The notes under the pieces were generated by a model. The model searched no databases. It worked only from the letters and a program-made list of their open reading frames with translations, and had not been told where the DNA came from. This document shows positions 1-64,000 of a stretch of DNA of 64,000 bases, one piece after another. Position 1 is the stretch's first letter; every line of letters begins with the position of its first letter. Both the position numbers and the translations under genes were made by a program. The stretch comes from Asanoa ferruginea (GTDB taxonomy: Bacteria > Actinomycetota > Actinomycetes > Mycobacteriales > Micromonosporaceae). The stretch lies in assembly GCF_003387075.1 (NCBI RefSeq), contig NZ_QUMQ01000001.1, positions 7,006,001 to 7,070,000 on the forward strand, read 5' to 3'.

Positions 1-337
1 CCTGGTCGTAGTCGCAGGCCCCGGTGTATTTGGCCCAGGCCTCGGCACCGTAGATGAGGATGTCGTCGTCGCCCAGCAGGTGCGCGGCCAGCGCCAGGAC
101 GCGGTCGTGCACGGCGAGCAGGTTCAATCGTGGGCTGGCGAACGGAAACGTGTCGATGCCGGCGAACTCGTCGCCGATGAAGCGGTCGCGACGGGGATCG
201 GTGCCCGAATGGAAGCCGTGAGCGGACGGGAACATCAGGTCGAGCTCGGGGGTGGCCAACGCGAGGTCGTCGGCGGGGACGAAGCCCGGCAGGATCAGGA
301 AACCGTCGCGCTGCCAGGTGTCGAGGTCCACGTCCAC
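1..337 (-). CDS. Phytanoyl-CoA dioxygenase (PhyH) family protein, partial
   Basis: Reading the minus strand gives an open frame that runs off the left edge. It begins near a GTG at 337 (a second GTG lies at 331) with DTWQRDGFLILPGF, the usual N-terminal signature of PhyH-like Fe(II)/2-oxoglutarate oxygenases, and continues to LLGDDDILIYGAEAWAKY and TGACDYDQ, where the metal-binding region of these enzymes begins. The catalytic HxD is beyond the edge and cannot be checked. PhyH proteins hydroxylate diverse small molecules; the substrate here is unknown. It lies just downstream of the TetR gene on the same strand, so the two may be cotranscribed. The frame is inferred from family likeness and the start is uncertain. 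Confidence 0.65.
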   Translation of the reverse strand, partial: MDVDLDTWQRDGFLILPGFVPADDLALATPELDLMFPSAHGFHSGTDPRRDRFIGDEFAGIDTFPFASPRLNLLAVHDRVLALAAHLLGDDDILIYGAEAWAKYTGACDYDQ

Positions 338-383
338 CCGGCCAGGATCCCGGCGCGCGAGCCGCGCTGGCAACCGGATTTCG

Positions 384-965
384 TCAGGCGCCCGGCAGCA
401 GCGCGTGGAAGAGATCTTCGATGGGGCCGATCAGATCCTGCTCCCGCGCCGACGCCAGGGGCTCCATTGTGGTCGTTGACCGGAGCAGAGCGAGCCCGAG
501 GGCGGCCGAGAGGGCGATCTGGGCGCGGAGCAGGTGCTCGTCGTCGCCGTCCGGAGGGCGGCCGGTCGCGGCCGCCAGGCGTTCGGCGAACGAGCGCAGG
601 ATGCCCAGCCGGATCTCCTCGGCCCGCTCGTCGCCGGACGACCGCAGCAGGAGCAGCAGTTGGTTGGGGTGCTCGCCGACGTGCTGGCCGGAAAGTTGGC
701 GGGCGATGGTGCGGGGCACCTGGTCGAAGCCCACGTCGGAGCGGACCGTGTCGCCGAGTTCGTGGCCGACACCCTGGAGGCACGCCTCGAACAGGCCTTC
801 CTTGGACGCGAAGTAGCGGCTGATCAGCGCCACGTTGACGCCGGCCTCGTCGGCGATGTCGCGGACGGTCGTCGCCGCGTACCCGTTGCGCGCGAACCGG
901 CTCCGGGCGGCACGCAGCAGCAGCTGACGGGTGCCGGCCGCGTCGCGGCGCCGGGCGATGGTCAT
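384..965 (-). CDS. TetR-family transcriptional regulator
   Basis: A 193-residue TetR repressor. The ATG at 965 is chosen because AGGAGG lies just upstream on the minus strand; longer frames start in the intergenic region. Residues about 10-55 form the helix-turn-helix (TRQLLLRAARSRFARNGYAA, then TVRDIADEAGVNVALISRYF), followed by a helical ligand-binding domain with no recognisable ligand signature. It is divergent from an MFS drug transporter and separated by 128 bp, the classical arrangement in which the repressor controls the exporter and itself. An imperfect inverted repeat over the transporter -35 box is the probable operator. Function is inferred from family and context. Confidence 0.9.
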   Translation of the reverse strand: MTIARRRDAAGTRQLLLRAARSRFARNGYAATTVRDIADEAGVNVALISRYFASKEGLFEACLQGVGHELGDTVRSDVGFDQVPRTIARQLSGQHVGEHPNQLLLLLRSSGDERAEEIRLGILRSFAERLAAATGRPPDGDDEHLLRAQIALSAALGLALLRSTTTMEPLASAREQDLIGPIEDLFHALLPGA

Positions 966-1015
966 CAGTCGGTCCTCCTTTCGTGGCCAGCGTACAAGCG
1001 GATCAAGTGTGAGGT

Positions 1016-1053
1016 AAACCATTGTTGACTTATGGCTTGAGGTGCGGATACTG
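1016..1053 (+). promoter_or_regulatory. Promoter and probable TetR operator for the MFS gene
   Basis: TTGACT (1025-1030) and GATACT (1048-1053) are separated by 17 bp, a good sigma-70-type promoter, giving a leader of about 34 nt before the ATG at 1094. The imperfect inverted repeat AAACCAT-N9-ATGGCTT (1016-1038, 6 of 7 arm positions paired) covers the -35 box, which is where a TetR repressor would act. On the opposite strand a weaker TTTACC-N18-TACGCT could serve the regulator. Confidence 0.55.
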
Positions 1054-1093
1054 GCCAAGTCAGCAACTGTTTACAACGCGCTTCGGGGATTCC

Positions 1094-2518
1094 ATGACAG
1101 AGATCATCGAGCTAACGCGCCAAGCCGCCCGCCCCGCCGGCCGGCGCCCCAACAGCACGCTCGTCGTGCTCTACCTGTCGCTGGGCGGTCTGGCCTTCGC
1201 GGTGCTCCAGTCGCTGGTCGCGCCGGCGTTGTCGACGATCGGGCAGGACCTGAACGCCTCGACGGCCGACGTGAGCTGGATTCTGACCGCCTACCTGCTG
1301 TCCGCGTCGGTGCTGACGCCGATCCTCGGCCGGCTCGGTGACATGGTCGGCAAGCGCCGCGTGCTCATCGTGGTGCTGGCGGTGCTGCTGCTCGGCACGT
1401 TGCTGGCCGCGCTCGCACCCAACCTGATCGTGCTGATCATCGCCCGCGCCCTCCAGGGCGCCGCCGGCGCCATCCTGCCGCTGTCGATCGGCATCGTCCG
1501 CGACGAACTGCCCCGCGAAAAGGTCGGCGTCACCGTCGGCCTGCTGTCGGCCATCTTCGGCGTCGGCGCCGGCGTCGGCATCGTGGCCGCCGGCCCGATC
1601 GTCGAGCACCTGTCGTGGCACTGGCTGTTCTGGCTCCCGCTGGTGGTCGTGGTCATCGCCCTGGTCGGAGCGATCTTCGGCATCCCCGAGTCGCCGGTCC
1701 GCAAACCGGGTCGCCTCGACGTGCTCGGCGCCGGGATCCTGTCCGTGGCGCTGGTCTCGCTGCTCCTCGCGATCAGCAAGGGCCAGAGCTGGGGCTGGGG
1801 CGCGACCTCGACCGTCGGCCTGCTCGTGCTCGGCCTCGTCGCCCTGGTCGTCTTCGTCCTGGTCGAGTTGCGGGTCGGCGAGCCGCTCGTCGACATGCGG
1901 CTGATGCGCCTGCGTGGCGTCTGGGCCACCGACGTCGTCGCCCTGGGTCTCGGCTTCGCGATGTTCGGCACGTTCCTGCTGATCCCGACGCTGCTGCAAC
2001 TGCCCGCGGCGACCGGCTACGGCTTCGGCAAGTCGGTGTCCCAGTCGGGCCTGTTCCTGCTGCCCACGGTGCTGACGATGGTGGTCTTCGGCCCGCTGGC
2101 CGGCCTGCTCGACCGCCGCTTCGGCCCCAAGCTCCCGATGTTCCTCGGTGTCTCCCTGGTCGTGGTGGCGTTCGCGCTGCCGGCCGTCGCACACGACGCG
2201 ATCTGGCAGATGCTGCTCTCCGGAATCCTCACCGGTGCCGGCATCGGCCTGGCGTTCGCGGCGATGTCCAACGCCATCATCGAGAGCGTTCCGGCCGCCC
2301 AGACCGGCGAGGCGACCAGCGTCAACACGATCGCCCGGACCATCGGCAGCAGCATCGGCACCGCCGTCGTCGCGGCCGTCATCACCTCGCACAGCACACC
2401 GCAGGGCCTGCCCACCGACGACGCGTTCACCTACGGTTTCTGGGTCTGCGCGGCCGCCGGCCTGGTCGCGGTCGTGGCCTCGCTGGTCCTGCCCTGGGGC
2501 CGCCGCCGCACCGCGTGA
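1094..2518 (+). CDS. MFS drug efflux transporter (DHA2/EmrB-QacA type)
   Basis: A 474-residue membrane protein with about 14 predicted hydrophobic helices, the count typical of the DHA2 (14-TMS) proton-drug antiporters. The loop GRLGDMVGKRRVLI after the second helix is the MFS motif A, and GAGVGIVAAGPIVEHLSWHW resembles motif C, found in antiporters. The ATG at 1094 follows GGGGA by a proper distance; an upstream in-frame ATG at 1022 would overlap the promoter. It lies divergent to the TetR gene, so it probably exports a toxic compound sensed by that repressor. The substrate cannot be told from sequence. Confidence 0.92.
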   Translation: MTEIIELTRQAARPAGRRPNSTLVVLYLSLGGLAFAVLQSLVAPALSTIGQDLNASTADVSWILTAYLLSASVLTPILGRLGDMVGKRRVLIVVLAVLLLGTLLAALAPNLIVLIIARALQGAAGAILPLSIGIVRDELPREKVGVTVGLLSAIFGVGAGVGIVAAGPIVEHLSWHWLFWLPLVVVVIALVGAIFGIPESPVRKPGRLDVLGAGILSVALVSLLLAISKGQSWGWGATSTVGLLVLGLVALVVFVLVELRVGEPLVDMRLMRLRGVWATDVVALGLGFAMFGTFLLIPTLLQLPAATGYGFGKSVSQSGLFLLPTVLTMVVFGPLAGLLDRRFGPKLPMFLGVSLVVVAFALPAVAHDAIWQMLLSGILTGAGIGLAFAAMSNAIIESVPAAQTGEATSVNTIARTIGSSIGTAVVAAVITSHSTPQGLPTDDAFTYGFWVCAAAGLVAVVASLVLPWGRRRTA

Positions 2519-2785
2519 CGGCGGGGGCGCTTGAGGATGCGGCGGATGCCAGGCTGGTACCGACCCGGTGACGACGGGACCAGTCCACGCGCCGTGCGCC
2601 GGACGCGGACCTGGCGACACCCCTCTGTCGTCGCGACTCACGCGCCTCGCGTGCGGTGCTCCGCAGGCTGCCGGACCGCATCGTGCTGCCGCCCGAGGAG
2701 TTCAGCCGAGCCCTCGCCGAGCTCAACCGAGCCGGCTGACCGGGGGACGTCGGGAGCGCCGGCGGTCAGGCCATAGCCTGTCGGG

Positions 2786-5149
2786 GTGTCGCTGACCTTG
2801 GACGAGGCCCGGGCCCGGGCCGCCATGCTCGCCGAAGTCTCCTACGATCTGGCGCTCGACGTCACGGCCGCGGACACGTTCCGCAGCCGGGTCGCCGTCC
2901 GGTTCACCACCACCGGCGGTGACACGTTCCTCGAACTGCATCGGGCGGAGGCGCTCGAGGTGACGCTCGACGGATCGACGATCATTCCGGGGTACGACGG
3001 GAGCCGGATCGCCCTGGCCGGCCTGACACCCGGGCCGCACGAGGTGGTCGTCGACGCCCGGCTGCGTTATGTCACCGACGGTGAGGGCATGCACACCTTC
3101 ACCGATCCGGTCGACGGTGAGCGCTACGTCGGCGGGTATCTCGGTGTCGACATCACCCAGCGGCTGTTCGCCTGCTTCGACCAGCTCGACCTGCGGGCAC
3201 CGATCACGCTGACGGTGACGGCGGATCCAACGTGGACGGTGCTGTCCAACGGGCTCCCGACGTACGCCGAGAATGGTCAATTCGGTTTTGCCACCACTCA
3301 ACCGATCGCGTGCGACCTGTTCGCCGTGGTGGCCGGGCCCTACCACTCGGTGCGGTGGGAGCATCGCGGCCTGGCGATGGGCTGGCACGCCCGCCGCTCG
3401 CTGGCCGCCGAGCTCGACCGCGACGCCGCGGAGTTGCGCAGGGTCACCGAGGTCTGCTTCGACCACTACGCCGAGATCTTCACCGAGCCGTTCCCGTTCG
3501 ACTCCTACGACCAGGTGTTCGTGCCCGAGCTCAACTGGGGCGCGATGGAGTGCCCGGGCTGCGTCACGTTCGAGGAGTCGATGCTGCCGCGGACGCGGGT
3601 CACCGACGACGACCGCCGCCAGCGCGCCGAGGTGATCGCGCACGAGATGTCGCACATGTGGTTCGGCGACCTGGTGTCCCCGGTCTGGTGGGAGGACGTC
3701 TGGCTCAACGAGTCGTTCGCCGACTACATGGGCTTCGAGGTGGCCGAGACGGCGGCCGGGTTCGCCGGCACCCGGGTGTCGTTCGAGGCGGCCTACAAGC
3801 CCCGCGCCTACCTCGCCGACCGGCGTCGGTCGACGCACCCGGTGGCACCGAACGCGGCCGACGTGCCCGATGTGGACACCGGCACGACCATCTTCGACGA
3901 GATCTCCTACTGGAAGGGAAACGCGGTCCTCCGCCAGCTCGTGACCTGGCTGGGCGAGGCGGACTTCCTGGCGGGGGTGAACGCGCACCTCACGAAGCAC
4001 CGGTTCGACAACGCCACGCTCGAAGACCTGCTGTCGGCGCTCGACGCCGCCTCGCCGCGCGACGTGCGCGGTTGGGCGCGGGTCTGGCTGCGGCAGTCGG
4101 GGCACGACACGATCCGGGTCACCCGCCGCGGCGACGTGCCGGTGCTGACCCGCGACGGCGTGCGGCCACACCGGTTCACCGTGGCGGCGTTCTCGGCGTC
4201 GCTGGAGCTGGTCGGCACGCGGCTGGTCGACCTCGCCGACGAGCCGCTCGCGCTGCCGGAGTGGGCCGGGCTGGTGGTGGTGCCCAACGCGTACGGCGAG
4301 ACGTTCGCCCGGATCGCGCTGGATCCGGTCTCGGCCGGCGCCGTGTCGCGCGGGCTGGCCGACGTGCCGGACCCGCTCGTGCGGGCGGTGCTCTGGACGA
4401 CGATGCTCGACCAGGTGTCGCCGGCCGACCACCTGGACCTGCTGGCGCGGCAACTCCCGCGCGAGCCGTCGCCGACCCTGGTGGCCGCGGCCCTCAGTCG
4501 CACGCTGCGGATGGTGCGCCGGATGCCGGCGTCGCTCGAGCCCGTCGCCGCGGCCTGCGCGCTCGACGCCGAGCCGGACGAGCAGCGCGCGGTCGCCCTG
4601 GCGCGCGGGCTGGCCTGGAGCACGAGCGACACCGCGCTGCTGCGGCGCTGGCTGGACGCGGACGCGACCGACCAGGGCTGGGCGCTGGACCCGGAGCTGC
4701 GCTGGGCCGTCGTACGCCGGCTGGCCGAGCTGGGCGGCATCGACGCCGCGCAGATCGAGGCCGAGCGGCTGCGGGACGGCACGGCCGGGGCCGATCTCGG
4801 CGCGTTGACGGCGCTGGCTGCCCGCCCGACGGCCGAGGCGAAGTCGGCGGCCTGGGCGGCGATGACGGAGGACGCCGACGTGCCGGTCAGCCGCTTCCGG
4901 GCGCTGGCCGACGGGCTCTGGTCACTGTCGCAGCGGGACCTGGTCGCGCCGTATGTCGCCGCCTACGTCACGCTCGCACCGTCGCTGGCCGCCCGCGGGT
5001 CGGCGTTCGCCGCCGCGGTCGGCGCCGCGTTCCCAGCGCTGCCGTTGACCGACGAGGAACTGTCTCTGGTACGCGACGCGCTGCGCGCCGACGTGCCCAC
5101 CGTGCTGCGGCGGGCCTGGGAGGACGAACTCGACGACCGCGCGGCCTGA
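2786..5149 (+). CDS. pepN: M1-family zinc aminopeptidase (aminopeptidase N-like)
   Basis: A 787-residue cytosolic metallopeptidase. The zinc site is complete: HEMSH followed 18 residues later by the glutamate of NESFADYMGF. The N-terminal beta-domain precedes it, and a C-terminal alpha-helical ERAP1-like domain fills the last 350 residues. The exopeptidase motif normally written GAMEN reads GAMEC here (then PGCVTF), an unusual change next to the substrate amino group. The GTG at 2786 lies 6 nt after TAGCCT (2774-2779), suggesting a leaderless transcript. Family members remove N-terminal residues from peptides. It is somewhat shorter than the roughly 850-residue Streptomyces PepN, so it may be a paralogue with different specificity. 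Confidence 0.9.
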   Translation: MSLTLDEARARAAMLAEVSYDLALDVTAADTFRSRVAVRFTTTGGDTFLELHRAEALEVTLDGSTIIPGYDGSRIALAGLTPGPHEVVVDARLRYVTDGEGMHTFTDPVDGERYVGGYLGVDITQRLFACFDQLDLRAPITLTVTADPTWTVLSNGLPTYAENGQFGFATTQPIACDLFAVVAGPYHSVRWEHRGLAMGWHARRSLAAELDRDAAELRRVTEVCFDHYAEIFTEPFPFDSYDQVFVPELNWGAMECPGCVTFEESMLPRTRVTDDDRRQRAEVIAHEMSHMWFGDLVSPVWWEDVWLNESFADYMGFEVAETAAGFAGTRVSFEAAYKPRAYLADRRRSTHPVAPNAADVPDVDTGTTIFDEISYWKGNAVLRQLVTWLGEADFLAGVNAHLTKHRFDNATLEDLLSALDAASPRDVRGWARVWLRQSGHDTIRVTRRGDVPVLTRDGVRPHRFTVAAFSASLELVGTRLVDLADEPLALPEWAGLVVVPNAYGETFARIALDPVSAGAVSRGLADVPDPLVRAVLWTTMLDQVSPADHLDLLARQLPREPSPTLVAAALSRTLRMVRRMPASLEPVAAACALDAEPDEQRAVALARGLAWSTSDTALLRRWLDADATDQGWALDPELRWAVVRRLAELGGIDAAQIEAERLRDGTAGADLGALTALAARPTAEAKSAAWAAMTEDADVPVSRFRALADGLWSLSQRDLVAPYVAAYVTLAPSLAARGSAFAAAVGAAFPALPLTDEELSLVRDALRADVPTVLRRAWEDELDDRAA

Positions 5150-5152
5150 CGT

Positions 5153-5320
5153 TCAGCCCTTCTTGTCCGTGCCGTCCTGTTTGCGCGACGAACGGCGGCG
5201 GCTCTCGGGCGGGTCGAGATCTTCGCCGGCCTTGAGGTCCTTGAGGTCTTTGAGCACAGGCTTCAGCAGTACGGCGTCGGTCTTCGAGGTCTTCTCCTGG
5301 CTTTCTTCTGGCTCGCTCAC
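5153..5320 (-). CDS. Small charged hypothetical protein
   Basis: A 55-residue protein, acidic at the N-terminus and basic at the C-terminus (RRRSSRKQDGTDKKG), with a short amphipathic middle containing VLKDLKDLK. The GTG at 5320 is preferred over the outer GTG at 5347 because AGGAGG sits just upstream. It converges with pepN with only 3 bp between stops. There is no signal peptide, membrane helix or cysteine. I do not recognise a family; codon use fits a real gene, and the good ribosome-binding site supports it. Confidence 0.6.
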   Translation of the reverse strand: MSEPEESQEKTSKTDAVLLKPVLKDLKDLKAGEDLDPPESRRRSSRKQDGTDKKG

Positions 5321-5476
5321 CGGATCCTCCTCAGGATCGTCTGTCACCTGCGCCTACCCGTCTGCGGCCCGGCCATGCGTCGAGGGAAATGGAATGCGGC
5401 AGCGTCACCTCGACCTTCCCGCGACGGTCGACGTCGGTGTCATGTGCGGCGATCTCGCACGACGGCCTCGAGTGAC

Positions 5477-5513
5477 TTGACCTCGCCCCTGGGGCGCGCC
5501 GCAGACTCGCGGT
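5477..5513 (+). promoter_or_regulatory. MerR-type promoter with 19-bp spacer
   Basis: TTGACC (5477-5482) and CAGACT (5502-5507) are 19 bp apart, the over-long spacing typical of promoters activated by MerR proteins, and the spacer holds the dyad CGCCCCTGGGGCG (5484-5496). The expected transcription start coincides with the GTG at 5514, so the message is probably leaderless and autoregulated. Confidence 0.7.
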
Positions 5514-6305
5514 GTGGAGAGGAAACACCTGCTGCCGGGCGAGTTCGGGGCGGCCGCGCGGCTGTCGCCGAAGGCGTTGCGGCTCTACGCCGAGCAGGGG
5601 CTGCTGGTGCCCGCCCGGGTCGATCCGGCGACCGGATACCGCTCCTACAGCCCCGACCAGTTGCCGCGGGCCCGGCTGATCGCGCGGCTGCGGGCGCTCG
5701 GGTTGCCGCTCGGCCGGATCGGCTTCCTCGCGGACCTCACGCCTGACGCCCGCGAGCTCGAGCTGCGCGGCTGGCTGCGGACCCAGCGCAGGCTGCTCGA
5801 CGAGAGCGCGGCGGTGATCGAGGCGGTGTCCGTGACGGACGCCGCGCTGCTCGACGCGGTCGGCCTCCGCGACGTGCCCGCCACCAAGGTGCTGTGCCGC
5901 AGCCGGCGGATCGGTTCGGGTGCCCTGCCGGAGCTGGTCCGCGCGGCGGAGCGGGACATCCGGGCGCACCTGCGGGCTTCGGGGCTGCCCGGCGACGGCA
6001 CCAAGCTCGTGTATTTCCAGGATCTGGTGACGTACGACAGCGACGGGCTGGTCGAGGTGGCGGTCACCTACGACGGGAGCGTCGAGCCGGCCGGCGATCT
6101 GCACATCCGGCTCGTGCCCGCGCATGTCGAGGCCTTCCTGCCCGTACCCGAGCGGTATGAGGATCTTCCCTTGATCTTGCGGGTGTACGACGCGGTCGAG
6201 GCCTGGACCGACGCCCGGGCCGGGGTCACCTGCACCGGCCATCCCTATGAGATCTATCCGGGAACCGGGGCGCGTTTCGACGTGGCCTACCCGGTCGTCC
6301 GCTGA
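5514..6305 (+). CDS. MerR-family regulator with GyrI-like effector domain
   Basis: A 263-residue activator/repressor. Residues about 7-75 are the MerR winged helix (RLSPKALRLYAEQGLLVPAR, then DPATGYRSYSPDQLPRARLI), followed by a coiled-coil dimerisation helix and a C-terminal domain of about 140 residues resembling the GyrI/BmrR effector-binding fold, as in BltR/BmrR regulators that sense small hydrophobic molecules. The start is GTG with no Shine-Dalgarno but correct leaderless spacing. Its promoter has the 19-bp spacer MerR proteins act on. The next gene starts 15 bp downstream on the same strand and is likely cotranscribed, so the peptidase-like protein is its plausible target. Confidence 0.88.
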   Translation: MERKHLLPGEFGAAARLSPKALRLYAEQGLLVPARVDPATGYRSYSPDQLPRARLIARLRALGLPLGRIGFLADLTPDARELELRGWLRTQRRLLDESAAVIEAVSVTDAALLDAVGLRDVPATKVLCRSRRIGSGALPELVRAAERDIRAHLRASGLPGDGTKLVYFQDLVTYDSDGLVEVAVTYDGSVEPAGDLHIRLVPAHVEAFLPVPERYEDLPLILRVYDAVEAWTDARAGVTCTGHPYEIYPGTGARFDVAYPVVR

Positions 6306-6320
6306 CCCGAAAGGCTTTCC

Positions 6321-7232
6321 GTGCGCCACCTTCCCTATGTGGGCAACGGCCCCTACTGCTACGCCAACTCCTTCGCGATGCTCCTCGGCGACCGGTCGCC
6401 GTCGACCGCGGTCATCGAGGTCGCCACCGGCGGGCCCTTCGGCATGCAGCTAGTCGGCGGCAACCTGGTGTTCTTCGACGCCTATGGGTGGGATCCCGAG
6501 CAGGGGTTCGACCAGGCGTTGGCGGCGATCGGCTGGACATCCGCGACGAGCAGCGGGGGAGACCCGCTTGCCCGGCTTGCCGCCGCGGCCGGGAAGGGGC
6601 CGGTGTGGGCCGGTCCGCTGGAGATGGGGCATCTGCGCCACCACCCCGAGATGACCGGGCCGATCGGTGCCGACCATTTCGTCGTCGTGCTCGACGTCAA
6701 CGACGAGCGGGTGCTGGTGCACGATCCACACGGCTACCCGTACGCCGAGGTGCCCGTCGAAGATTTCCTGCTCGCGTGGCGGGCGGAGACGGTCAGTTAC
6801 GGCCAGCCCTACACCATGCGCACCGACTTCGTGAAGGTCGCCGACGTGGCCGACGCCGACGCGATCCGGTCGACGATCCCGGCCGCCATCGCGTGGCTGG
6901 CGATGGAAGGGGATCCGAAGATGCCGCCCGGCAGCCTGGGCAACGGCGAGGCGGCCGAGCGGGTCGCCCAGCTCATCGAGGCCGGTGCCGGCGACGGGCT
7001 GCGCGAGCATCTCATCTACTTCGCCATCCGGGTCGGCGCGCGACGGCTCAGCGACACCGCCGACTGCCTGCGGCTGGCCGGCTTTCCGGAGGCGGCGCGG
7101 ATCGCCACGACCCAGGCGCGGTTGGTCGGCTCGTTGCAGCACCCGATGGTGACGCGTGACCTCGGCAAGGCGGCCGCCGCGCTGCGCGAGCTGGCACCCA
7201 CCTACGACAAGCTGCGGTCCGCCCTGACCTAA
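6321..7232 (+). CDS. BtrH/C39-like papain-fold protein
   Basis: A 303-residue protein with GTG start after AAAGG. Residues 1-165 look like a C39/BtrH-type cysteine-peptidase fold: cysteine in GPYCYANSFAML, histidine in GADHFVVVLDV, and Asp in VHDPHGYPY, a plausible Cys-His-Asp triad. The C-terminal 130 residues are helical (PAAIAWLAMEGDPKMPPG onward) and unassigned. BtrH-type proteins are acyltransferases or transpeptidase-like enzymes in aminoglycoside pathways; C39 peptidases cleave leader peptides. No signal peptide is visible, so it acts in the cytosol. It is probably cotranscribed with the MerR regulator. The exact reaction is unknown. Confidence 0.6.
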   Translation: MRHLPYVGNGPYCYANSFAMLLGDRSPSTAVIEVATGGPFGMQLVGGNLVFFDAYGWDPEQGFDQALAAIGWTSATSSGGDPLARLAAAAGKGPVWAGPLEMGHLRHHPEMTGPIGADHFVVVLDVNDERVLVHDPHGYPYAEVPVEDFLLAWRAETVSYGQPYTMRTDFVKVADVADADAIRSTIPAAIAWLAMEGDPKMPPGSLGNGEAAERVAQLIEAGAGDGLREHLIYFAIRVGARRLSDTADCLRLAGFPEAARIATTQARLVGSLQHPMVTRDLGKAAAALRELAPTYDKLRSALT

Positions 7233-7241
7233 CATCAAGCG

Positions 7242-7634
7242 ATGACGGGGTACGCCGGGACCAGGCAACTGGCCAAGCTGGGTATCCGCCCCGGCGCGAC
7301 CTGGGACGTGGTCGGCGCTGACGACGGCTGGGCCTTCGAGGAGGAGCCGCACGACGCCGACCGCTCCGCCGCCGCGGCCGACGTGATCGTCGCCTTCGCC
7401 CGTGATCTGCCGGCCGTCGACGCGGTCATCGCCGGGAACGAGCGGCGGATCTTTCCCGCCGGCGCGCTCTGGGTGGCCTGGCCGCGCAAGGCCGCCGGTC
7501 ACGTCAGCGAGGTCACCGAGAACGCCATCCGCGACGCCGCGCTGCCGCGGGGTCTCGTCGACGTGAAGGTCGCCGCCCTCGACCACGACTGGTCGGCCCT
7601 CAAGCTCGTCTGGCGCAAGGAACGCCGCGCCTGA
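7242..7634 (+). CDS. DUF3052 family protein
   Basis: A 130-residue cytosolic protein matching the DUF3052 pattern: an N-terminal GYAGTRQLAKLGIRPGATW, a central hydrophobic strand, ALWVAWPRKAAGHVSEVTEN and the closing ALPRGLVDVKVAALDHDWS. The fold is thought to resemble a methyltransferase-like or Rossmann core without cofactor motif; function is not established. TAACAT (7230-7235) lies 6 nt before the ATG, so the transcript is probably leaderless and initiated inside the tail of the previous gene. It converges with the ABC permease gene, 4 bp away. Confidence 0.8.
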   Translation: MTGYAGTRQLAKLGIRPGATWDVVGADDGWAFEEEPHDADRSAAAADVIVAFARDLPAVDAVIAGNERRIFPAGALWVAWPRKAAGHVSEVTENAIRDAALPRGLVDVKVAALDHDWSALKLVWRKERRA

Positions 7635-7638
7635 GCGG

Positions 7639-9444
7639 TCACGCGTGTTCGGCCTGGAGCGTCGCGGTCACCGGGCGGCGGCCGCCGAGGCGGGCCGGCA
7701 GCGCGGTCAGCCCCGCCACCACCAGCACCGTCGCCGCGACCAGGGCCAGCAACTGCCACAGCGACGGGAAGGTGGCCCGGTCGCTGTCGCCGCCGGTGAT
7801 CGCGATGATCGCCTGGAACAGGGCGTAGCCGCCCGGGAAGATGCCCAGCACGGCGCCGGCCAGGGCCGGGAGCACCTGGGCGGCCGCCAGCGCCAGGGTC
7901 ACCTGGCGCGGGGTGGCGCCGAGGGCGCGGGCCAGCGCCGACGAGTGCCGGTTGTCGAGCACCGTCGCCCAGGTGATGAAGACCGCGTTGACCGCCGCCA
8001 GGCTCAGCAGGATGACCATCACGACCAGCAGCACCTGGCGCAGCGAGTCGGTCTGGGCCTGGTCGTAGCCGGCCGCGAACGGGCGGGAGGTCAGGAACGC
8101 GTCGAGCACCAGGATGACGAAGATGCCGCTGACCGTGATCGCGACGCTGAGCACGGCGAGCACGACCCGGCGCGGGCGGCGGGCGGCGACCCGGAGGGCG
8201 AGCAGCAGCGTGACCGGCAGCCGCGCCGAGACCGCGATCAGCCAACCCGTGCGCCGGGGTGGGCGGGCCGCGTCGGCCAGCGCGGTGATGGTGCTGGTGC
8301 GGGCGGCGCGCAAGGCCGGGACGACGGTGGCGACCACCGCGACGCCGAGCGCGACCGCGGTCACCAGGCCGATCGTCGGCCAGGTCAGCGACGGCGTGCC
8401 CGCGGTGCCGAGCAGGCCCGGGCTCGACCGGGTGAGCAGCGGGGCGGTCAGCGCCCCGGCGGCCAGCCCGGCGGCGGCCGCGACCAGGGCCACGACGACG
8501 TACTCCGCGAGCAGCACGGTGGCGACCAGGCCCGGTGTCCCGCCGACCGCCTTGAGCAGGCCCACGCGCCTGGTCTGATCGGCCATCCGGCCGCCGACCA
8601 GCACCGAGAGGCTGGCCACCGCGAGCAGGCCGAGCAGCCAGGCGCCGATGAGCAGCAGGATCCGGGCGTCGCCGGCCAGTTCGGTCGCCTCGGCGAGGAC
8701 CTCCTGCCACGGCTCCACCCGAATGTGCTGGTCAGCCGCGAATGACGGGGCTGCCGCGGGGTCGGCCAGCTTCAGGTTGAGTGCGTAGGACAGCGAGTCG
8801 GGGTGCAGGCCGCGCAGGTCCGCCTGGGTCAACCAGATCAGGCCGGGGTTGCGCAACAGGTCCGCCGGAAGCGGCTCCTCGGGCGGCGCGCCGTGCGCGC
8901 AGGGGACCAGAACGATGCACCGCGTCCCCGGGTACGGGGCCAGGGCGGCGGTGACCGCGACGCCGGCCACCGCGAACGGGCGACCGTCCACAGTGATCGG
9001 ATCGCCGACTGTGATGCCGAGCGCGTCGGCGAAGGCGGCCTCGACCACGACGCCGCCGTCGCGGACCCAGCCGCCCTCGCGCAGCGCCGGCTGGTCGACC
9101 GGGGCGGTCGCGGTGTCGCGACCGAGTGCCTGCACGTCGGACCTGCCAGCCTTCGTTTCCAGCGTGGCCGGGGCGATCGGGAACGGTCCACTGTGGTCGA
9201 CGACGCCGGGAGCGCCGGTCAGGCTTTCGAGGTCATTTGGCGACGCGGCGCCAGCGACGACGTCGGGCCCGTTGGTCGCCACCTTGGTGCGTTGGTAGGG
9301 GTCGCTGGCCGCGTCGCGCAGCACGAGCCCGAGGGTCAGCGTCGTGGTGGCCGCCATGATGGCGAGCAGCAGCAGCGTGGCCTCGGTGCGGCGGCGCCGC
9401 AGGTCGCGCAGGGCGAGGCGGGTGACGAGCAGGATCCGGCCCAT
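7639..9444 (-). CDS. ABC transporter permease, FtsX/MacB type
   Basis: A 601-residue membrane protein. It begins with a hydrophobic helix (LLLLAIMAATTTLTLGL), then a large outer domain of about 230 residues, then two groups of membrane helices typical of duplicated FtsX-family permeases. The ATG at 9444 is chosen because longer frames intrude into the ATPase gene. Five bases separate it from the ATPase stop, so PadR regulator, ATPase and permease form one operon. Such systems export peptides, lipoproteins or antibiotics, or transmit signals across the membrane; the cargo is not evident. Confidence 0.88.
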   Translation of the reverse strand: MGRILLVTRLALRDLRRRRTEATLLLLAIMAATTTLTLGLVLRDAASDPYQRTKVATNGPDVVAGAASPNDLESLTGAPGVVDHSGPFPIAPATLETKAGRSDVQALGRDTATAPVDQPALREGGWVRDGGVVVEAAFADALGITVGDPITVDGRPFAVAGVAVTAALAPYPGTRCIVLVPCAHGAPPEEPLPADLLRNPGLIWLTQADLRGLHPDSLSYALNLKLADPAAAPSFAADQHIRVEPWQEVLAEATELAGDARILLLIGAWLLGLLAVASLSVLVGGRMADQTRRVGLLKAVGGTPGLVATVLLAEYVVVALVAAAAGLAAGALTAPLLTRSSPGLLGTAGTPSLTWPTIGLVTAVALGVAVVATVVPALRAARTSTITALADAARPPRRTGWLIAVSARLPVTLLLALRVAARRPRRVVLAVLSVAITVSGIFVILVLDAFLTSRPFAAGYDQAQTDSLRQVLLVVMVILLSLAAVNAVFITWATVLDNRHSSALARALGATPRQVTLALAAAQVLPALAGAVLGIFPGGYALFQAIIAITGGDSDRATFPSLWQLLALVAATVLVVAGLTALPARLGGRRPVTATLQAEHA

Positions 9445-9449
9445 CGCGG

Positions 9450-10187
9450 TCAGTCCTCCAGCCCGACGAGCGCACCGAGGTGCCCGGTGCTGCCGCCGGT
9501 CAGCCTGGTCTCGTCGACGAACGCGCCGTCGCGCATCGAGATCAGCCGGTCGGCGGTGGCCGCGATCCGGGCGTCGTGGGTGACGATGACCAGCGTCTGG
9601 CCGGCCTGGTGCAGGCTCTCGAAGAGGTGCAGGACGTCGAGGGTGGCGGCGCTGTCGAGGCTGCCGGTCGGCTCGTCGGCGAGCACGACCAGCGGTTCGT
9701 TGCTCAACGCCCGGGCGACCGCGACCCGCTGCCGCTGGCCACCGGACAGCGCCGACGGCAGGAACCGCGCCCGGTCGGCCAGGCCGACCTGCTCGAGCAA
9801 CTCCTCCGCCCGCCGCCGGGCGGCCCGCGGCGAGCGGCCGGCCAGCAGCGCCGACAACTCGATGTTCTCCACGGCGGTGAGCTCCTCCATCAGGTGGAAG
9901 GCCTGGAAGACGAAGCCGACCGCGGTGCGCCGGATGCGGGCCAGGGCCTTCTCGCCGAGGTCGTCGACGCGGCTGCCGTCGAGCCACACCTCACCGCCGG
10001 ACGGCCGGTCGAGGCCACCGAGCAGGTGCAGCAGCGTCGACTTGCCGCAGCCGCTGGGGCCCATCACCGCGACCGTCTCGCCGGCGGCGACGTCGAGGTC
10101 GACGCCGTCGACGGCGCGGACCAGGCCAGCGCCCCGGCCGTGCTCCTTGCGCAGGCCGCGGGCGCGCAGCATGGGTGCGGTGGTCAC
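9450..10187 (-). CDS. ABC transporter ATP-binding protein (MacB/LolD type)
   Basis: A 245-residue ATPase with Walker A GPSGCGKST, Q-loop VFQAFHLM, signature LSGGQRQRVAVARAL, Walker B VVLADEPTGSLD and switch histidine VTHD, all intact. The DEPTGSLD form is typical of the MacB/LolD/FtsE group that pairs with FtsX permeases. The GTG at 10187 follows GAAGGAG and overlaps the PadR stop in a GTGA arrangement, implying translational coupling. It energises the downstream permease. Confidence 0.93.
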   Translation of the reverse strand: MTTAPMLRARGLRKEHGRGAGLVRAVDGVDLDVAAGETVAVMGPSGCGKSTLLHLLGGLDRPSGGEVWLDGSRVDDLGEKALARIRRTAVGFVFQAFHLMEELTAVENIELSALLAGRSPRAARRRAEELLEQVGLADRARFLPSALSGGQRQRVAVARALSNEPLVVLADEPTGSLDSAATLDVLHLFESLHQAGQTLVIVTHDARIAATADRLISMRDGAFVDETRLTGGSTGHLGALVGLED

Positions 10188-10699
10188 GATCCGCTCCTTC
10201 GGTGGGTCCAGGTCTGCTCGCACGCCTCGAGCCAGCGCAGGTCGGCCTGGAGCCGGAGCACCACGCCCTCCAGCAGCAGCGCCGCGTTGGAGCCGGCCGG
10301 CTCGGCCATCGCGGCGCGCTGTGCCTCGCGCAGCCGGCGCAGCAACTCGCGGCGCTGGGTGTCGACAATGGTGAGCGGGTCGGCGATCCCGGCCGCGGCG
10401 GCCGCGACCAGCTTGAGGTGGAACTCCGCCAGGTCGGGCTTGGGCCAGCTCACCTCGGCGATCCACTCGGCGACCCGCTGCTGGCCCTCGGCGGTGAGCG
10501 CGTAGACCTTGCGATCGGACCGGTCGCCGCCGTCGGCCGCCAGTAGGCCCGCCTTCTCCAGGCGGGTGAGCGAGACGTAGACCTGGCCGGCGTTGAGCGC
10601 CTCGCCGAGCGGGCCGAGCGCGTCGCGCAGCCGCGCCCGCAACTCGTAGCCGTGTGACGGCTCCTTGGCGAGCATCGCCAGCAACACTTCCTGCTGCAT
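10184..10699 (-). CDS. PadR-family transcriptional regulator
   Basis: A 171-residue regulator. Residues 1-85 are the PadR winged helix (QEVLLAMLAKEPSHGYELRA, then GQVYVSLTRLEKAGLLAAD), followed by the helical dimerisation domain Vir_act_alpha_C. The start ATG at 10699 follows a G-rich site. It is the first gene of the regulator-ATPase-permease operon, and a perfect inverted repeat sits just upstream, so it most likely represses its own operon until a substrate binds, as known for LmrR-type PadR proteins. Confidence 0.92.
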   Translation of the reverse strand: MQQEVLLAMLAKEPSHGYELRARLRDALGPLGEALNAGQVYVSLTRLEKAGLLAADGGDRSDRKVYALTAEGQQRVAEWIAEVSWPKPDLAEFHLKLVAAAAAGIADPLTIVDTQRRELLRRLREAQRAAMAEPAGSNAALLLEGVVLRLQADLRWLEACEQTWTHRRSGS

Positions 10700-10710
10700 C
10701 GCACCCCCTC

Positions 10711-10739
10711 TAACCGTTAGCCCCTATAGCTAACGGTTA
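10711..10739. promoter_or_regulatory. PadR operator (inverted repeat)
   Basis: TAACCGTTAG and CTAACGGTTA form perfect 10-bp arms around a 9-bp centre. The repeat lies 12 bp upstream of the PadR start, between a minus-strand TTGACA (10751-10756) and the start codon, where a repressor would block transcription. Confidence 0.75.
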
Positions 10740-10781
10740 TCCCTCGGGAATGTCAACCACATGGGAGTTCCATGATGGAAT

Positions 10782-11450
10782 GTGGAGATTGTGGACCCTC
10801 AACCTCGGCGCGTGCCGCCGGCCGACGAGTCCGTCGACGCCATCGCGGACCGCCCGCTCGCGTTCTTCAACGCGCTACTCACCGAGCACTTCGTGCTGGA
10901 GTCGGCGCGGGGGATCACCGTCAACGAGTCGAGCAGCCGGGCGTCGCTCTACCTGATGACGCTGTCGAGCTCGCTGGTCGCGTTCGGCTTCCTGGCCTCG
11001 ACGCACTTCGCGCTCTACTTCCTCGCCGTGATCATCCCGGTCGTGTTCATCCTCGGCGTGTTCACCTACGAACGACTGGTCGAGACGTCGCTCGAAGACG
11101 TCGCCGCGCTCGTGTCGATCCAACGCATCCGCCGCTACTACGGCACGTTGCTGCCGGGCGCGGACCGCTACTTCCCGGTGGCCACGGAACGCGCACCCAA
11201 CGAGATGATCGAGATTGGCCAGCGCGGCTACCGGCGCGGCGTGTTCTTCACGATCTCGTCGGCGATCGGCATCATCAACTCGATCGTCGCCGGCGCCGGG
11301 GTCGCGCTGCTGGTCTATCAGCCCACAACCAGCCTCGGCGCCGCGATCACCTCAGGTGTCGCGGTCGGCGTCGTGCTGATTCTGCTGCACGGCGTCTACC
11401 AGATGCACCGCTATGGCCGGCAGCGCGACATCATCAACGCCCAGCAGTAG
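10782..11450 (+). CDS. Four-helix membrane protein of unknown function
   Basis: A 222-residue protein with GTG start (a second GTG at 10791 is possible). Residues about 60-100 hold two membrane helices (ASLYLMTLSSSLVAFGFLAS and ALYFLAVIIPVVFILGVF) and residues 155-210 hold two more (ISSAIGIINSIVAGAGVALL and GVAVGVVLILLHGVY), with a cytosolic middle segment of about 55 residues containing SIQRIRRYYGTLLPG. The layout resembles actinobacterial membrane proteins sometimes found near effectors, but I cannot assign a family. It is divergent from the PadR operon and may share its intergenic operator. Confidence 0.65.
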   Translation: MEIVDPQPRRVPPADESVDAIADRPLAFFNALLTEHFVLESARGITVNESSSRASLYLMTLSSSLVAFGFLASTHFALYFLAVIIPVVFILGVFTYERLVETSLEDVAALVSIQRIRRYYGTLLPGADRYFPVATERAPNEMIEIGQRGYRRGVFFTISSAIGIINSIVAGAGVALLVYQPTTSLGAAITSGVAVGVVLILLHGVYQMHRYGRQRDIINAQQ

Positions 11451-11474
11451 GTCCCGGTCTCAGCGAGGCGGGCC

Positions 11475-11553
11475 GCCGCGATCTTCGCGCTCGGCAGGAT
11501 CGAACGGCTCGGGCATCGCTCGCGCGGGCGCCGCGATCTTCGAGCGCGGCAGG
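11475..11553. repeat. Short direct repeat, 55-bp period
   Basis: GCCGCGATCTTCG followed by GC, CGGCAGGA and related bases occurs at 11475 and again at 11530, with the same order of blocks. It fills most of the gap between two convergent membrane-protein genes. No coding or terminator role is evident. Confidence 0.5.
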
Positions 11554-11556
11554 AGC

Positions 11557-12237
11557 TCAGGCGTAGCTCGCGAAGGCGGCGCCGACCGTGACCGCGGCGA
11601 GCACCGCCGACCCGGCGACCGTCGCGCGTGCCGCGAGCGCCTCGCCGTTGTCGAGCCAGCCGGCCGCGGCCAGGGCCGCTCCCCAAGGGAGCGAATAAGT
11701 CAGGGCGTACTGGCCGAGGCTGGTGATGTCGAGGTCGCGGAACGCGGCGCCGAGCGCGAACGGCAGACCGACCGCCACCATGCCACCGACGACCAGGGCC
11801 CGGAAACCCGGCAGCGCCACCCCGGTCGGCTCGCGCCACAGCAGGCCGACAGCCACGCACGTCGCGACGGTGGCCCAGACGGCGACGGCGGCCGCGAAGG
11901 TCACCACGGTCGCGAGATTGTGCGAAGCCATGTCCTGCGCCCCGTTGGCGTTGAACCAGTCCCGAACCGCGACCACGCCGTAGCCGGCGACCTGCGCACC
12001 GACGACCGCGGCGACGACGGCGGCGGGCCGGAGCCACTCCGGCCGGATCACGATCACCACCCCGGCGCAGGCCAGGGCGGCCAACAGCGGCCACACCGCG
12101 GCGGGATAGTTCCAACCGCGCAGAGTGCCATACGTGCCCCGGCCTGGCACGGCCGCCGACAGCGCCGCGCCGGTGGCGCAGAGCACCACCAACCCACCGG
12201 CCACCGTGGTGGTCACCCGACCGACCGTCGTCTCCAT
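11557..12237 (-). CDS. Seven-helix membrane protein of unknown function
   Basis: A 226-residue integral membrane protein with about seven hydrophobic helices and few charged residues. The ATG at 12237 begins METTVGRVTTTVAGG just before the first helix and 7 bp after the VOC gene stop; the longer frame through the VOC gene is a read-through artefact. No motif for transport or catalysis is visible. It is probably cotranscribed with the upstream VOC gene. Confidence 0.7.
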   Translation of the reverse strand: METTVGRVTTTVAGGLVVLCATGAALSAAVPGRGTYGTLRGWNYPAAVWPLLAALACAGVVIVIRPEWLRPAAVVAAVVGAQVAGYGVVAVRDWFNANGAQDMASHNLATVVTFAAAVAVWATVATCVAVGLLWREPTGVALPGFRALVVGGMVAVGLPFALGAAFRDLDITSLGQYALTYSLPWGAALAAAGWLDNGEALAARATVAGSAVLAAVTVGAAFASYA

Positions 12238-12244
12238 ACCGGAA

Positions 12245-12706
12245 CTAACGACGCTCGCTCCAGTGTGCGACGAGATCACCGCCCGCGGCCCGGTGTGCCC
12301 GCAGGTGGTCGAGCCAGGACGGACCCAACTGGGTGAGTTCGACGAGGTTGCCGTCCGGGTCGCGGACCGCGGTGATCCGCGATTCGGTGCCGAACTCGAC
12401 CGGCGGATAGCTCGTCTCGACGCCGTGCGTGGCCAGCCAGGCGACCAGCGGGTCCAGGTCGAACACCTGGAACGCGAGCTTGATCCCGCCGCCACCGGTC
12501 GCCTCGCCGGGGTAGTCGTCGGCCGGGTGGATCGCGAAATGCACGTCGCCGAGCTCGCAACCCCAGTGTGGCTCCGAATCGCCGTGCCGCTCTTCCACCA
12601 GCGGCACGCCGAGCAGGTCGCGATAGAAGTGGACCAGGCGTTCGGGCTCGGTCGACACCACGATGAGCCCGGAGAGGAACCGCAGGTTCTCCGGCCGTTC
12701 GGACAT
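12245..12706 (-). CDS. VOC-family (glyoxalase/bleomycin resistance fold) protein
   Basis: A 153-residue single-domain VOC protein made of two beta-alpha-beta-beta-beta modules. FLSGLIVVSTEPERLVHFYR opens the first module and ITAVRDPDGNLVELTQLGP closes the second, with candidate metal ligands His in DVHFAIHP and Glu in NLVELTQ. The ATG at 12706 (MSERPENLRF) follows GGGGT better than the outer ATG at 12718. VOC proteins include glyoxalases, dioxygenases and drug-binding proteins, so the reaction stays open. A large hairpin separates it from the hydrolase gene upstream. Confidence 0.85.
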   Translation of the reverse strand: MSERPENLRFLSGLIVVSTEPERLVHFYRDLLGVPLVEERHGDSEPHWGCELGDVHFAIHPADDYPGEATGGGGIKLAFQVFDLDPLVAWLATHGVETSYPPVEFGTESRITAVRDPDGNLVELTQLGPSWLDHLRAHRAAGGDLVAHWSERR

Positions 12707-12721
12707 GGCGTACCCCATTCG

Positions 12722-12771
12722 ATGTTCGGGTTCGCCCGCCGGCGGGGTGCGTGGCGGGCGAACCCGAACAT
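12722..12771. terminator. Large perfect hairpin between hydrolase and VOC genes
   Basis: ATGTTCGGGTTCGCCCGCC (12722-12740) is repeated in exact inverted form at 12753-12771 around a 12-base loop, a 19-bp stem. Each arm also contains CGGG-TTCG-CCCG, a stable tetraloop hairpin. It starts 10 bp after the hydrolase stop and may terminate that transcript, though no T-run follows. It could equally be a dispersed palindromic element. Confidence 0.7.
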
Positions 12772-12781
12772 AGGCCTTTCG

Positions 12782-14128
12782 TCAGGGGCAGGCGGGGAAC
12801 AGCCGGCGGGTGCCGGTCGCGTACGCCGCCTTGTCGCTGAACCGGCAACCGAAGTCGGGTGCGGCCACCGAGCGGGCGTCGAGGCGGTCGCCGGCCGGCT
12901 TGCGGTCATGTCGCACCCAGCCGACCAGGTCGTCCCAGGCGGCGCCGGCCTCGGCCGGGCTGAACTCGCAGTGTTCGGTGGCCCGGACGGCCCGCTGCAC
13001 GAGCAGGCGACCGCGGCCGTTGCGGTCGACGTCAGCCTTGTATTGCTGCTCGTTGACGAACGGCACGAACATGTCGCCGAGGTCGTGCAGCGACAGCACC
13101 GGCACCCGCGGCCGGCCCTCGATCTTCGGCACCTGGGTGAGCCGGGTGGACACCCGTTGGTAGACGTCTTCCGGCGCGACCCGTTGGACCGAACGGTTCA
13201 CGTTCACCGGCGTGTTGGGGGTGTAGCGCGTGAACAGGTTGGTCGAGATCAGGCCCGGGTCCTGCGCCGGCGTGTCCGAGGACGCGCTCGGCGCGCTGAG
13301 CGAGAAGACGAAGTTCTTCCAGTAGGCGAACGACGCCGCCGCGCCCGGGCGGGGGCCGCCGGTCAGGTTGACGGCGATGTCGCGGAACTGCCGGCCCAGC
13401 GCGTTGGTCGGTTCCGGCGCGAGCGGCGTGATCGCCGCGATGCCGAGTTGCTGCTGCACCGCCGGCACCACCGAGGTCAGGTAGTCGGCGCCGGCCGGGT
13501 AGGTCTTGACGCCGCTGAGCGCCCCGGCGGTGAGTTGGAAGTCGAGGAAGTAGTCGATCAGGCGCTGGTCGCCCATGACGCCGCACATCGGCAGGGCGCC
13601 GTCGTAGAGCCGCGGGTATTCCTCGAGCGCACGGCCGATGATGTAGCCGCCCATCGAGACGCCCGCGATGTAGGTGTGGTGTGGCCGGCGGACCGTCCGG
13701 CCGAAGTGGTCGGTCAGGTCCTTGGTGCTCAGGACGCCCGCGCGGATGTCGAAACCATTTCCGGTGTAGGAGGACGCCGCCCATGCGTACCCCTGGTCGA
13801 GGAGGCGTTGGCGGAGCCCGAAGGCCGGCGGGTCGACGGTCAGCACGGTGCCCTGGCCGCGATAGCCGTGTGCCCACATGACCAGGTCGCCGTTCCAGTG
13901 CGCGGGGACCTCGATGATGTAGGCGGCGTGCGCGTGGGTGCCCTGCTTGACGGTGGTCGGCTGGCCGCCCGCGGTGGCCGGCGCGAGTGGCGGGTTGACG
14001 ATCGTGTAGCCGGGCAGTGGTTGGTCGCCGGGTGTGCCCCCGGCGGCCGCCGCCGCGGGGAGGGCGGTCACCGCGGTGACGGCGGCGACCGTGGACACCA
14101 GGACGCGGAACAGGAGGGTACGGCGCAT
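12782..14128 (-). CDS. Secreted alpha/beta hydrolase
   Basis: A 448-residue exported hydrolase. Residues 1-29 are a Sec signal peptide (RR, hydrophobic core VLVSTVAAVTAVTALPAAAA). The nucleophile Ser158 sits in GVSMGG, the oxyanion region is WAHGYRG near residue 86, and candidate acid and base are Asp in LGDMFVPF and His in TEHCEF near the C-terminus. The family contains esterases, lipases and peptidases; no lid domain identifies one. The gene is divergent from the LAL regulator across 143 bp, which could control it. Confidence 0.85.
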   Translation of the reverse strand: MRRTLLFRVLVSTVAAVTAVTALPAAAAAGGTPGDQPLPGYTIVNPPLAPATAGGQPTTVKQGTHAHAAYIIEVPAHWNGDLVMWAHGYRGQGTVLTVDPPAFGLRQRLLDQGYAWAASSYTGNGFDIRAGVLSTKDLTDHFGRTVRRPHHTYIAGVSMGGYIIGRALEEYPRLYDGALPMCGVMGDQRLIDYFLDFQLTAGALSGVKTYPAGADYLTSVVPAVQQQLGIAAITPLAPEPTNALGRQFRDIAVNLTGGPRPGAAASFAYWKNFVFSLSAPSASSDTPAQDPGLISTNLFTRYTPNTPVNVNRSVQRVAPEDVYQRVSTRLTQVPKIEGRPRVPVLSLHDLGDMFVPFVNEQQYKADVDRNGRGRLLVQRAVRATEHCEFSPAEAGAAWDDLVGWVRHDRKPAGDRLDARSVAAPDFGCRFSDKAAYATGTRRLFPACP

Positions 14129-14271
14129 CGTCGCGCTCCTCCCCGAGGGGTTTGGGGAGTTGACGGTAGGCAGGCCGGCTTACGGGTGTCAATACTGCAC
14201 TGTCAGTGCGAAAACCCCGTCCGCCCACGCCCGGGGCACCGCCCGGCCTATCGTGGCCGTGAGGAGCCGGG

Positions 14272-16959
14272 ATGTTGCTAGGGAGGCGCCCCGAACGCGC
14301 CGTGTGCGACGAACTGTTGGACGCGGTCCGGGCGGGGGAGAGCCGGGCGCTGGTGGTCCGGGGTGAGCCGGGCATCGGGAAATCCGCGTTGCTCGACCAC
14401 CTGACCATGCGCGCGTCCGGCTGCCGCGTGGTCGCCGCCGGCGGCGTCCAGTCGGAGATGGAACTCGCCTTCGCCGGCCTGCACCAGCTCTGCGCGCCGT
14501 TCATGGACCGCCTGGGCGGCCTGCCGGAACCGCAGCGCGCCGCCCTGGAGATCGCACTGGGCAGCCGCGAGGGCCCGCCGCCGGACCGGTTCCGGGTGGG
14601 TCTGGCCGTGCTCAGCCTGCTGGCCGAGGTGGCGACCGAGGAGCCGCTGGTGGCCGTGGTCGACGACGCGCTCTGGGTGGACCGGGCCTCGTTGCAGGCG
14701 CTCGCCTTCGCGGCCCGCCGGCTGCGCGCCGAGTCGGTCGCCCTGGTCTTCGCCACTCGCGACCCGGAGCCCGCGGAGCTGGTCGGGCTGCCCACCCTCG
14801 ATATCGCCGGCCTGGCCGACGAGGACGCCCGCGCCCTGCTGAGCACGGTGCTGCTCGGCCCGGTCGACGAGCCGGTCCGGGAGCGGATCATCGCCGAGGC
14901 CCGCGGCAACCCGCTCGCCCTGCTGGAACTCGCCCCCGCGCCCGGCACGCCCGGGGAGGCCCCGCTGCCGGCCCGGATGGAGGAGCACTACCGCCGCCGG
15001 CTGGCCGCGTTCGGCACGTCGACCCGACTGCTCGTGCTGGTCGCCGCCGCCGACCCGACCGGCAACCCGGTGCTGCTCTGGCGGGCCGCCGAACGGCTGC
15101 GGATCCCGGCCAGCGCGGTGGCGCCGGCTGCTGCCGCCGGGCTGATCGAGATCGGTCCCCAGGTGCGGTTCCGGCATCCGCTGGTCCGGTCGGCGATCTA
15201 CGCCGCCGCGCCGGACGCGCAGCGGCGGCAGGCGCACGCGGCGCTGGCCGAGGCGACCGACCGGGAGCTGGACCCGGACCGGCACGCCTGGCACTCCGGG
15301 CAGGCCGTGGAAGGCCCCGACGACGAGATCGCCGACCGGCTCGAGCGCTCGGCGGGCCAGGCGATGGCCCGCGGCGGCCTCGCCGCGGCGGCCAGCTTCC
15401 TGCTCCGGTCGGCCGAGCTGACCGGGGATCCCGCCCGCCGGACCCGCCGCACCCTGCTGGCCGCGAAATGCAGCCTGGAGGCCGGCTCGCCGGACCGTGC
15501 GCTGGCCCTGATCGCGCTGGCCGAGGCGGGCGGGCCGGACAAGGTCCAACGGGCCGAGGCCGGGCTGCTCCGGGCCCGGGTGGCGTTCATCCGCAACCGT
15601 GACGCGGCGGCCTCCCCGCTGCTCCGCGCCGCTGCCGCCGACCTGGAAGCGCTCGATCCGGAGCTGGCCCGGACCACCTACCTGGAGGCCATCTCGGCGG
15701 CGATGTTCGCCGGCGCGCTCGGCGAGGGGCAGTTGCGGGAGGCCGCGCTGGCGGCCCGCGCCGGCCCACCGGCACCCGACCCGCCGCGCGCCGCCGACCT
15801 GCTGCTCGACGGGTTGGCGATGCGTTTCACCGACGGCTACCCGGCCGCTCTGCCGGTGCTGCGGCGCGCGGTGGTCGCGTTCCGCGACGGGCCGGCCGTC
15901 GGGCCGGACGCGGTCCGCTGGCTGTGGCTGGCCTGCGTGACGTCGACCCAGGTCTGGGACTTCCCGAGCTGGCCACGGCTCGCCGGCAAGTTCGTCCGGC
16001 TGGCCCGGGAGAACGGCGCGCTGTCGACCCTCCCGGCGGCGCTCAACTCCCGGATGGCCGCGGACGTGCTGACCGGCGATCTGGGTGCCGCGGCGGGCCT
16101 GCTCGACCAGTTGCGGGCCGCGACCGACGCGACCACCGCCCGCCCGTTCCTGCCGCTCGGCGAGCTGATGCTGGGCGCGTGGCGGGGCGAGACCGCCGAG
16201 ACGGAAGCGCTCGCCGAGGCGACGGCCGCCGACGTGCGGCGCCGGGGCGAGGGCGCCGGCCTGGTCGCGGTGGCCTGGGCGCTGGCGGTGCTGCACAACG
16301 GGCGCGGCGAGTACCCGGCCGCGGCCGACGCCGCCGCGAGCGAGGACCACGAGCCGCCGGTGCTCGGTTTCCCGCCGTGGGGCATCCTGGCCGAGCTCGT
16401 CGAGGGCGCGACCCGGGCCGGCCGGCCCGAAGAGGCGGCGGCGGCCTTCGACCGGCTCGCGGCGGCCACCGCGGCCGCCGGCACCGAGTGGGCGCTGGGC
16501 ATCGAGGAGCGCAGCCGGGCGCTGATCACCGAGGGCCCGGCCGCCGAGGAGCACTACCGGGCGGCGATCGACCTGCTGGCCGCGACACCGCTGCGCGGCG
16601 AGGAGGCGCGGGCCCACCTCGTCTACGGCGAATGGCTGCGCCGCGTGGGGCGCCGGGCCGACGCCCGGGAGCAGCTCCGGGTCGCGCACGCCGAGTTCGC
16701 CGACCGCGGGATGGAGGGCTTCGCCGAGCGGGCGGAGCGCGAGCTGGCGACCGCGGGGGAGACCGCGCACAAGCGCGCCGCCCCGCCCACCGGCCGGCTG
16801 ACCGCGCAGGAGGCGCAGATCGCCCGGCTCGCCCGGGAAGGGCTGTCCAACCCGGAGATCGGCGAACGACTCTTCCTCAGCCCGCGTACCGTCGAATGGC
16901 ACCTTTCCAAGATCTTCGCCAAGCTGCGCATCACCTCCCGGCGCGAGCTGCGCCGCTGA
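14272..16959 (+). CDS. LuxR-family ATP-binding regulator (LAL type)
   Basis: An 895-residue regulator. An AAA/STAND ATPase domain fills the N-terminus with Walker A GEPGIGKSAL and Walker B LVAVVDDALWVD; a long helical TPR-like middle follows (about 300-820), and the last 60 residues are the LuxR/GerE helix-turn-helix (LTAQEAQIARLAREGLSNPE, then LFLSPRTVEWHLSKIFAKL). The ATG at 14272 follows GAGGAG. LAL proteins activate secondary metabolite or sugar-use genes on binding ATP and an effector. Its target is unknown; the divergent secreted hydrolase is the nearest candidate. Confidence 0.93.
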   Translation: MLLGRRPERAVCDELLDAVRAGESRALVVRGEPGIGKSALLDHLTMRASGCRVVAAGGVQSEMELAFAGLHQLCAPFMDRLGGLPEPQRAALEIALGSREGPPPDRFRVGLAVLSLLAEVATEEPLVAVVDDALWVDRASLQALAFAARRLRAESVALVFATRDPEPAELVGLPTLDIAGLADEDARALLSTVLLGPVDEPVRERIIAEARGNPLALLELAPAPGTPGEAPLPARMEEHYRRRLAAFGTSTRLLVLVAAADPTGNPVLLWRAAERLRIPASAVAPAAAAGLIEIGPQVRFRHPLVRSAIYAAAPDAQRRQAHAALAEATDRELDPDRHAWHSGQAVEGPDDEIADRLERSAGQAMARGGLAAAASFLLRSAELTGDPARRTRRTLLAAKCSLEAGSPDRALALIALAEAGGPDKVQRAEAGLLRARVAFIRNRDAAASPLLRAAAADLEALDPELARTTYLEAISAAMFAGALGEGQLREAALAARAGPPAPDPPRAADLLLDGLAMRFTDGYPAALPVLRRAVVAFRDGPAVGPDAVRWLWLACVTSTQVWDFPSWPRLAGKFVRLARENGALSTLPAALNSRMAADVLTGDLGAAAGLLDQLRAATDATTARPFLPLGELMLGAWRGETAETEALAEATAADVRRRGEGAGLVAVAWALAVLHNGRGEYPAAADAAASEDHEPPVLGFPPWGILAELVEGATRAGRPEEAAAAFDRLAAATAAAGTEWALGIEERSRALITEGPAAEEHYRAAIDLLAATPLRGEEARAHLVYGEWLRRVGRRADAREQLRVAHAEFADRGMEGFAERAERELATAGETAHKRAAPPTGRLTAQEAQIARLAREGLSNPEIGERLFLSPRTVEWHLSKIFAKLRITSRRELRR

Positions 16960-17014
16960 CGGGTGACGCCCGTTCGAGAGCACCACGCCCCGCCCGACCC
17001 ATCGTTGACCAGCG

Positions 17015-17443
17015 GTGGGTCGGATACGTGAGTGGCTGGCCCGCTATGCCCCGGCCGAGGCCGCCGGCATCACCGGCGCACTGCTCGCCGCGGCCGCCGT
17101 CGACTCACCCGAGGCCGCCGCCGTCGCCGGCACGATCGGCGAGACCATCGGCTTCTACACGATGATCTTCGTGCGCGACCTGCGCGCCGGGAACCGCCCC
17201 GGCCGGGTGGTCCGCGACATGGTCGTCGAGTTCGGCCCGGCCGAGGTGCTCGACACCCTGCTGGTCCGCCCGGGCGCGATGTATCTCGCGACCCGCGCCC
17301 TGGGCACCGCGACCAGCGGCGTCGTCGCCGGCAAGCTGGCCGCTGACGCGGTTTTCTACACCATCGCGATCATCGGGTACGAGCTGCGCCGCCAGCGTGT
17401 CGACGCATCGAAGGACTTGACTGGTCAGCAACCGCCTGGCTAG
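17015..17443 (+). CDS. Small alanine-rich membrane-associated protein
   Basis: A 142-residue protein with GTG start and two or three weak hydrophobic helices (ITGALLAAAAVDSP, LGTATSGVVAGKLAADAVFY). The central VRDMVVEFGPAEVLDTLLVR is reminiscent of uncharacterised actinobacterial membrane proteins but I cannot name a family. No catalytic motif is visible. The promoter of the next gene lies in its last codons. Confidence 0.55.
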   Translation: MGRIREWLARYAPAEAAGITGALLAAAAVDSPEAAAVAGTIGETIGFYTMIFVRDLRAGNRPGRVVRDMVVEFGPAEVLDTLLVRPGAMYLATRALGTATSGVVAGKLAADAVFYTIAIIGYELRRQRVDASKDLTGQQPPG

Positions 17444-17446
17444 CGT
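17417..17446 (+). promoter_or_regulatory. Promoter of the small secreted protein gene
   Basis: TTGACT (17417-17422) and TAGCGT (17441-17446) are 18 bp apart, inside and just after the end of the preceding gene. Transcription would start near 17453, leaving a short leader with GGAGGG ahead of the ATG at 17488. Confidence 0.55.
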
Positions 17447-17487
17447 CCATTCCGGACTTTGAAGCTTCCACGGGGGAGGGCTCCACC

Positions 17488-17727
17488 ATGTCGCTGCGCA
17501 CCAACGCTGTCCGGCTGGCCGTCGTCGGGGCGGTCGCCGCCGCCATCACCGGGATCGCCGCCGCGCCCTCGCAGGCCGGCATCTACACCTGGCAACGCCA
17601 GGGCAGCTACGCCAGCAACGCCGACTGCGTCGCCGCCGGCAGCGCGGCGGTCCGCACCAGCGAGGCCGACGCCTACCGCTGCAGCGGGGCCGCCGGCACC
17701 GAGCTCTACCTCGGCTTCATCTGGTAG
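17488..17727 (+). CDS. Small secreted protein
   Basis: A 79-residue precursor. Residues 1-30 form a Sec signal peptide (LRTNAVRLAVVGAVAAAIT, then PSQA as a cleavage site), leaving a mature peptide of about 49 residues starting GIYTWQRQGSY. The mature part has two cysteines that could form one disulfide, three tyrosines and two tryptophans, and no charged cluster. A strong ribosome-binding site (GGAGGG) and a readable promoter precede it. It resembles small secreted proteins of Streptomyces and relatives with no known role. Confidence 0.75.
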   Translation: MSLRTNAVRLAVVGAVAAAITGIAAAPSQAGIYTWQRQGSYASNADCVAAGSAAVRTSEADAYRCSGAAGTELYLGFIW

Positions 17728-17738
17728 CTTCCCGGCGC

Positions 17739-18572
17739 GTGACCGACTACCGCACCGTCAACCAGGCCAACTGGGACGAGCGGGCGCCCGCGCACGCCGC
17801 GTCGCCCGACTACTCGCTCGCCGAGTTCGGCGCCGACCCGGCGTTCCTCAGCCGCGACGTCCGCTTCGACCTGCCCCGCCTCGGTGACGTGCGCGGCCTG
17901 CGCGGCGTCCACCTCCAGTGCCACATCGGCACCGACACCATCTCGCTGTCGCGGCTGGGCGCCCGGATGACCGGCCTCGACTTCTCGACCGCGTCGATCG
18001 CCGAGGCGCGCAAGCTCGCCGAGCGGCTCGGCGACCCGACGGAGTTCGTCGAGTCCGACGTCTACGCCGCTGCCGACGTACTCCCGAATGAGTCTTTCGA
18101 TCTGGTCTTCACCGGGATCGGCGCGCTCTGCTGGCTGCCGTCGGTGCAGCGGTGGGCGCAGGTGGTGGCTCGGCTGCTCAAGCCCGGCGGCCGGCTGTTC
18201 ATCCGCGAGGGGCACCCGGTGCTCTGGTCGATCGACGACGCGCGGGCCGACGGCGCTGACCTGGTGATCCGCTATCCCTACTTCGAGACCGCCGATCCGC
18301 TGGTCTACGTCGAGGGCGGCACCTACGTCGAGACCGACGCCGTGTTCACCGAGAACGAGACGCACAGCTGGAACCACGGGCTCGGCGAGATCGTGACCGC
18401 CCTGTTCGACCACGGGCTGCGGTTGACCATGCTGGTCGAGCACGACAGCGCGCCGTGGGAGGGTCTGCCGGGCCGGATGGTCCGCGGCGACGACCTCGAG
18501 TGGCGGCTGACCGAGGGTCGCGCGCGCGTTCCGCTCACCTACACGCTCCAAGCGGTAAAGATGGGTGGGTGA
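17739..18572 (+). CDS. Class I SAM-dependent methyltransferase
   Basis: A 277-residue methyltransferase. Motif I is [20 protein letters not shown], followed by the acidic strand GLDFSTASI, and [14 protein letters not shown] is the post-core region; [17 protein letters not shown] is the usual late strand. The GTG start lies 8 nt after TAGCTT, suggesting a leaderless message. Its substrate is not evident. The alcohol dehydrogenase start overlaps its stop (GTGA), so the two form an operon. Confidence 0.88.
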
Positions 18573-19588
18573 CCGACCTACCGCAGACGATGACCGCCTG
18601 GCAGGTGGTCGACCCGGGCCCGCTCGACACCCACCCGCTGCGCCGGGTCGAGCTGCCGGTGCCGGTCCCCGAGCCCGACGAGGTGCTGCTCAAGGTCGAG
18701 GCGTGCGCGGTCTGCCGCACCGACCTGCACGTCGCCGAGGGCGACCTGCCGCCGCACCGCAGCCCGGTGGTGCCCGGGCACGAGATCGTCGGCCGGGTCG
18801 TCGCGCGCGGCTCCGGCGCCACCGTCTACTCGCTCGGCGACCGGGTCGGCGTGCCCTGGCTGCGGCACACCGACACCACCTGCGTCTACTGCCGGCGCGG
18901 CACGGAGAACCTCTGCCCGGCGTCGCGCTACACCGGCTGGGACGCCGACGGCGGCTACGCCGAATACGCGGCCGCGCCGCAGGACTACGTCTACCCGCTG
19001 CCGGCCGACCGCGACCCGCGGGAACTGGCGCCGCTGCTGTGCGCCGGCATCATCGGCTACCGGGCGCTGCTGCGCGCCGAACTGCCGCCGGGCGGCGCGC
19101 TGGGCATCTACGGCTTCGGCGGGTCGGCCCACCTGATCGCCCAGGTCGCCATCGCGCAGGGCGCCACGGTGCACGTGATGACGCGGTCGATGGCGGCGCA
19201 GCGGCTGGCGCTGGAGTTGGGCGCCACTACGGCGGGTGGCGACCACGACCGCCCGCCGGAGAAACTGGCCGCGGCGATCCTGTTCGCACCGGTCGGCACG
19301 CTGGTGCCGGTCGCGCTGGCCAACCTCGACCGGGGCGGGACGCTGGCGGTCGCCGGCATCCACCTGTCGGACATCCCGGTCCTGAACTACGACCAGCACC
19401 TCTTCGAGGAGCGAACGCTGCGCAGCGTCACCGCCAACACCCGCGCCGACGGCCGGGCGTTCCTGGCCGAGGCGCTGCGCCACCCGCCGATCGTGCACCG
19501 GCAGGACTATCCACTGGCCGAGGCCGACCGCGCGCTGGCCGACCTGGCCAGCGACCGCGTCGACGGCGTGGCGGTGCTGGTGCCCTAG
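18569..19588 (+). CDS. Zinc-dependent alcohol dehydrogenase
   Basis: A 339-residue medium-chain dehydrogenase. The catalytic zinc ligands are CRTDLH and the GHE of [10 protein letters not shown]; the structural zinc loop is present but reads [12 protein letters not shown]. The NAD-binding Rossmann turn is [14 protein letters not shown]. The start GTG at 18569 overlaps the methyltransferase stop. It resembles the AdhA-like branch of zinc alcohol dehydrogenases, which oxidise primary alcohols or reduce aldehydes. The coupling to a methyltransferase is unexplained. Confidence 0.9.
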
Positions 19589-20152
19589 GTGTGGTGCCCG
19601 CGAGGTTGCTCCAAATGGCGATGGGCGCAACGTGGCCGGTGGTCCTCTCGTCGCCGGCGGGACTCGCGGCGGGCGTCCTGGTCCGTGGTTCCCAGTTGGT
19701 GTTACGCATCTCGATTGGCACTTCGGTGTAGCTCTCACCACCCGCGACGGCGCATATGTGATCGGACTAGTTGATGCAGCGGCAACCGCCGGCGGCAATC
19801 TTATTGCCGGTGGAATGGGTTGGTCGGGTGTGGTCTTTGCTTGAACCTTCGGAGTATGTTCCGCCATCCGTGACGACGTGTTTTCCGTCGGGCTGGTCGA
19901 TGCCGTGGCGGGCGACTGGGGCGATCCTTCCGCCTGTGGGCCGGGGCGGTTTGTCTCGGTCGGTGTGCGGGAGTCGCTGTCAGCGTCAGGTATGCGACGT
20001 AGACGTTCGGCGTGGCGCCGCGTCAAGCCCCAGGCGCGATGGCGTTGGTGCTCGCGGCGGAACTCCTCGCTTGCGGGTGAGTAATTGCGGGCTGCGGTGC
20101 GGTCGCGCATGACGGCGAGCTCTTTGGTGGTGAAGAATTGGAGCTGCCGCAT
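19589..20152 (-). pseudogene. Repeat-family small helical protein lacking a stop codon
   Basis: From an ATG at 20152 the minus strand encodes a convincing segment of about 55 residues: MRQLQFFTTKELAVMRDRTA, then YSPASEEFRREHQRHRAWGL and RRHAERLRRI. It is highly charged and helical and recalls a family of small repeated proteins in Micromonosporaceae (recollection, unverified). No in-frame stop occurs until far inside the alcohol dehydrogenase gene antisense, and the following residues are low-complexity Thr/Ser/Pro-rich and translate the duplicated DNA described nearby. The right-hand half is thus probably decayed or the original stop lost; the lower coordinate is arbitrary. No ribosome-binding site is visible. 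Confidence 0.4.
19713..19950. repeat. Diverged tandem duplication in the adh-glgM gap
   Basis: Two segments of roughly 110 bp, about 19713-19828 and 19847-19950, align with common blocks such as CTTCGG, CCGYGACG and GTYGATGC, at perhaps two-thirds identity. They lie in a 680-bp gap (19589-20270) of noticeably lower GC than the flanking genes. Apart from the helical ORF on the minus strand, nothing in the gap looks coding. Confidence 0.5.
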
Positions 20153-20270
20153 ACATCAATTGTCGCCTATCACAAGCGGAATCTCTGCCCTGCCCGGGGC
20201 TTTCGATTATGCAAAATCAATGGCGCGGAAAATAAGGCCCGGCGCGGCGGCCGGCCGTCCTCGACGACTC

Positions 20271-21464
20271 CTAGTGCAACACCGACTCGTAGACGGCCAT
20301 CGTCCGCTCAGCGATCGAGGCCCAGGAGAAGTGGGTCACCGCCCGTTCGCGGCCGGCCATGCCCATTTGTTTTGCCCGCTCCGGGTCGCCGAGCAGGGCG
20401 TTGATGGCGGACGCCAGGTCGGCGACGAAGCGGTCCGGGTCGAGGGGCGTGCCGGTGCCGTCGGTGGCCTGGTCGATCGGCACCAGCACGCCGGTCGCGC
20501 CGTCGTCGACGACCTCGGGGATGCCGCCGGTCGCGGTCGCCACCACGGCGGTCTCGCAGGCCATCGCCTCCAGGTTGACGATGCCCATCGGCTCGTAGAT
20601 CGACGGGCAGACGAACACCGTGCTGTGCGTCAGCAGCTGGATCACGTCTGGCTTGGGCAGCATCTCGGGCACCCAGAAGATCCGGTCGTGCCGCTGGCGC
20701 AGCTCGTCGACCAGGTCGCGCACCTCGGCGGCGATCTCCGGGGTGTCGGGCGCGCCGGCGAGCAGCACGAGTTGCGCGTCGGCCGGCAGGTCGCGGGCCG
20801 CGCGCAGGAGGTAGGGCAGGCCCTTCTGCCGGGTGATCCGGCCGACGAAGATCGCGGTCGGGCGGCCCGGGTCGGCGCCGATCCTCGCCCAGACACCGGT
20901 TGACGGATCGGGCTGGTATTGCAGCGTGTCGATGCCGTTGTGCACTACGCGTACCCGATCAGGGTTGACTGCGTGGTAGGCGGTGAGCACGTCGCGGCGC
21001 ATCCCCTCGGAGACCGCGATGACCGCGTCGGCGGCCTCGATCGCGGTGCGCTCGGCCCACGACGAGAGCCGGTAGCCGCCGCCGAGTTGCTCGGCCTTCC
21101 AGGGGCGCAACGGCTCGAGGCTGTGCGTGGTCACCACGTGCGGCACGCCGTGCAGCAGCTTGGCGACGTGGCCGGCCAGGTTGGCATACCAGGTGTGGCT
21201 GTGCAGCACGTCGGTGCCCGCGGTGCCGGCCGCCATCTCCAGGTCGACGCCGAGCGTACGCAGCGCCGGGTTGGCGTCCTTGAGCCCGGGCGGATCGGGA
21301 TAGGCGGTGACCCCCGGCTCGGACCGCGGAGCCCCGAACGCGTGCACCCTTACGTCGGCGAGTCGCCGCAGGTCACGAGCCAGATATTCCAGGTGTACGC
21401 CAGCGCCGCCATAGACCTCGGGCGGGTATTCCCGGGTGAGGAGGTCGACTCGAATCCTGTCCAC
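20271..21464 (-). CDS. glgM: ADP-glucose-dependent glycosyltransferase (GlgM / actinobacterial GlgA)
   Basis: A 397-residue GT4-family transferase. REYPPEVYGGAGVHLEYLAR is the glycine-rich donor/acceptor loop, VFVGRITRQKGLPYLLRAAR the linker into the C-terminal Rossmann domain, and SIYEPMGIVNLEAMACETAV the E-x7-E sugar-nucleotide motif. The short actinobacterial version (about 390 residues) is known in mycobacteria to form maltose-1-phosphate from ADP-glucose and glucose-1-phosphate, feeding GlgE. The GTG at 21464 lies 7 nt after a minus-strand TAAGGT, so the message is leaderless. Its divergent pairing with glgC mirrors mycobacterial genomes. Confidence 0.92.
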   Translation of the reverse strand: MDRIRVDLLTREYPPEVYGGAGVHLEYLARDLRRLADVRVHAFGAPRSEPGVTAYPDPPGLKDANPALRTLGVDLEMAAGTAGTDVLHSHTWYANLAGHVAKLLHGVPHVVTTHSLEPLRPWKAEQLGGGYRLSSWAERTAIEAADAVIAVSEGMRRDVLTAYHAVNPDRVRVVHNGIDTLQYQPDPSTGVWARIGADPGRPTAIFVGRITRQKGLPYLLRAARDLPADAQLVLLAGAPDTPEIAAEVRDLVDELRQRHDRIFWVPEMLPKPDVIQLLTHSTVFVCPSIYEPMGIVNLEAMACETAVVATATGGIPEVVDDGATGVLVPIDQATDGTGTPLDPDRFVADLASAINALLGDPERAKQMGMAGRERAVTHFSWASIAERTMAVYESVLH

Positions 21465-21556
21465 ACCGGAAACCTTAGGTGCCCGGACCGGAAACTGCGT
21501 TGGGACGGGGCGCCCCTCCGCTGGTGCCGGAAGCCGACGGTGGCTAGCGTCTGCTC

Positions 21557-22789
21557 ATGGCACCCAAAGTCCTCGCGATGGTTCTCGCTGGCGGCGAGGG
21601 CAAACGCCTGATGCCACTGACCGCAGACCGGGCCAAACCGGGCGTCCCGTTCGGCGGCATCTATCGGATGATCGACTTCGTCCTCTCCAACCTGGCGAAC
21701 GCCGGCTATCTGAAGATGGTCGTGCTGACCCAATACAAGTCGCATTCGCTCGACCGGCACATCACCAAGACCTGGCGGATGTCCAACCTGCTGGGCAACT
21801 ACGTCGCTCCGGTGCCGGCACAGCAGCGGCTCGGTCCCCGCTGGTTCGCGGGCTCGGCCGACGCGATCTACCAGAGCCTCAACCTGATCCACGACGAGAA
21901 GCCCGAGTACGTGATCGTGTTCGGCGCCGACCACATCTACCGGATGGACCCGGCCCAGATGGTCGCCCAACACATCGAGTCGGGCGCCGACGTGACCGTC
22001 GCCGGCATCCGGCAGCCGATCGCGATGGCCGACCAGTTCGGCGTCATCGAGGTCGCCGGCGACGGCCGCCGGATCCAGGCGTTCCGCGAGAAGCCCACCG
22101 ACGCCCGCGGCCTGCCGGACGCGCCCGACCAGATCTTCGCCTCGATGGGCAACTACGTGTTCCGGGCCGACGCGCTGATCGACGCGGTCACCCGCGACGC
22201 GCAGAACCCGTCGAGCAAGCACGACATGGGCGGCAACATCATCCCGATGATGGTCGAGAAGCAGAGCGCCAACGTGTACGACTTCGCCGACAACGTCGTG
22301 CCCGGCAGCACCGACCGCGACCGGGGTTACTGGCGCGACGTCGGGACGCTCGACTCGTTCTACGAGGCGCACATGGACCTGATCGCCATCCACCCGGTGT
22401 TCAACCTCTACAACTTCGAGTGGCCGATCTACACCGACTACAACCCGTGGCCGCCGGCCAAGTTCGTGCACGGCTGGCAGGAGCGGGTCGGCCGGGCGGT
22501 CGGCTCGATGGTCTCGCCCGGCGCGGTGATCTCCGGGTCGCTGGTGGAAAACTCGGTGGTATCCCCCAACGTCAAGGTCCACTCGTGGTCACACGTGTCC
22601 GGCTCGGTCCTGATGGAGGGCGTCGACATCGGCCGCCACGCGGTCGTTCGCAACGCGATCCTGGACAAGAACGTGGTGGTCCCCGAGGGGGCGGAGATCG
22701 GGGTTGACCTGGAGCGCGACCGCCGCCGTTTCACGGTCTCCGACAACGGCATCGTGGTGATCGGCAAGGGCCAGCGGGTCGACGCCTGA
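21557..22789 (+). CDS. glgC: Glucose-1-phosphate adenylyltransferase
   Basis: A 410-residue ADP-glucose pyrophosphorylase, the committed step of bacterial alpha-glucan synthesis (glucose-1-phosphate + ATP to ADP-glucose). [20 protein letters not shown] is the nucleotide-binding loop with the regulatory lysine region, [10 protein letters not shown] the catalytic Asp region, and the C-terminus is the left-handed beta-helix with hexapeptide repeats. TAGCGT lies 6 nt before the ATG at 21557, giving a leaderless transcript divergent from glgM across 92 bp. Length is normal for the family. Confidence 0.96.
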
Positions 22790-22862
22790 CCGAACCCGAC
22801 AACCGCGAACAATCCTCGTCCTCGACGCGACGGCGGCCGGAGACCCGACTACGGTGGAGATC

Positions 22863-26081
<3,219 letters not shown>

Positions 26082-26130
26082 GGGCGATGGACCGCGCCGG
26101 GCGGCGCGGGGTGAGGTAGGGAATGACCTG

Positions 26131-28236
26131 ATGATGGACGAGTTGATCTCCGGTGCGGTGCACGATCCGCACGCGACACTCGGCGCGCATCCGCGCGACG
26201 GGCGCACCACCATCCGGACGTTGCGCCGTGGCGCCGACTCGGTCTCCGTCGTGGTCGGCGACGAGAGCCACCCGGCGACCCGCGTACACCCGGAAGGGAT
26301 CTTCGAGGTCACCGTCCCCGGCGAGGTCTTCGACTATCGGATCGACGCCGACGGGCGGCAGCACGACGACCCCTACCGGCACGGCCCGACGATCGGCGAG
26401 ATCGACCTGCACCTGATCAACGAAGGCCGGCACGAGCGGCTCTGGGAGGCGCTCGGCGCGCACGCCCGCGACGGTGGCGTCTCGTTCACCGTGTGGGCAC
26501 CGAGCGCGCAGGGCGTGCGGGTGATCGGCGACTTCAGCGGTTGGGGGCCGCACGACGGCTGGCCGATGCGGTCGATGGGCAGCAGTGGCGTCTGGGAGAT
26601 CTTCGTGCCCGGCGCCGGGGTGGGCAACCGCTACAAGTTCCGGATCCTGGGCCGCGACGGTGTCTGGCGCGAGAAGGCCGACCCGCTGGCCCGGCGCACC
26701 GAGATCCCGCCGCGCACGGCGTCGGTCGTCGACGAATCGTCCTACGACTGGAAAGACGCGGAGTGGATGACCCGCCGGGTGGCGGCAAAGCCGCACCAGG
26801 AGGCGATGAGCGTCTACGAGGTGCACCTCGGCTCGTGGCGGCCCGGCCTCAGCTATCGCGACCTCGCCGACCAGCTCACCGACTACGTCGTCGAGATGGG
26901 CTTCACCCACGTCGAGTTCCTGCCGGTGATGGAACACCCGTTCGGCGGCTCGTGGGGCTACCAGGTCACCGGCTACTACGCGCCGACCGCCCGGTTCGGC
27001 GACCCCGACGACTTCCGCTATCTGGTCGACCGGCTGCACCAGTCGGGGATCGGGGTGCTGCTCGACTGGGTGCCGGCGCACTTCCCGCGCGACGAGTGGG
27101 CGCTGGCCCGGTTCGACGGCACGCCGCTCTACGAGCACGGCGACTGGCGCAGGGGCGAACACCCCGACTGGGGTACGTACATCTTCGACTACGGGCGCCG
27201 CGAGGTGCGCAACTTCCTGGTCGCCAACGCGCTCTACTGGTGCGCCGAGTTCCACATCGACGGCCTGCGGGTCGACGCGGTCGCGTCGATGCTCTACCTC
27301 GACTATTCGCGCCAGGACGGGCAGTGGGAGCCCAACCAGTATGGCGGCCGGGAGAACCTCGACGCGATCGGCTTCCTCCAGGAGACCAACGCGACCGTCT
27401 ACAAGCACCACCCCGGCGTCGTGATGATCGCGGAGGAGTCGACCGCCTATCCCGGCGTCACCTGGCCCACCTCGGGCGGGGGCCTCGGCTTCGGCTTCAA
27501 ATGGAACATGGGATGGATGCACGACACGCTCCTCTACGCGTCGAAGGAGCCCATCCACCGGCAATACCACCACAACCAGGTGACCTTCTCGATGGTGTAC
27601 GCGTGGAGCGAGAACTACGTGCTGCCCATCTCGCACGACGAGGTCGTACACGGTAAGCGCTCGCTGCTTTCCAAGATGCCCGGCGACCTGTGGCAGCGGC
27701 TGGCCAACGTGCGGGCGCTGCTCGCGTTCATGTGGGCGCATCCGGGCAAGCAGCTGCTGTTCATGGGCTGCGAGCTCGGTGACGACGAGGAGTGGAACGA
27801 GGAGCGGGGCCTCAACTGGTCGCTGCCGTCGGACCCGCAGCGCTCCGGCCTCCAGCGGATGGTGCGCGACATCAACGCGATCTACCGTGGCGCGCCCGAG
27901 CTGTGGTCGCAGGACACCACTCCGGCCGGCTTCCGCTGGATCGTCTCCGACGACGCGGCCAACAACACGCTGGCGTTCATCCGGCTCGCGCCGGACGGCT
28001 CGCCGCTGGTCTGCGTGGTCAACTTCGCGGCCGTCCCGCACGAGAACTACCGGATAGGGCTGCCGCGCGCCGGCGCCTGGACCGAGGTGCTCAACACCGA
28101 CGCGGCCGACTACGGCGGCTCGGGTGTCGGCAACCTCGGCGCGGTCCACACGGAAGACGTGCACTGGCACGGCATGCCGGCCTCGGCCCGGCTGCGGGTG
28201 CCGCCGCTCGGCGCGCTCTGGTTGCGGCCCGCGTGA
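26131..28236 (+). CDS. glgB: 1,4-alpha-glucan branching enzyme
   Basis: A 701-residue GH13_9 branching enzyme. An N-terminal beta-domain and CBM48 ([20 protein letters not shown]) precede the catalytic barrel; [11 protein letters not shown] carries the nucleophile Asp, [10 protein letters not shown] the acid/base Glu, and SHDEVVHGK the transition-state Asp. It introduces alpha-1,6 branches into the glucan made by GlgE. The ATG at 26131 follows GAGGTAGGG; a longer frame reading back into glgE is not used. It lies 49 bp after glgE and is the last gene of the glg operon, followed by a strong hairpin. Confidence 0.95.
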
Positions 28237-28243
28237 TTGAGGG

Positions 28244-28266
28244 TGGGGCCCCGCACCGGGGCCCCA
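28244..28266. terminator. Bidirectional terminator hairpin after glgB
   Basis: TGGGGCCCC and GGGGCCCCA form a 9-bp GC-only stem with a 5-base loop (GCACC), between the convergent glgB and SGNH hydrolase genes. Confidence 0.75.
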
Positions 28267-28272
28267 GCCCGA

Positions 28273-29127
28273 TCACCAGTTGAAGCCGGCCGCGTAGCTG
28301 GCCTGGGCGAGCGCGGCCTGGCCGGCCGCGTTGGGGTGGAAGTAGTCCCACCCGGAGACCTGGTTGAAGCTGAACGGGTAGTTGAACACGGCGTTGTCGT
28401 CGAAGTCGCAGTTGGGCCCGTAGGCCGCACAGGCGGCCGCGAGCTGCGCGTTGAAGTCGACGACCCGCTGCCGCACCCGGTCGCGCCGGGCGTTGTCGGC
28501 GGCCGAGGTCGAGGTCGGGCTGGCCAGCATCGACTTGCAGATGCCGAACAGCGACCAGGCAGTGCGGGCGGTGCCGCTGGTGCGGCCGACCTCCCAGAGC
28601 CGCTTGATGTCGGGGATGCTGATCACGGCGACCTTGGCGTTGGGCAGCCCGCTCTTGAGCGTGCCGAGCGCCGTGTCGATGAAGCCGCGGAAGGTGCCCA
28701 CGGCGGTCATCGACGACTCGGAACTGGTGCAGGCGTCGTTGGCACCGATCAGGATCGTCACGTACTGCGGGTTGCGCGACACGGTCGCGGTCGCCTGGCC
28801 GGGCATGTCGTCGGCCTTGGCGCCGGAGGCGGCCTGGTTGTAGTTCTTCCCGTTGATCGCGCTGTTCTTCGCGCGGATCCGCTGGTAGTGGCTGTTGATG
28901 CCGGAATCGGTGCCGGTGCTGAACGACCGCGACGTGCAGTCGAAGTAGAAGCCGCAGGCGTTGAAGCCGCGGGTGATCGAGTCACCCATGCTGGCCATCG
29001 ACGAGGGCGGCGGCCCGGGGTCGGCCTGGGCGGGCGAGCTGACCGCGAACAGCCCGGCGCCCACGCAGAGCGCGGACGAGGCGAGCAACGCGAACAGCCG
29101 GCGGTGGGGGGATGTGGTTGGGCTCAC
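28273..29127 (-). CDS. Secreted SGNH/GDSL hydrolase
   Basis: A 284-residue exported esterase/lipase. The GTG at 29127 follows GGGAGG. Residues 1-36 form a signal peptide (RRLFALLASSALCVGAGLFA, then SSPAQA). SGNH blocks are visible: SMGDSITRG (nucleophile Ser), a Gly in block II, GANDACT (block III Asn) and WDYFHPNAAG (catalytic Asp and His). Six or more cysteines in the mature part suggest disulfides, as in Streptomyces SGNH lipases. It probably deacylates lipids or acetylated polysaccharide outside the cell. Confidence 0.9.
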   Translation of the reverse strand: MSPTTSPHRRLFALLASSALCVGAGLFAVSSPAQADPGPPPSSMASMGDSITRGFNACGFYFDCTSRSFSTGTDSGINSHYQRIRAKNSAINGKNYNQAASGAKADDMPGQATATVSRNPQYVTILIGANDACTSSESSMTAVGTFRGFIDTALGTLKSGLPNAKVAVISIPDIKRLWEVGRTSGTARTAWSLFGICKSMLASPTSTSAADNARRDRVRQRVVDFNAQLAAACAAYGPNCDFDDNAVFNYPFSFNQVSGWDYFHPNAAGQAALAQASYAAGFNW

Positions 29128-29306
29128 GCGACCTCCCAAGGGAGCACGAGTTACCGCCGGGTAACGGCGAGTGCACGCACGTTAACTCGGTGTAAGATCG
29201 ATGACAATGGCTGCGTACGAGGTTTCGCCCCACCCGCAACGACAGCCTTCCCGCCCCGCGGCTCCTGCGGTGCGCGCCACGCCGCTGTGTTTGCGCAGGT
29301 CAGGCG

Positions 29307-31382
29307 CTAGGCGTTGCTCGGGTGGCGGCCCAGCCAGGCCAGCACCGCATCGCCGGGCATGGCCGGCGCGTAGAGGTAGCCCTGGCCCACGTCGCAGCCG
29401 GCCTCGCTCAGCAGCCGGGCGGTGTAGCGGTTCTCCACGCCCTCGGCGACCACCCGCAGGCCCAACGCCCGGGCGAGGTCGACGGTGGACCGCACGATCA
29501 CCGCGTCGTCGGCGTTGTGTGCGATTCCGGCGACGAACGACCGGTCGATCTTGATTTCGCCGAGCGGCAGCCGCCGGAGGTGCTGCAACGACGAGTAGCC
29601 CGTGCCGAAGTCGTCGAGCGAGATGGCGACGCCGGCCGCGGCGAGGCGTTGGATCGTGGCCCGCAACTGGGCCAGGTCGGCGGTCAGCGCGCTCTCGGTG
29701 ACCTCGACCTGGATCAGCGAGGCCGGCACGCCGTATTCGGCCAACCGCGCGGTGAGCTGCTTGACGATCTCGTCGCCGTGCAGATCCCGGATGGAGACGT
29801 TGAGCGAGGTCCGCAGCGTGACCCCGGCCGCGAGCCACGTGGCCTGCTGCGCGACCACGTCGTCTATCACCCGCTGCGTGATCATCCGCATGACCGGCGT
29901 GTGCTCGGCGATCCGCAGCAACTCCGACGGCGGGATCGATCCGAGGGTCGGGTGCTCCCACCGCAGCAGCGCCTCGAACCCGACGACCCGGTCGGTCGCG
30001 ATGTCGACCTGCGGCTGGTAGTGCAGCGTCACCTCGCCCGGGCCGCCGCTCTCCAGCGCGCGCCGGAAGTCGCTCAGCAGGGCCAGCCGCTCGGGGTTGT
30101 TGTGGTCGTCTTCGGCCCGGTAGACCTGCACCGGCCAGCCGCGCTGCTTCGCGAGATACATGGCGACGTCGGCGTGCCGCATCACGGTGGGGAAGTCCTC
30201 GCCGTCGCGCGGTGCGAGGGCGATCCCGATCGAGCCGGTGATGTCGACCTGGAGGCCGTCGAGCAGCACCGGGGTCGCCATCGCGTCGGTGATGGCCTCG
30301 GCCAGCCGGCGGGCCTCGGTCTCGGTGGTGACCGGCGCCACCACCGCGAACTCGTCGCCGCCGAGCCGGGCCGCGGTCGCCGTCTCGGGCACCGCGGCGC
30401 GCAGGCGCTGCCCGACCGCCACCAGCAGCCGGTCGCCGACCTCGTGGCCGAGCGCGTCGTTGACGTACTTGAAGCGGTTGAGGTCCAGCAGCAGCATGGC
30501 CAGCGGCGGGTCATGGGCCGGGTCGTCCTCGGTCGGCCGGAGCCGGGAGAACGCCGCCCGCAACCCGGTGCGGTTGGACAGGTCGGTGAGCGGGTCCCGG
30601 CGGGCCAGCCGGTCGCGTTCGGCGGCCAGGCGGGCCATCCGTTCAACGGCATAGAGCGGCACGAACACCAGGGGTACGAAGGCCGCGCTCATCCAGGCGG
30701 TGACGGCCAGCACCGGGGCGAGCAGCAGCAGGGCCGCGATGAAGAGCAGCTCGTAGGTGGGCGCCGGGCGCAGCACCTGGTAGCTCGGGCGGCCCCGGGA
30801 AACCAGGCCGGCGATCGAGCGTAGAAGCTGGTAGGTGATCAGCCAGACCGCGGCGGCCCCGACCACGGAGACCACGTCCCGCAGGGCGTCGCTCGCGTTG
30901 ATCGTCTGGAGCAGCTCGCCGCTGCCGAGCGAGAGCACGCCGTAGGCGGCGGTCGACGCGACCGCGAACTGTGAGGCCATCAGCGCGGCCCGGAAGGGCG
31001 GGTAGCGCATCCGCCAGGCCACCACCGCGGCCGCGGCGAGTTGGACCGCGATCGCCGGGCCCAGCCCCCAGTGCAGCAGGATCGCGAAGGAGAAGCACAG
31101 CGAGGGGCAGACGATCACCGGTCGCCCGCCCCGCCCGGTGGCGATGAACGCGCGGGCGTCGGCGAGCACGGCCAGGCCCGCGAGCAGCCAGCACTCGGGG
31201 TGGGCGGTGCCGGCGCTGGGGTTGCCGTTGGTGAACGCCAGGACTAGGCCCAGCGCGGCCAGCAGCATCACGACGGCGCTGTAGACGACCAGCATCGGCT
31301 GGGCACGCCAGCCGGCTGACCCCTGAACGACCTCACCGACCCGGGGGGACCAGGGAGCCGGTGCCGCGTCGACCCTGAACAT
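29307..31382 (-). CDS. Membrane GGDEF-EAL cyclic-di-GMP enzyme
   Basis: A 691-residue protein. Residues about 25-245 contain roughly eight membrane helices of unknown sensory type. The GGDEF domain follows with intact active site RLGGDEFAVV but no RxxD inhibitory site five residues upstream. The EAL domain keeps all catalytic groups: EALLRWEHP, NVSIRDL, DDFGTGYSSL, KIDRSFV, EGVEN and DVGQGYLYAPAM. It can therefore both make and degrade c-di-GMP, a second messenger of development in actinomycetes. The start ATG at 31382 (GTG at 31391 possible) follows GGTGG; the longer frame back to 31790 would run through the xylanase promoter. Confidence 0.9.
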   Translation of the reverse strand: MFRVDAAPAPWSPRVGEVVQGSAGWRAQPMLVVYSAVVMLLAALGLVLAFTNGNPSAGTAHPECWLLAGLAVLADARAFIATGRGGRPVIVCPSLCFSFAILLHWGLGPAIAVQLAAAAVVAWRMRYPPFRAALMASQFAVASTAAYGVLSLGSGELLQTINASDALRDVVSVVGAAAVWLITYQLLRSIAGLVSRGRPSYQVLRPAPTYELLFIAALLLLAPVLAVTAWMSAAFVPLVFVPLYAVERMARLAAERDRLARRDPLTDLSNRTGLRAAFSRLRPTEDDPAHDPPLAMLLLDLNRFKYVNDALGHEVGDRLLVAVGQRLRAAVPETATAARLGGDEFAVVAPVTTETEARRLAEAITDAMATPVLLDGLQVDITGSIGIALAPRDGEDFPTVMRHADVAMYLAKQRGWPVQVYRAEDDHNNPERLALLSDFRRALESGGPGEVTLHYQPQVDIATDRVVGFEALLRWEHPTLGSIPPSELLRIAEHTPVMRMITQRVIDDVVAQQATWLAAGVTLRTSLNVSIRDLHGDEIVKQLTARLAEYGVPASLIQVEVTESALTADLAQLRATIQRLAAAGVAISLDDFGTGYSSLQHLRRLPLGEIKIDRSFVAGIAHNADDAVIVRSTVDLARALGLRVVAEGVENRYTARLLSEAGCDVGQGYLYAPAMPGDAVLAWLGRHPSNA

Positions 31383-31473
31383 CACGTCCACCGTACGAAC
31401 GATTCTCGGATAAGTCACTATTAAATTGGGCGAATCAGGTTTAATCCGAATCACAGCCGAGTATCGAAAGCTA

Positions 31474-31515
31474 TTGACGCGGCCGTTCTCCGGCTCCACG
31501 ATGGGAGCGCTTCCA
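31474..31515 (+). promoter_or_regulatory. Xylanase promoter with CebR/CelR-like operator
   Basis: TTGACG (31474-31479) and CACGAT (31497-31502) are 17 bp apart. TGGGAGCGCTTCCA (31502-31515) overlaps the expected start and differs at one position from TGGGAGCGCTCCCA, the operator of the LacI-type cello-oligosaccharide repressors CebR/CelR in actinobacteria. Induction by cellulose or plant-wall sugars is therefore likely. Confidence 0.7.
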
Positions 31516-31644
31516 TCGATGTTGCTCCACGGATGGGCGTGCCGGGTGCCGTTGTCCTCCGGGCGGGACGCGGGCGAGCAGGGCGCCGGCGGTCGTCGCG
31601 TGGCGCTGCCGCACGTACACCCATCGCGAGGAGGAACCGTCCCC

Positions 31645-33348
31645 ATGATCATCCCTGCCCGCGGCGCCCGCCCGGCGCGGACGGCTGTGATCGCCGTCGC
31701 CGCGGCTCTCGCAGCGCCGCTGATCGTGGCGCCACCCGCCGCGGCCGACGCGCCCCTGCGCGTGCACGCCGAGGCGCGCGGCAAGTTCATCGGCTACGCC
31801 GCCAACACGGGGCCGCTGGCCAACGAGGCCGCCTACCGCACCATCGCGGCGTCGGAGTTCAACCAGGTGACCCCCGAGAACGCGCTGAAATGGGAGTCGA
31901 CCGAGCCGTCCGACGGCAACTACACGTTCGCCGGCGCCGACCAGGTGGTCGCCTTCGCCACCGCCAACAACCAGCAGGTGCACGGCCACACGCTGGTGTG
32001 GCACAGCCAGACCCCCGGCTGGGTGCAGGGCCTGTCGGCCGCCGCGATGCGCACCGCCATGCAGGACCACATCGCGACGGTCGTCGGCCGCTACGCCAGC
32101 AACCCGGCCGTGGTCTCGTGGGACGTGGTCAACGAGGTGTTCGACGACAACGGCAACCTGCGTACGAGCTTCTGGCTCAACACGCTGGGCTCGTCCTACA
32201 TCGCCGACGCGTTCCGCCTGGCCCGGGCGGCGGACAGCAACGCGCGGCTGTGCATCAACGACTACAACGTCGAGGGCATCAACGCGAAGAGCACGGCCAT
32301 GTACAACCTCGTCCGCCAACTGCGCGCCGACGGCGTGCCGGTCGACTGCGTCGGGTTCCAGGGCCACCTCGCCATCCAGTACGGGTTCCCGTCGCAGGTC
32401 CGCGAGAACATGGAACGGTTCGCGGCGCTCGGGGTGCAGGTGCGGGTGACCGAGTTGGACGTGCGGATGCAGACGCCGCGCGACTCCACGAAGGACACGA
32501 CGCAGGCCACCTACTATCGCAACGTGGTGCAGGCGTGCCTGGCCGTCACCGCCTGTGCCGGCATCACGATCTGGGGCTTCACCGACAAGTATTCGTGGGT
32601 GCCGGACGTGTTCTCGGGCGAGGGCGCGGCGTTGTTGTGGGACGCGAACTACGCCACCAAGCCTTCTTATACGGCGGTGCACGACGCGTTGGACGACGGT
32701 TCCACGCCGGTGCCCGACACCACGCCGCCGACCACCCCGGGCACGCCGGTCGCGTCGGGAGTGACCTCGTCGGGCCTGTCGTTGTCGTGGACCGCATCCA
32801 CTGACGCGGTGGGCGTCGCTGGGTATGACGTGCTGCGGGCCGGTTCGAGCGGCTCTTTCGCGGTCGTCGGCACATCGTCGTCGGCGTCCTTCGTGGACAG
32901 TGGGCTGGCGGCGTCGACCACCTACCGGTATCAGGTGCGGGCCCGTGACGCGGCCGGAAACACGTCGGCGCTGTCGCCGGCCGTCACGGTGACCACCACG
33001 ACGGGCGGCGGTTCGGGGCCTTCTTCGTGCCGGGTCGCGTACACCATCAGCCCGTGGGGTGGCACGTCGGGTTTCACCGCCGGCGTCGTGCTGACCAACA
33101 CGGGCGCGTCGGCGTTGTCGGCGTGGACGCTGGCCTTCACGCTGCCGGCCGGCCAGCAGATCACCCCGCCGGGCTGGTCGGCGACCTGGACGCAGTCGGG
33201 CCAGGCGGTGACGGCGGCGCCGCTGTCGTGGAACTCGACGCTCGCACCGGGCGGCTCGACGACGATCGGCTTCAACGGGTCGCACACCGGCGGGGTCGGT
33301 GAGCCGACCACTTTCACGGTGAACGGCGCTTCCTGCGCGGTGGTGTGA
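31645..33348 (+). CDS. Secreted GH10 endo-1,4-beta-xylanase with FnIII and CBM2
   Basis: A 567-residue exported enzyme. The ATG at 31645 follows GAGGAGG; residues 1-37 are the signal peptide ending AAADA. The GH10 barrel (about 38-350) has acid/base Glu164 in WDVVNEVF and nucleophile Glu270 in VTELDVRM. A Pro/Thr linker leads to a fibronectin type III domain (about 375-460) and a C-terminal CBM2 (about 470-567, SCRVAYTISPWGG to VNGASCAVV) that binds cellulose or xylan. It cleaves xylan outside the cell. A CebR-like operator overlaps the promoter. Convergent with a MarR gene over a shared terminator. Confidence 0.95.
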   Translation: MIIPARGARPARTAVIAVAAALAAPLIVAPPAAADAPLRVHAEARGKFIGYAANTGPLANEAAYRTIAASEFNQVTPENALKWESTEPSDGNYTFAGADQVVAFATANNQQVHGHTLVWHSQTPGWVQGLSAAAMRTAMQDHIATVVGRYASNPAVVSWDVVNEVFDDNGNLRTSFWLNTLGSSYIADAFRLARAADSNARLCINDYNVEGINAKSTAMYNLVRQLRADGVPVDCVGFQGHLAIQYGFPSQVRENMERFAALGVQVRVTELDVRMQTPRDSTKDTTQATYYRNVVQACLAVTACAGITIWGFTDKYSWVPDVFSGEGAALLWDANYATKPSYTAVHDALDDGSTPVPDTTPPTTPGTPVASGVTSSGLSLSWTASTDAVGVAGYDVLRAGSSGSFAVVGTSSSASFVDSGLAASTTYRYQVRARDAAGNTSALSPAVTVTTTTGGGSGPSSCRVAYTISPWGGTSGFTAGVVLTNTGASALSAWTLAFTLPAGQQITPPGWSATWTQSGQAVTAAPLSWNSTLAPGGSTTIGFNGSHTGGVGEPTTFTVNGASCAVV

Positions 33349-33357
33349 TCGTTTCGG

Positions 33358-33387
33358 TGGGCGGCCCGTTATGTCGCGGGCCGCCCA
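33358..33387. terminator. Bidirectional terminator between xylanase and marR
   Basis: TGGGCGGCCCG and CGGGCCGCCCA form an 11-bp stem with an 8-base loop that contains the stop codon of the convergent MarR gene. Confidence 0.7.
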
Positions 33388-33836
33388 TCGTCATGCCGGG
33401 CCAGCTTGCGGAGAAGGTGCGCGAGCTGGTCGCGTTCTTCCTGGGCCAGCGGGGCGAGCACCTCGTCCTGTGCGGTTTTCAGCAGCTTGTCGAGTTTTCC
33501 CAGCTGGCGGCGGCCCGCGGTGGTGATGGTGATGACGTTCTGCCGGCGGTCGTCGGGGTTGGGGGCACGCTCGACCTGGCCGCGCTCGGCGAGCTCGTTG
33601 ACGACGGCGACGATGTCGCTGCGGTAGATCCGGGTGCGGTCGCTGAGCTGCGCCTGGCTGGCGGGGCCGAACTCGTCGAGCGTGGCAAGCACGGCGTAGT
33701 GCCACTTGCGGGCGTCGGCGCCGGCGAGCGCTTCGTTGACAACCCGGTCGGAGTGCGTCGCGGCCAGCGCCAGCAGGCGGGTGGTTAGCCCGCTCAGCCG
33801 CGCCGGGCCTTCATGCGTGGTCCCGCTCACGCCCAT
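33369..33836 (-). CDS. MarR-family transcriptional regulator
   Basis: A 155-residue winged-helix regulator. LDEFGPASQAQLSDRTRIYR and SDIVAVVNELAERGQVERAP form the recognition and wing helices, and NPDDRRQNVITITTAGRRQL is the conserved wing. The ATG at 33836 follows GGTAGGA. It is divergent from a second, smaller MarR-like gene; two copies of a palindrome lie between them. It probably represses both genes until an aromatic or oxidative signal is bound (known of the family). Confidence 0.9.
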   Translation of the reverse strand: MGVSGTTHEGPARLSGLTTRLLALAATHSDRVVNEALAGADARKWHYAVLATLDEFGPASQAQLSDRTRIYRSDIVAVVNELAERGQVERAPNPDDRRQNVITITTAGRRQLGKLDKLLKTAQDEVLAPLAQEERDQLAHLLRKLARHDDGRPAT

Positions 33837-33850
33837 GATCCTACCACTTG

Positions 33851-33897
33851 CGTTAGTGCCACTAACGAACTAGCTTCGATCGTTAGTGAGACGAACG
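33851..33897. promoter_or_regulatory. Twin MarR operators
   Basis: CGTTAGT-N3-ACTAACG (33851-33867) is a perfect palindrome; CGTTAGT-N3-ACGAACG (33881-33897) repeats it with one mismatch exactly 30 bp away. Both lie in the 78-bp gap between two divergent MarR-type genes. Confidence 0.75.
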
Positions 33898-33914
33898 AGT
33901 GGATGGAGTTGGTC

Positions 33915-34331
33915 ATGACGGACTTCAACGCACAACTCATCGGCCGGACCGAGAAGGCGCTGAACGCGATCCTGGAGCGCGAGTTGGCCGGCGTCGGCAT
34001 CAACTCGTCGCAGTGGGTGGCGCTGACGCTGACCGTGACGGGTGGCGGGGCTTCGGTGGTCTCGCGACTCTCGGAGGCGCTGCGGGTCTCGCCGGCCGTG
34101 GCTCAGTCGCGTCTCGCGGAGCTGGCTTCGCTGGGGCTGGTGCGGCCTGCTTTGGGTGGCGGTTTCGAGGCCACGGAGGAAGGGGCGGCGAGGTGGGGGA
34201 CTGTCCGTGCGGCCGTCGGGCCAGTCACTCAGTCGCTGTGGGGTGACCTGCCGGCGGGGGAGTTGGCGGTGGCTGGGCGGGTGCTGGAGACGGTACTGAC
34301 TCGAGCGAACGCAGTGCTGTCGATGGCGTGA
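33915..34331 (+). CDS. MarR-like winged-helix protein
   Basis: A 138-residue protein. The ATG at 33915 follows GGAG; an outer ATG at 33903 is possible. Its middle (VVSRLSEALRVSPAVAQSRL and AELASLGLVRPALGG) is a winged helix of MarR type, flanked by helices for dimerisation. The wing lacks the usual DxR motif, so it is a divergent member. Sharing operators with the neighbouring MarR gene suggests the two are co-regulated and may act together. A large palindrome begins 9 bp after its stop. Confidence 0.7.
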   Translation: MTDFNAQLIGRTEKALNAILERELAGVGINSSQWVALTLTVTGGGASVVSRLSEALRVSPAVAQSRLAELASLGLVRPALGGGFEATEEGAARWGTVRAAVGPVTQSLWGDLPAGELAVAGRVLETVLTRANAVLSMA

Positions 34332-34340
34332 TGTCCTGCT

Positions 34341-34405
34341 TGCTCTGCTCACATATACGCACCGCCGGGCTGTCCGCGGCGGTGCGTATATGTGAGCAGA
34401 GCAAA
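34341..34405. repeat. Palindrome A (28-bp perfect stem)
   Basis: TTGCTCTGCTCACATATACG, then CACCGCCG (34341-34368), is repeated exactly inverted at 34378-34405 around a 9-base loop. The outer arms TTGCTCTGC / GCAGAGCAA are shared with the element at 35471. It starts 9 bp after a stop codon and could act as terminator, but no T-run follows. Confidence 0.85.
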
Positions 34406-34446
34406 GCCTGGCGATGTGTCTGGTCAGAGGGTGCGGGATGGGCTCT

Positions 34447-34468
34447 GTCCTAGGACGATCTACGGGGT
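34447..34468. repeat. Dispersed CCTAGG motif, copy 1
   Basis: GTCCTAGGACGATCTACGGGG is a diverged copy of the motif found at 37035, 50108 and 51851. Confidence 0.5.
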
Positions 34469-34570
34469 GTTGCGCATCCGCGCAGGCTGCTGGTCCGGGA
34501 TGGCTTTTGCGGGCCCGGCGCTGTGCCGCCGAGTGGCTCGCGGGCGGTTCGGGTGCTCAGACGGAGGCTG

Positions 34571-34950
34571 CGGAGCTCGCGGCAGCGCGGTGCCGCGAGG
34601 TTGGACAGCTCTCACCGGGCCAGTCCCCGGGCGTCAGATACACGTCGCGGAGCACGCGGCAGCGCGGTGCCGCGAGGTTGGGCGACTCTCACCGGCCTGG
34701 TCCCGGGCGTCAGATACACGTTGCGGAGCACGCGGCAGCGCGGTGCCGCGAGGTTGGGCGTCTCTCACAGGCCTGGTCCGGGGCGTCAAGTACACGTTGT
34801 GGCGCACGAGGCCGCGGGATATGCCGTGGCGCGGCTCAACGGCATGGTCCAGAGCCCCCAGACACGCGTTTCGGCGCACGGGGCCGCGGTGCTGTGCGGG
34901 TTGGGCGGCTAATGGGCCCGGTCCGTGCGCCCAGATCGCTGTGGCGCAAG
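34571..34950. repeat. Tandem repeat array, 76-bp period
   Basis: Units beginning CGGAGC at 34571, 34648 and 34724 are nearly identical (77 and 76 bp apart) and share GGCAGCGCGGTGCC, CGCGAGGTTGG, CTCTCAC and GGGCGTCA blocks. Further, degenerate units start near 34800, 34872 and 34942. Each unit can fold through CGGCA/TGCCG. The near-identity of whole units excludes a CRISPR. Confidence 0.75.
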
Positions 34951-35055
34951 CGCAGCGGCGGCTTGGCGCGGAGCGGGCGGCTGGCGCTCAGTCTGGCCAC
35001 TAAGGAGGGCTCGTGGGGGTGGGTCTGGCGGTTGGTGACGCGGGCATTGCCGCCC

Positions 35056-35122
35056 GGGTCTGGAGATCTAGGAAGAAATCGGTAGTCAGGGCTACCTATT
35101 TCTTCCTAGATCTCCGAGACCC
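35056..35122. repeat. Palindrome B (about 30-bp stem)
   Basis: GGGTCT, GGAGATCTAGGAAGAAAT and GGTAG (35056-35085) pair with 35092-35122 around the loop TCAGGG, with one mismatch and one bulged base. It is AT-richer than its surroundings. Confidence 0.8.
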
Positions 35123-35297
35123 GCTCTGAGCCGGGCGCAGAAAGTGGGGCAGATAAGCGCTTTTCGGCCCGGACGACGGCGACCGGGCCCGGGCAACGTC
35201 GGTCGAGCTAAAGACCGGCTGCTGCTGCGAGCGGCGCCGGCATGGGTGAAGGCGGGCGTCCGGGTGCGCGCGGCGCCACGAGATTGCCGCTGGGTCT

Positions 35298-35358
35298 GAT
35301 CTGGGGCGCTTGATGTGTAGCTGCATTGGCGTGTCGTGCTGGCCAGCCGCCCCAGATC
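35298..35358. repeat. Inverted repeat C
   Basis: GATCTGGGGCG (35298-35308) and CGCCCCAGATC (35348-35358) are exact inverted copies separated by 39 bp. Confidence 0.6.
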
Positions 35359-35400
35359 GGGTCGTCGGCCGATGCCCGGCCGGTAGTCCTTCCGCCGCTC

Positions 35401-35465
35401 TGCTCTGCTGCCATATACGCAGCACCCCTGGTGACGGGCGGGGCCTATATGGCAGCAATGCAAAG
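35401..35465. repeat. Palindrome D (hybrid element)
   Basis: TGCTGCCATATA (35406-35417) and TATATGGCAGCA (35446-35457) are exact inverted copies; the flanks TGCTC and ATGCAAAG recall the ends of palindromes A and E. The core mixes ATATACG of element A with GCACCCC of element E. Confidence 0.65.
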
Positions 35466-35470
35466 TGTCC

Positions 35471-35534
35471 TTGCTCTGCACCCCTGTGGGCAGCACCCAC
35501 GACGGCTGGCGGTGCCTACAGGGGTGCAGAGCAA
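35471..35534. repeat. Palindrome E
   Basis: TTGCTCTGCACCCCTGT (35471-35487) is repeated inverted at 35518-35534; after one mismatch the pairing continues through GGCA/TGCC. Shares its outer arms with palindrome A. It ends 44 bp before the ATG at 35579. Confidence 0.8.
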
Positions 35535-35578
35535 AGTCGGCCGATGCGCGCGGCGGCATGGCAAGCGATGATGTGCCG

Positions 35579-37033
35579 ATGACCGAACCGAGCGGCGTCA
35601 TCTTCCCGCCCACCGCGAGCGGCACCGGCGTCACCTCGTCGCTAGGCCGTGCGGTGGTCGCCGATGCGCTGAGGGGCGTTGACCCGATCGGCGCGGCCGC
35701 CGCCCAGCGCGAGACCGACTGGCGTCGCGGCTATCTCGTGCACTTCCGCCGGCTGGTCGAGGCCGGCCTCGGCGACGGCGACGCCGCCCGGCGGATCGCG
35801 CGAGACGGGCTCGCCTCCATGGGCGAGCGGATGCGCTTCCGCACCGAGACCGGCGATGTCGAGCCACTCGCGGCTGCCTTCACCGCCCAAGGGGAGGCGG
35901 TCTCCACCGCCACTCTCGGTGGGCAGGGCACGGTCGACAAGGAGTTCACGCTGCCCTACCGGGGCGAGCGGCTGCGTGGCGACGGGATCAAGCGCCGGCT
36001 CGACGCCTGGATTGAGAAGGGTGTGATCGAGCCGTCCTGTGCCGAGGCCGTCCGCGCCGTGCAGGACAACCCCGACTGGCTCGACCTTGGCGGGACCACC
36101 GTCGTCGCACTCGGGGCCGGCGCCGAGATGGGGCCTGTGCCGTCGTTGCTGCGGTGGGGTAACACCGTCGCGGCCGTTGACCTGGCCCGGCCTGCGCTGT
36201 GGGGGCGGCTGTTCGAGACCGCGGGGCGCTACGGCGGGAGGCTGCTCGTGCCGGCCACCAAGGGCGACGGTGACCTCGCGGAGCGGGCCGGCGCCGATCT
36301 GCTGCATGGCATCGGCGCCGTCGCGGGGTGGCTCGAGGGGCTCGACGGGAGGCTGGTGCTGGGCAACTACGTCTACGCCGACGGTGCGATCAATGTGCGG
36401 CTCAGCACCGCCGTCGACGCGCTCACCGGGCACGTGCGGCAGTCGCGGCCGGACACGGCCCTCGCGTTCCTGGCCACGCCTACCGATGTGTTCGCCGTGC
36501 CGGGTGACGCCGTCGCGCATGCCGAGCGGGCCTACCGGGCGCCCGAAGGGGTCGCGCGCCTGCGCCGGCCGCTGCGGCTGCTGTCGGGTGGGCGGATGTT
36601 GCGGCGGAACTACGCGCCGGGCGATGACCCGGGGATCTGTGACTCGCTGGTCGCGCAGCAGGGGCCCAACTACGCGCTGGCCAAGCGGGTGCATCGGTGG
36701 CGGGCGACGGTGGCCCGGGCGGAGGGTGCGACCGTCAGCATGAACGTCGCGCCGCCTACGCGGACGCGGTCGGTGGTCAAGAACAGGGCATTGGCGGCGG
36801 CGTACGCGGGTGCGCACCGCTTCGGGGTCGAGGTGTTCGAACCGGCCACCAGCAACACGCTCATGGCGGCGCTCCTGGTGCACGACCTGCGTAACCCGCC
36901 GCGGCCGGCCAACGAGGTCTGGCACGAGGAAGCGGAGTACGCGGCCCACGGCGGGCTGTGGCGATGTGCGTACGCGCCGCGCAGTGCCCTGGGTATTGCC
37001 GCCCTGCTCGGGTGGGGCTCGGCCCGAGGCTAA
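35579..37033 (+). CDS. Rossmann-like protein of unknown function
   Basis: A 484-residue protein I do not recognise by name. The clearest feature is VVALGAGAEMGPVPSLLRWG followed by VAAVDLARPALWGRLF: a glycine-rich turn and a following acidic strand, as in SAM- or NAD-binding Rossmann folds. The N-terminus (DPIGAAAAQRETDWRRGYLV) is helical and charged, and no signal peptide or membrane helix is visible. The ATG at 35579 is chosen because upstream codons run into palindrome E; ATG 35558 is possible. Neither has a ribosome-binding site. Codon use is normal for the window. It may be a methyltransferase or reductase. Confidence 0.7.
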   Translation: MTEPSGVIFPPTASGTGVTSSLGRAVVADALRGVDPIGAAAAQRETDWRRGYLVHFRRLVEAGLGDGDAARRIARDGLASMGERMRFRTETGDVEPLAAAFTAQGEAVSTATLGGQGTVDKEFTLPYRGERLRGDGIKRRLDAWIEKGVIEPSCAEAVRAVQDNPDWLDLGGTTVVALGAGAEMGPVPSLLRWGNTVAAVDLARPALWGRLFETAGRYGGRLLVPATKGDGDLAERAGADLLHGIGAVAGWLEGLDGRLVLGNYVYADGAINVRLSTAVDALTGHVRQSRPDTALAFLATPTDVFAVPGDAVAHAERAYRAPEGVARLRRPLRLLSGGRMLRRNYAPGDDPGICDSLVAQQGPNYALAKRVHRWRATVARAEGATVSMNVAPPTRTRSVVKNRALAAAYAGAHRFGVEVFEPATSNTLMAALLVHDLRNPPRPANEVWHEEAEYAAHGGLWRCAYAPRSALGIAALLGWGSARG

Positions 37034-37034
37034 C

Positions 37035-37064
37035 GTCCTAGGATGCCTTAGGGGGTGTGCCCGG
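37035..37064 (+). repeat. Dispersed CCTAGG motif, copy 2
   Basis: CGTCCTAGGATGCCTTA, then GGGGGTGTGCCCGG, lies upstream of the 2'-5' RNA ligase-fold gene. It matches the copy at 50108 at nearly every position. Confidence 0.7.
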
Positions 37065-37067
37065 TTC

Positions 37068-37102
37068 TTGATCTAGGAGGCTTCGGCATCGACACTGTCG
37101 GC
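37068..37102 (+). promoter_or_regulatory. Leaderless promoter of the ligase-fold gene
   Basis: TTGATC (37068-37073) and GACACT (37091-37096) are 17 bp apart, with only 6 nt between the -10 box and the GTG at 37103, so the transcript probably starts at the start codon. Confidence 0.55.
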
Positions 37103-37630
37103 GTGGAGGGGATCGAGACCGCGCTGATCGTGCCGGTGCCCGAGGCGGAAGACGCCGTCGGTGCCTACCGGGCGCGGTACGACTCGGCCGCGCGGTGGGG
37201 GGTGCCGGCGCATGTGACCGCGCTCTACCCGTTCGTCGCGCCGGACGCGCTCACGCCCGACGTGCTCGACGCCGTGCGGGAGACGGTGGGGGCGACGCCG
37301 CGGTTCAGTGTCGAGTTCACCCAGGTCAGTTGGTTCGGTGAGCAGGTCGCCTGGCTGGCGCCGCGGCCCGACGCGCCGTTTCGGGCGCTCACCGAGGCGC
37401 TCTGGGCGCGGTTCCCCGACCATCCGCCCTACGGCGGGGCGTTCGCGGACGTCGTACCCCATTTGACGATTGGTCATGATGTTCCCGCCGACGCCCTGCG
37501 CGGCGCGGCGGCGGCGGTGACCGCGCGGCTGCCGCTGCGGGCCGAGCCGCGCGAGGTCTGGCTGATGGTGGGCGCGCCGGAACCGGACTCGTGGCACACG
37601 GCGGCACGGTTCGCGTTCGGTGCCGCATAA
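37103..37630 (+). CDS. 2'-5' RNA ligase superfamily (2H phosphoesterase) protein
   Basis: A 175-residue protein with the two HxT motifs of the 2H family: HVTALYPF in the N-terminal half and HLTIGH in the C-terminal half. Spacing of about 90 residues between them fits. Family members hydrolyse or ligate cyclic phosphate ends of RNA or degrade ADP-ribose cyclic phosphate. The GTG at 37103 is supported by the promoter spacing; the longer frame from 37055 covers that promoter. It stands alone between an unknown Rossmann protein and kdpD. Confidence 0.85.
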   Translation: MEGIETALIVPVPEAEDAVGAYRARYDSAARWGVPAHVTALYPFVAPDALTPDVLDAVRETVGATPRFSVEFTQVSWFGEQVAWLAPRPDAPFRALTEALWARFPDHPPYGGAFADVVPHLTIGHDVPADALRGAAAAVTARLPLRAEPREVWLMVGAPEPDSWHTAARFAFGAA

Positions 37631-37693
37631 CGGTGTAGCGAACGTGTCAAGATCGGCCCGGTGGACCGGCGCGGCGCGGGAGTATGGAACACG

Positions 37694-40483
37694 ATGGCTC
37701 GGGGACAGTTGCGGATCTATCTCGGCGCGGCACCAGGCGTCGGGAAGACCTTCGCCATGCTCGAAGAGGCCCAGCGAAGGGCCGGGCGGGGCACCGACCT
37801 GGTGATCGGGTTCGTCGAGACGCACGGGCGGCCGCACACCGCGGACATGCTCGACGACCTCGAGATCATGCCGCGCAAGGAGATGAGCTACCGGGGCGCG
37901 CGGTTCACCGAGATGGACGTCGACGCCATCCTCAACCGCAACCCGCAGGTCGCGGTCGTCGACGAGCTCGCGCACACCAACGTGCCCGGCTCCCGCAACG
38001 AGAAGCGCTGGCAGGACATCCAGGAGCTGCTCGAAGCCGGGATCACCGTGCTCTCCACGGTCAACATCCAGCACCTCGAATCGCTCAACGACGTGGTCGA
38101 ACAGATCACCGGCGTCGTGCAGAGAGAGACAGTGCCGGACAGTGTCGTACGCGGCGCGGATCAGGTCGAACTGGTCGACATGACGCCCGAGGCGCTGCGC
38201 CGGCGGATGGTGCACGGCAACGTCTATCCGCCGGAGAAGGTCGACGCGGCGCTGGGCAACTACTTCCGGGTCGGCAACCTGACCGCGCTGCGCGAGCTGG
38301 CGCTGCTCTGGCTGGCCGACAAGGTCGACGAGCAGCTCGACCGCTACCGCGAAGAGCACGGCATCGGCGCCACCTGGGAGGCGCGGGAGCGGGTCGTCGT
38401 CGCGCTCACCGGCGGCCGGGAGGGCGCCACGCTGATCAGGCGGGCCGCCCGGATCGCCGCCCGGAGCAAGGGTGCCGACCTGCTGGCCGTGCACGTCGCG
38501 CGCAGTGACGGGCTGGTCGACGCCGACCCGACCCTGCTGGGCCGGCAGCGGCTGCTGGTGGAGAGCCTCGGCGGCACCTACCACCAGGTGGTCGGCGCCG
38601 ACGTGTCGCGGGCGCTGCTCGACTTCGCCCGCGGCGTCAACGCGACCCAGCTCGTGCTCGGCGGCAGCCGGCGTGGGCGGATCGCCCAGCTCTTCTCGGC
38701 CGGGGTCGGGGTCACCACGACCGCGCAGTCGGGGCCGATCGACGTGCACCTGGTCACCCACGAGGAGATCGGGCGCGGCCGGCGGCGCTGGCGGGCCGGG
38801 GGTGCGGCGCTGTCGCGCAGCCGGCGGATCGCCGGTTTTCTGGTCGCGTTGATCTGGCTGCCGGCACTGACCGCGATCCTGGTGCCGTTCACCGACAACC
38901 TGTCGCTGGCCAGCGACATGATGCTGTTCCTGCTCGGGGTCGTCGTGGTCGCCCTGGTCGGCGGACGTTGGCCGGCGATCACCTCGGCGGTGGTGGGCTT
39001 CCTGCTGCTCAATTATTTCTTCACGCCACCGCTGCACAAGTTCACCGTCAACGAGACGGAGAACCTGCTCGCCCTGGCGGTGTTCGTGGTGGTCGCGGTG
39101 GCGGTCAGCGCCGTGGTGGACACCGCCGCGACCCGGACCCGGGAGGCCGCGGGAGCCAGTGCCGACGCACAGACCCTGGCAACCGTTGCAGGCAGCGTGC
39201 TGCGCGGCGCCCGGCCGCTGGAGGCGCTGCTGCGGCAGCTCCGCGAGATGTTCGGCCTGGAGTCGGTGACGCTGCTGGAGCGGGCGCCGGGAGCGGTCGA
39301 CGTGCCGGACCGGCGGCGCGATCCGGCCGCCTGGCGGGTGGCGGCCGTCGACGGCACCCCACCGAGCCACAGCCCGGCCGAGGGGACGGGCGACGTACCC
39401 ATTGGCGATGATCTTGCCTTGGTGTTGCGGGGGACGACTCTTGAGGCCAGCGACCGGCGGATCCTGGAGGCGTTCGCGGCCCAGGCGGCGATCGCGCTGC
39501 GCCAGGAGCGGCTCACCGAGCAGGCCGCCGAGGCGCTGCCGCTGGCCGAGGCCGACCGGATGCGCACCGCGCTGCTGGCGGCGGTCAGCCACGACCTGCG
39601 TACCCCGTTGGCGTCCGCCAAGGCCGCCGTGACCAGCCTGCGCAGCGACGAGGTGGAGTTCTCCCCGGACGACCGCGACGAGCTGCTGGCCACCGCCGAC
39701 GAGTCGCTCGACAAGCTGAGCCGGCTGGTGGCCAACCTGCTCGACATGAGCCGCCTGCAGGCCGGCGCCCTCGGCGTGGTGCCGGCGTCGCTGGGCCTGG
39801 AGGAGGCGGTGCCGCGGGCGCTCGACGAGCTCGGCAACGTGGCCCGGCCGGTGGTCCTGCGGATGCCCGACGACCTGCCGCTGGTCCGCGCCGACCCGGG
39901 CCTGCTGGAGCGGATCCTGGTCAACGTGATCGGCAACGCGATCCGGTTCAGCCCCGACGGCAAGCCGCCGAAGATCACCGGCAGCGAGCACGCCGGCCAG
40001 GTCGCGCTGCGGGTGATCGACCACGGTCCGGGCATCCCCACCGAGGCCCGCGACCGGGTGTTCCAGCCGTTCCAGCGGCTCGGCGACCACACCAACCACG
40101 AGGGTGTCGGGCTCGGGCTGGCGCTGTCGCGCGGGCTCGCGGAGGCGATGGGCGGCTCGCTGGTGCCGGAGACGACGCCGGGTGGCGGCCTGACGATGGT
40201 GCTGACCCTGCCCTCCGACGAGGTCGGCGTGGAGCCGACCGAGACCCGCGCGACCGAGCTGGCCGACCAGGCGATCCGGGAGCGGCTGCGGCGCTGGCCG
40301 CGGGACTCCCAGTTGACGTCGCGGCTCGGCTCGGCATCCCCGCCGGACCTGCCGGCGGACGAGCCCGCGCGGCTCGACGTCGGGCCGGTGCCCGAGCCGG
40401 TGCACCCGTCGCGGCTGCCCAAACCCGATCCGAGCGAGCCCGAACCGGGCCAGAGTGAAAGCGACGAGGACGACACACGGTGA
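37694..40483 (+). CDS. kdpD: Sensor histidine kinase KdpD
   Basis: A 929-residue sensor of potassium limitation. The N-terminal KdpD domain has Walker-like GAAPGVGKTFAMLEEAQRRA and VVDELAHTNVPGSRN; a universal-stress-protein domain follows (about 235-360); four membrane helices (DUF4118) lie near 385-490; a GAF-like region precedes the HisKA box SHDLRTPLAS and the HATPase N box NVIGNAIRFSP, G1 DHGPGIP and G2 GVGLGLALSRG. A Pro/Glu-rich tail of about 70 residues closes the protein. ATG 37694 or GTG 37661 may start it. kdpE overlaps by GTGA. No kdpFABC pump genes are adjacent. Confidence 0.95.
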   Translation: MARGQLRIYLGAAPGVGKTFAMLEEAQRRAGRGTDLVIGFVETHGRPHTADMLDDLEIMPRKEMSYRGARFTEMDVDAILNRNPQVAVVDELAHTNVPGSRNEKRWQDIQELLEAGITVLSTVNIQHLESLNDVVEQITGVVQRETVPDSVVRGADQVELVDMTPEALRRRMVHGNVYPPEKVDAALGNYFRVGNLTALRELALLWLADKVDEQLDRYREEHGIGATWEARERVVVALTGGREGATLIRRAARIAARSKGADLLAVHVARSDGLVDADPTLLGRQRLLVESLGGTYHQVVGADVSRALLDFARGVNATQLVLGGSRRGRIAQLFSAGVGVTTTAQSGPIDVHLVTHEEIGRGRRRWRAGGAALSRSRRIAGFLVALIWLPALTAILVPFTDNLSLASDMMLFLLGVVVVALVGGRWPAITSAVVGFLLLNYFFTPPLHKFTVNETENLLALAVFVVVAVAVSAVVDTAATRTREAAGASADAQTLATVAGSVLRGARPLEALLRQLREMFGLESVTLLERAPGAVDVPDRRRDPAAWRVAAVDGTPPSHSPAEGTGDVPIGDDLALVLRGTTLEASDRRILEAFAAQAAIALRQERLTEQAAEALPLAEADRMRTALLAAVSHDLRTPLASAKAAVTSLRSDEVEFSPDDRDELLATADESLDKLSRLVANLLDMSRLQAGALGVVPASLGLEEAVPRALDELGNVARPVVLRMPDDLPLVRADPGLLERILVNVIGNAIRFSPDGKPPKITGSEHAGQVALRVIDHGPGIPTEARDRVFQPFQRLGDHTNHEGVGLGLALSRGLAEAMGGSLVPETTPGGGLTMVLTLPSDEVGVEPTETRATELADQAIRERLRRWPRDSQLTSRLGSASPPDLPADEPARLDVGPVPEPVHPSRLPKPDPSEPEPGQSESDEDDTR

Positions 40484-41163
40484 CCAGGATCCTGGTGGTC
40501 GACGACGAACCGCAGATCCTGCGGGCGATGCGGATCAACCTGCGCGCCCGCGGCTACGAGGTGGACGTGGCGGCGGACGGCGGCACCGCGCTGCGCTCCG
40601 CGGCGGCCCGGCCGCCGGACCTGGTCGTGCTCGACCTGGGCCTGCCCGACATGGAGGGCACCGAGGTCATCCGCGGCCTGCGCGGCTGGACGACCGTGCC
40701 GATCATCGTGCTGTCCGGCCGCGCCGACAGCGCCGACAAGGTGGCGGCGCTGGACGCGGGCGCCGACGACTACGTGACCAAGCCGTTCGGGGTCGACGAG
40801 TTGCTGGCCCGGATAAGGGCGGTCACCCGGCGGATGGGCAGCACCACCGACGCGACCCCGACGGTCAAGGTCGGCGCGTTCACCGTCGACCTGTCGGCCC
40901 GGCTGGTCGAGGTGCCCGAGGGCGGCGCCGAGGTGCGGCTCACCCCGACCGAGTGGCACCTGCTGGAGATCCTGCTGCGCAACCCGGGCAAGCTGGTCAG
41001 CCAGCGCCAGCTCCTCCAGGACGTGTGGGGCCCGCAGTATCAGACGGAGACCAACTACCTGCGGCAGTACATGGCGCAGCTACGCCGCAAGCTGGAGGCC
41101 GACCCGGGCCACCCGCGGCACCTGCTCACCGAACCGGGGATGGGCTACCGCTTCGCCCCGTGA
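40480..41163 (+). CDS. kdpE: Response regulator KdpE
   Basis: A 227-residue OmpR/PhoB-type regulator. The receiver domain has the acidic pair DDE, the phospho-acceptor Asp in VVLDLGLPDM, Ser in VLSGRAD and Lys in YVTKPFG. The C-terminal winged helix (LTPTEWHLLEILLRNPGKLV, then ETNYLRQYMAQLRRKLE) binds DNA. The start overlaps the kdpD stop, so the pair is translationally coupled. KdpE normally activates kdpFABC, which must lie elsewhere. Confidence 0.95.
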   Translation: MTRILVVDDEPQILRAMRINLRARGYEVDVAADGGTALRSAAARPPDLVVLDLGLPDMEGTEVIRGLRGWTTVPIIVLSGRADSADKVAALDAGADDYVTKPFGVDELLARIRAVTRRMGSTTDATPTVKVGAFTVDLSARLVEVPEGGAEVRLTPTEWHLLEILLRNPGKLVSQRQLLQDVWGPQYQTETNYLRQYMAQLRRKLEADPGHPRHLLTEPGMGYRFAP

Positions 41164-41185
41164 GCCCGATTCTTTTTCCAGCGGG

Positions 41186-41213
41186 TGTCCTGCCCGCCGG
41201 TCCGCCGATCGTC
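41186..41213 (+). promoter_or_regulatory. ECF42-type promoter upstream of DGPF gene, module 1
   Basis: TGTCCT (41186-41191) and CGTC (41210-41213) are 18 bp apart. The same TGTCSN-N17/18-CGTC arrangement precedes the DGPF genes of both other ECF42 modules in the window. Confidence 0.6.
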
Positions 41214-41267
41214 CTTATCGTGGAGGCCGGTGAGAGGCGCCGGCCCGGCAGAGCGAGGAGCGCGAGC

Positions 41268-41618
41268 ATGCCACTGTACGCAGCGATGACCTACACGGCC
41301 GACGTCGACTGGACCCGGCCCGAGTATGCGGCGGAGATGGCCGAATACAACGAGTTCGGCCAGGCGGCCCAGGCGGTGCTGCGGGGCGGCAAGGCCCTGT
41401 ATCCGACCGCGACCGCCACGACCGTGCGGGTCAACGGCGGCAAGGGCGGCGACGTGGTGGTCAGTGACGGCCCCTACGCCGAGACCAAGGAGGCCCTGAC
41501 CGGCTTCTACCTGATGGAGTGTGCCGATCTCGACGAGGCCGTGCAGCTCGCGGCCCGGATCCCGGCCGCCTGGGCGGGTGCCGTCGAGGTGCGTCCGGTG
41601 ATCGACTTCGGGAACTGA
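41268..41618 (+). CDS. DGPF-domain (YCII-related) protein, module 1
   Basis: A 116-residue YCII-fold protein containing VVVSDGPYAETKEALTGFYL, the DGPF signature, and the closing AGAVEVRPVIDF. Such proteins are the genomic partners and targets of ECF42 sigma factors; their own activity is unknown. ATG 41268 follows GAGGAG. The ECF42 gene follows at once, so the pair is an operon controlled from the promoter at 41186. Confidence 0.88.
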   Translation: MPLYAAMTYTADVDWTRPEYAAEMAEYNEFGQAAQAVLRGGKALYPTATATTVRVNGGKGGDVVVSDGPYAETKEALTGFYLMECADLDEAVQLAARIPAAWAGAVEVRPVIDFGN

Positions 41619-41661
41619 CACGGACGAGCTGACCCGCCTGGTCCGGGACGAACGGGCCCGG

Positions 41662-42825
41662 GTGCTGGCCACCATGGTCCGGGTGACCGGCGACGTCGAC
41701 CTGGCCGAAGACGCGGTGCAGGACGCGGTCGTGCGGGCGCTGGAGCGCTGGCCGGTCGACGGCGTGCCGGCGAGCCCGCGCGGTTGGCTCGTTGTGACGG
41801 CGAAGCGCCGCGCGGTGGACCTGATCCGCCGCGAGGCGCGCCGCTCCGGGAAGGAGGCGGCCGCGATGATGCTGGCCGATCCCGGCGGCGAACCGCCCGA
41901 GGTGGTCCGCGACGACCTGCTCCGGCTGATCTTCACCTGCTGCCACCCGGCCCTGAGCGAGCCGGCGCAGGTCGCGCTCGCGCTGCGTACCCTCGGCGGC
42001 TTCTCGACGGCCGAGGTCGGGCGGGCGCTGCTGGTGCCCGAGGCGACCATGGCGAAACGGCTGACCCGCGCGAAGCAGAAGATCGCGCAGGCGCGGATCC
42101 CCTACCGGGTGCCCGCCGCGGAACAGCTCCCGGGCCGGCTGCGGGCCGTCGCGGCCACGATCTATCTGATCTTCAACGAGGGGTACGCCGCAGGCAGCGG
42201 CGCCGACGTCCTGCGCACGGGTCTCACGGCTGAGGCGATCCGGCTGGCGCGGCTGCTGGTCGCGCTGATGCCCGACGAGGCGACCGCGGGCGGCCTGCTG
42301 GCGTTGCTGCTGTTGCACGACGCCCGCCGGCCGGCCCGGGTCGACGCCGTTGGCCTGCCGGTGCTGCTGGCCGACCAGGACCGGTCGCGCTGGGACGCCG
42401 GCACGATCCGCGAGGGCGTCGAACTGGTCGGCACCGCGTTGCGGCGCACCGCCGACCGGCCGGACCCCTATGTCGTGCAGGCCGCCATCGCCGCCTGCCA
42501 CGACCTGGCGCCCAGCTATCGGGCGACGCCGTGGGACGCGGTGGTCTCCTGGTATGACGTGCTGCTGTCCATCTCGGACCAGCCGGTGGCACGGCTCAAC
42601 CGGGCGGCCGCGGTCGCCGAGCGCGACGGGCCGGCCGCCGGGCTGGCGCTGGTCGACGCGATCGACGGCCTGGCCGGCTATCCGTGGTGGCACGCGTCGC
42701 GGGCCGAACTCCTGCACCGCCTCGACCGCGGTGCGGAGGCGGCGACGGCCCATCAGCGGGCGGTCGCCTGCGGCCTGCCGGCGCCGCAGGCAGAGCGGCT
42801 GCGCCAGCGGCTCGCCGGCGCGTAA
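41662..42825 (+). CDS. ECF42-type RNA polymerase sigma factor with TPR-like C-terminal domain, module 1
   Basis: A sigma factor with region 2 (RVTGDVDLAEDAVQDAVVRA), region 4 (GGFSTAEVGRALLVPEATMA) and a C-terminal extension of about 200 residues (LLADQDRSRWDAGTIREGVE and similar) typical of ECF42. The GTG at 41662 gives 387 residues but cuts the first helix of region 2: family-like coding (DELTRLVRDERARV) continues upstream to about 41617, directly after the DGPF stop, without ATG, GTG or TTG. A CTG (41629) or another rare start is therefore possible. The extension is thought to control sigma activity in place of an anti-sigma factor. Confidence 0.9.
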   Translation: MLATMVRVTGDVDLAEDAVQDAVVRALERWPVDGVPASPRGWLVVTAKRRAVDLIRREARRSGKEAAAMMLADPGGEPPEVVRDDLLRLIFTCCHPALSEPAQVALALRTLGGFSTAEVGRALLVPEATMAKRLTRAKQKIAQARIPYRVPAAEQLPGRLRAVAATIYLIFNEGYAAGSGADVLRTGLTAEAIRLARLLVALMPDEATAGGLLALLLLHDARRPARVDAVGLPVLLADQDRSRWDAGTIREGVELVGTALRRTADRPDPYVVQAAIAACHDLAPSYRATPWDAVVSWYDVLLSISDQPVARLNRAAAVAERDGPAAGLALVDAIDGLAGYPWWHASRAELLHRLDRGAEAATAHQRAVACGLPAPQAERLRQRLAGA

Positions 42826-42873
42826 TTGGTAGCGGCCTGCTGGCGCCGCAAGCCGGGCGGCTCGCCGGTGCCT
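42770..42873. repeat. Partial duplication of the sigma factor 3' end
   Basis: The last codons of the ECF42 gene (42770-42822) are copied after its stop at 42832-42873 with a 12-base deletion; the copy reads GLLAPQAGRLAGAW against GLPAPQAERL and LAGA of the gene. The 62-bp period puts the copy out of frame. Confidence 0.65.
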
Positions 42874-42875
42874 GG

Positions 42876-43523
42876 TCAGTATTCGTCGTGGAGGCGCCAC
42901 CAGCTGTAGGGCTCGGTCTGGGGCCAGCCGAGTGGGGAGTCTTCCCAGTTTTCCTGCCGGCCGTAGGGCGTCAGGTCGAGGATGTTGAAGTCGAAGCGCA
43001 GCCGGTCGACCCCGCGGGCATCCGTGTGGTAGGTCTGGAACACGTCGACGCCGTCGGTGATGAACACGCTGAGGCCGAACCCGCCGCCGGCGCCGTGGTC
43101 GTCGCTGAACGTGGTGCCGCGCGACGAGTAGACCGGGACCGTCCACTCCATCCGGTGGCGGACCTGCTCGAGTTGCTCGAGCGGCATGTTGGACACGACC
43201 GCGTAGGAGACGCCGCGGGCGTGGAGGTGTTCGAGGCGGCCGACGTTGTCGGTGAAGCTGGCGCAGCCGGAGCAGATGTCGTCGGGGCCGTTGTCCATGA
43301 ACTGGTAGACGACGAGTTGGTCGCGGCCCTCGAACAGGTCGCGCAAACTCGCTTTGCCGTCGCGGCCGGCGAACGCATAATCGTCACGCATCCGGACCAT
43401 CGGCAGCCGGCGCCGGTCGGCGGCCAGCGCGTCCAGTGCGCGGGTGGCCGCTTTCTCCTTGACCAGCAAGGCGTCGCGGGCCGCCTGCCACTGCTCGCGC
43501 GAGACGATCTCGGGATGAGCCAT
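42876..43523 (-). CDS. DUF899 family thioredoxin-like protein
   Basis: A 215-residue protein of the DUF899 family with a thioredoxin/AhpC-like fold. SREQWQAARDALLVKEKAAT opens it, DQLVVYQFMDNGPDDICSGC carries a CxxC redox pair, and the C-terminus ends in the Trp-rich WWRLHDEY typical of the family. Members are often near DGPF/ECF42 genes (known association), as here. It may serve as a redox or stress enzyme. It converges with the ECF42 gene. Confidence 0.88.
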   Translation of the reverse strand: MAHPEIVSREQWQAARDALLVKEKAATRALDALAADRRRLPMVRMRDDYAFAGRDGKASLRDLFEGRDQLVVYQFMDNGPDDICSGCASFTDNVGRLEHLHARGVSYAVVSNMPLEQLEQVRHRMEWTVPVYSSRGTTFSDDHGAGGGFGLSVFITDGVDVFQTYHTDARGVDRLRFDFNILDLTPYGRQENWEDSPLGWPQTEPYSWWRLHDEY

Positions 43524-43576
43524 GGTCCTGTCCTCTCACCGTGAGTGATCAAACAACCCTATCCCGGGGGTACGAC

Positions 43577-44611
43577 ATGACGTTCACGCCTGGGCTGACG
43601 GTGAGCCGGCGGCTGCACGACGAGGTGGTCGGTCCGGCCCTGCGCGGGAAGCCCTACGCGGCGGCCCGGGTCGACACCGGCTCCGATGTGCTCGGCTTCG
43701 ACACGGCCCGGTCGATGGACCACGACTGGGGTCCGCGGTTGCAGGTCTTCGTCGCCGGCAAGGCCGATGTCGCGGCCGCCCGCGCGGTCATCGACGCCGC
43801 GCTGCCGGCGACCTTCCACGGCCTACCGACCCGGCCACACGCAGACGGCGGCCAACTGCTCGGCGTCACCGTCGACCCGCTCGACGATTATCTGCGAGAC
43901 AGCCTCGGGATCAAGGAAACGCCCACCACCGAAGACTGGCTGGCGCTGCCGACGCAGCGGGTGGCCGAGTTCACCGGCGGCGCGGTGTTCCACGACGACC
44001 TCGGCGGGCTGACCGCGGCCCGGGCCGCCCTGGCCTGGTACCCGGACGACGTCTGGCGCTACGTGCTGGCCGCGCAGTGGACCCGGATCGACCAGGAGGA
44101 GCCGTTCGTCGGCCGGTGCGGCGAGGCCGGCGACGACCTGGGCAGCCGGATCGTCGCCGCCCGGCTGGCCCGCGACCTGATGCGGCTGTTCCTGCTCCTG
44201 GAGCGCCGCTACCCGCCGTACACCAAATGGCTCGGCACCGCCTTTGCCCGTCTGCCCGGCGCCCCTCACACACAACTGGCCGCCGCGCTGGCCGCCACCG
44301 GCTGGCGCGAGCGCGAGCGGCATCTGGTCGCCGCGGCCAGCACGGCGGGGGAGCGCACCAACGAGGTCCTCGGCACCGCCGTCGACCCGACACCGGGCCG
44401 CTTCCACCACCGGCCCTACACGGTGCTCGGCGGTGCCCGGTACGCGGCCGCGCTGACCGCCAAGATCACCGATCCCGGGCTGCGCGACCGGCCCCTGGTG
44501 GGCGCCGTCGACCAGTTCGTCGACAGCACCGACGTGTTGTCGCATGTCGGACGTGCCCGGGCCGCGGCGCGCGGGTTCGAGGGACCGCCGGCCGGCCCGA
44601 ACGACCGTTAA
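43577..44611 (+). CDS. DUF4037 nucleotidyltransferase-fold protein
   Basis: A 344-residue protein matching DUF4037: GSDVLGFDTARSMDHDWGPR contains a GS and a DxD-like pair of nucleotidyltransferase type, though with atypical spacing, and the remainder is helical. ATG 43577 follows GGGGG; the longer frame from 43541 lacks a ribosome-binding site. Function of the family is unknown, with tRNA- or antibiotic-type nucleotidyl transfer suspected. Followed after 9 bp by the M24 peptidase. Confidence 0.82.
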   Translation: MTFTPGLTVSRRLHDEVVGPALRGKPYAAARVDTGSDVLGFDTARSMDHDWGPRLQVFVAGKADVAAARAVIDAALPATFHGLPTRPHADGGQLLGVTVDPLDDYLRDSLGIKETPTTEDWLALPTQRVAEFTGGAVFHDDLGGLTAARAALAWYPDDVWRYVLAAQWTRIDQEEPFVGRCGEAGDDLGSRIVAARLARDLMRLFLLLERRYPPYTKWLGTAFARLPGAPHTQLAAALAATGWRERERHLVAAASTAGERTNEVLGTAVDPTPGRFHHRPYTVLGGARYAAALTAKITDPGLRDRPLVGAVDQFVDSTDVLSHVGRARAAARGFEGPPAGPNDR

Positions 44612-44620
44612 GCTAACGGT

Positions 44621-45720
<1,100 letters not shown>

Positions 45721-45724
<4 letters not shown>

Positions 45725-46863
45725 CCATCGACCGCATCCTGCCCACCGAGGAAGCCGGAGATCTCCTCGACCTCACCGCGGAGATCGCCGACCAGGAACT
45801 GGCGCCGATCGCCGCCGACCACGAGGCCCGCCGCGCGTTCCCGCGCGAGGCGATCCGGGTCCTGGGCCGCGCCGGCCTGCTCGGCCTGCCCTACCCCGAG
45901 GAATACGGCGGTGGCGGCCAGCCCTACGAGGTCTACCTCCAGGTCCTGGAGATCCTCGCGTCGCGCTGGCTGGTGGCCGCCGAAGCGGTCAGCGTGCACA
46001 CGCTGTCCTGCTACCCGGTCGCCTCGGTCGGCACCGAGCAACAGCGCAAGCTGCTGCCCGACATGCTCGGCGGCGAGCTGCTCGGCGCCTACTGCCTCTC
46101 CGAGCCGCAGGGTGGCTCCGACGCGGGAGCGCTGACCACCCGGGCGGTCCGCGACGGCGACGCCTACGTCGTCAACGGCACCAAGGCCTGGATCACCCAC
46201 GCCCACGACGCCGACTTCTTCAACATCTTCGCCCGCACGGGCGGCCCCGGCCCGGGCGGCATCTCCTGCCTGCTGGCCGACGCCAACACGCCGGGCATCG
46301 TGCCGCAGGCGCCGGAGCGCACGATGGGCCTACATGCGTCGCCGATCTCGCAGATCGCGTTCGACGGCGCCCGGGTGCCGGCCGACCGGCTGGTCGGCGA
46401 CGAGGGCACGGGCTTCGGCATCGCGATGCGCGCCCTCGACTCGGGCCGGCTCGGCATCGCCGCCTGCGCGGTCGGGCTGGCCCAGGCGGCCCTCGACTAC
46501 GCGGCCGGATACGCCCGGGAGCGCGAGCAGTTCGGCACCCGGCTGGTCGACTTCCAGGGCGTCGGCTTCATGCTCGCCGACATGGCCACCCAGGTCGCCG
46601 CCGCCCGCGCGCTGACCCTGGCCGCGGCCCGGCTGCGCGACCACGGCCGGCCCTACTCGACCGAGGCCGCCAAGGCCAAGCTGTTCGCGACCGACATGGC
46701 GATGCGGGTGACCACCGACGCCGTCCAGGTGCTCGGCGGCTACGGCTACGTCGCCGACCACCCGGTCGAGCGCTTCATGCGCGAGGCCAAGGTGCTCCAG
46801 ATCGTCGAGGGCACCAACCAGATCCAGCGCCTGGTGATCTCGCGGTCGCTGGCGAAGGGATAG
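45721..46863 (+). CDS. Acyl-CoA dehydrogenase
   Basis: A 380-residue flavoenzyme of beta-oxidation type. YCLSEPQGGSDAGALTTRA and WITHAHDADFFNIFAR are the FAD-binding signature, REREQFGTRLVDFQGVGFML the second signature, and the catalytic glutamate lies in IVEGTNQIQR, at the position found in short/medium-chain enzymes. ATG 45721 overlaps the M24 peptidase stop by four bases, giving translational coupling. The substrate chain length is not readable. Confidence 0.94.
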
Positions 46864-46873
46864 CCTCGCGGTC

Positions 46874-48031
46874 GTGGTCGATGCGCTCGAGGCCGTGTGG
46901 CGCACCGAGGCGGCCGGGATGCGGGCCGTGCTGGCCCGGCGCCTGGGCGACCTCGACCGGGCCGAAGAGGCCCTCCAGGACGCCGTGGGCGAGGCGCTGC
47001 GCCGCTGGCCGACCGAGGGAGTGCCGGAGCGGCCGGCGGGCTGGCTGGTCACCACGGCGTGGCGCAAGGCTCTCGACGGGCTGCGCCGGGAGGCGACCGG
47101 CCGGGAGAAGGCGGCCCGGCTCGCCCTGGAGCCGCCCACCGAACCGACCGGCGACGACCGGCTCGCGATGATCTTCACGTGCTGCCATCCGGACCTCAGC
47201 GAGCCGTCGCAGGTCGCGCTCACGCTCTCGGCCGTCAGTGGCCTGACCACCGAGGAGATCGCCGCCGCCCACCTGGTGCCGACCGCGACGATGGCGCAGC
47301 GGCTGGTGCGGGCCAAGCGGACCCTGCGCGGCGCCCGGTTCGACGTGCCCGGCGACCGGCTGCCGGCCGTGCTCGCCACCGTCTACCTGGTCTTCAACCA
47401 GGGCTACGACGCGGTGCGGCGCGACCTCGCCCGCGAGGGCCTCGAACTGGCCTGCCAACTCGCCGCGCTGATCCCGACCTCTGCCGAGGCGGAGGGCCTG
47501 GCCGCGCTGCTCACCCTGCACGAGGCCCGGGCAGCCACCCGCGTCGACGAGGTCGGCCGGTTGGTGCTGCTGGCCGACCAGGACCGGTCCCGCTGGGACC
47601 GCAACATGATCATTTCAGGGGTACGCCGCCTCGGCCGCGCCGCCACCCTCGGCCCGCCGGGTTTCTACCAACTCCAGGCCGCGATCGCGGCGCAGCACGC
47701 GCTCGCACCGTCCTACGCCGCGACCGACTGGGCCGCCGTCCGCGGCCTCTACGACCGGCTGCTGGAACTGCGCCCCTCGCCGGTGGTAGCGCTGAGCCGG
47801 GCCGTGGCGACCGGCTTCGTCGACGGGCCGGAGGCGGCGCTGGCCGAGGCCGACGCGCTGGAGGAGCGGCTGGCCGGCTACCGGATGTGGCACGCGACCC
47901 GCGCCGACCTGCTGTCGAGGCTGGGCCGCACGGCGGAGGCGGCGGACGCGACCCGCCGGGCGTTGGCATTGGCCACCAACGACGCCGAACGGGACCTGCT
48001 CGCCCGCCGCCTCGCCGCACTCACTTCCTGA
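46874..48031 (+). CDS. ECF42-type RNA polymerase sigma factor, module 2
   Basis: A 385-residue ECF42 sigma factor: region 2 (DLDRAEEALQDAVGEALRRW), the linker IFTCCHPDLSEPSQVALTL, region 4 (SGLTTEEIAAAHLVPTATMA) and the long TPR-like C-terminal domain with VLLADQDRSRWDRNMI. GTG 46874 lies 7 nt after TAGCCT (46861-46866), so it has its own leaderless promoter. It converges with two DGPF genes across a 60-bp tandem repeat. Likely target is the TGTCGA-CGTC promoter at 48982-49009. Confidence 0.93.
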   Translation: MVDALEAVWRTEAAGMRAVLARRLGDLDRAEEALQDAVGEALRRWPTEGVPERPAGWLVTTAWRKALDGLRREATGREKAARLALEPPTEPTGDDRLAMIFTCCHPDLSEPSQVALTLSAVSGLTTEEIAAAHLVPTATMAQRLVRAKRTLRGARFDVPGDRLPAVLATVYLVFNQGYDAVRRDLAREGLELACQLAALIPTSAEAEGLAALLTLHEARAATRVDEVGRLVLLADQDRSRWDRNMIISGVRRLGRAATLGPPGFYQLQAAIAAQHALAPSYAATDWAAVRGLYDRLLELRPSPVVALSRAVATGFVDGPEAALAEADALEERLAGYRMWHATRADLLSRLGRTAEAADATRRALALATNDAERDLLARRLAALTS

Positions 48032-48039
48032 ACTGCGCC

Positions 48040-48220
48040 GCCGTACGGCGCGCGCGCCGCTTCACAAGCGCTCCGGCCGCACGCCCGCACGGTGCTCTGG
48101 CCGCACGGCGCTCGCGCCGCTTCACAAAGGCTCCGGCCGCACGCCCGCACGGAGCTCCGCCCGCACGGCGCTCGCCCCGCTTCACAAGCGGTCCGGCCGC
48201 ACGGCGCCCCCGCCGCCGCA
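48040..48220. repeat. Tandem repeat, exact 60-bp period
   Basis: About three copies of a 60-bp unit fill the gap between convergent sigma and DGPF genes. TTCACAA recurs at 48061, 48121 and 48181, followed by TCCGGCCGCACG and preceded by CGCCGC or CCCCGC. Because 60 is a multiple of three, each frame shows a 20-residue repeat, basic on the minus strand. I see no gene signal. Confidence 0.8.
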
Positions 48221-48228
48221 TGGCAGCG

Positions 48229-48582
48229 TCAGTTCAGGATCGGGCGCACCTCCACGGTCTCCCGGAACGGGACGATGCCCGGCCAGGTTGCGGCGATGGC
48301 CACCGCCTCGTCGGCGTCGGCGACCTCCAGCGGCACGATGCCGCCGATGACCTCCTTCAGCTCGACGTAAGGTCCGTCGGTCACCGTGGTGCGGCCCGCA
48401 TCGCCGGCGCTGATCGTGCGGGTCTCCGCGGCCGGGCCGAGCATCGCCCCGCCCGGTAGGACCTTGCCGGTGGGCAGCCAGCGGGCGTACCAGTCGCGGA
48501 TCTGCCCCATCACCTCCCGGGTGGCCTCGTCGTCGCCACTCCAGGCCGCCTCCTCGCCGCTGATCAGCATCAGGAACCGCAT
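48229..48582 (-). CDS. DGPF-domain protein, module 2, second gene
   Basis: A 117-residue YCII-related protein: MRFLMLISGEEAAW, TTVTDGPYVELKEVIGGIVP (DGPF block) and the closing VEVRPILN. ATG 48582 follows AGGGG. It is the second of two adjacent DGPF genes, 8 bp after the first, and both would be transcribed from the ECF42-type promoter at 48982-49009. Its biochemical role is unknown. Confidence 0.88.
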   Translation of the reverse strand: MRFLMLISGEEAAWSGDDEATREVMGQIRDWYARWLPTGKVLPGGAMLGPAAETRTISAGDAGRTTVTDGPYVELKEVIGGIVPLEVADADEAVAIAATWPGIVPFRETVEVRPILN

Positions 48583-48590
48583 GCGTACCC

Positions 48591-48941
48591 CTAGCGCTCG
48601 ATGGTTGGCCGGACCTCGACCTGGTCGCCGAGCGCCTCGATGCCCGGCCAGGTCGCGGCGCAGGCGATCGCGTCGTCGATCGAGTCGGCCTCCAGCAGCA
48701 TGAAACCGCCGACCACGTCCTTGATCTCGATGTAGGGGCCGTCGGTCACCACGGCCTTGCCGTCGGCACCTCGGCTGACCGTCTTGGCCGTCGCGACCGG
48801 CTGCAACTCGGCGCCGCCGTCGACGATCACGCCCGCGGCGCTCCATTTCTCCCACCAGGAGTTGATGGTCTCCATCACCACATCGGCTTCCGGGCCCTCC
48901 CAGTTGGACTCGGGTCCACAAATCATCATCACGTACCGCAT
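48591..48941 (-). CDS. DGPF-domain protein, module 2, first gene
   Basis: A 116-residue YCII-related protein with MRYVMMICGPESNW, VVTDGPYIEIKDVVGGFMLL and VEVRPTIER. ATG 48941 follows GGCGAG; the longer frame to 49010 would cover the promoter. It resembles the next gene at about half the positions, suggesting local duplication. First gene of the DGPF pair that faces the ECF42 gene. Confidence 0.88.
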   Translation of the reverse strand: MRYVMMICGPESNWEGPEADVVMETINSWWEKWSAAGVIVDGGAELQPVATAKTVSRGADGKAVVTDGPYIEIKDVVGGFMLLEADSIDDAIACAATWPGIEALGDQVEVRPTIER

Positions 48942-48981
48942 TCGCTCGCCTTTCTGTCTCTTCCGACCGTGCCATTGGGAT

Positions 48982-49009
48982 GACGAACGGCACCGTGGCG
49001 GGATCGACA
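48982..49009 (-). promoter_or_regulatory. ECF42-type promoter, module 2
   Basis: On the minus strand TGTCGA (49009-49004) and CGTC (48985-48982) are 18 bp apart, matching the motif reported for ECF42 sigma factors (TGTCGA with CGA/TC). It precedes the two DGPF genes and overlaps the region of the divergent Lrp promoter. Confidence 0.7.
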
Positions 49010-49045
49010 TCGCAGTGGAGGGAACCTGCCGGTAGTTTCTTGCGC

Positions 49046-49516
49046 GTGGAGGACATTGACCGCGCCATCGTCGCAGCCCTGACCGCCGACGGCCGGCTGT
49101 CCTACACCGACCTCGCCGAACGCGTGGGGCTGTCGGTGTCGGCGGTGCACCAGCGGGTCCGCCGGCTCGAGCAGCGCGGGGTGATCCACGGTTACACGGC
49201 CAAGGTCGCCTACGACGCGATCGACCTGCCGCTGGCCGCGTTCGTGGCGATCCGCCCGTTCGACCCGTCGCAGCCCGACGACGCGCCCGAGCGGCTCGCG
49301 CACATCCCGGAGATCGAGTCGTGCTACTCGGTGGCCGGCGACGACTTCTACCTGCTGCTGGTGCGGGTGGCCGGCCCGGCCGACCTGGAGCGGGTGCTCC
49401 AGGAGATCCGGACCTCGGCCAACGTCACGCACCGCACGACGGTGGTGCTGTCGACGCCCTACGAGGGCCGGGCGCCGAAGATGACGCTCACTGACCCGAG
49501 TTCCACTGCTGGATGA
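49046..49516 (+). CDS. Lrp/AsnC-family regulator
   Basis: A 156-residue regulator. Residues 1-60 are the AsnC helix-turn-helix (DIDRAIVAALTADGRLSYTD, then GLSVSAVHQRVRRLEQRGVI) and the rest the RAM effector domain with SCYSVAGDDFYLLLVRVAGP. GTG 49046 follows TAGTTT by 7 nt, a leaderless arrangement. Family members sense amino acids. Its last 29 bases overlap the convergent histidine phosphatase gene. Confidence 0.93.
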   Translation: MEDIDRAIVAALTADGRLSYTDLAERVGLSVSAVHQRVRRLEQRGVIHGYTAKVAYDAIDLPLAAFVAIRPFDPSQPDDAPERLAHIPEIESCYSVAGDDFYLLLVRVAGPADLERVLQEIRTSANVTHRTTVVLSTPYEGRAPKMTLTDPSSTAG

Positions 49517-50060
49517 CCCGGGTGCTGTGCTCGAAGCCGAGCACGGACAGGGTCGCGGTGTCGAGCTTGAGCAGCCCACCGCCCTCGGTGCCCAGCCCGA
49601 TCCAGCGCGCCCCGACGACCCGCAGGCAGTGGCCGTGGCCGACCAGCGCGACGTCACCCTCGTCGAGCAGCTTGGCCGCCTTGGCGAGCAGCCGGTCGAC
49701 CCGCACGCCGACCTGCGCGGGCGTCTCGCCGCCGGGCGCGCCGTCGGTCCACAGGGACCAGATCGGGTCGTGGTCTTCGTGGATCTTCGCTGAGGTGATC
49801 CCCTCGTAGCGGCCGTAGTTCCACTCGGCCAGGTCGTCGTCGACCTCGGTGACCCGCAGGCCGGCGATCTCCGCGGTGCGCAGCGCCCGGCGGCGCGGGC
49901 TGCTGATCACGGCGGCGAACGGCCGCCCAGCGAGTCGGGCGCCGATCTCGCGGGCCTGTTGCTCGCCGTCGGCGGTCAGGTCGATATCGGTGTACGAGGT
50001 GTGCTGGCCGGTCCGGCTCCACTCGGTCTGCCCGTGCCGGACCAGCACGATCTCCGCCAT
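49488..50060 (-). CDS. Histidine phosphatase superfamily protein
   Basis: A 190-residue phosphoglycerate-mutase-like phosphatase. The phospho-acceptor motif is VLVRHGQTEWS, SSPRRRALRTAEIA carries the second arginine, AEWNYGRYEG the acid region and VGHGHCLRVV the second histidine. ATG 50060 follows GGATGG; the longer start at 50069 is less likely. Substrates in this family range from sugar phosphates to nucleotides. Convergent with, and overlapping, the Lrp gene. Confidence 0.9.
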   Translation of the reverse strand: MAEIVLVRHGQTEWSRTGQHTSYTDIDLTADGEQQAREIGARLAGRPFAAVISSPRRRALRTAEIAGLRVTEVDDDLAEWNYGRYEGITSAKIHEDHDPIWSLWTDGAPGGETPAQVGVRVDRLLAKAAKLLDEGDVALVGHGHCLRVVGARWIGLGTEGGGLLKLDTATLSVLGFEHSTRVIQQWNSGQ

Positions 50061-50107
50061 GCCGTCCATCCAACCGGAGCGCCGCCCGATTCGCTGGCCG
50101 AATCATC

Positions 50108-50137
50108 GTCCTAGGACGCCGTAGGGGGTGTGCCCGG
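50108..50137 (+). repeat. Dispersed CCTAGG motif, copy 3
   Basis: CGTCCTAGGACGCCGTAG, then GGGGTGTGCCCGG, upstream of the peptide deformylase gene; the first 12 bases are a perfect palindrome (CGTCCTAGGACG). Confidence 0.7.
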
Positions 50138-50182
50138 GTCCGTAGATCAAACCGGCGGCGGGGGACCGGTAGGGTCGGCTCC

Positions 50183-50680
50183 ATGACCGTCCGTCCTATC
50201 CGGCTGCTCGGCGACGCGGTGCTGCGGGCCGAGTGTGACCCCGTGCGCAGCTTCGACGCGGAACTGCGGTCGCTGGTCACGGACCTGATGGACACGTTGC
50301 TCGGTGAGCCCGGCCGGGCCGGCGTGGCCGCCAACCAGATCGGCGTCAGCGCCCGGGTGTTCGTCTACGACGCCGAGGGCCAGCAGGGTCATGTGGTCAA
50401 TCCGACTCTTACGGTCTCCGAGGAGCTGCAGGACGGTGACGAGGGCTGCCTGTCCATTCCGGAGCTCTACTTCCCGACGCCGCGGGCCATGCACGCCACG
50501 GTGACCGGCTTCGACCAGCACGGTGAGCCGCTCACGGTGTCCGGCAGCGGGTTCCTGGCCCGGGCTTTCCAGCACGAGACCGACCACCTGGCCGGCCGCC
50601 TGTTCGTCGACACGTTGCGCGGCCAGACCCGGCGCGAGGCGCTGCGGGCGATCCGCGCCGAGCCCTGGAAGCGGCGCTGA
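50183..50680 (+). CDS. def: Peptide deformylase
   Basis: A 165-residue metalloenzyme that removes the formyl group from nascent protein N-termini. The three signature motifs are present: GRAGVAANQIG (motif 1), EGCLSIPELY (motif 2, metal Cys) and QHETDHLAG (motif 3, the two metal His and catalytic Glu). TAGGGT (50170-50175) lies 7 nt before the ATG, so the transcript is leaderless. A dispersed CCTAGG motif is upstream. It is probably one of several deformylases of the organism. Confidence 0.94.
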   Translation: MTVRPIRLLGDAVLRAECDPVRSFDAELRSLVTDLMDTLLGEPGRAGVAANQIGVSARVFVYDAEGQQGHVVNPTLTVSEELQDGDEGCLSIPELYFPTPRAMHATVTGFDQHGEPLTVSGSGFLARAFQHETDHLAGRLFVDTLRGQTRREALRAIRAEPWKRR

Positions 50681-51114
50681 TCCGGGCGGCGGGAGCGTTC
50701 CGCCGGACGGCCCTGGAGCGGTCGGACCAGCGCGTCTCGTGGGAGCGGCCCGATCAGGCGTTCTTCGCCGCCGGCGCGTGCCACATCCTTGCCTGGGTGT
50801 GCCGGGACGCCTATCCGGAGCGGTCGATCGGGCTGGTGGCGCTGCTGCTCGATGGCGACCGGTATCCGTTCCACGTCTACGCCAGCTGGGACGGCTGGGC
50901 GTTCGACGCCTCGGGTTGGCATGCGGAGCCGTTGCTGGTGCAGGTCAACGAGGACTTCGAGGGTCGGCCGGTGGAGCGCGTCGCGCTCACGGTCGACCTC
51001 GCCGAGTTCTGCGCCGGGCACGTCCACCGGATGCCGCATCAGTATTGGGGCGATCCACTTCCGCGGGCGTGCGCATACCTGAGCCACTTCGCGCCGCCGT
51101 GGGCGGGAAGCTAG
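50677..51114 (+). CDS. Conserved hypothetical protein, non-canonical start
   Basis: A frame of 145 codons opening at a CTG that overlaps the deformylase stop (CTGA). SWERPDQAFFAAGACHILAW and VHRMPHQYWGDPLPRACAYL look conserved and are coding in style, yet no ATG, GTG or TTG precedes the first of these; GTG 50797 would drop it. No family is recognised, no signal peptide or membrane helix seen, and the region WDGWAFDASGWHAEPLL resembles a small beta-rich enzyme. Probably cotranscribed with def. Confidence 0.6.
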   Translation: MIRAAGAFRRTALERSDQRVSWERPDQAFFAAGACHILAWVCRDAYPERSIGLVALLLDGDRYPFHVYASWDGWAFDASGWHAEPLLVQVNEDFEGRPVERVALTVDLAEFCAGHVHRMPHQYWGDPLPRACAYLSHFAPPWAGS

Positions 51115-51122
51115 CCTGCGGC

Positions 51123-51857
51123 GTGACGATCTTTCGGGTGCCCTACCACCATGACGAGCGGTTGGCTGATGACAGCCTCGTGTTGCCGGGCGCGAGTGTG
51201 ACCGTGGAGCCGGAGTTTCCGGACGGGACCATCTGGGAGCGGCTCGCCTCCCTGACCGGTGCGGTCGCGGCCGTCGTGGCCGAGGACGCAAAGGCCGGTG
51301 CGGTGCCGACCGTCGTCTCGGGCGACTGCCTGGTCGCGCTGGGCACGATCGCCGGCCTCCAGCGGGCCGGGCTCGACCCCGGGCTGCTGTGGTTCGACGC
51401 GCACGGCGACGTGCACACGCTGGAGACCACGACCTCGGGCTACCTCGGCGGCCTGTCGTTGCGGTTGGCCCTCGGTGCGCACCCCGACCTGCTCGCCGGG
51501 CCACTCGGGCTGCGGCCGCTTCCGATCGAGCGGGCCGTTCTCGTCGACGGGCGTGACCTGGACCCGGCCGAGGTCGCCTACCTGGCCACCAGCGGCCTGG
51601 TCCGGCAGCCGGTGGACGCGCTGGCGCTGCCGGACGGCCCGCTGGTGCTGCATGTCGACGTCGACGTGATCGACTCCGCCGAGCTGCCCGGCCTGCGCTT
51701 CCCGGCACCGGGTGGCCCGTCCACCGGAGATGTGCTGGAGGCCGTCCAGCGGGTCCTGGCGACCGGCCGCGTGGCCGCGGTGGACATCGCCGGCACCTGG
51801 CACGACGCCCCCAACAGCCGGGCCACGGAAACCCTCGCTGCACTTCTTGCATCCTAG
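51123..51857 (+). CDS. Arginase/agmatinase-fold protein
   Basis: A 244-residue ureohydrolase-family protein. Metal-binding blocks are VVSGDCLVALG, LWFDAHGDVHT (DAHxD) and LHVDVDVIDS (DxDxxD). In arginases the first block is GGDHS, and its His binds manganese; here Cys stands in that place. GTG 51123 follows TAGCCT by 5 nt. Related short actinobacterial proteins are annotated as arginase family but their substrates are untested. It follows the hypothetical gene after 8 bp. Confidence 0.87.
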   Translation: MTIFRVPYHHDERLADDSLVLPGASVTVEPEFPDGTIWERLASLTGAVAAVVAEDAKAGAVPTVVSGDCLVALGTIAGLQRAGLDPGLLWFDAHGDVHTLETTTSGYLGGLSLRLALGAHPDLLAGPLGLRPLPIERAVLVDGRDLDPAEVAYLATSGLVRQPVDALALPDGPLVLHVDVDVIDSAELPGLRFPAPGGPSTGDVLEAVQRVLATGRVAAVDIAGTWHDAPNSRATETLAALLAS

Positions 51858-51880
51858 GACGCCTTACGGGTAGTGCGGCC
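51851..51880 (+). repeat. Dispersed CCTAGG motif, copy 4
   Basis: ATCCTAGGACGCCTTACGGG, then TAGTGCGGCC, follows the arginase-fold gene and precedes the sigma-glycosidase fusion. A weaker partial copy (TTCTAGGTGCGCCTTA) lies at about 51931. Confidence 0.6.
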
Positions 51881-52017
51881 AGTCGCAAGGGCAAGTCAGC
51901 GCCGATGGCGCTAGGGGGCCGGTCGGGAAGTTCTAGGTGCGCCTTAAAACTGTTATCCGGCGCTCGCCCCGGTCGTCTCCTGTGCGCCACGATGGGGCGG
52001 CTTCAAGGAGAGGTGCG

Positions 52018-53970
52018 ATGCGCGAAGGGTACGAGCAGGCGTTGGTCGTCGCTGCTCGCGACGGTGATCCGCGGGCGGTCGACCGGCTGGTCGCCGAGTA
52101 TCTGCCGCTGGTCTACAACGTGGTCGGTCGCGCGCTCGACGGGCACGCCGATGTCGACGACGTCGTGCAGGAGACGATGCTGCGCTGTGTGACCGGCCTG
52201 CGTCAGCTGCGCGACCCGGCGAGCTTCCGGGCGTGGTTGGTCGCGATCGCGGTGCGGCAGGTACGCGACCGGCAGGCGGACCCCTACCGGGCGCGGCAGG
52301 CCGGTCACCTCGGCTATCCCGCCGACGACTACAACCTCACCGACCCGGGCGCCGACTTCGCCGAGTTGACGATCCTGAGGCTGGAGCTGTCGGGGCAGCG
52401 GCGCGAGGTGGCCGAGGCGACCCGGTGGCTCGACCCGGACGACCGGGAGCTGCTGTCGCTGTGGTGGCTGGAGTCGTCGGGCGAGCTGACCCGCGATGAG
52501 CTGGCACAGTCGCTGGGGCTGACCAACCAGCATGCCGCCGTACGCGTGCAGCGGATGAAGGAGCGGCTCGACTCCGCCCGGGTGCTGGTGCGGGCCCTGC
52601 ACGCCCGGCCCCGCTGCGAGGAACTCAACGCGGTGGTCGCCGGCTGGTCGGGGCGCCCGGACGCGCTGTGGCGCAAGCGGCTGGCCCGGCACGCGCGCGA
52701 CTGCCCGCACTGCGGGTCGAGTTGGACGCAGCTGGTGGCCGCCGAGCGGCTGCTGGCCGGCGTGGGCCTGGTCGCACCGGTGGCCGGGTTGGCGGCGGCG
52801 ATGGCCGCCGGCGGCACGTCCGCCGGTGGCGTCGTCGGCGCCGCGGCGGGTGCGGGCTGGAACACCGCCACGACCGCGACCGGCGCGGCCGCGCTACCGG
52901 GCGCCACGGGCACGACGGCCACAGCCGCGAGCACGGGCGCCGCCGGCAAGACGGCGTGGCTGACGAAGCTGCTGCACGGGTTCGTGATCAGCAAGCCGAT
53001 CGCGGCCGCCGCGGCCACGGTCGCGGTGGCGACCGCCGCGGTGGTCACGTTCGGGGTCGTGCGCGATGGTGACGCGGTGCCCGCCGCGGCCGTGTTGCCT
53101 CCTGCGGTCTCGGGGGCCCCGTCGCTCGTACCCTCGGCAGATCCGGCACCGACGACGGCGCCGCCGGCGTCCCCCACCGCGACACCGACCCCGAAGAAGA
53201 CGACGAAGAAGCCGGTGGCGCCGTTGCCGCCGACCCGCAAGACGGCGAAGAAGGGTGCCGCGGTGTGGGATTTCCCGGCGGTGAACGCGGGCCTGAAGGC
53301 GGTCGGCGCGTCCTGGTACTACAACTGGGGTTCCAACAACGACCGGATGCCGGCGTCGGGTGTCGAGTTCGTGCCGATGATCTGGGGCACGGCCAACGCG
53401 ACCGACTCGACGATCGCGCAGGCCAAGCGCGAGGGTGACACGCTGCTCGGTTTCAACGAGCCGGACATGGCGGGTCAGGCCAACATGACGCCGGCGAAGG
53501 CGTTGGAGCTGTGGCCGAAGCTCCAGGCGACCGGGATGCGGCTGGGCAGCCCGTCGGTCGCGTTCGGCGCCGCTGACACCGGCAAGTGGCTCGACGAGTT
53601 CATGAAGGGCGCGAAGCAGAAGGGCTACCGGGTCGACTTCATCACCCTGCACTGGTACGGGGGTGACTTCTCGTCGGCGGCCGTGGGGCAGCTCAAGGGC
53701 TACATCCAGCAGGTGTACGCGAAATACAAGCTGCCGATCTGGCTGACCGAGTTCGCGCTGATCCGGTTCGACGGCTCGGGTGCGCACTACCCGACGGACG
53801 CGCAGCAGGTGGCGTTCATCAACGGGGCGACGGACATGCTCCAGGGCCTGTCCTACGTGGAGCGGTATTCCTGGTTCGGGCTGCCGTCGACGTCGGACAG
53901 CCACACCGGCCTCTACAAGGAGAGCGGCCAGTTGACGCCGATGGGCACCGCCTACCGGGCGGCGGGCTGA
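52018..53970 (+). CDS. ECF sigma factor fused to zinc finger, membrane helix and GH128-like glycosidase domain
   Basis: A 650-residue single polypeptide. Residues about 8-85 are sigma region 2 (VDDVVQETMLRCVTGLRQLR), about 130-190 region 4 (LTRDELAQSLGLTNQHAAVR); His225-x3-Cys229-x2-Cys232 forms an anti-sigma-type zinc motif; a membrane helix lies at about 328-346 (AAAAATVAVATAAVVTFGVV); a Pro/Thr/Lys linker follows; residues about 395-650 are an Asl1-like GH128 glycosidase domain with Glu481 in GFNEPDM and Glu578 in WLTEFAL as candidate catalytic pair. ATG 52018 follows AAGGAGAGG. The sigma part faces the cytosol and the glycosidase the outside, so the protein may sense beta-glucan directly. 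Related ECF fusions (ECF52/53-like) are known in actinobacteria. Confidence 0.9.
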   Translation: MREGYEQALVVAARDGDPRAVDRLVAEYLPLVYNVVGRALDGHADVDDVVQETMLRCVTGLRQLRDPASFRAWLVAIAVRQVRDRQADPYRARQAGHLGYPADDYNLTDPGADFAELTILRLELSGQRREVAEATRWLDPDDRELLSLWWLESSGELTRDELAQSLGLTNQHAAVRVQRMKERLDSARVLVRALHARPRCEELNAVVAGWSGRPDALWRKRLARHARDCPHCGSSWTQLVAAERLLAGVGLVAPVAGLAAAMAAGGTSAGGVVGAAAGAGWNTATTATGAAALPGATGTTATAASTGAAGKTAWLTKLLHGFVISKPIAAAAATVAVATAAVVTFGVVRDGDAVPAAAVLPPAVSGAPSLVPSADPAPTTAPPASPTATPTPKKTTKKPVAPLPPTRKTAKKGAAVWDFPAVNAGLKAVGASWYYNWGSNNDRMPASGVEFVPMIWGTANATDSTIAQAKREGDTLLGFNEPDMAGQANMTPAKALELWPKLQATGMRLGSPSVAFGAADTGKWLDEFMKGAKQKGYRVDFITLHWYGGDFSSAAVGQLKGYIQQVYAKYKLPIWLTEFALIRFDGSGAHYPTDAQQVAFINGATDMLQGLSYVERYSWFGLPSTSDSHTGLYKESGQLTPMGTAYRAAG

Positions 53971-54743
53971 TCCGCGAGCAGGTGCTCGTAGGGGAACCCG
54001 TCGAGGAGTTCGGCGCGGCGGGCGGACAGGTCGCGGAGCCCGGCCTCGATGGTCGCGTGGTCAACGAGGTCGGGTTCGGCGCTGTCGCGGACCTTGAGGC
54101 GCTGCCCGATGGCAGCGCCGGCGAGGTCTTCGGCGAGCCGGTCGGCGGGGACGCCGCAGGTGGTGCGGTGCTCGGCGAGGCGGACGCGTTCGAAGACGTA
54201 GCCGCCTTCGCGGAGCTGTAGCCAGGCCCAGCCCTCGGCGGGGCCGCCGGCCCAGCGGACCCGGATGCCGCGGATGATCGGGTCGAAGACCTCGCGGGCG
54301 CTGTAGGCGTCGACGGCGGCGGCGCGGGCGACCGAGGACAGGTCGTTGACGTAGCCGGTGCGGCCGTCGGGGAGGCGGCCGACGATGTCGCGGTAGTCCA
54401 CGCCGAACTCGCGCGCGTCCAGGACGTACCCCATGATCTGGTCGCCGTGGTGTGCCGCGGTCAGGGTCGGTGAGCCGATGCGGATCAGGGGCAGGCCGAC
54501 GGCGTCGCAGACCGCGGTGGTCATCCGGGTGACGCGTGCGGCGCCGCCGGCGGTGTCGTCGGTGAACAGCAGCGCGAACTCGGGCCGGTCGGTGGCGGCG
54601 TCGGTCACGAGGTAGTCGAGGACGACGGAGCCGGCGGTGTTCCACTGCCCGGCGGTGACGCCGGTGGGCTTGCGGCCGATCACCTGGCCGAGGCGGCGTC
54701 CGGTGTGGACCCGGCGGCCGGCGCGCGCGATGGTTGGCGTCAC
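53952..54743 (-). CDS. DUF2726-like protein of possible nuclease fold
   Basis: A 263-residue protein. Its centre (SVVLDYLVTDAATDRPEFAL, then LLFTDDTAGG and CDAVGLPLIRIGSP) follows the layout of DUF2726, a restriction-endonuclease-like fold, but the usual acidic/lysine catalytic set is not clearly present. The GTG at 54743 lies 6 nt after a minus-strand TAGCGT (54755-54750), a promoter embedded in the end of the decarboxylase gene. It overlaps the sigma-glycosidase gene by 19 bp in convergent orientation. Whether it belongs to the siderophore operon is unclear. Confidence 0.55.
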   Translation of the reverse strand: MTPTIARAGRRVHTGRRLGQVIGRKPTGVTAGQWNTAGSVVLDYLVTDAATDRPEFALLFTDDTAGGAARVTRMTTAVCDAVGLPLIRIGSPTLTAAHHGDQIMGYVLDAREFGVDYRDIVGRLPDGRTGYVNDLSSVARAAAVDAYSAREVFDPIIRGIRVRWAGGPAEGWAWLQLREGGYVFERVRLAEHRTTCGVPADRLAEDLAGAAIGQRLKVRDSAEPDLVDHATIEAGLRDLSARRAELLDGFPYEHLLADQPAAR

Positions 54744-54752
54744 GGGCCGACG

Positions 54753-55889
54753 CTAACCCACGCCTCCGACGGTCAACACCTCCGGGTGCGGGTGGCGCAG
54801 GAACTCGTGGTGCGAGATGTCCCACCCGTAGGCGCCGGTCCGGGCGAAGACGAGCACGTCGCCGACCCGCAGGCGCTCGACATGCTGGCCGCGGGTGAGC
54901 ACGTCACGGGGGGTGCACAGCTCGCCGGTGGCGTCGACCGGAACATCGGAAACCTCCGGACGGGTGTACGGGTGGGGCCAGTGCTCGACCGGCAGCACGG
55001 TGAACGGGTGGCTGTAGCCCCAGGCGGCGGGTAGCCGGAAGTGGTGGGTGCCGCCGCGCAGGACGGCGAACCAGCGGCCGTGGTTGCGTTTGAGGTCGAT
55101 CACTTCGGTGGCGTACCAGCCGGCGTCGGCGGCGATAAAGCGGCCGGGTTCGACGGTGAGGGTCACCCCGTTTGGGGGTTTCCTGATGTGGAGCTGGTCG
55201 AGGTCGAAGTGGGCGTCGCCGGTGTAGTCGATGCCGAAGCCGCCGCCGGCGTTGACGTAGCGCAGCGGGATGCCCAGGCGCTCGGCGTTGGTGACGGACC
55301 AGGCGACGGCGTCGTCGATGAACCGGGCGTGTGCGGCGGCGTCGAGGTTGTTGGAGACGGCGTGCAGGTGGAAGCCGGTGGGGTTCAGCTCGCGGGGCAC
55401 CGTGTCGAGGTCGTCTTCGCCTATCCCGAACGGGGTCGGCGTGCCGGTCATCCGGTGGGAGCCGCTGGGTGTCTCGGCGGTGCGGTTGACCCTCAGCGCG
55501 GCCCGGACGGGGCGGCCGGCGGCCAGGTGGAGGAGGCGGCGGGCCTCGTGGGCGCTCTCCACGTGGATCATCGCTTGGGCGTCGACGGCGGCATCGAGTT
55601 CGGCGTCGGTCTTGGCGGGGCCGGCGAAGGCGATCTCTTTCGCGTTGGCGGCGAGCGCCAGGGCGAGTTCACCCCCTGAGGCGACCTCGAGGCCGTCGGC
55701 GTGCGCGGCGATGGCGCGCAGCAGGTTGGGGTTGCCGTTGGCTTTGACGGCGTAGAGGACTCGCGTTCCTGCCGGGAGGGCGGCGCGGATGGCGGTGATC
55801 CGGTCCACGGCGACGCGCGGGTCGTAGACGTAGGCGCAGACGGGCCGCTGCGCTTGGCTCAGTGCGGCTCTGACCGGCTCAGGGACCAT
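54753..55889 (-). CDS. PLP-dependent decarboxylase of NIS siderophore pathway (SbnH-like)
   Basis: A 378-residue fold-type III decarboxylase of the ornithine/diaminopimelate decarboxylase group. The PLP lysine lies in LYAVKANGNPNLL, the phosphate loop in NAGGGFGIDY, the active-site cysteine in GELCTPRDVL and the closing Tyr region in RTGAYGWDISHHEF. In staphyloferrin B synthesis SbnH decarboxylates a citryl-diaminopropionate intermediate; the two synthetases next door suggest a similar task. It overlaps the upstream synthetase by 11 bp. Confidence 0.88.
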   Translation of the reverse strand: MVPEPVRAALSQAQRPVCAYVYDPRVAVDRITAIRAALPAGTRVLYAVKANGNPNLLRAIAAHADGLEVASGGELALALAANAKEIAFAGPAKTDAELDAAVDAQAMIHVESAHEARRLLHLAAGRPVRAALRVNRTAETPSGSHRMTGTPTPFGIGEDDLDTVPRELNPTGFHLHAVSNNLDAAAHARFIDDAVAWSVTNAERLGIPLRYVNAGGGFGIDYTGDAHFDLDQLHIRKPPNGVTLTVEPGRFIAADAGWYATEVIDLKRNHGRWFAVLRGGTHHFRLPAAWGYSHPFTVLPVEHWPHPYTRPEVSDVPVDATGELCTPRDVLTRGQHVERLRVGDVLVFARTGAYGWDISHHEFLRHPHPEVLTVGGVG

Positions 55890-57441
55890 GGAGCGGATTG
55901 TGCACGGGTACGTAGCGGTCGCCGGCGCCGGCCAGCCGCATCCGGACGAGGGCCTTGTGCGGGACCATCCGGGCGGTTAGGGCGGCGTGGTCAGCCTTCG
56001 CCGCCTCGGCGCTGGCGGGGTCGGCGCGCAGCGGCTCGTAGGCCTCGTCGAGGGCGTCGCGGACGGCCCGCCAGGCGCGGTCCTCGTCGAGGTCGTGTGA
56101 GCGGGTGAGCCGCACGATGAGCTCGCCGAGGTGGGCCTGGAGGGCGGTGTAGCCGAGCTTGGCGCGCATCACGTCGACGTCGTCGGTGGCGACGACGGAG
56201 CCGGGCCACAGCGGTGGCGGGTCGGCCAGCCTGGGCAGGTAGAGGCGCAGGCCGGCGAAGTCGCGGAACGCGATCCGGTGTGGTCGGCCGTCGACGAAGG
56301 TGGGCAGGCAGTTCTGGAGGTGGGCCTCGAGGGCGATGCCGTGCCGGGCGGCGAGGCCGACGACGGGTGGCAGCAGCAGCCGGGCGTAGTCGGCGACGAA
56401 GCGGAGAGCTGTCCCCGCTCCGGGTCCGACCAGGTGGTCGAGGGTGTCGCCGGCGGTGAGGCCGCCGCCGGGGATGGCGGTCTCGCCGGGTGCGAGGTGG
56501 CTGTCGAGGCCGTCGCGCAGGATCGCGGAGCCGTCGCGTCCGGTGCCGGCGGCCAGGGCGGTGCCGGCGGTCTCGGCGAGCAGGATGACGGTGGGGTCGT
56601 CTTCCAGGAGGCGGTGCAGCAGGGCGGAGATGGCCGGCCCGTTGCGGGTGCTGGCGGTGGAGATACTGCGCCGGGTGCTGGTGACCTGGATGTCGAGGGA
56701 CAGTTTGAGGTAGCGGCGGTGGCCGTCGTGATCCGGCGGCAGGAGCAGCGTGCGGACCGCGGCGGTGGGTGCGGCCTCGATGGACCCGTCGACGTCTTTG
56801 AGCGCGCCGGACGCGTAGAGGTCGGCGTAGCGGTGCCGCAGGACGGTGTCGCGCTGCCACTGATGGACCGGGATGCCGCGTCCCGCCTGCGGGTAGAGGT
56901 CGGCGAGGGTCGCGCCGAGGTCGTCGCCGATCAGCAGGTCGGGGTGCGCCCGGACGAACACGATCGTGGTGGTGCCCGCCTCGACGTCGTGGCGCAGCGT
57001 GTCGGCGGTGTCCCAGCCGAGCCGGGTGCGGCCGCACGGGTGCAGGTTGTGCCCGTCGATCGCGACGCGCTCGTATTCCAGGGCGCGGGCGTCGGGATCC
57101 GGGCCGGGGCTGTCCGGTTTCGGGCGGGCGTACGCGAGGGCGAGGTTGACCGTGGCGTTCGTCAGCTCCTCGGCGAGCCCGTGGGCGCCGGGTGGCAGCA
57201 GGTCGGTGAGCGGTTCGTCGCCGAGCTTGTCGATCTCGATGCGGTCGAAGCCGTGGCGGCGGCCGATGCCGGCGAACCGTTCCCGGGCGTCGCCGATGTC
57301 CTCCCGGTAGAGGGCGCCGGCGAGGCGACGGGCGACGGTGGCGGCGGCGCGCGGCAGGGCGGCCCGGAACGGTGCGACGAGGGTGGGTGCGACGCGGTTG
57401 AGGTTCTCGGCGGTGTGCCGGGCGGCGTTGTCGAGGCTCAC
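55879..57441 (-). CDS. IucA/IucC-family NIS siderophore synthetase (second gene)
   Basis: A 520-residue ATP-dependent synthetase joining a carboxylate to an amine or alcohol. Motifs are DGHNLHPCGRTRLG, KLSLDIQVTSTRRSISTAST, the ATP site ALEAHLQNCLPTF and FRDFAGLRLYLP. The usual HPWQ reads HQWQ. GTG 57441 overlaps the first synthetase stop (GTGA). It acts after or before the first synthetase in building a citrate- or 2-oxoglutarate-based siderophore. Length is slightly under the usual 580. Confidence 0.9.
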   Translation of the reverse strand: MSLDNAARHTAENLNRVAPTLVAPFRAALPRAAATVARRLAGALYREDIGDARERFAGIGRRHGFDRIEIDKLGDEPLTDLLPPGAHGLAEELTNATVNLALAYARPKPDSPGPDPDARALEYERVAIDGHNLHPCGRTRLGWDTADTLRHDVEAGTTTIVFVRAHPDLLIGDDLGATLADLYPQAGRGIPVHQWQRDTVLRHRYADLYASGALKDVDGSIEAAPTAAVRTLLLPPDHDGHRRYLKLSLDIQVTSTRRSISTASTRNGPAISALLHRLLEDDPTVILLAETAGTALAAGTGRDGSAILRDGLDSHLAPGETAIPGGGLTAGDTLDHLVGPGAGTALRFVADYARLLLPPVVGLAARHGIALEAHLQNCLPTFVDGRPHRIAFRDFAGLRLYLPRLADPPPLWPGSVVATDDVDVMRAKLGYTALQAHLGELIVRLTRSHDLDEDRAWRAVRDALDEAYEPLRADPASAEAAKADHAALTARMVPHKALVRMRLAGAGDRYVPVHNPLHGP

Positions 57442-58820
57442 TGGCGGTCCGTCAGCGGGTTCGGGATGTAGGCCCAGCGGGGTTCGAGCGGGTCGGCGGC
57501 GAGGCGCATGGTGGTGGTCGCCTTGATCGGGAGGGTGTCGCGTCGGGTGAGCCGGTCGCCGGCGGTGCGGGCGCAGGCGGCCCACAGCTCCGCGGGCGGG
57601 GTGCCGGTCGCGCCGGCCAGGGTGGTGACGAGTTGGCCGAGGACGACCGTGAGGGCGGCGTGCAGGGTGGTCTCCGGCTCGTCGGGGTCGGCGGAGGTGA
57701 GGTCGCCGTGCAGCGGTGGCGGTGCGATGCCCTTGCGGCGCAGCACGGCGGGGTCGACGCGGATGCCGCCGACGTCGCGGTAGTAGAGCCGGTCGGGGCG
57801 TCCACCGGCGAGGGTGACCAGGGTGTTCTGGCCGTGTGCTTCGAGGCCGATGCCGAGGTCGAGGAGTTGGTTTGGTCCGGTGACCAGGACGTTCGTGAGG
57901 TCGGTCAGGAACTCTCGTGGGTCGCCGCCGTAGCCGCTTTTGATCGCTTCGCACGCGAGCGGCGCGCCGTCGGCCGGTGAGGGCGCGGACAGGGCCGCCA
58001 CCGGGATCGCGTGTGCCGGTGGGGCCTGGCGGTGGATGACGGCCAGGCGGCGGTCGGGCTGGCCGTCCTCGGTGCGCACGGCGCCGCCGGCGAGTTCGCG
58101 TAGCACGGTCAGCGGGCTTTGAAGGCTTGCCAGGAACGCGGTGAGGGTCGGGCCGTTGGTGAGGGCGGCCGGGGAGACGGTGCGCACGGCGCTGGTCATC
58201 TGCACGTCGACGGCGGTCTTGAGGTGCAGGCTCGGGTCGTCGAGCGGGGCGAGGGTGCGCAGCGACATCAGTGGCCGGGCGCTGCGGGTGCCGACCGGGC
58301 GCAGCTCCGGGTGCTCGGGCAGCACGCGGGCGGCCTGCCAGGGGTGCAGGTGCAGCAGCGGGGGCAGGCCGGCGCCGGTGGTGTGCCAGCGGTCGGCCGG
58401 CACCTCCACCTGGACGAGGTCGACGGTCGTGTGGTGCTCGGGGGCGTAGGCCAGGACGTCAGCGGTGGTCAGGCCCGTCCGGGTGCGGCAGCCCGGGTGC
58501 AGCGGGTGCCCGTCGACGACGAGTTGCTCCCAGTTGGGCGGCACCGGGCGGGTCAGGGCCGGCGGGCCGCCGTCGGGGGCGGGCTGGTTGGCGCGGGCCA
58601 GGGCGAGGTTGGCGACGCTGTTCTCGAGCTCGGCGGCGAACCGGGCGGAGGTCGCGTACCCGATGATGTGTTCGCGGTTGATGGCGTCGGCGAGCCGGCG
58701 CTGGATCTCGTCGCGCGCGCCGGGCAGTTCCCGCAGGTAGGCGGCATGCAGATCGGGGCGGTGGCGGGCGAGCCATCGCGAGGTGCTCGACGGGTCGGGC
58801 TCCGCCTTCGCGCTGCTCAC
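57438..58820 (-). CDS. IucA/IucC-family NIS siderophore synthetase (first gene)
   Basis: A 460-residue synthetase, short for the family. DGHPLHPGCRTRTGLT, LLHLHPWQAARV, KTAVDVQMTSAVRTVSPAAL, GLEAHGQNTLV and YYRDVGGIRVD are all present, so it looks active; the missing length is at the N-terminus and between motifs. GTG 58820 lies 12 bp from a palindromic iron box, which suggests repression by a DmdR/IdeR regulator when iron is plentiful. First gene of the three-gene siderophore operon; no exporter or uptake gene is adjacent. Confidence 0.9.
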   Translation of the reverse strand: MSSAKAEPDPSSTSRWLARHRPDLHAAYLRELPGARDEIQRRLADAINREHIIGYATSARFAAELENSVANLALARANQPAPDGGPPALTRPVPPNWEQLVVDGHPLHPGCRTRTGLTTADVLAYAPEHHTTVDLVQVEVPADRWHTTGAGLPPLLHLHPWQAARVLPEHPELRPVGTRSARPLMSLRTLAPLDDPSLHLKTAVDVQMTSAVRTVSPAALTNGPTLTAFLASLQSPLTVLRELAGGAVRTEDGQPDRRLAVIHRQAPPAHAIPVAALSAPSPADGAPLACEAIKSGYGGDPREFLTDLTNVLVTGPNQLLDLGIGLEAHGQNTLVTLAGGRPDRLYYRDVGGIRVDPAVLRRKGIAPPPLHGDLTSADPDEPETTLHAALTVVLGQLVTTLAGATGTPPAELWAACARTAGDRLTRRDTLPIKATTTMRLAADPLEPRWAYIPNPLTDRQ

Positions 58821-58831
58821 ACCGGAGAGCC

Positions 58832-58852
58832 TACTAAGGGCATCCTTACCTA
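58832..58852 (-). promoter_or_regulatory. Probable iron box (DmdR/IdeR operator)
   Basis: TAAGG-N4-CCTTA is a perfect palindrome inside the minus-strand sequence TAGGTAAGGATGCCCTTAG, matching 13 of 19 positions of the IdeR/DmdR consensus. It lies 12 bp upstream of the siderophore operon start. Confidence 0.65.
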
Positions 58853-58872
58853 TGGTCGTCCACCCCGGACCG

Positions 58873-58962
58873 TCAGCGGTCGCGCGAGCGCCGCACGTAG
58901 AGGCCGGCCATCCCGATCAGGATGAACGCCAGCGCCAGGCAGACGAACAGCTTGAAGATCAC
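58873..58962 (-). CDS. 29-residue single-helix membrane peptide
   Basis: A GTG at 58962, preceded by GGGTGG on the minus strand, opens a 30-codon frame: a start residue, then IFKLFVCLALAFILIGMAGL and YVRRSRDR. That is one membrane helix with a positive C-terminal end, the usual topology of small bacterial membrane peptides. It is divergent from the EEP gene and upstream of the siderophore operon on the same strand. Similar short peptides occur in actinobacteria next to unrelated genes; role unknown. Confidence 0.55.
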   Translation of the reverse strand: MIFKLFVCLALAFILIGMAGLYVRRSRDR

Positions 58963-58998
58963 GCGGCCACCCTGTCACATTCCCCGTAGGGTGCATAG

Positions 58999-59790
58999 GT
59001 GCGGTTGGCGACCTTCAACGTCCTACACGGCCGGTCCATCGACGACGGGATCGTCGACCAGAAGCGGTTCGTCGAGTCCGTGGCGACCATCGACGCCGAC
59101 CTGCTCGCCCTCCAGGAGGTCGACCGGCTCCAGCCGCGCTCCGGCTCGCTCGACCTGACCACACTCGCCGCCGAGGCGACCGGCGCGGTCGCGCACCGGT
59201 TCGTGGCGGCCGTGGTCGGCACGCCGGGGGAGAGCTACCGGCCGCTGGCGTTCGACGACGACGGCGCTGATCAGCCCAACTACGGCATCGGCCTGGTCAG
59301 CCGCTATCCCGTGCGGTCGTGGCGGACGGTGCGGCTGTCCCCGTCACCGGTGCCCGGCCCGATCTACGCGCTGGGCCCCGGCGGCCGCGGGAGGCCGATG
59401 CTGCTGCGCGACGAGCCGCGGGTGCTGCTCGTGGCCGTGGTGGAAACCCCGATGGGCCTGCTCACGGTCGGCGCCACCCACCTGTCGTTCGTGCCCGGCT
59501 GGAACCTGTGGCAGCTCCGCCGCGTGGTCCGCGTCATGCGCAGCATGCCGGCGCCCCGGCTGCTGCTCGGCGACCTCAACCTGCCCGCCGGCCCCGCCTC
59601 GGTCGGCTCGGGGTGGCGGCCGCTGGGCCGGCTGGCGACGTTCCCGTCGTCGGCGCCGCGGGTGCAACTCGACCACGTGCTCGCCGACCCGCGCGGCTGG
59701 GGTCGGCGGCCGTGGGACGCGACCGCGTCGACGCCGGCGGTGGCGGTCTCCGACCACCGACCGTTGGTCATCGACCTCCCCCTGCAGTGA
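58999..59790 (+). CDS. Endonuclease/exonuclease/phosphatase (EEP) family protein
   Basis: A 263-residue metal-dependent hydrolase of the EEP (DNase I-like) superfamily. Motifs are ATFNVLHG (Asn), ALQEVDR (metal Glu), GLVSRYPV, THLSFVPGW, LLGDLNLPAG (Asp/Asn) and VSDHRPLV (Asp/His). No signal peptide is visible. The GTG at 58999 is 6 nt after TAGGGT, so the message is leaderless. Substrates may be nucleic acid, phospholipid or inositol phosphate. Its stop abuts that of the convergent ECF41 gene. Confidence 0.9.
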   Translation: MRLATFNVLHGRSIDDGIVDQKRFVESVATIDADLLALQEVDRLQPRSGSLDLTTLAAEATGAVAHRFVAAVVGTPGESYRPLAFDDDGADQPNYGIGLVSRYPVRSWRTVRLSPSPVPGPIYALGPGGRGRPMLLRDEPRVLLVAVVETPMGLLTVGATHLSFVPGWNLWQLRRVVRVMRSMPAPRLLLGDLNLPAGPASVGSGWRPLGRLATFPSSAPRVQLDHVLADPRGWGRRPWDATASTPAVAVSDHRPLVIDLPLQ

Positions 59791-60726
59791 TCATGAGGGG
59801 AGCGGGGGAGCGGTCCGGGCCCGGTTCGTCTCCCTGATGACCGCCCACGCGTCGGCGACCGGGCCGACGTGGCCGAGCTTGTCGGGGTTGAGCACCGCAC
59901 GGATCGTCTGGATCCGCCCGTCGGCGATGTCGAGCGTCCAGGTGTTGACGACCTTCCCGTCGCGGTCCCGGAAGATCGCGCCCGGCTGCCCGTTGACCTC
60001 GTGCGGCTCGAACACCCCGCCGATGCGGGTGAACGGCTCGCTCAGAGAGGTCAGTGCCCGCGCGACGTTCGCCGCGCCGAAGATGCCGTTGCCCCACAGG
60101 GGTGCCTTGCCGCCGCTGTCGCCGACCAGTTGCGCGTCGGCGGCGAGCAGGTCCCGCAGCCCGTCGACGTCACCTTCCCGGAAGGCGTCGAAGAACCGTT
60201 CGGCGAGGTGTTCCCGCTCCGCGCGGTCGGCGGCGAACCGGGGCCGGCCCTCGTCCATGTGCCGGCGCGCCCGGACGGCGAGCTGCCGGCATGCCGCCTC
60301 CGACCGCTCCACGGCGGCCGCGATCTCCGGGAAGTCGAAGGCGAACACGTCACGGAGCACGAAAACGGCTCGTTCGAGCGGGCTGAGCCGCTCCAGCAGC
60401 AGCAGAGCCGCCGTCGACAGCGAGTCAGCGAGCTCGGCCGAGCGCTCCGGGTCCTGGTAGGGGTCGGTCAGCAGCGGCTCCGGGAACCACCGGCCGACGT
60501 ACGCCTCCCGCCGCACCCGCGCCGACCGCAGCACGTCGATCGAGATCCGGGTGACCACGGCCGACAGGAACGCCTTGGGCTCGGCGGGCTCGCCGGGGTA
60601 GGCCTGGTAGCGCAGCCAGGACTCCTGGACGGCGTCTTCGGCCTCGGTGACGCTGCCCAGGATCCGGTAGGCGATCGAGAACAGCAGCGGCCGCAGCTCT
60701 TCGAACTCGTCGGTGCGGGTGGTCAC
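59791..60726 (-). CDS. ECF41-type RNA polymerase sigma factor with SnoaL-like C-terminal domain
   Basis: A 311-residue sigma factor. Region 2 has SIAYRILGSVTEAEDAVQES, region 4 LSPLERAVFVLRDVFAFDFP, and the C-terminal domain of about 110 residues is SnoaL/NTF2-like, as in ECF41 (SigJ). The ECF41 linker motif DGGGK appears as DSGGK and the closing NPDKL is present; both are known to tune activity. GTG 60726 overlaps the epimerase stop (GTGA). ECF41 genes pair with COE-type proteins (carboxymuconolactone decarboxylase, oxidoreductase or epimerase), and here it is an epimerase. Confidence 0.94.
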   Translation of the reverse strand: MTTRTDEFEELRPLLFSIAYRILGSVTEAEDAVQESWLRYQAYPGEPAEPKAFLSAVVTRISIDVLRSARVRREAYVGRWFPEPLLTDPYQDPERSAELADSLSTAALLLLERLSPLERAVFVLRDVFAFDFPEIAAAVERSEAACRQLAVRARRHMDEGRPRFAADRAEREHLAERFFDAFREGDVDGLRDLLAADAQLVGDSGGKAPLWGNGIFGAANVARALTSLSEPFTRIGGVFEPHEVNGQPGAIFRDRDGKVVNTWTLDIADGRIQTIRAVLNPDKLGHVGPVADAWAVIRETNRARTAPPLPS

Positions 60727-61655
60727 GTCAGCTCCTCTTTGAACCCCAGCCGCCACGACGGGTAGCGCGGTTCCCAGCCGAGCTCGCGCTTGGCCTTGGC
60801 GTTGGAGAAGGCCCGGCCCTCGGTCATCATCCGCACCACGACCTCACCGGCGAGCAGGCGGGCCAACCAGACCGGGATCCGCATCGGCGGTTTGGCGCCC
60901 GCGCACTCGGCCAGGTAGGGCAGCCACTGGTTCGCCGGGGCCGGCTCGTCGTCGACGATGTTGAACACCCCGGTGGCGTGCTGCTCGAGCGCGAGGACGG
61001 TGGCGCTGGCGGCGTCGTCGAGGTGGATCCACGACGCGTACCCGGTGCCCTGGCCGACGAGCGGGAACTGCCGCTTGCGGATCAGCTCGACCTGGTCGTC
61101 GGTGGCGCCGGGCCCGTAGAGCCCGCCGTAGCGCATCACCGCACCGCCGGCGCCGACCACCACGTCTTCGACGTGCTTCAAGGCCATCATCCCGGTGTAC
61201 GCGGCCGTGCCCTCATGCAACTCCAGCGGATCCTGCTCGGTCTTGACCCAGCCGCCGGAGCGCTGCCCGTTCCAGTTGGCGTACCCCTGCGCGACGAAGT
61301 GCGGCACGCCGGTCGCCTGGGCCGCGGCGAGCAGGTGGTCGGTGCCCTCGGTGCGAAGGCGGATCGTCGGCCGCGACCAGCGGTCGAAGTGCTTCAGGTC
61401 GGGCTTGCCCCCGTGAGTGCGGCTCAGCCCGGTCATCTGGTGCACGATCGCGTCGGGTTGGGCCTTGGCGACCGCTTCACCGACGGCGGCGGCGTCGAGC
61501 GCGTCCATCACGACCCCGTCAGCACCCAGCCGTTCGATCGCGCCGACCTTGGCCGCGTTGGTGGTGGTCGCCGTCACCTGATGGCCGCGCGCCACGAGCT
61601 GGGGCACGAGCCGCTGTCCGAGGACCCCGGCGCCGCCCGCCACGAAAACTCGCAT
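60723..61655 (-). CDS. NAD(P)-dependent epimerase/oxidoreductase, ECF41 partner
   Basis: A 310-residue SDR-fold protein with the glycine-rich turn VFVAGGAGVLGQRLVPQL, catalytic-type Tyr/Lys in YTGMMALKHVE, and a substrate domain including YGPGATDDQ. ATG 61655 follows AAGGAAGG. It is the first gene of the epimerase-sigma operon and lies behind the promoter ECF41 would use. The substrate is not known; ECF41 partners are thought to act in stress or metabolite detoxification. Confidence 0.9.
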   Translation of the reverse strand: MRVFVAGGAGVLGQRLVPQLVARGHQVTATTTNAAKVGAIERLGADGVVMDALDAAAVGEAVAKAQPDAIVHQMTGLSRTHGGKPDLKHFDRWSRPTIRLRTEGTDHLLAAAQATGVPHFVAQGYANWNGQRSGGWVKTEQDPLELHEGTAAYTGMMALKHVEDVVVGAGGAVMRYGGLYGPGATDDQVELIRKRQFPLVGQGTGYASWIHLDDAASATVLALEQHATGVFNIVDDEPAPANQWLPYLAECAGAKPPMRIPVWLARLLAGEVVVRMMTEGRAFSNAKAKRELGWEPRYPSWRLGFKEELT

Positions 61656-61695
61656 GATCTGTCACCTTCCTTGAGCCTGCCCATCTGAAACTCGA

Positions 61696-61722
61696 GACGA
61701 GACGGCCCGCGCGGCTGTGACA
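61696..61722 (-). promoter_or_regulatory. ECF41-type promoter
   Basis: On the minus strand TGTCACA (61722-61716) is followed after 16 bp by CGTC (61699-61696); TGTCACA with CGTC is the promoter reported for ECF41. It lies about 40 bp ahead of the epimerase ATG, so the sigma factor probably drives its own operon. Confidence 0.75.
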
Positions 61723-61763
61723 TGGGGGAAGCTGTTTCCCGTGCCCGACACCCACAGGTTTAC

Positions 61764-61777
61764 ATAATGTACATTAT
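61764..61777. promoter_or_regulatory. AT-rich palindrome, probable operator
   Basis: ATAATGTACATTAT is a perfect 14-bp palindrome in an otherwise GC-rich region, 32 bp upstream of the GNAT gene and opposite the ECF41 promoter. Its binding protein is unknown. Confidence 0.5.
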
Positions 61778-61809
61778 CGAACAACCGGTAATCGGCGGGG
61801 TGTCCTGAC

Positions 61810-62238
61810 ATGTTCCGTGTGGCCGGCCCCGACGACTTCGCACCGATCATGGCCCTCTACCGGCAGTTGCACCCTTCGGATCCACCGGTCGGCGGCTCGT
61901 CGGTGTTCCAGACGATCCTGGCGTCGCCAGCGCTGCACCTGTTCGTCCTCGACATGTCCGGCGCGGTCGTCGCGACGACCTACCTGAACGTGATCCCGAA
62001 CCTCACCCGTTCCGCGTCGCCCTACGCCGTGATCGAGAACGTCGTCGTCGACGCCGCCCACCGTGGCACCGGCCTGGGCCGCCAGATCATGGCCGGGACG
62101 TTGCGGGCCGCCTGGGACGCCGGCTGCTACAAGGTGATGCTGATGACCGGGTCGCGGGATCCGGCGACACACGGGTTCTACCGCGCGTGCGGGTTCTCGG
62201 CCGACGCTAAAACGGGTTATGTGGCGCGACCATCCTGA
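61810..62238 (+). CDS. GNAT-family acetyltransferase
   Basis: A 142-residue single GNAT domain. PYAVIENVVVDAAHRGTGLG carries the acetyl-CoA loop (R/Q-x-x-G-x-G as HRGTGLGRQ), and SRDPATHGFYRACGFSA is the usual C-terminal signature. The start is ATG 61810 with no good ribosome-binding site. Divergent from the ECF41 operon and downstream of an AT-rich palindrome. The acceptor is unknown. Confidence 0.9.
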   Translation: MFRVAGPDDFAPIMALYRQLHPSDPPVGGSSVFQTILASPALHLFVLDMSGAVVATTYLNVIPNLTRSASPYAVIENVVVDAAHRGTGLGRQIMAGTLRAAWDAGCYKVMLMTGSRDPATHGFYRACGFSADAKTGYVARPS

Positions 62239-62557
62239 ATCGGACCTTGTGGACATGCTCCCGTGGCGCGCCGGGCCCGCCACGGGCGGCGGCTCCAGCC
62301 CACGATGTCCGGACGGCCCCGAACTGCTGGGCAGATACACAGCGGACCTGCGGGGCCCAATCGCCTCGGCCGGATCGGAGCAGACCGCGCCGGGTTGGGC
62401 CGGCTGCTGGAGCGCCCGCCCGCCCGGCGGCGCGGCGCCCGGCGGTCGTGGAACAACGGCCGATGGCCGCGCCCTTGCTCAGCACCTCGGCGCGCACCGC
62501 TTCGCCGTCGCCAGCGTGCTTCTCCCGCAACTGTCGGTAGCTGGCAGCGTCGAGCCG
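62239..62557. other. Gap of 319 bp without a supported gene
   Basis: On the minus strand a stretch reads LDAASYRQLREKHAGDG and EAVRAEVLSKGAAIG, helical and coding-like, but it has no clear start or family and then turns into low-complexity Ala/Gly/Arg. It may be a remnant of a gene. Nothing else is supported here. Confidence 0.45.
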
Positions 62558-63094
62558 TCACGCGGTCGCCAGCACCCGACGTGCTTCCTCACTGACCGAT
62601 GTGGACGCGATCCCCTCCCACGAGTGGAACACGGCCCGGAAGTAGTCGCCGAAGCGATCCCCGATCGTCGGATCCTGCTCGACGACGTCAAGCTCGTTGA
62701 CGATGCTCAGGTCGATGAACCCTCGCACCGTCGCCTCATCGGGCGCGGCGCACTCACCCGTGAACCGGCTCCACACCTCCCGGGTCTGCGCCAGCCGCTT
62801 CCACGTGCGGCCCCGATCACAGCCCCCGTAGAGGTAGATGAGCTCCTCGGCGCGAGCACCGACCAACTCCCGCAGCGGCGCACGGTCGGCGGCATCCAGC
62901 AGGACCACGTCGAACCCGTCGGTCCCGTAGGCGGCGTGCGCGAGACCGGCCACCCGCACGTCCGCGTCGACACCGAGCGCGCCGAGCCGCTCGCACACCC
63001 GCGACAGATGCGCGTACAACGTGCCGCCGGGATGCGGAATCGCCTGCGCGCCGCGCTCCCGCAGCCACGCCCGCACGTCTCCCTCGTTCCCCAT
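62558..63094 (-). CDS. HD-like protein (DUF6817-type)
   Basis: A 178-residue cytosolic protein. HLSRVCERL, AGLAHAAYGTDGF and the following LLDAADRAPLRELVGARAEE are arranged like HD-superfamily proteins now classed as DUF6817, with candidate metal His residues in HL and AHAAYG. ATG 63094 lies 8 nt after TACAGT, suggesting a leaderless start; the longer frame is not supported. Enzymatic role is unknown. Confidence 0.65.
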   Translation of the reverse strand: MGNEGDVRAWLRERGAQAIPHPGGTLYAHLSRVCERLGALGVDADVRVAGLAHAAYGTDGFDVVLLDAADRAPLRELVGARAEELIYLYGGCDRGRTWKRLAQTREVWSRFTGECAAPDEATVRGFIDLSIVNELDVVEQDPTIGDRFGDYFRAVFHSWEGIASTSVSEEARRVLATA

Positions 63095-63187
63095 GCGTAT
63101 CAACTGTAATGAGACCCCTCCCCTGCCCCACGGCATGATCAACTGGTGGTGCGGGCCCGGACCGCGTTGAAATGGTGCGGAGGGGAC

Positions 63188-63214
63188 TGTCCCCCGCGGC
63201 CCTGCTCGTTCGTC
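63188..63214 (+). promoter_or_regulatory. ECF42-type promoter, module 3
   Basis: TGTCCC (63188-63193) and CGTC (63211-63214) are 17 bp apart, upstream of the third DGPF-ECF42 pair. Confidence 0.6.
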
Positions 63215-63250
63215 GTGCTGGTGAGAGCCCGCCGATCCCGGAGGTAAGCG

Positions 63251-63589
63251 ATGCAGTACGCCCTGATGATCTACGCGGAGCGCGGCTATGGCGAGGCCCT
63301 GTCCGACGCCGAACGCGTGGCGTTGATCGCCGAGTACGAGACGATCGAGGACGACCCCCGCTGCGTCCAGGCGGCACAGCTCGAGTCCGTGGAGAACGCG
63401 ACGAGCGTCCGGGTGGTCGGCGGGAAGATGCTGATGACCGACGGCCCGTTCGCCGACACCAAGGAGGTGCTGGGCGGCATCTGCCTGATCGAGGCGGACA
63501 ACCTCGACGAGGCGCTCGAGATGGCCGCTCGGGTCCCCGCCGCCCGCATGGGTGGTGTGGTCGAGGTCCGCCCGGTGGTGCGGCGCTGA
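63251..63589 (+). CDS. DGPF-domain protein, module 3
   Basis: A 112-residue YCII-related protein with MQYALMIYAERGYGEAL, MLMTDGPFADTKEVLGGICL (classical DGPF) and VVEVRPVVRR. ATG 63251 follows GGAGG. It is followed two bases later by an ECF42 gene, and an ECF42-type promoter lies upstream, exactly the layout of module 1. Confidence 0.9.
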   Translation: MQYALMIYAERGYGEALSDAERVALIAEYETIEDDPRCVQAAQLESVENATSVRVVGGKMLMTDGPFADTKEVLGGICLIEADNLDEALEMAARVPAARMGGVVEVRPVVRR

Positions 63590-63591
63590 CC

Positions 63592-64000
63592 GTGCTGGAG
63601 CAGGTCTTCCGAGACGAGTGGGGCCGGGTGCTGGCCTCCCTGGTCGGGTATCTGGGCGACTTCGACCGGGCCGAGGACGCCGCGCAGGAGGCATTCGCGA
63701 TCGCGGCACAGCGGTGGCCCGCGTCGGGGATGCCGGACAATCCGGGTGCGTGGTTGGTGACGACGGGCCGCAACCGGGCGATCGACCGGATCCGCCGGGA
63801 CCGCACCCTGGCCGAGAAGATCCGGCTGCTGCCGGTGCCCGAGGCCACCACCACGGAGGAGGTCGACGACACCGTGTTCAAGGACGAGCGGCTGGAGCTG
63901 ATCTTCACCTGCTGCCACCCGGCCCTGCCGCTGGAGGGCCAGGTGGCACTGACGCTGCGGGCCCTGGGTGGGTTGGAGACCGCCGAGATCGCGCGAGCGT
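63592..64000 (+). CDS. ECF42-type RNA polymerase sigma factor, module 3 (partial)
   Basis: The GTG at 63592, two bases after the DGPF stop, opens a frame that leaves the window. Region 2 is visible (DFDRAEDAAQEAFAIAAQRW), then PGAWLVTTGRNRAIDRIRRD, LIFTCCHPALPLEGQVALTL and the start of region 4 (GGLETAEIARA). It resembles the two other ECF42 genes of the window. The C-terminal domain lies beyond the edge. Confidence 0.92.
   Translation, partial: MLEQVFRDEWGRVLASLVGYLGDFDRAEDAAQEAFAIAAQRWPASGMPDNPGAWLVTTGRNRAIDRIRRDRTLAEKIRLLPVPEATTTEEVDDTVFKDERLELIFTCCHPALPLEGQVALTLRALGGLETAEIARA

Follow-up and report, generated by a model that had tools for sequence, protein, structure and literature searches.

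Within the 64,000-nucleotide stretch of the Asanoa ferruginea genome analyzed here (the window), a single open reading frame joins an ECF sigma factor, a zinc-type anti-sigma segment, a membrane helix, and a GH128 glycosidase domain with both catalytic glutamates in place. We consider it rather probable that the product is a one-component transmembrane glycan sensor in which proteolysis would free the sigma factor to induce its own gene and, in relatives, also genes for proteins that match the outer domain. The active site is conserved among the relatives, and a promoter is common to many of them, which is why we read the protein as a one-piece polysaccharide sensor of a kind that is partly known. 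The gene and its parts, all on the forward strand, are located as follows:

51951..51980, forward strand: predicted self-recognized ECF promoter TGTTATC-N17-GTCTCC (from a footprint of six Asanoa-group upstream regions)
52005..52010, forward strand: Shine-Dalgarno sequence AAGGAG (read directly; AGGAG is retained in the six-sequence alignment)
52018..53970, forward strand: sigma-ZAS-TM-GH128 fusion gene (single open frame of 650 amino acids plus stop, start ATG)
52018..52308, forward strand: sigma region 2, residues 1-97 (Sigma70_r2 at 24-85, model helices)
52357..52602, forward strand: sigma region 4, residues 114-195 (NCBIfam sigma70-ECF at 20-185, model helices)
52603..52767, forward strand: ZAS-like zinc-type anti-sigma segment, residues 196-250 (H225/C229/C232 within 52690-52713)
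52999..53061, forward strand: predicted transmembrane helix, approximately residues 328-348 (hydropathy, charge bias, model helix 328-343)
53074..53241, forward strand: Pro/Thr/Lys-rich linker, residues 353-408 (from the sequence)
53242..53967, forward strand: GH128 subgroup I domain, residues 409-650 (PF11790, PDB 6uaq, Foldseek)
53458..53460, forward strand: E481 (GFNEPDM), equivalent to AmGH128_I E102 (alignment; PDB 6uat is titled an E102A mutant)
53749..53751, forward strand: E578 (WLTEFAL), equivalent to AmGH128_I E199 (alignment; 6uas and 6ufl are titled E199A and E199Q mutants)

A longer frame from a GTG at 51937 was rejected in favor of the ATG at 52018 because the GTG lies upstream of the predicted promoter. 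The genes around the fusion (an arginase family member, a PLP decarboxylase, and two IucA/IucC genes, all confirmed by Pfam) gave no functional link to the sensor.

Homologues were collected by a scan of genome contigs from which the best 80 of 524 relatives were kept, so that the class counts below are not prevalences. The resulting 110 loci were reduced to 97 chassis genes by dropping 13 duplicates, and 38 of these 97 (the window included) carry GH128 in frame with sigma. Their hosts comprise Asanoa, Micromonospora, Actinoplanes, Dactylosporangium, Spirilliplanes, Umezawaea, Lentzea, Actinosynnema, Cellulomonas, Actinospica, and Trebonia as well as two metagenome-assembled genomes and other genomes of the window's family. 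In one relative, L105, sigma and GH128 lie in different frames. On the same sigma chassis we found GH128, CAP (PF00188), AbfB (PF05270; confirmed by Pfam in L155), and two ectodomains without a Pfam match. In these 97 genes, which stem from the best 80 of 524 relatives, we count GH128 as the ectodomain in 38, CAP in 41, AbfB in 3, and U10 (no Pfam match at E<=0.01) in 10, while 5 are other, cut, or broken. A chassis alignment was made from 95 of the 97 genes, without L038, which lies on a cut contig, and L105, whose frame is broken. In a sigma-ZAS tree, which is a quick tree with many open branches, the ectodomain classes cluster, and 11 changes of class are needed compared to a least possible number of 4; GH128 accounts for 5 changes, of which the starred branches force 2. 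Related sequences are not independent in any of these counts. The presence of other ectodomains on the same chassis argues for a modular sensor; exchange of its outer domain may be accompanied by a change of the local target genes.

The N-terminal sigma regions 2 and 4 of the original prediction are borne out by NCBIfam sigma70-ECF (residues 20-185, E=6e-20), Pfam Sigma70_r2 (residues 24-85, E=3e-13), and the helices of an AlphaFold model from 38 sequences, in which sigma2 (approximately 2-97) and sigma4 (114-195) are well predicted. None of the Pfam region 4 models gave a significant match on the window protein. By sequence, the sigma part matches SigE (PDB 1or7, E=1e-6), and its Foldseek matches include AlgU, SigE, and SigW. 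With regions 2 and 4 but no region 3 (region 4 being recognized via NCBIfam and the model), it belongs to the ECF (group 4) sigma factors. Directly downstream, the HxxxCxxC motif that had been noticed from the letters corresponds to H225/C229/C232, which are invariant in all 38 aligned GH128 fusions and conserved in at least 90% of the 95 chassis sequences, and Pfam zinc-finger models gave no significant match on the window protein. The AlphaFold model shows this anti-sigma segment as helical (201-246). Its packing on sigma is not fixed by the models, with pTM values of 0.45 and 0.58 and, bearing on the same packing, Foldseek rmsd values of 11.8-20.3 Å in the ten best matches. That the zinc segment inhibits the sigma factor in cis is plausible.

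Between the anti-sigma segment and the enzyme, the expected Pro/Thr/Lys linker was found at residues 353-408, and the AlphaFold model is of low confidence over residues 253-395 (pLDDT <50 for 264-395). The claim of one membrane helix held insofar as a single transmembrane segment is predicted (model helix 328-343), but a second stretch at 245-263 is equally hydrophobic in the window protein (2.08 versus 2.10 for the transmembrane segment). Across the 38 fusions, this first stretch contains a proline in every case and has a mean hydrophobicity of 1.67 compared to 2.15 for the transmembrane segment, and we read it as belonging to the anti-sigma part for these two reasons. On the same grounds a topology with two transmembrane helices, which would place GH128 inside, was rejected, if not strictly. 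A few homologues have a first hydrophobic stretch that outscores the transmembrane segment. A hydropathy scan of the 38 fusions found lysine and arginine enriched on the N-terminal side of the transmembrane segment in 33 and depleted in 2, and this bias places GH128 outside. The predicted topology is thus one transmembrane helix with an extracellular GH128 domain.

Profile searches with the protein match a glycosidase domain as well as the sigma domain. The PF11790 (Glyco_hydro_cc) search that had been proposed as a check matched residues 430-646 with E=4e-55, and the comparison with family structures found the subgroup I endo-beta-1,3-glucanase AmGH128_I to be the best match both by sequence (PDB 6uaq, E=3e-81) and by Foldseek (6uat, 6uaq, and 6uas on top; for 6uat and 6uaq, TMt 0.96, rmsd 1.2-1.3 Å, and 56% identity). 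The AlphaFold model shows the barrel from residue 412 onward with pLDDT mostly >90. With the PF11790 profile, the subgroup I fold, and the two catalytic glutamates, the domain belongs to GH128 subgroup I. E481 and E578, whose equivalents in AmGH128_I we take to be the catalytic acid/base (E102) and the catalytic nucleophile (E199), are indeed retained: they are invariant in 38/38 fused domains and in 13/13 aligned domains of sigma-less GH128 proteins (13 of 14 domains, L116 being left out). The correspondence of residues involves a constant offset of 6 between PDB chain index and title numbering. N480 and H545 are likewise invariant in the 38 fusions and in the sigma-less set, and Y547 is found in 37 of the 38. 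Among six Asanoa-group sequences (15 pairs), the median dN/dS was 0.11 for sigma2, 0.16 for sigma4, 0.33 for ZAS, 0.46 for linker plus transmembrane segment, and 0.16 for GH128; the enzyme half is therefore as constrained as sigma4. The domain is predicted to cut beta-1,3-glucan. In the genome of the window, PF11790 has no further match at E<=0.001. Among 21 family genomes whose examined locus showed sigma-GH128 (a hand tally that includes the frame-broken L105), a second PF11790 match stronger than 1e-40 was absent in 17 and present in 4.

The promoter predicted upstream of the gene recurs in its relatives, since the fuller consensus TGTTATC-N16/17-GTCTCC stands ahead of many chassis genes. 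A strict pattern, GTTATC-N15/16-CGTC, which was picked after the Asanoa footprint was known, occurs upstream of 31 of the 97 chassis genes (15 GH128, 8 U10, 7 CAP, and 1 other) against 0.57 expected from the locus-wide motif rate, true promoters included, and on the antisense strand upstream of 3 of the 97. For the 38 GH128 sensors, the best site has no mismatch in 15, one in 15, and two or more in 8, although a best site with one mismatch can arise by chance: for comparison, a site with at most one mismatch is present in 18 of 1500 random 250-base windows, true promoters included. Across 101 family genomes, GTTATC-N16/17-GTCTCC gave 45 matches in 32 genomes compared to 6 for a reversed control, and among 30 match loci that were examined, 16 have an open reading frame of the sigma chassis and 1 has a sigma-less GH128. 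These observations suggest that the sigma factor uses TGTTATC-N16/17-GTCTCC promoters. In the genome of the window, exact and GTWAT-relaxed searches returned the gene's own promoter alone and one-mismatch searches added one site elsewhere; the lack of any other target in this genome counts against the explanation that we favor.

In some loci of relatives, genes that match the ectodomain lie next to the sensor and carry the motif. In Trebonia (L009), the perfect motif of a divergent thaumatin-family gene (Pfam) lies on the same strand as that gene. In Actinospica (L015), the end of a thaumatin gene with a one-mismatch motif overlaps the start of the sensor (ATGA), and a second, divergent thaumatin-like gene (by sequence match) also has a one-mismatch motif, while a thaumatin gene downstream of the L123 sensor (Pfam) is without motif. 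In plants, thaumatin-like proteins have been reported both to bind beta-1,3-glucan and to cleave it (in the available part of PMC8949454). The thaumatin query from L015 found no match in CAP, U10, or AbfB loci, as a single query against loci of unequal length, and a thaumatin search of the window genome gave no match, with its control also silent. Sigma-less GH128 genes have a perfect motif in L109 and a two-mismatch motif in L122. A lipoprotein-like GH128 gene lies directly 3' of the sensor in L118 and L119, both of one genus; its GH128 domain is 93% identical to that of the sensor (228 and 227 of 245 residues), and no motif was found upstream of these two genes.

Other ectodomain classes have neighbors of their own kind. 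A sigma-less CAP gene stands beside 11 of 43 CAP-class sensors (loci >=7 kb; CAP confirmed by Pfam; L038, L059, and L061, labeled as other, moved to CAP by tree position), and the motif of such genes is exact in L042 and L061 and has one mismatch in L058 and L075. The window genome itself contains a second chassis member with an AbfB ectodomain (C1:5475387-5476826), which lies between two GH43 genes, one of them GH43-CBM6, and has a GH27-type alpha-galactosidase and a GH10 gene nearby; the promoter motif was looked for at this paralog and is absent. Similarly, the AbfB member of Actinoplanes siamensis adjoins GH11, GH43, and GH92 genes. Glucan-related neighbors are few, amounting to 3 thaumatin and 1 GH128 proteins among the 71 (of 174 called) neighbor proteins that were scanned, with the GH128 neighbor of L119 outside the scan. 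A match search traced one conserved gene family across the Actinoplanes sensors; it is taken to consist of luciferase-like monooxygenases, which make up 4 of the 71 scanned neighbors, and is of no help regarding function.

In the mechanism that we propose, the zinc-type anti-sigma segment fused to the N-terminal ECF sigma factor would keep that factor inactive at the membrane, while outside the cell the linker-borne GH128 subgroup I domain would bind and cut beta-1,3-glucan, for which the fungal wall, callose, or a curdlan-like polymer are candidates. Engagement of the polymer would cause the chain to be cut within or close to the linker and the membrane helix, probably by regulated intramembrane proteolysis, and this cleavage would free the sigma part. 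Free sigma would then start transcription at TGTTATC-N16/17-GTCTCC promoters, in the first place that of its own gene; in some relatives, it might also activate ectodomain-matched genes such as those for thaumatin-like proteins or sigma-less GH128. No protease site was identified in the protein, which counts against this mechanism. A tentative extension, for which we see a smaller chance than for the sensor as such, is a single-gene switch that feeds itself: sigma would act much like the propeptide of an enzyme, and each cleavage would release sigma into the cell and an active endo-beta-1,3-glucanase to the outside. With the own gene as the main sigma target in the window organism, the only GH128 detected there would be made through this loop; sigma-less copies in relatives would be extra enzyme or decoys that dampen the signal, and the outer domain would predict the local regulon.

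Four alternatives to the one-piece glycan sensor have to be weighed. The most serious of them, though still unlikely, is that GH128 mainly serves as a surface-anchored or shed enzyme and that a general envelope or protease signal rather than glucan frees sigma, in which case the fusion would couple enzyme output to stress. Sigma-less GH128 and CAP relatives under the same promoter would fit such a role, as would the small number of sensors with glucan-related neighbors and the still putative status of the sensor's ligand. In several loci, however, the class of the ectodomain tracks the type of the neighboring genes (thaumatin and GH128, CAP, or AbfB with hemicellulases), and ligand-specific sensing is therefore the better fit. 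Somewhat less probable again is a differentiation checkpoint at which the sensor reads the organism's own or its neighbors' glycans during developmental remodeling of wall or capsule instead of foreign beta-1,3-glucan. In Streptomyces coelicolor, differentiation and secondary metabolism are under the positive control of the related ECF52 protein SCO4117, as stated in the accessible text of PMC5826349, which lends this idea some support, but a subgroup I GH128 domain and thaumatin-like partners indicate beta-1,3-glucan.

The domain might also be a receptor that binds without cutting, given that members of GH128 subgroup VII are titled oligosaccharide-binding proteins in the PDB and that the GH128 fold alone is therefore no proof of catalysis. 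We give little credence to this possibility in view of both glutamates and neighboring active-site residues being invariant or nearly so, the 56% identity with AmGH128_I, an enzyme of subgroup I, and strong purifying selection. Lastly, an annotation artefact, that is, two genes fused by a sequencing error, would be in line with a locus such as L105. It has already been refuted and retains a negligible probability, because 38 deduplicated genes from several actinomycete families keep sigma and GH128 in frame; the continuous frame from sigma to glycosidase in the original prediction stands, and a frameshift was rejected.

The one-piece glycan sensor matters because, in our assessment, the sensing of insoluble polysaccharides by Gram-positive soil bacteria is poorly understood and few ligands have been assigned to ECF groups with fused ectodomains. 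With an ectodomain that can be recognized as an enzyme and has a probable substrate, and with a promoter predicted base by base, the ligand, the release of sigma, and the regulon are all directly testable. If the match between ectodomain and regulon is true, the outer domains of many orphan actinomycete ECF sigma factors could be used to assign signals to them, and the modular chassis might be usable as a programmable glycan sensor. The sensor, if true, would also point to a means by which actinomycetes in soil detect fungi.

Sigma factor, anti-sigma part, and ectodomain do share one chain here, but the architecture as such is not new: in print, glycosyl hydrolase and carbohydrate-binding domains are predicted for some ECF52 and ECF53 proteins, with no experiments to validate them (PMC10766802 in the part available, citing Huang 2015 and Pinto 2019). 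A full-text search with ECF classification papers outside its scope found SCO4117 as the only fusion of this type studied by experiment and no paper on the function of a GH128-sigma protein. For ECF52 and ECF53, tethering and activation by proteolysis is a proposed model, whereas proteolytic release was shown for IutY of Pseudomonas putida (available text of PMC8999054). A single chain likewise holds the sigma factor, zinc finger, transmembrane helix, and proline-rich linker of the ECF52 protein SCO4117 together with a carbohydrate-related domain outside the cell, and proteolytic release and autoregulation of SCO4117 have been proposed (PMC5826349, as far as accessible). All elements of this ECF52 architecture (zinc finger, transmembrane helix, Pro-rich linker, and extracellular carbohydrate domain) are present in the window protein. 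ECF52, according to the same partial source, differs in having a carbohydrate-binding module (smart00776; PF08305 in the Streptomyces relative L140) in place of GH128, and its published motif CSGYN-17-SRHA is unlike the promoter of the window (PMC5826349). L140 is taken to be SCO4117-like because of its NPCBM ectodomain and TetR neighbor (both confirmed by Pfam), and the GTTATC/GTCTCC motif was not found in its stretch. At 34% identity (E=4e-7) to L140, a stand-in for SCO4117 itself, the window protein is not ECF52 proper, and this assignment was rejected. ECF53 is the likely candidate group, with a fused anti-sigma-like extension, a zinc finger, and 1-2 transmembrane helices (PMC8999054, in part).

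RsgI of Clostridium thermocellum is alike in being a membrane anti-sigma factor whose outer part senses the substrate and which works through autocleavage, RseP, and AAA+/ClpP steps, and differs by its separate sigma I protein and autocleaving periplasmic domain; a title cited in the same source names glycoside hydrolases among the parts of carbohydrate biosensor proteins in this organism (PMC12203970, in the part available). Instead of having a separate sigma I partner, the window protein contains sigma in the same chain. RsgI6 carries a GH10 domain; to our knowledge, the anti-sigma part of RsgI is not of the zinc type, and we know of no enzyme ectodomain in IutY. IutY (ECF243) also has sigma and membrane anti-sigma in one chain, which is cut by Prc and RseP, and differs in answering the siderophore aerobactin within a cell-surface signaling system (PMC8999054, from the text at hand). 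The closest counterpart of the outer part remains AmGH128_I of Amycolatopsis mediterranei, which shares the fold, more than half of the residues, and the same catalytic glutamates with the window protein and differs in that the solved chain (6uaq, 263 residues) is the GH128 domain alone.

The same sigma chassis (an ECF sigma factor, a zinc-type anti-sigma segment and a predicted membrane helix, joined to an exchangeable ectodomain) carries an ectodomain of about 170 residues in 10 genes (loci L020, L046, L052, L063, L070, L073 and L078-L081), and the strict promoter motif, GTTATC-N15/16-CGTC, precedes 8 of them. For this ectodomain no Pfam match was found in L020, the single member scanned. 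The ectodomain of a further chassis member, from Catenulispora (L057), is long and different from the others, and it had no Pfam match at E<=0.01.

A second, near-identical promoter match, at a distance from the sensor gene, is common to four genomes of one genus (G047, G067, G084 and G098); at L173, an example of it, the motif precedes a 183-residue hydrophobic protein. Among the relatives, only L105 (genome G057) has its sigma half and its GH128 half in different frames, which may be either a natural split or a sequencing error.

Further features belong to the window genome itself, among them:

Window 54756-58817, minus strand: a PLP decarboxylase gene and two IucA/IucC-FhuF protein genes
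L085 1504-1563 (genome about C1:7170090): second copy of a 60-base GH128 stretch, by exact sequence identity
L154 7388-8827 (genome C1:5475387-5476826): second protein with the chassis architecture, with an AbfB ectodomain

The genes on the minus strand likely form a siderophore locus. Elsewhere, window 46874-49010 holds a further sigma gene of the ECF type, whose product includes a DUF6596 domain and which we take to belong to group ECF42; a YCII-domain gene is close by. The repeated 60 bases come from the GH128 coding region (window 53545-53604), and no GH128 reading frame was found around their exact second copy, some 110 kb off. The AbfB-bearing gene is surrounded by a hemicellulase locus, and its product is likely a sensor of arabinoxylan or arabinan.
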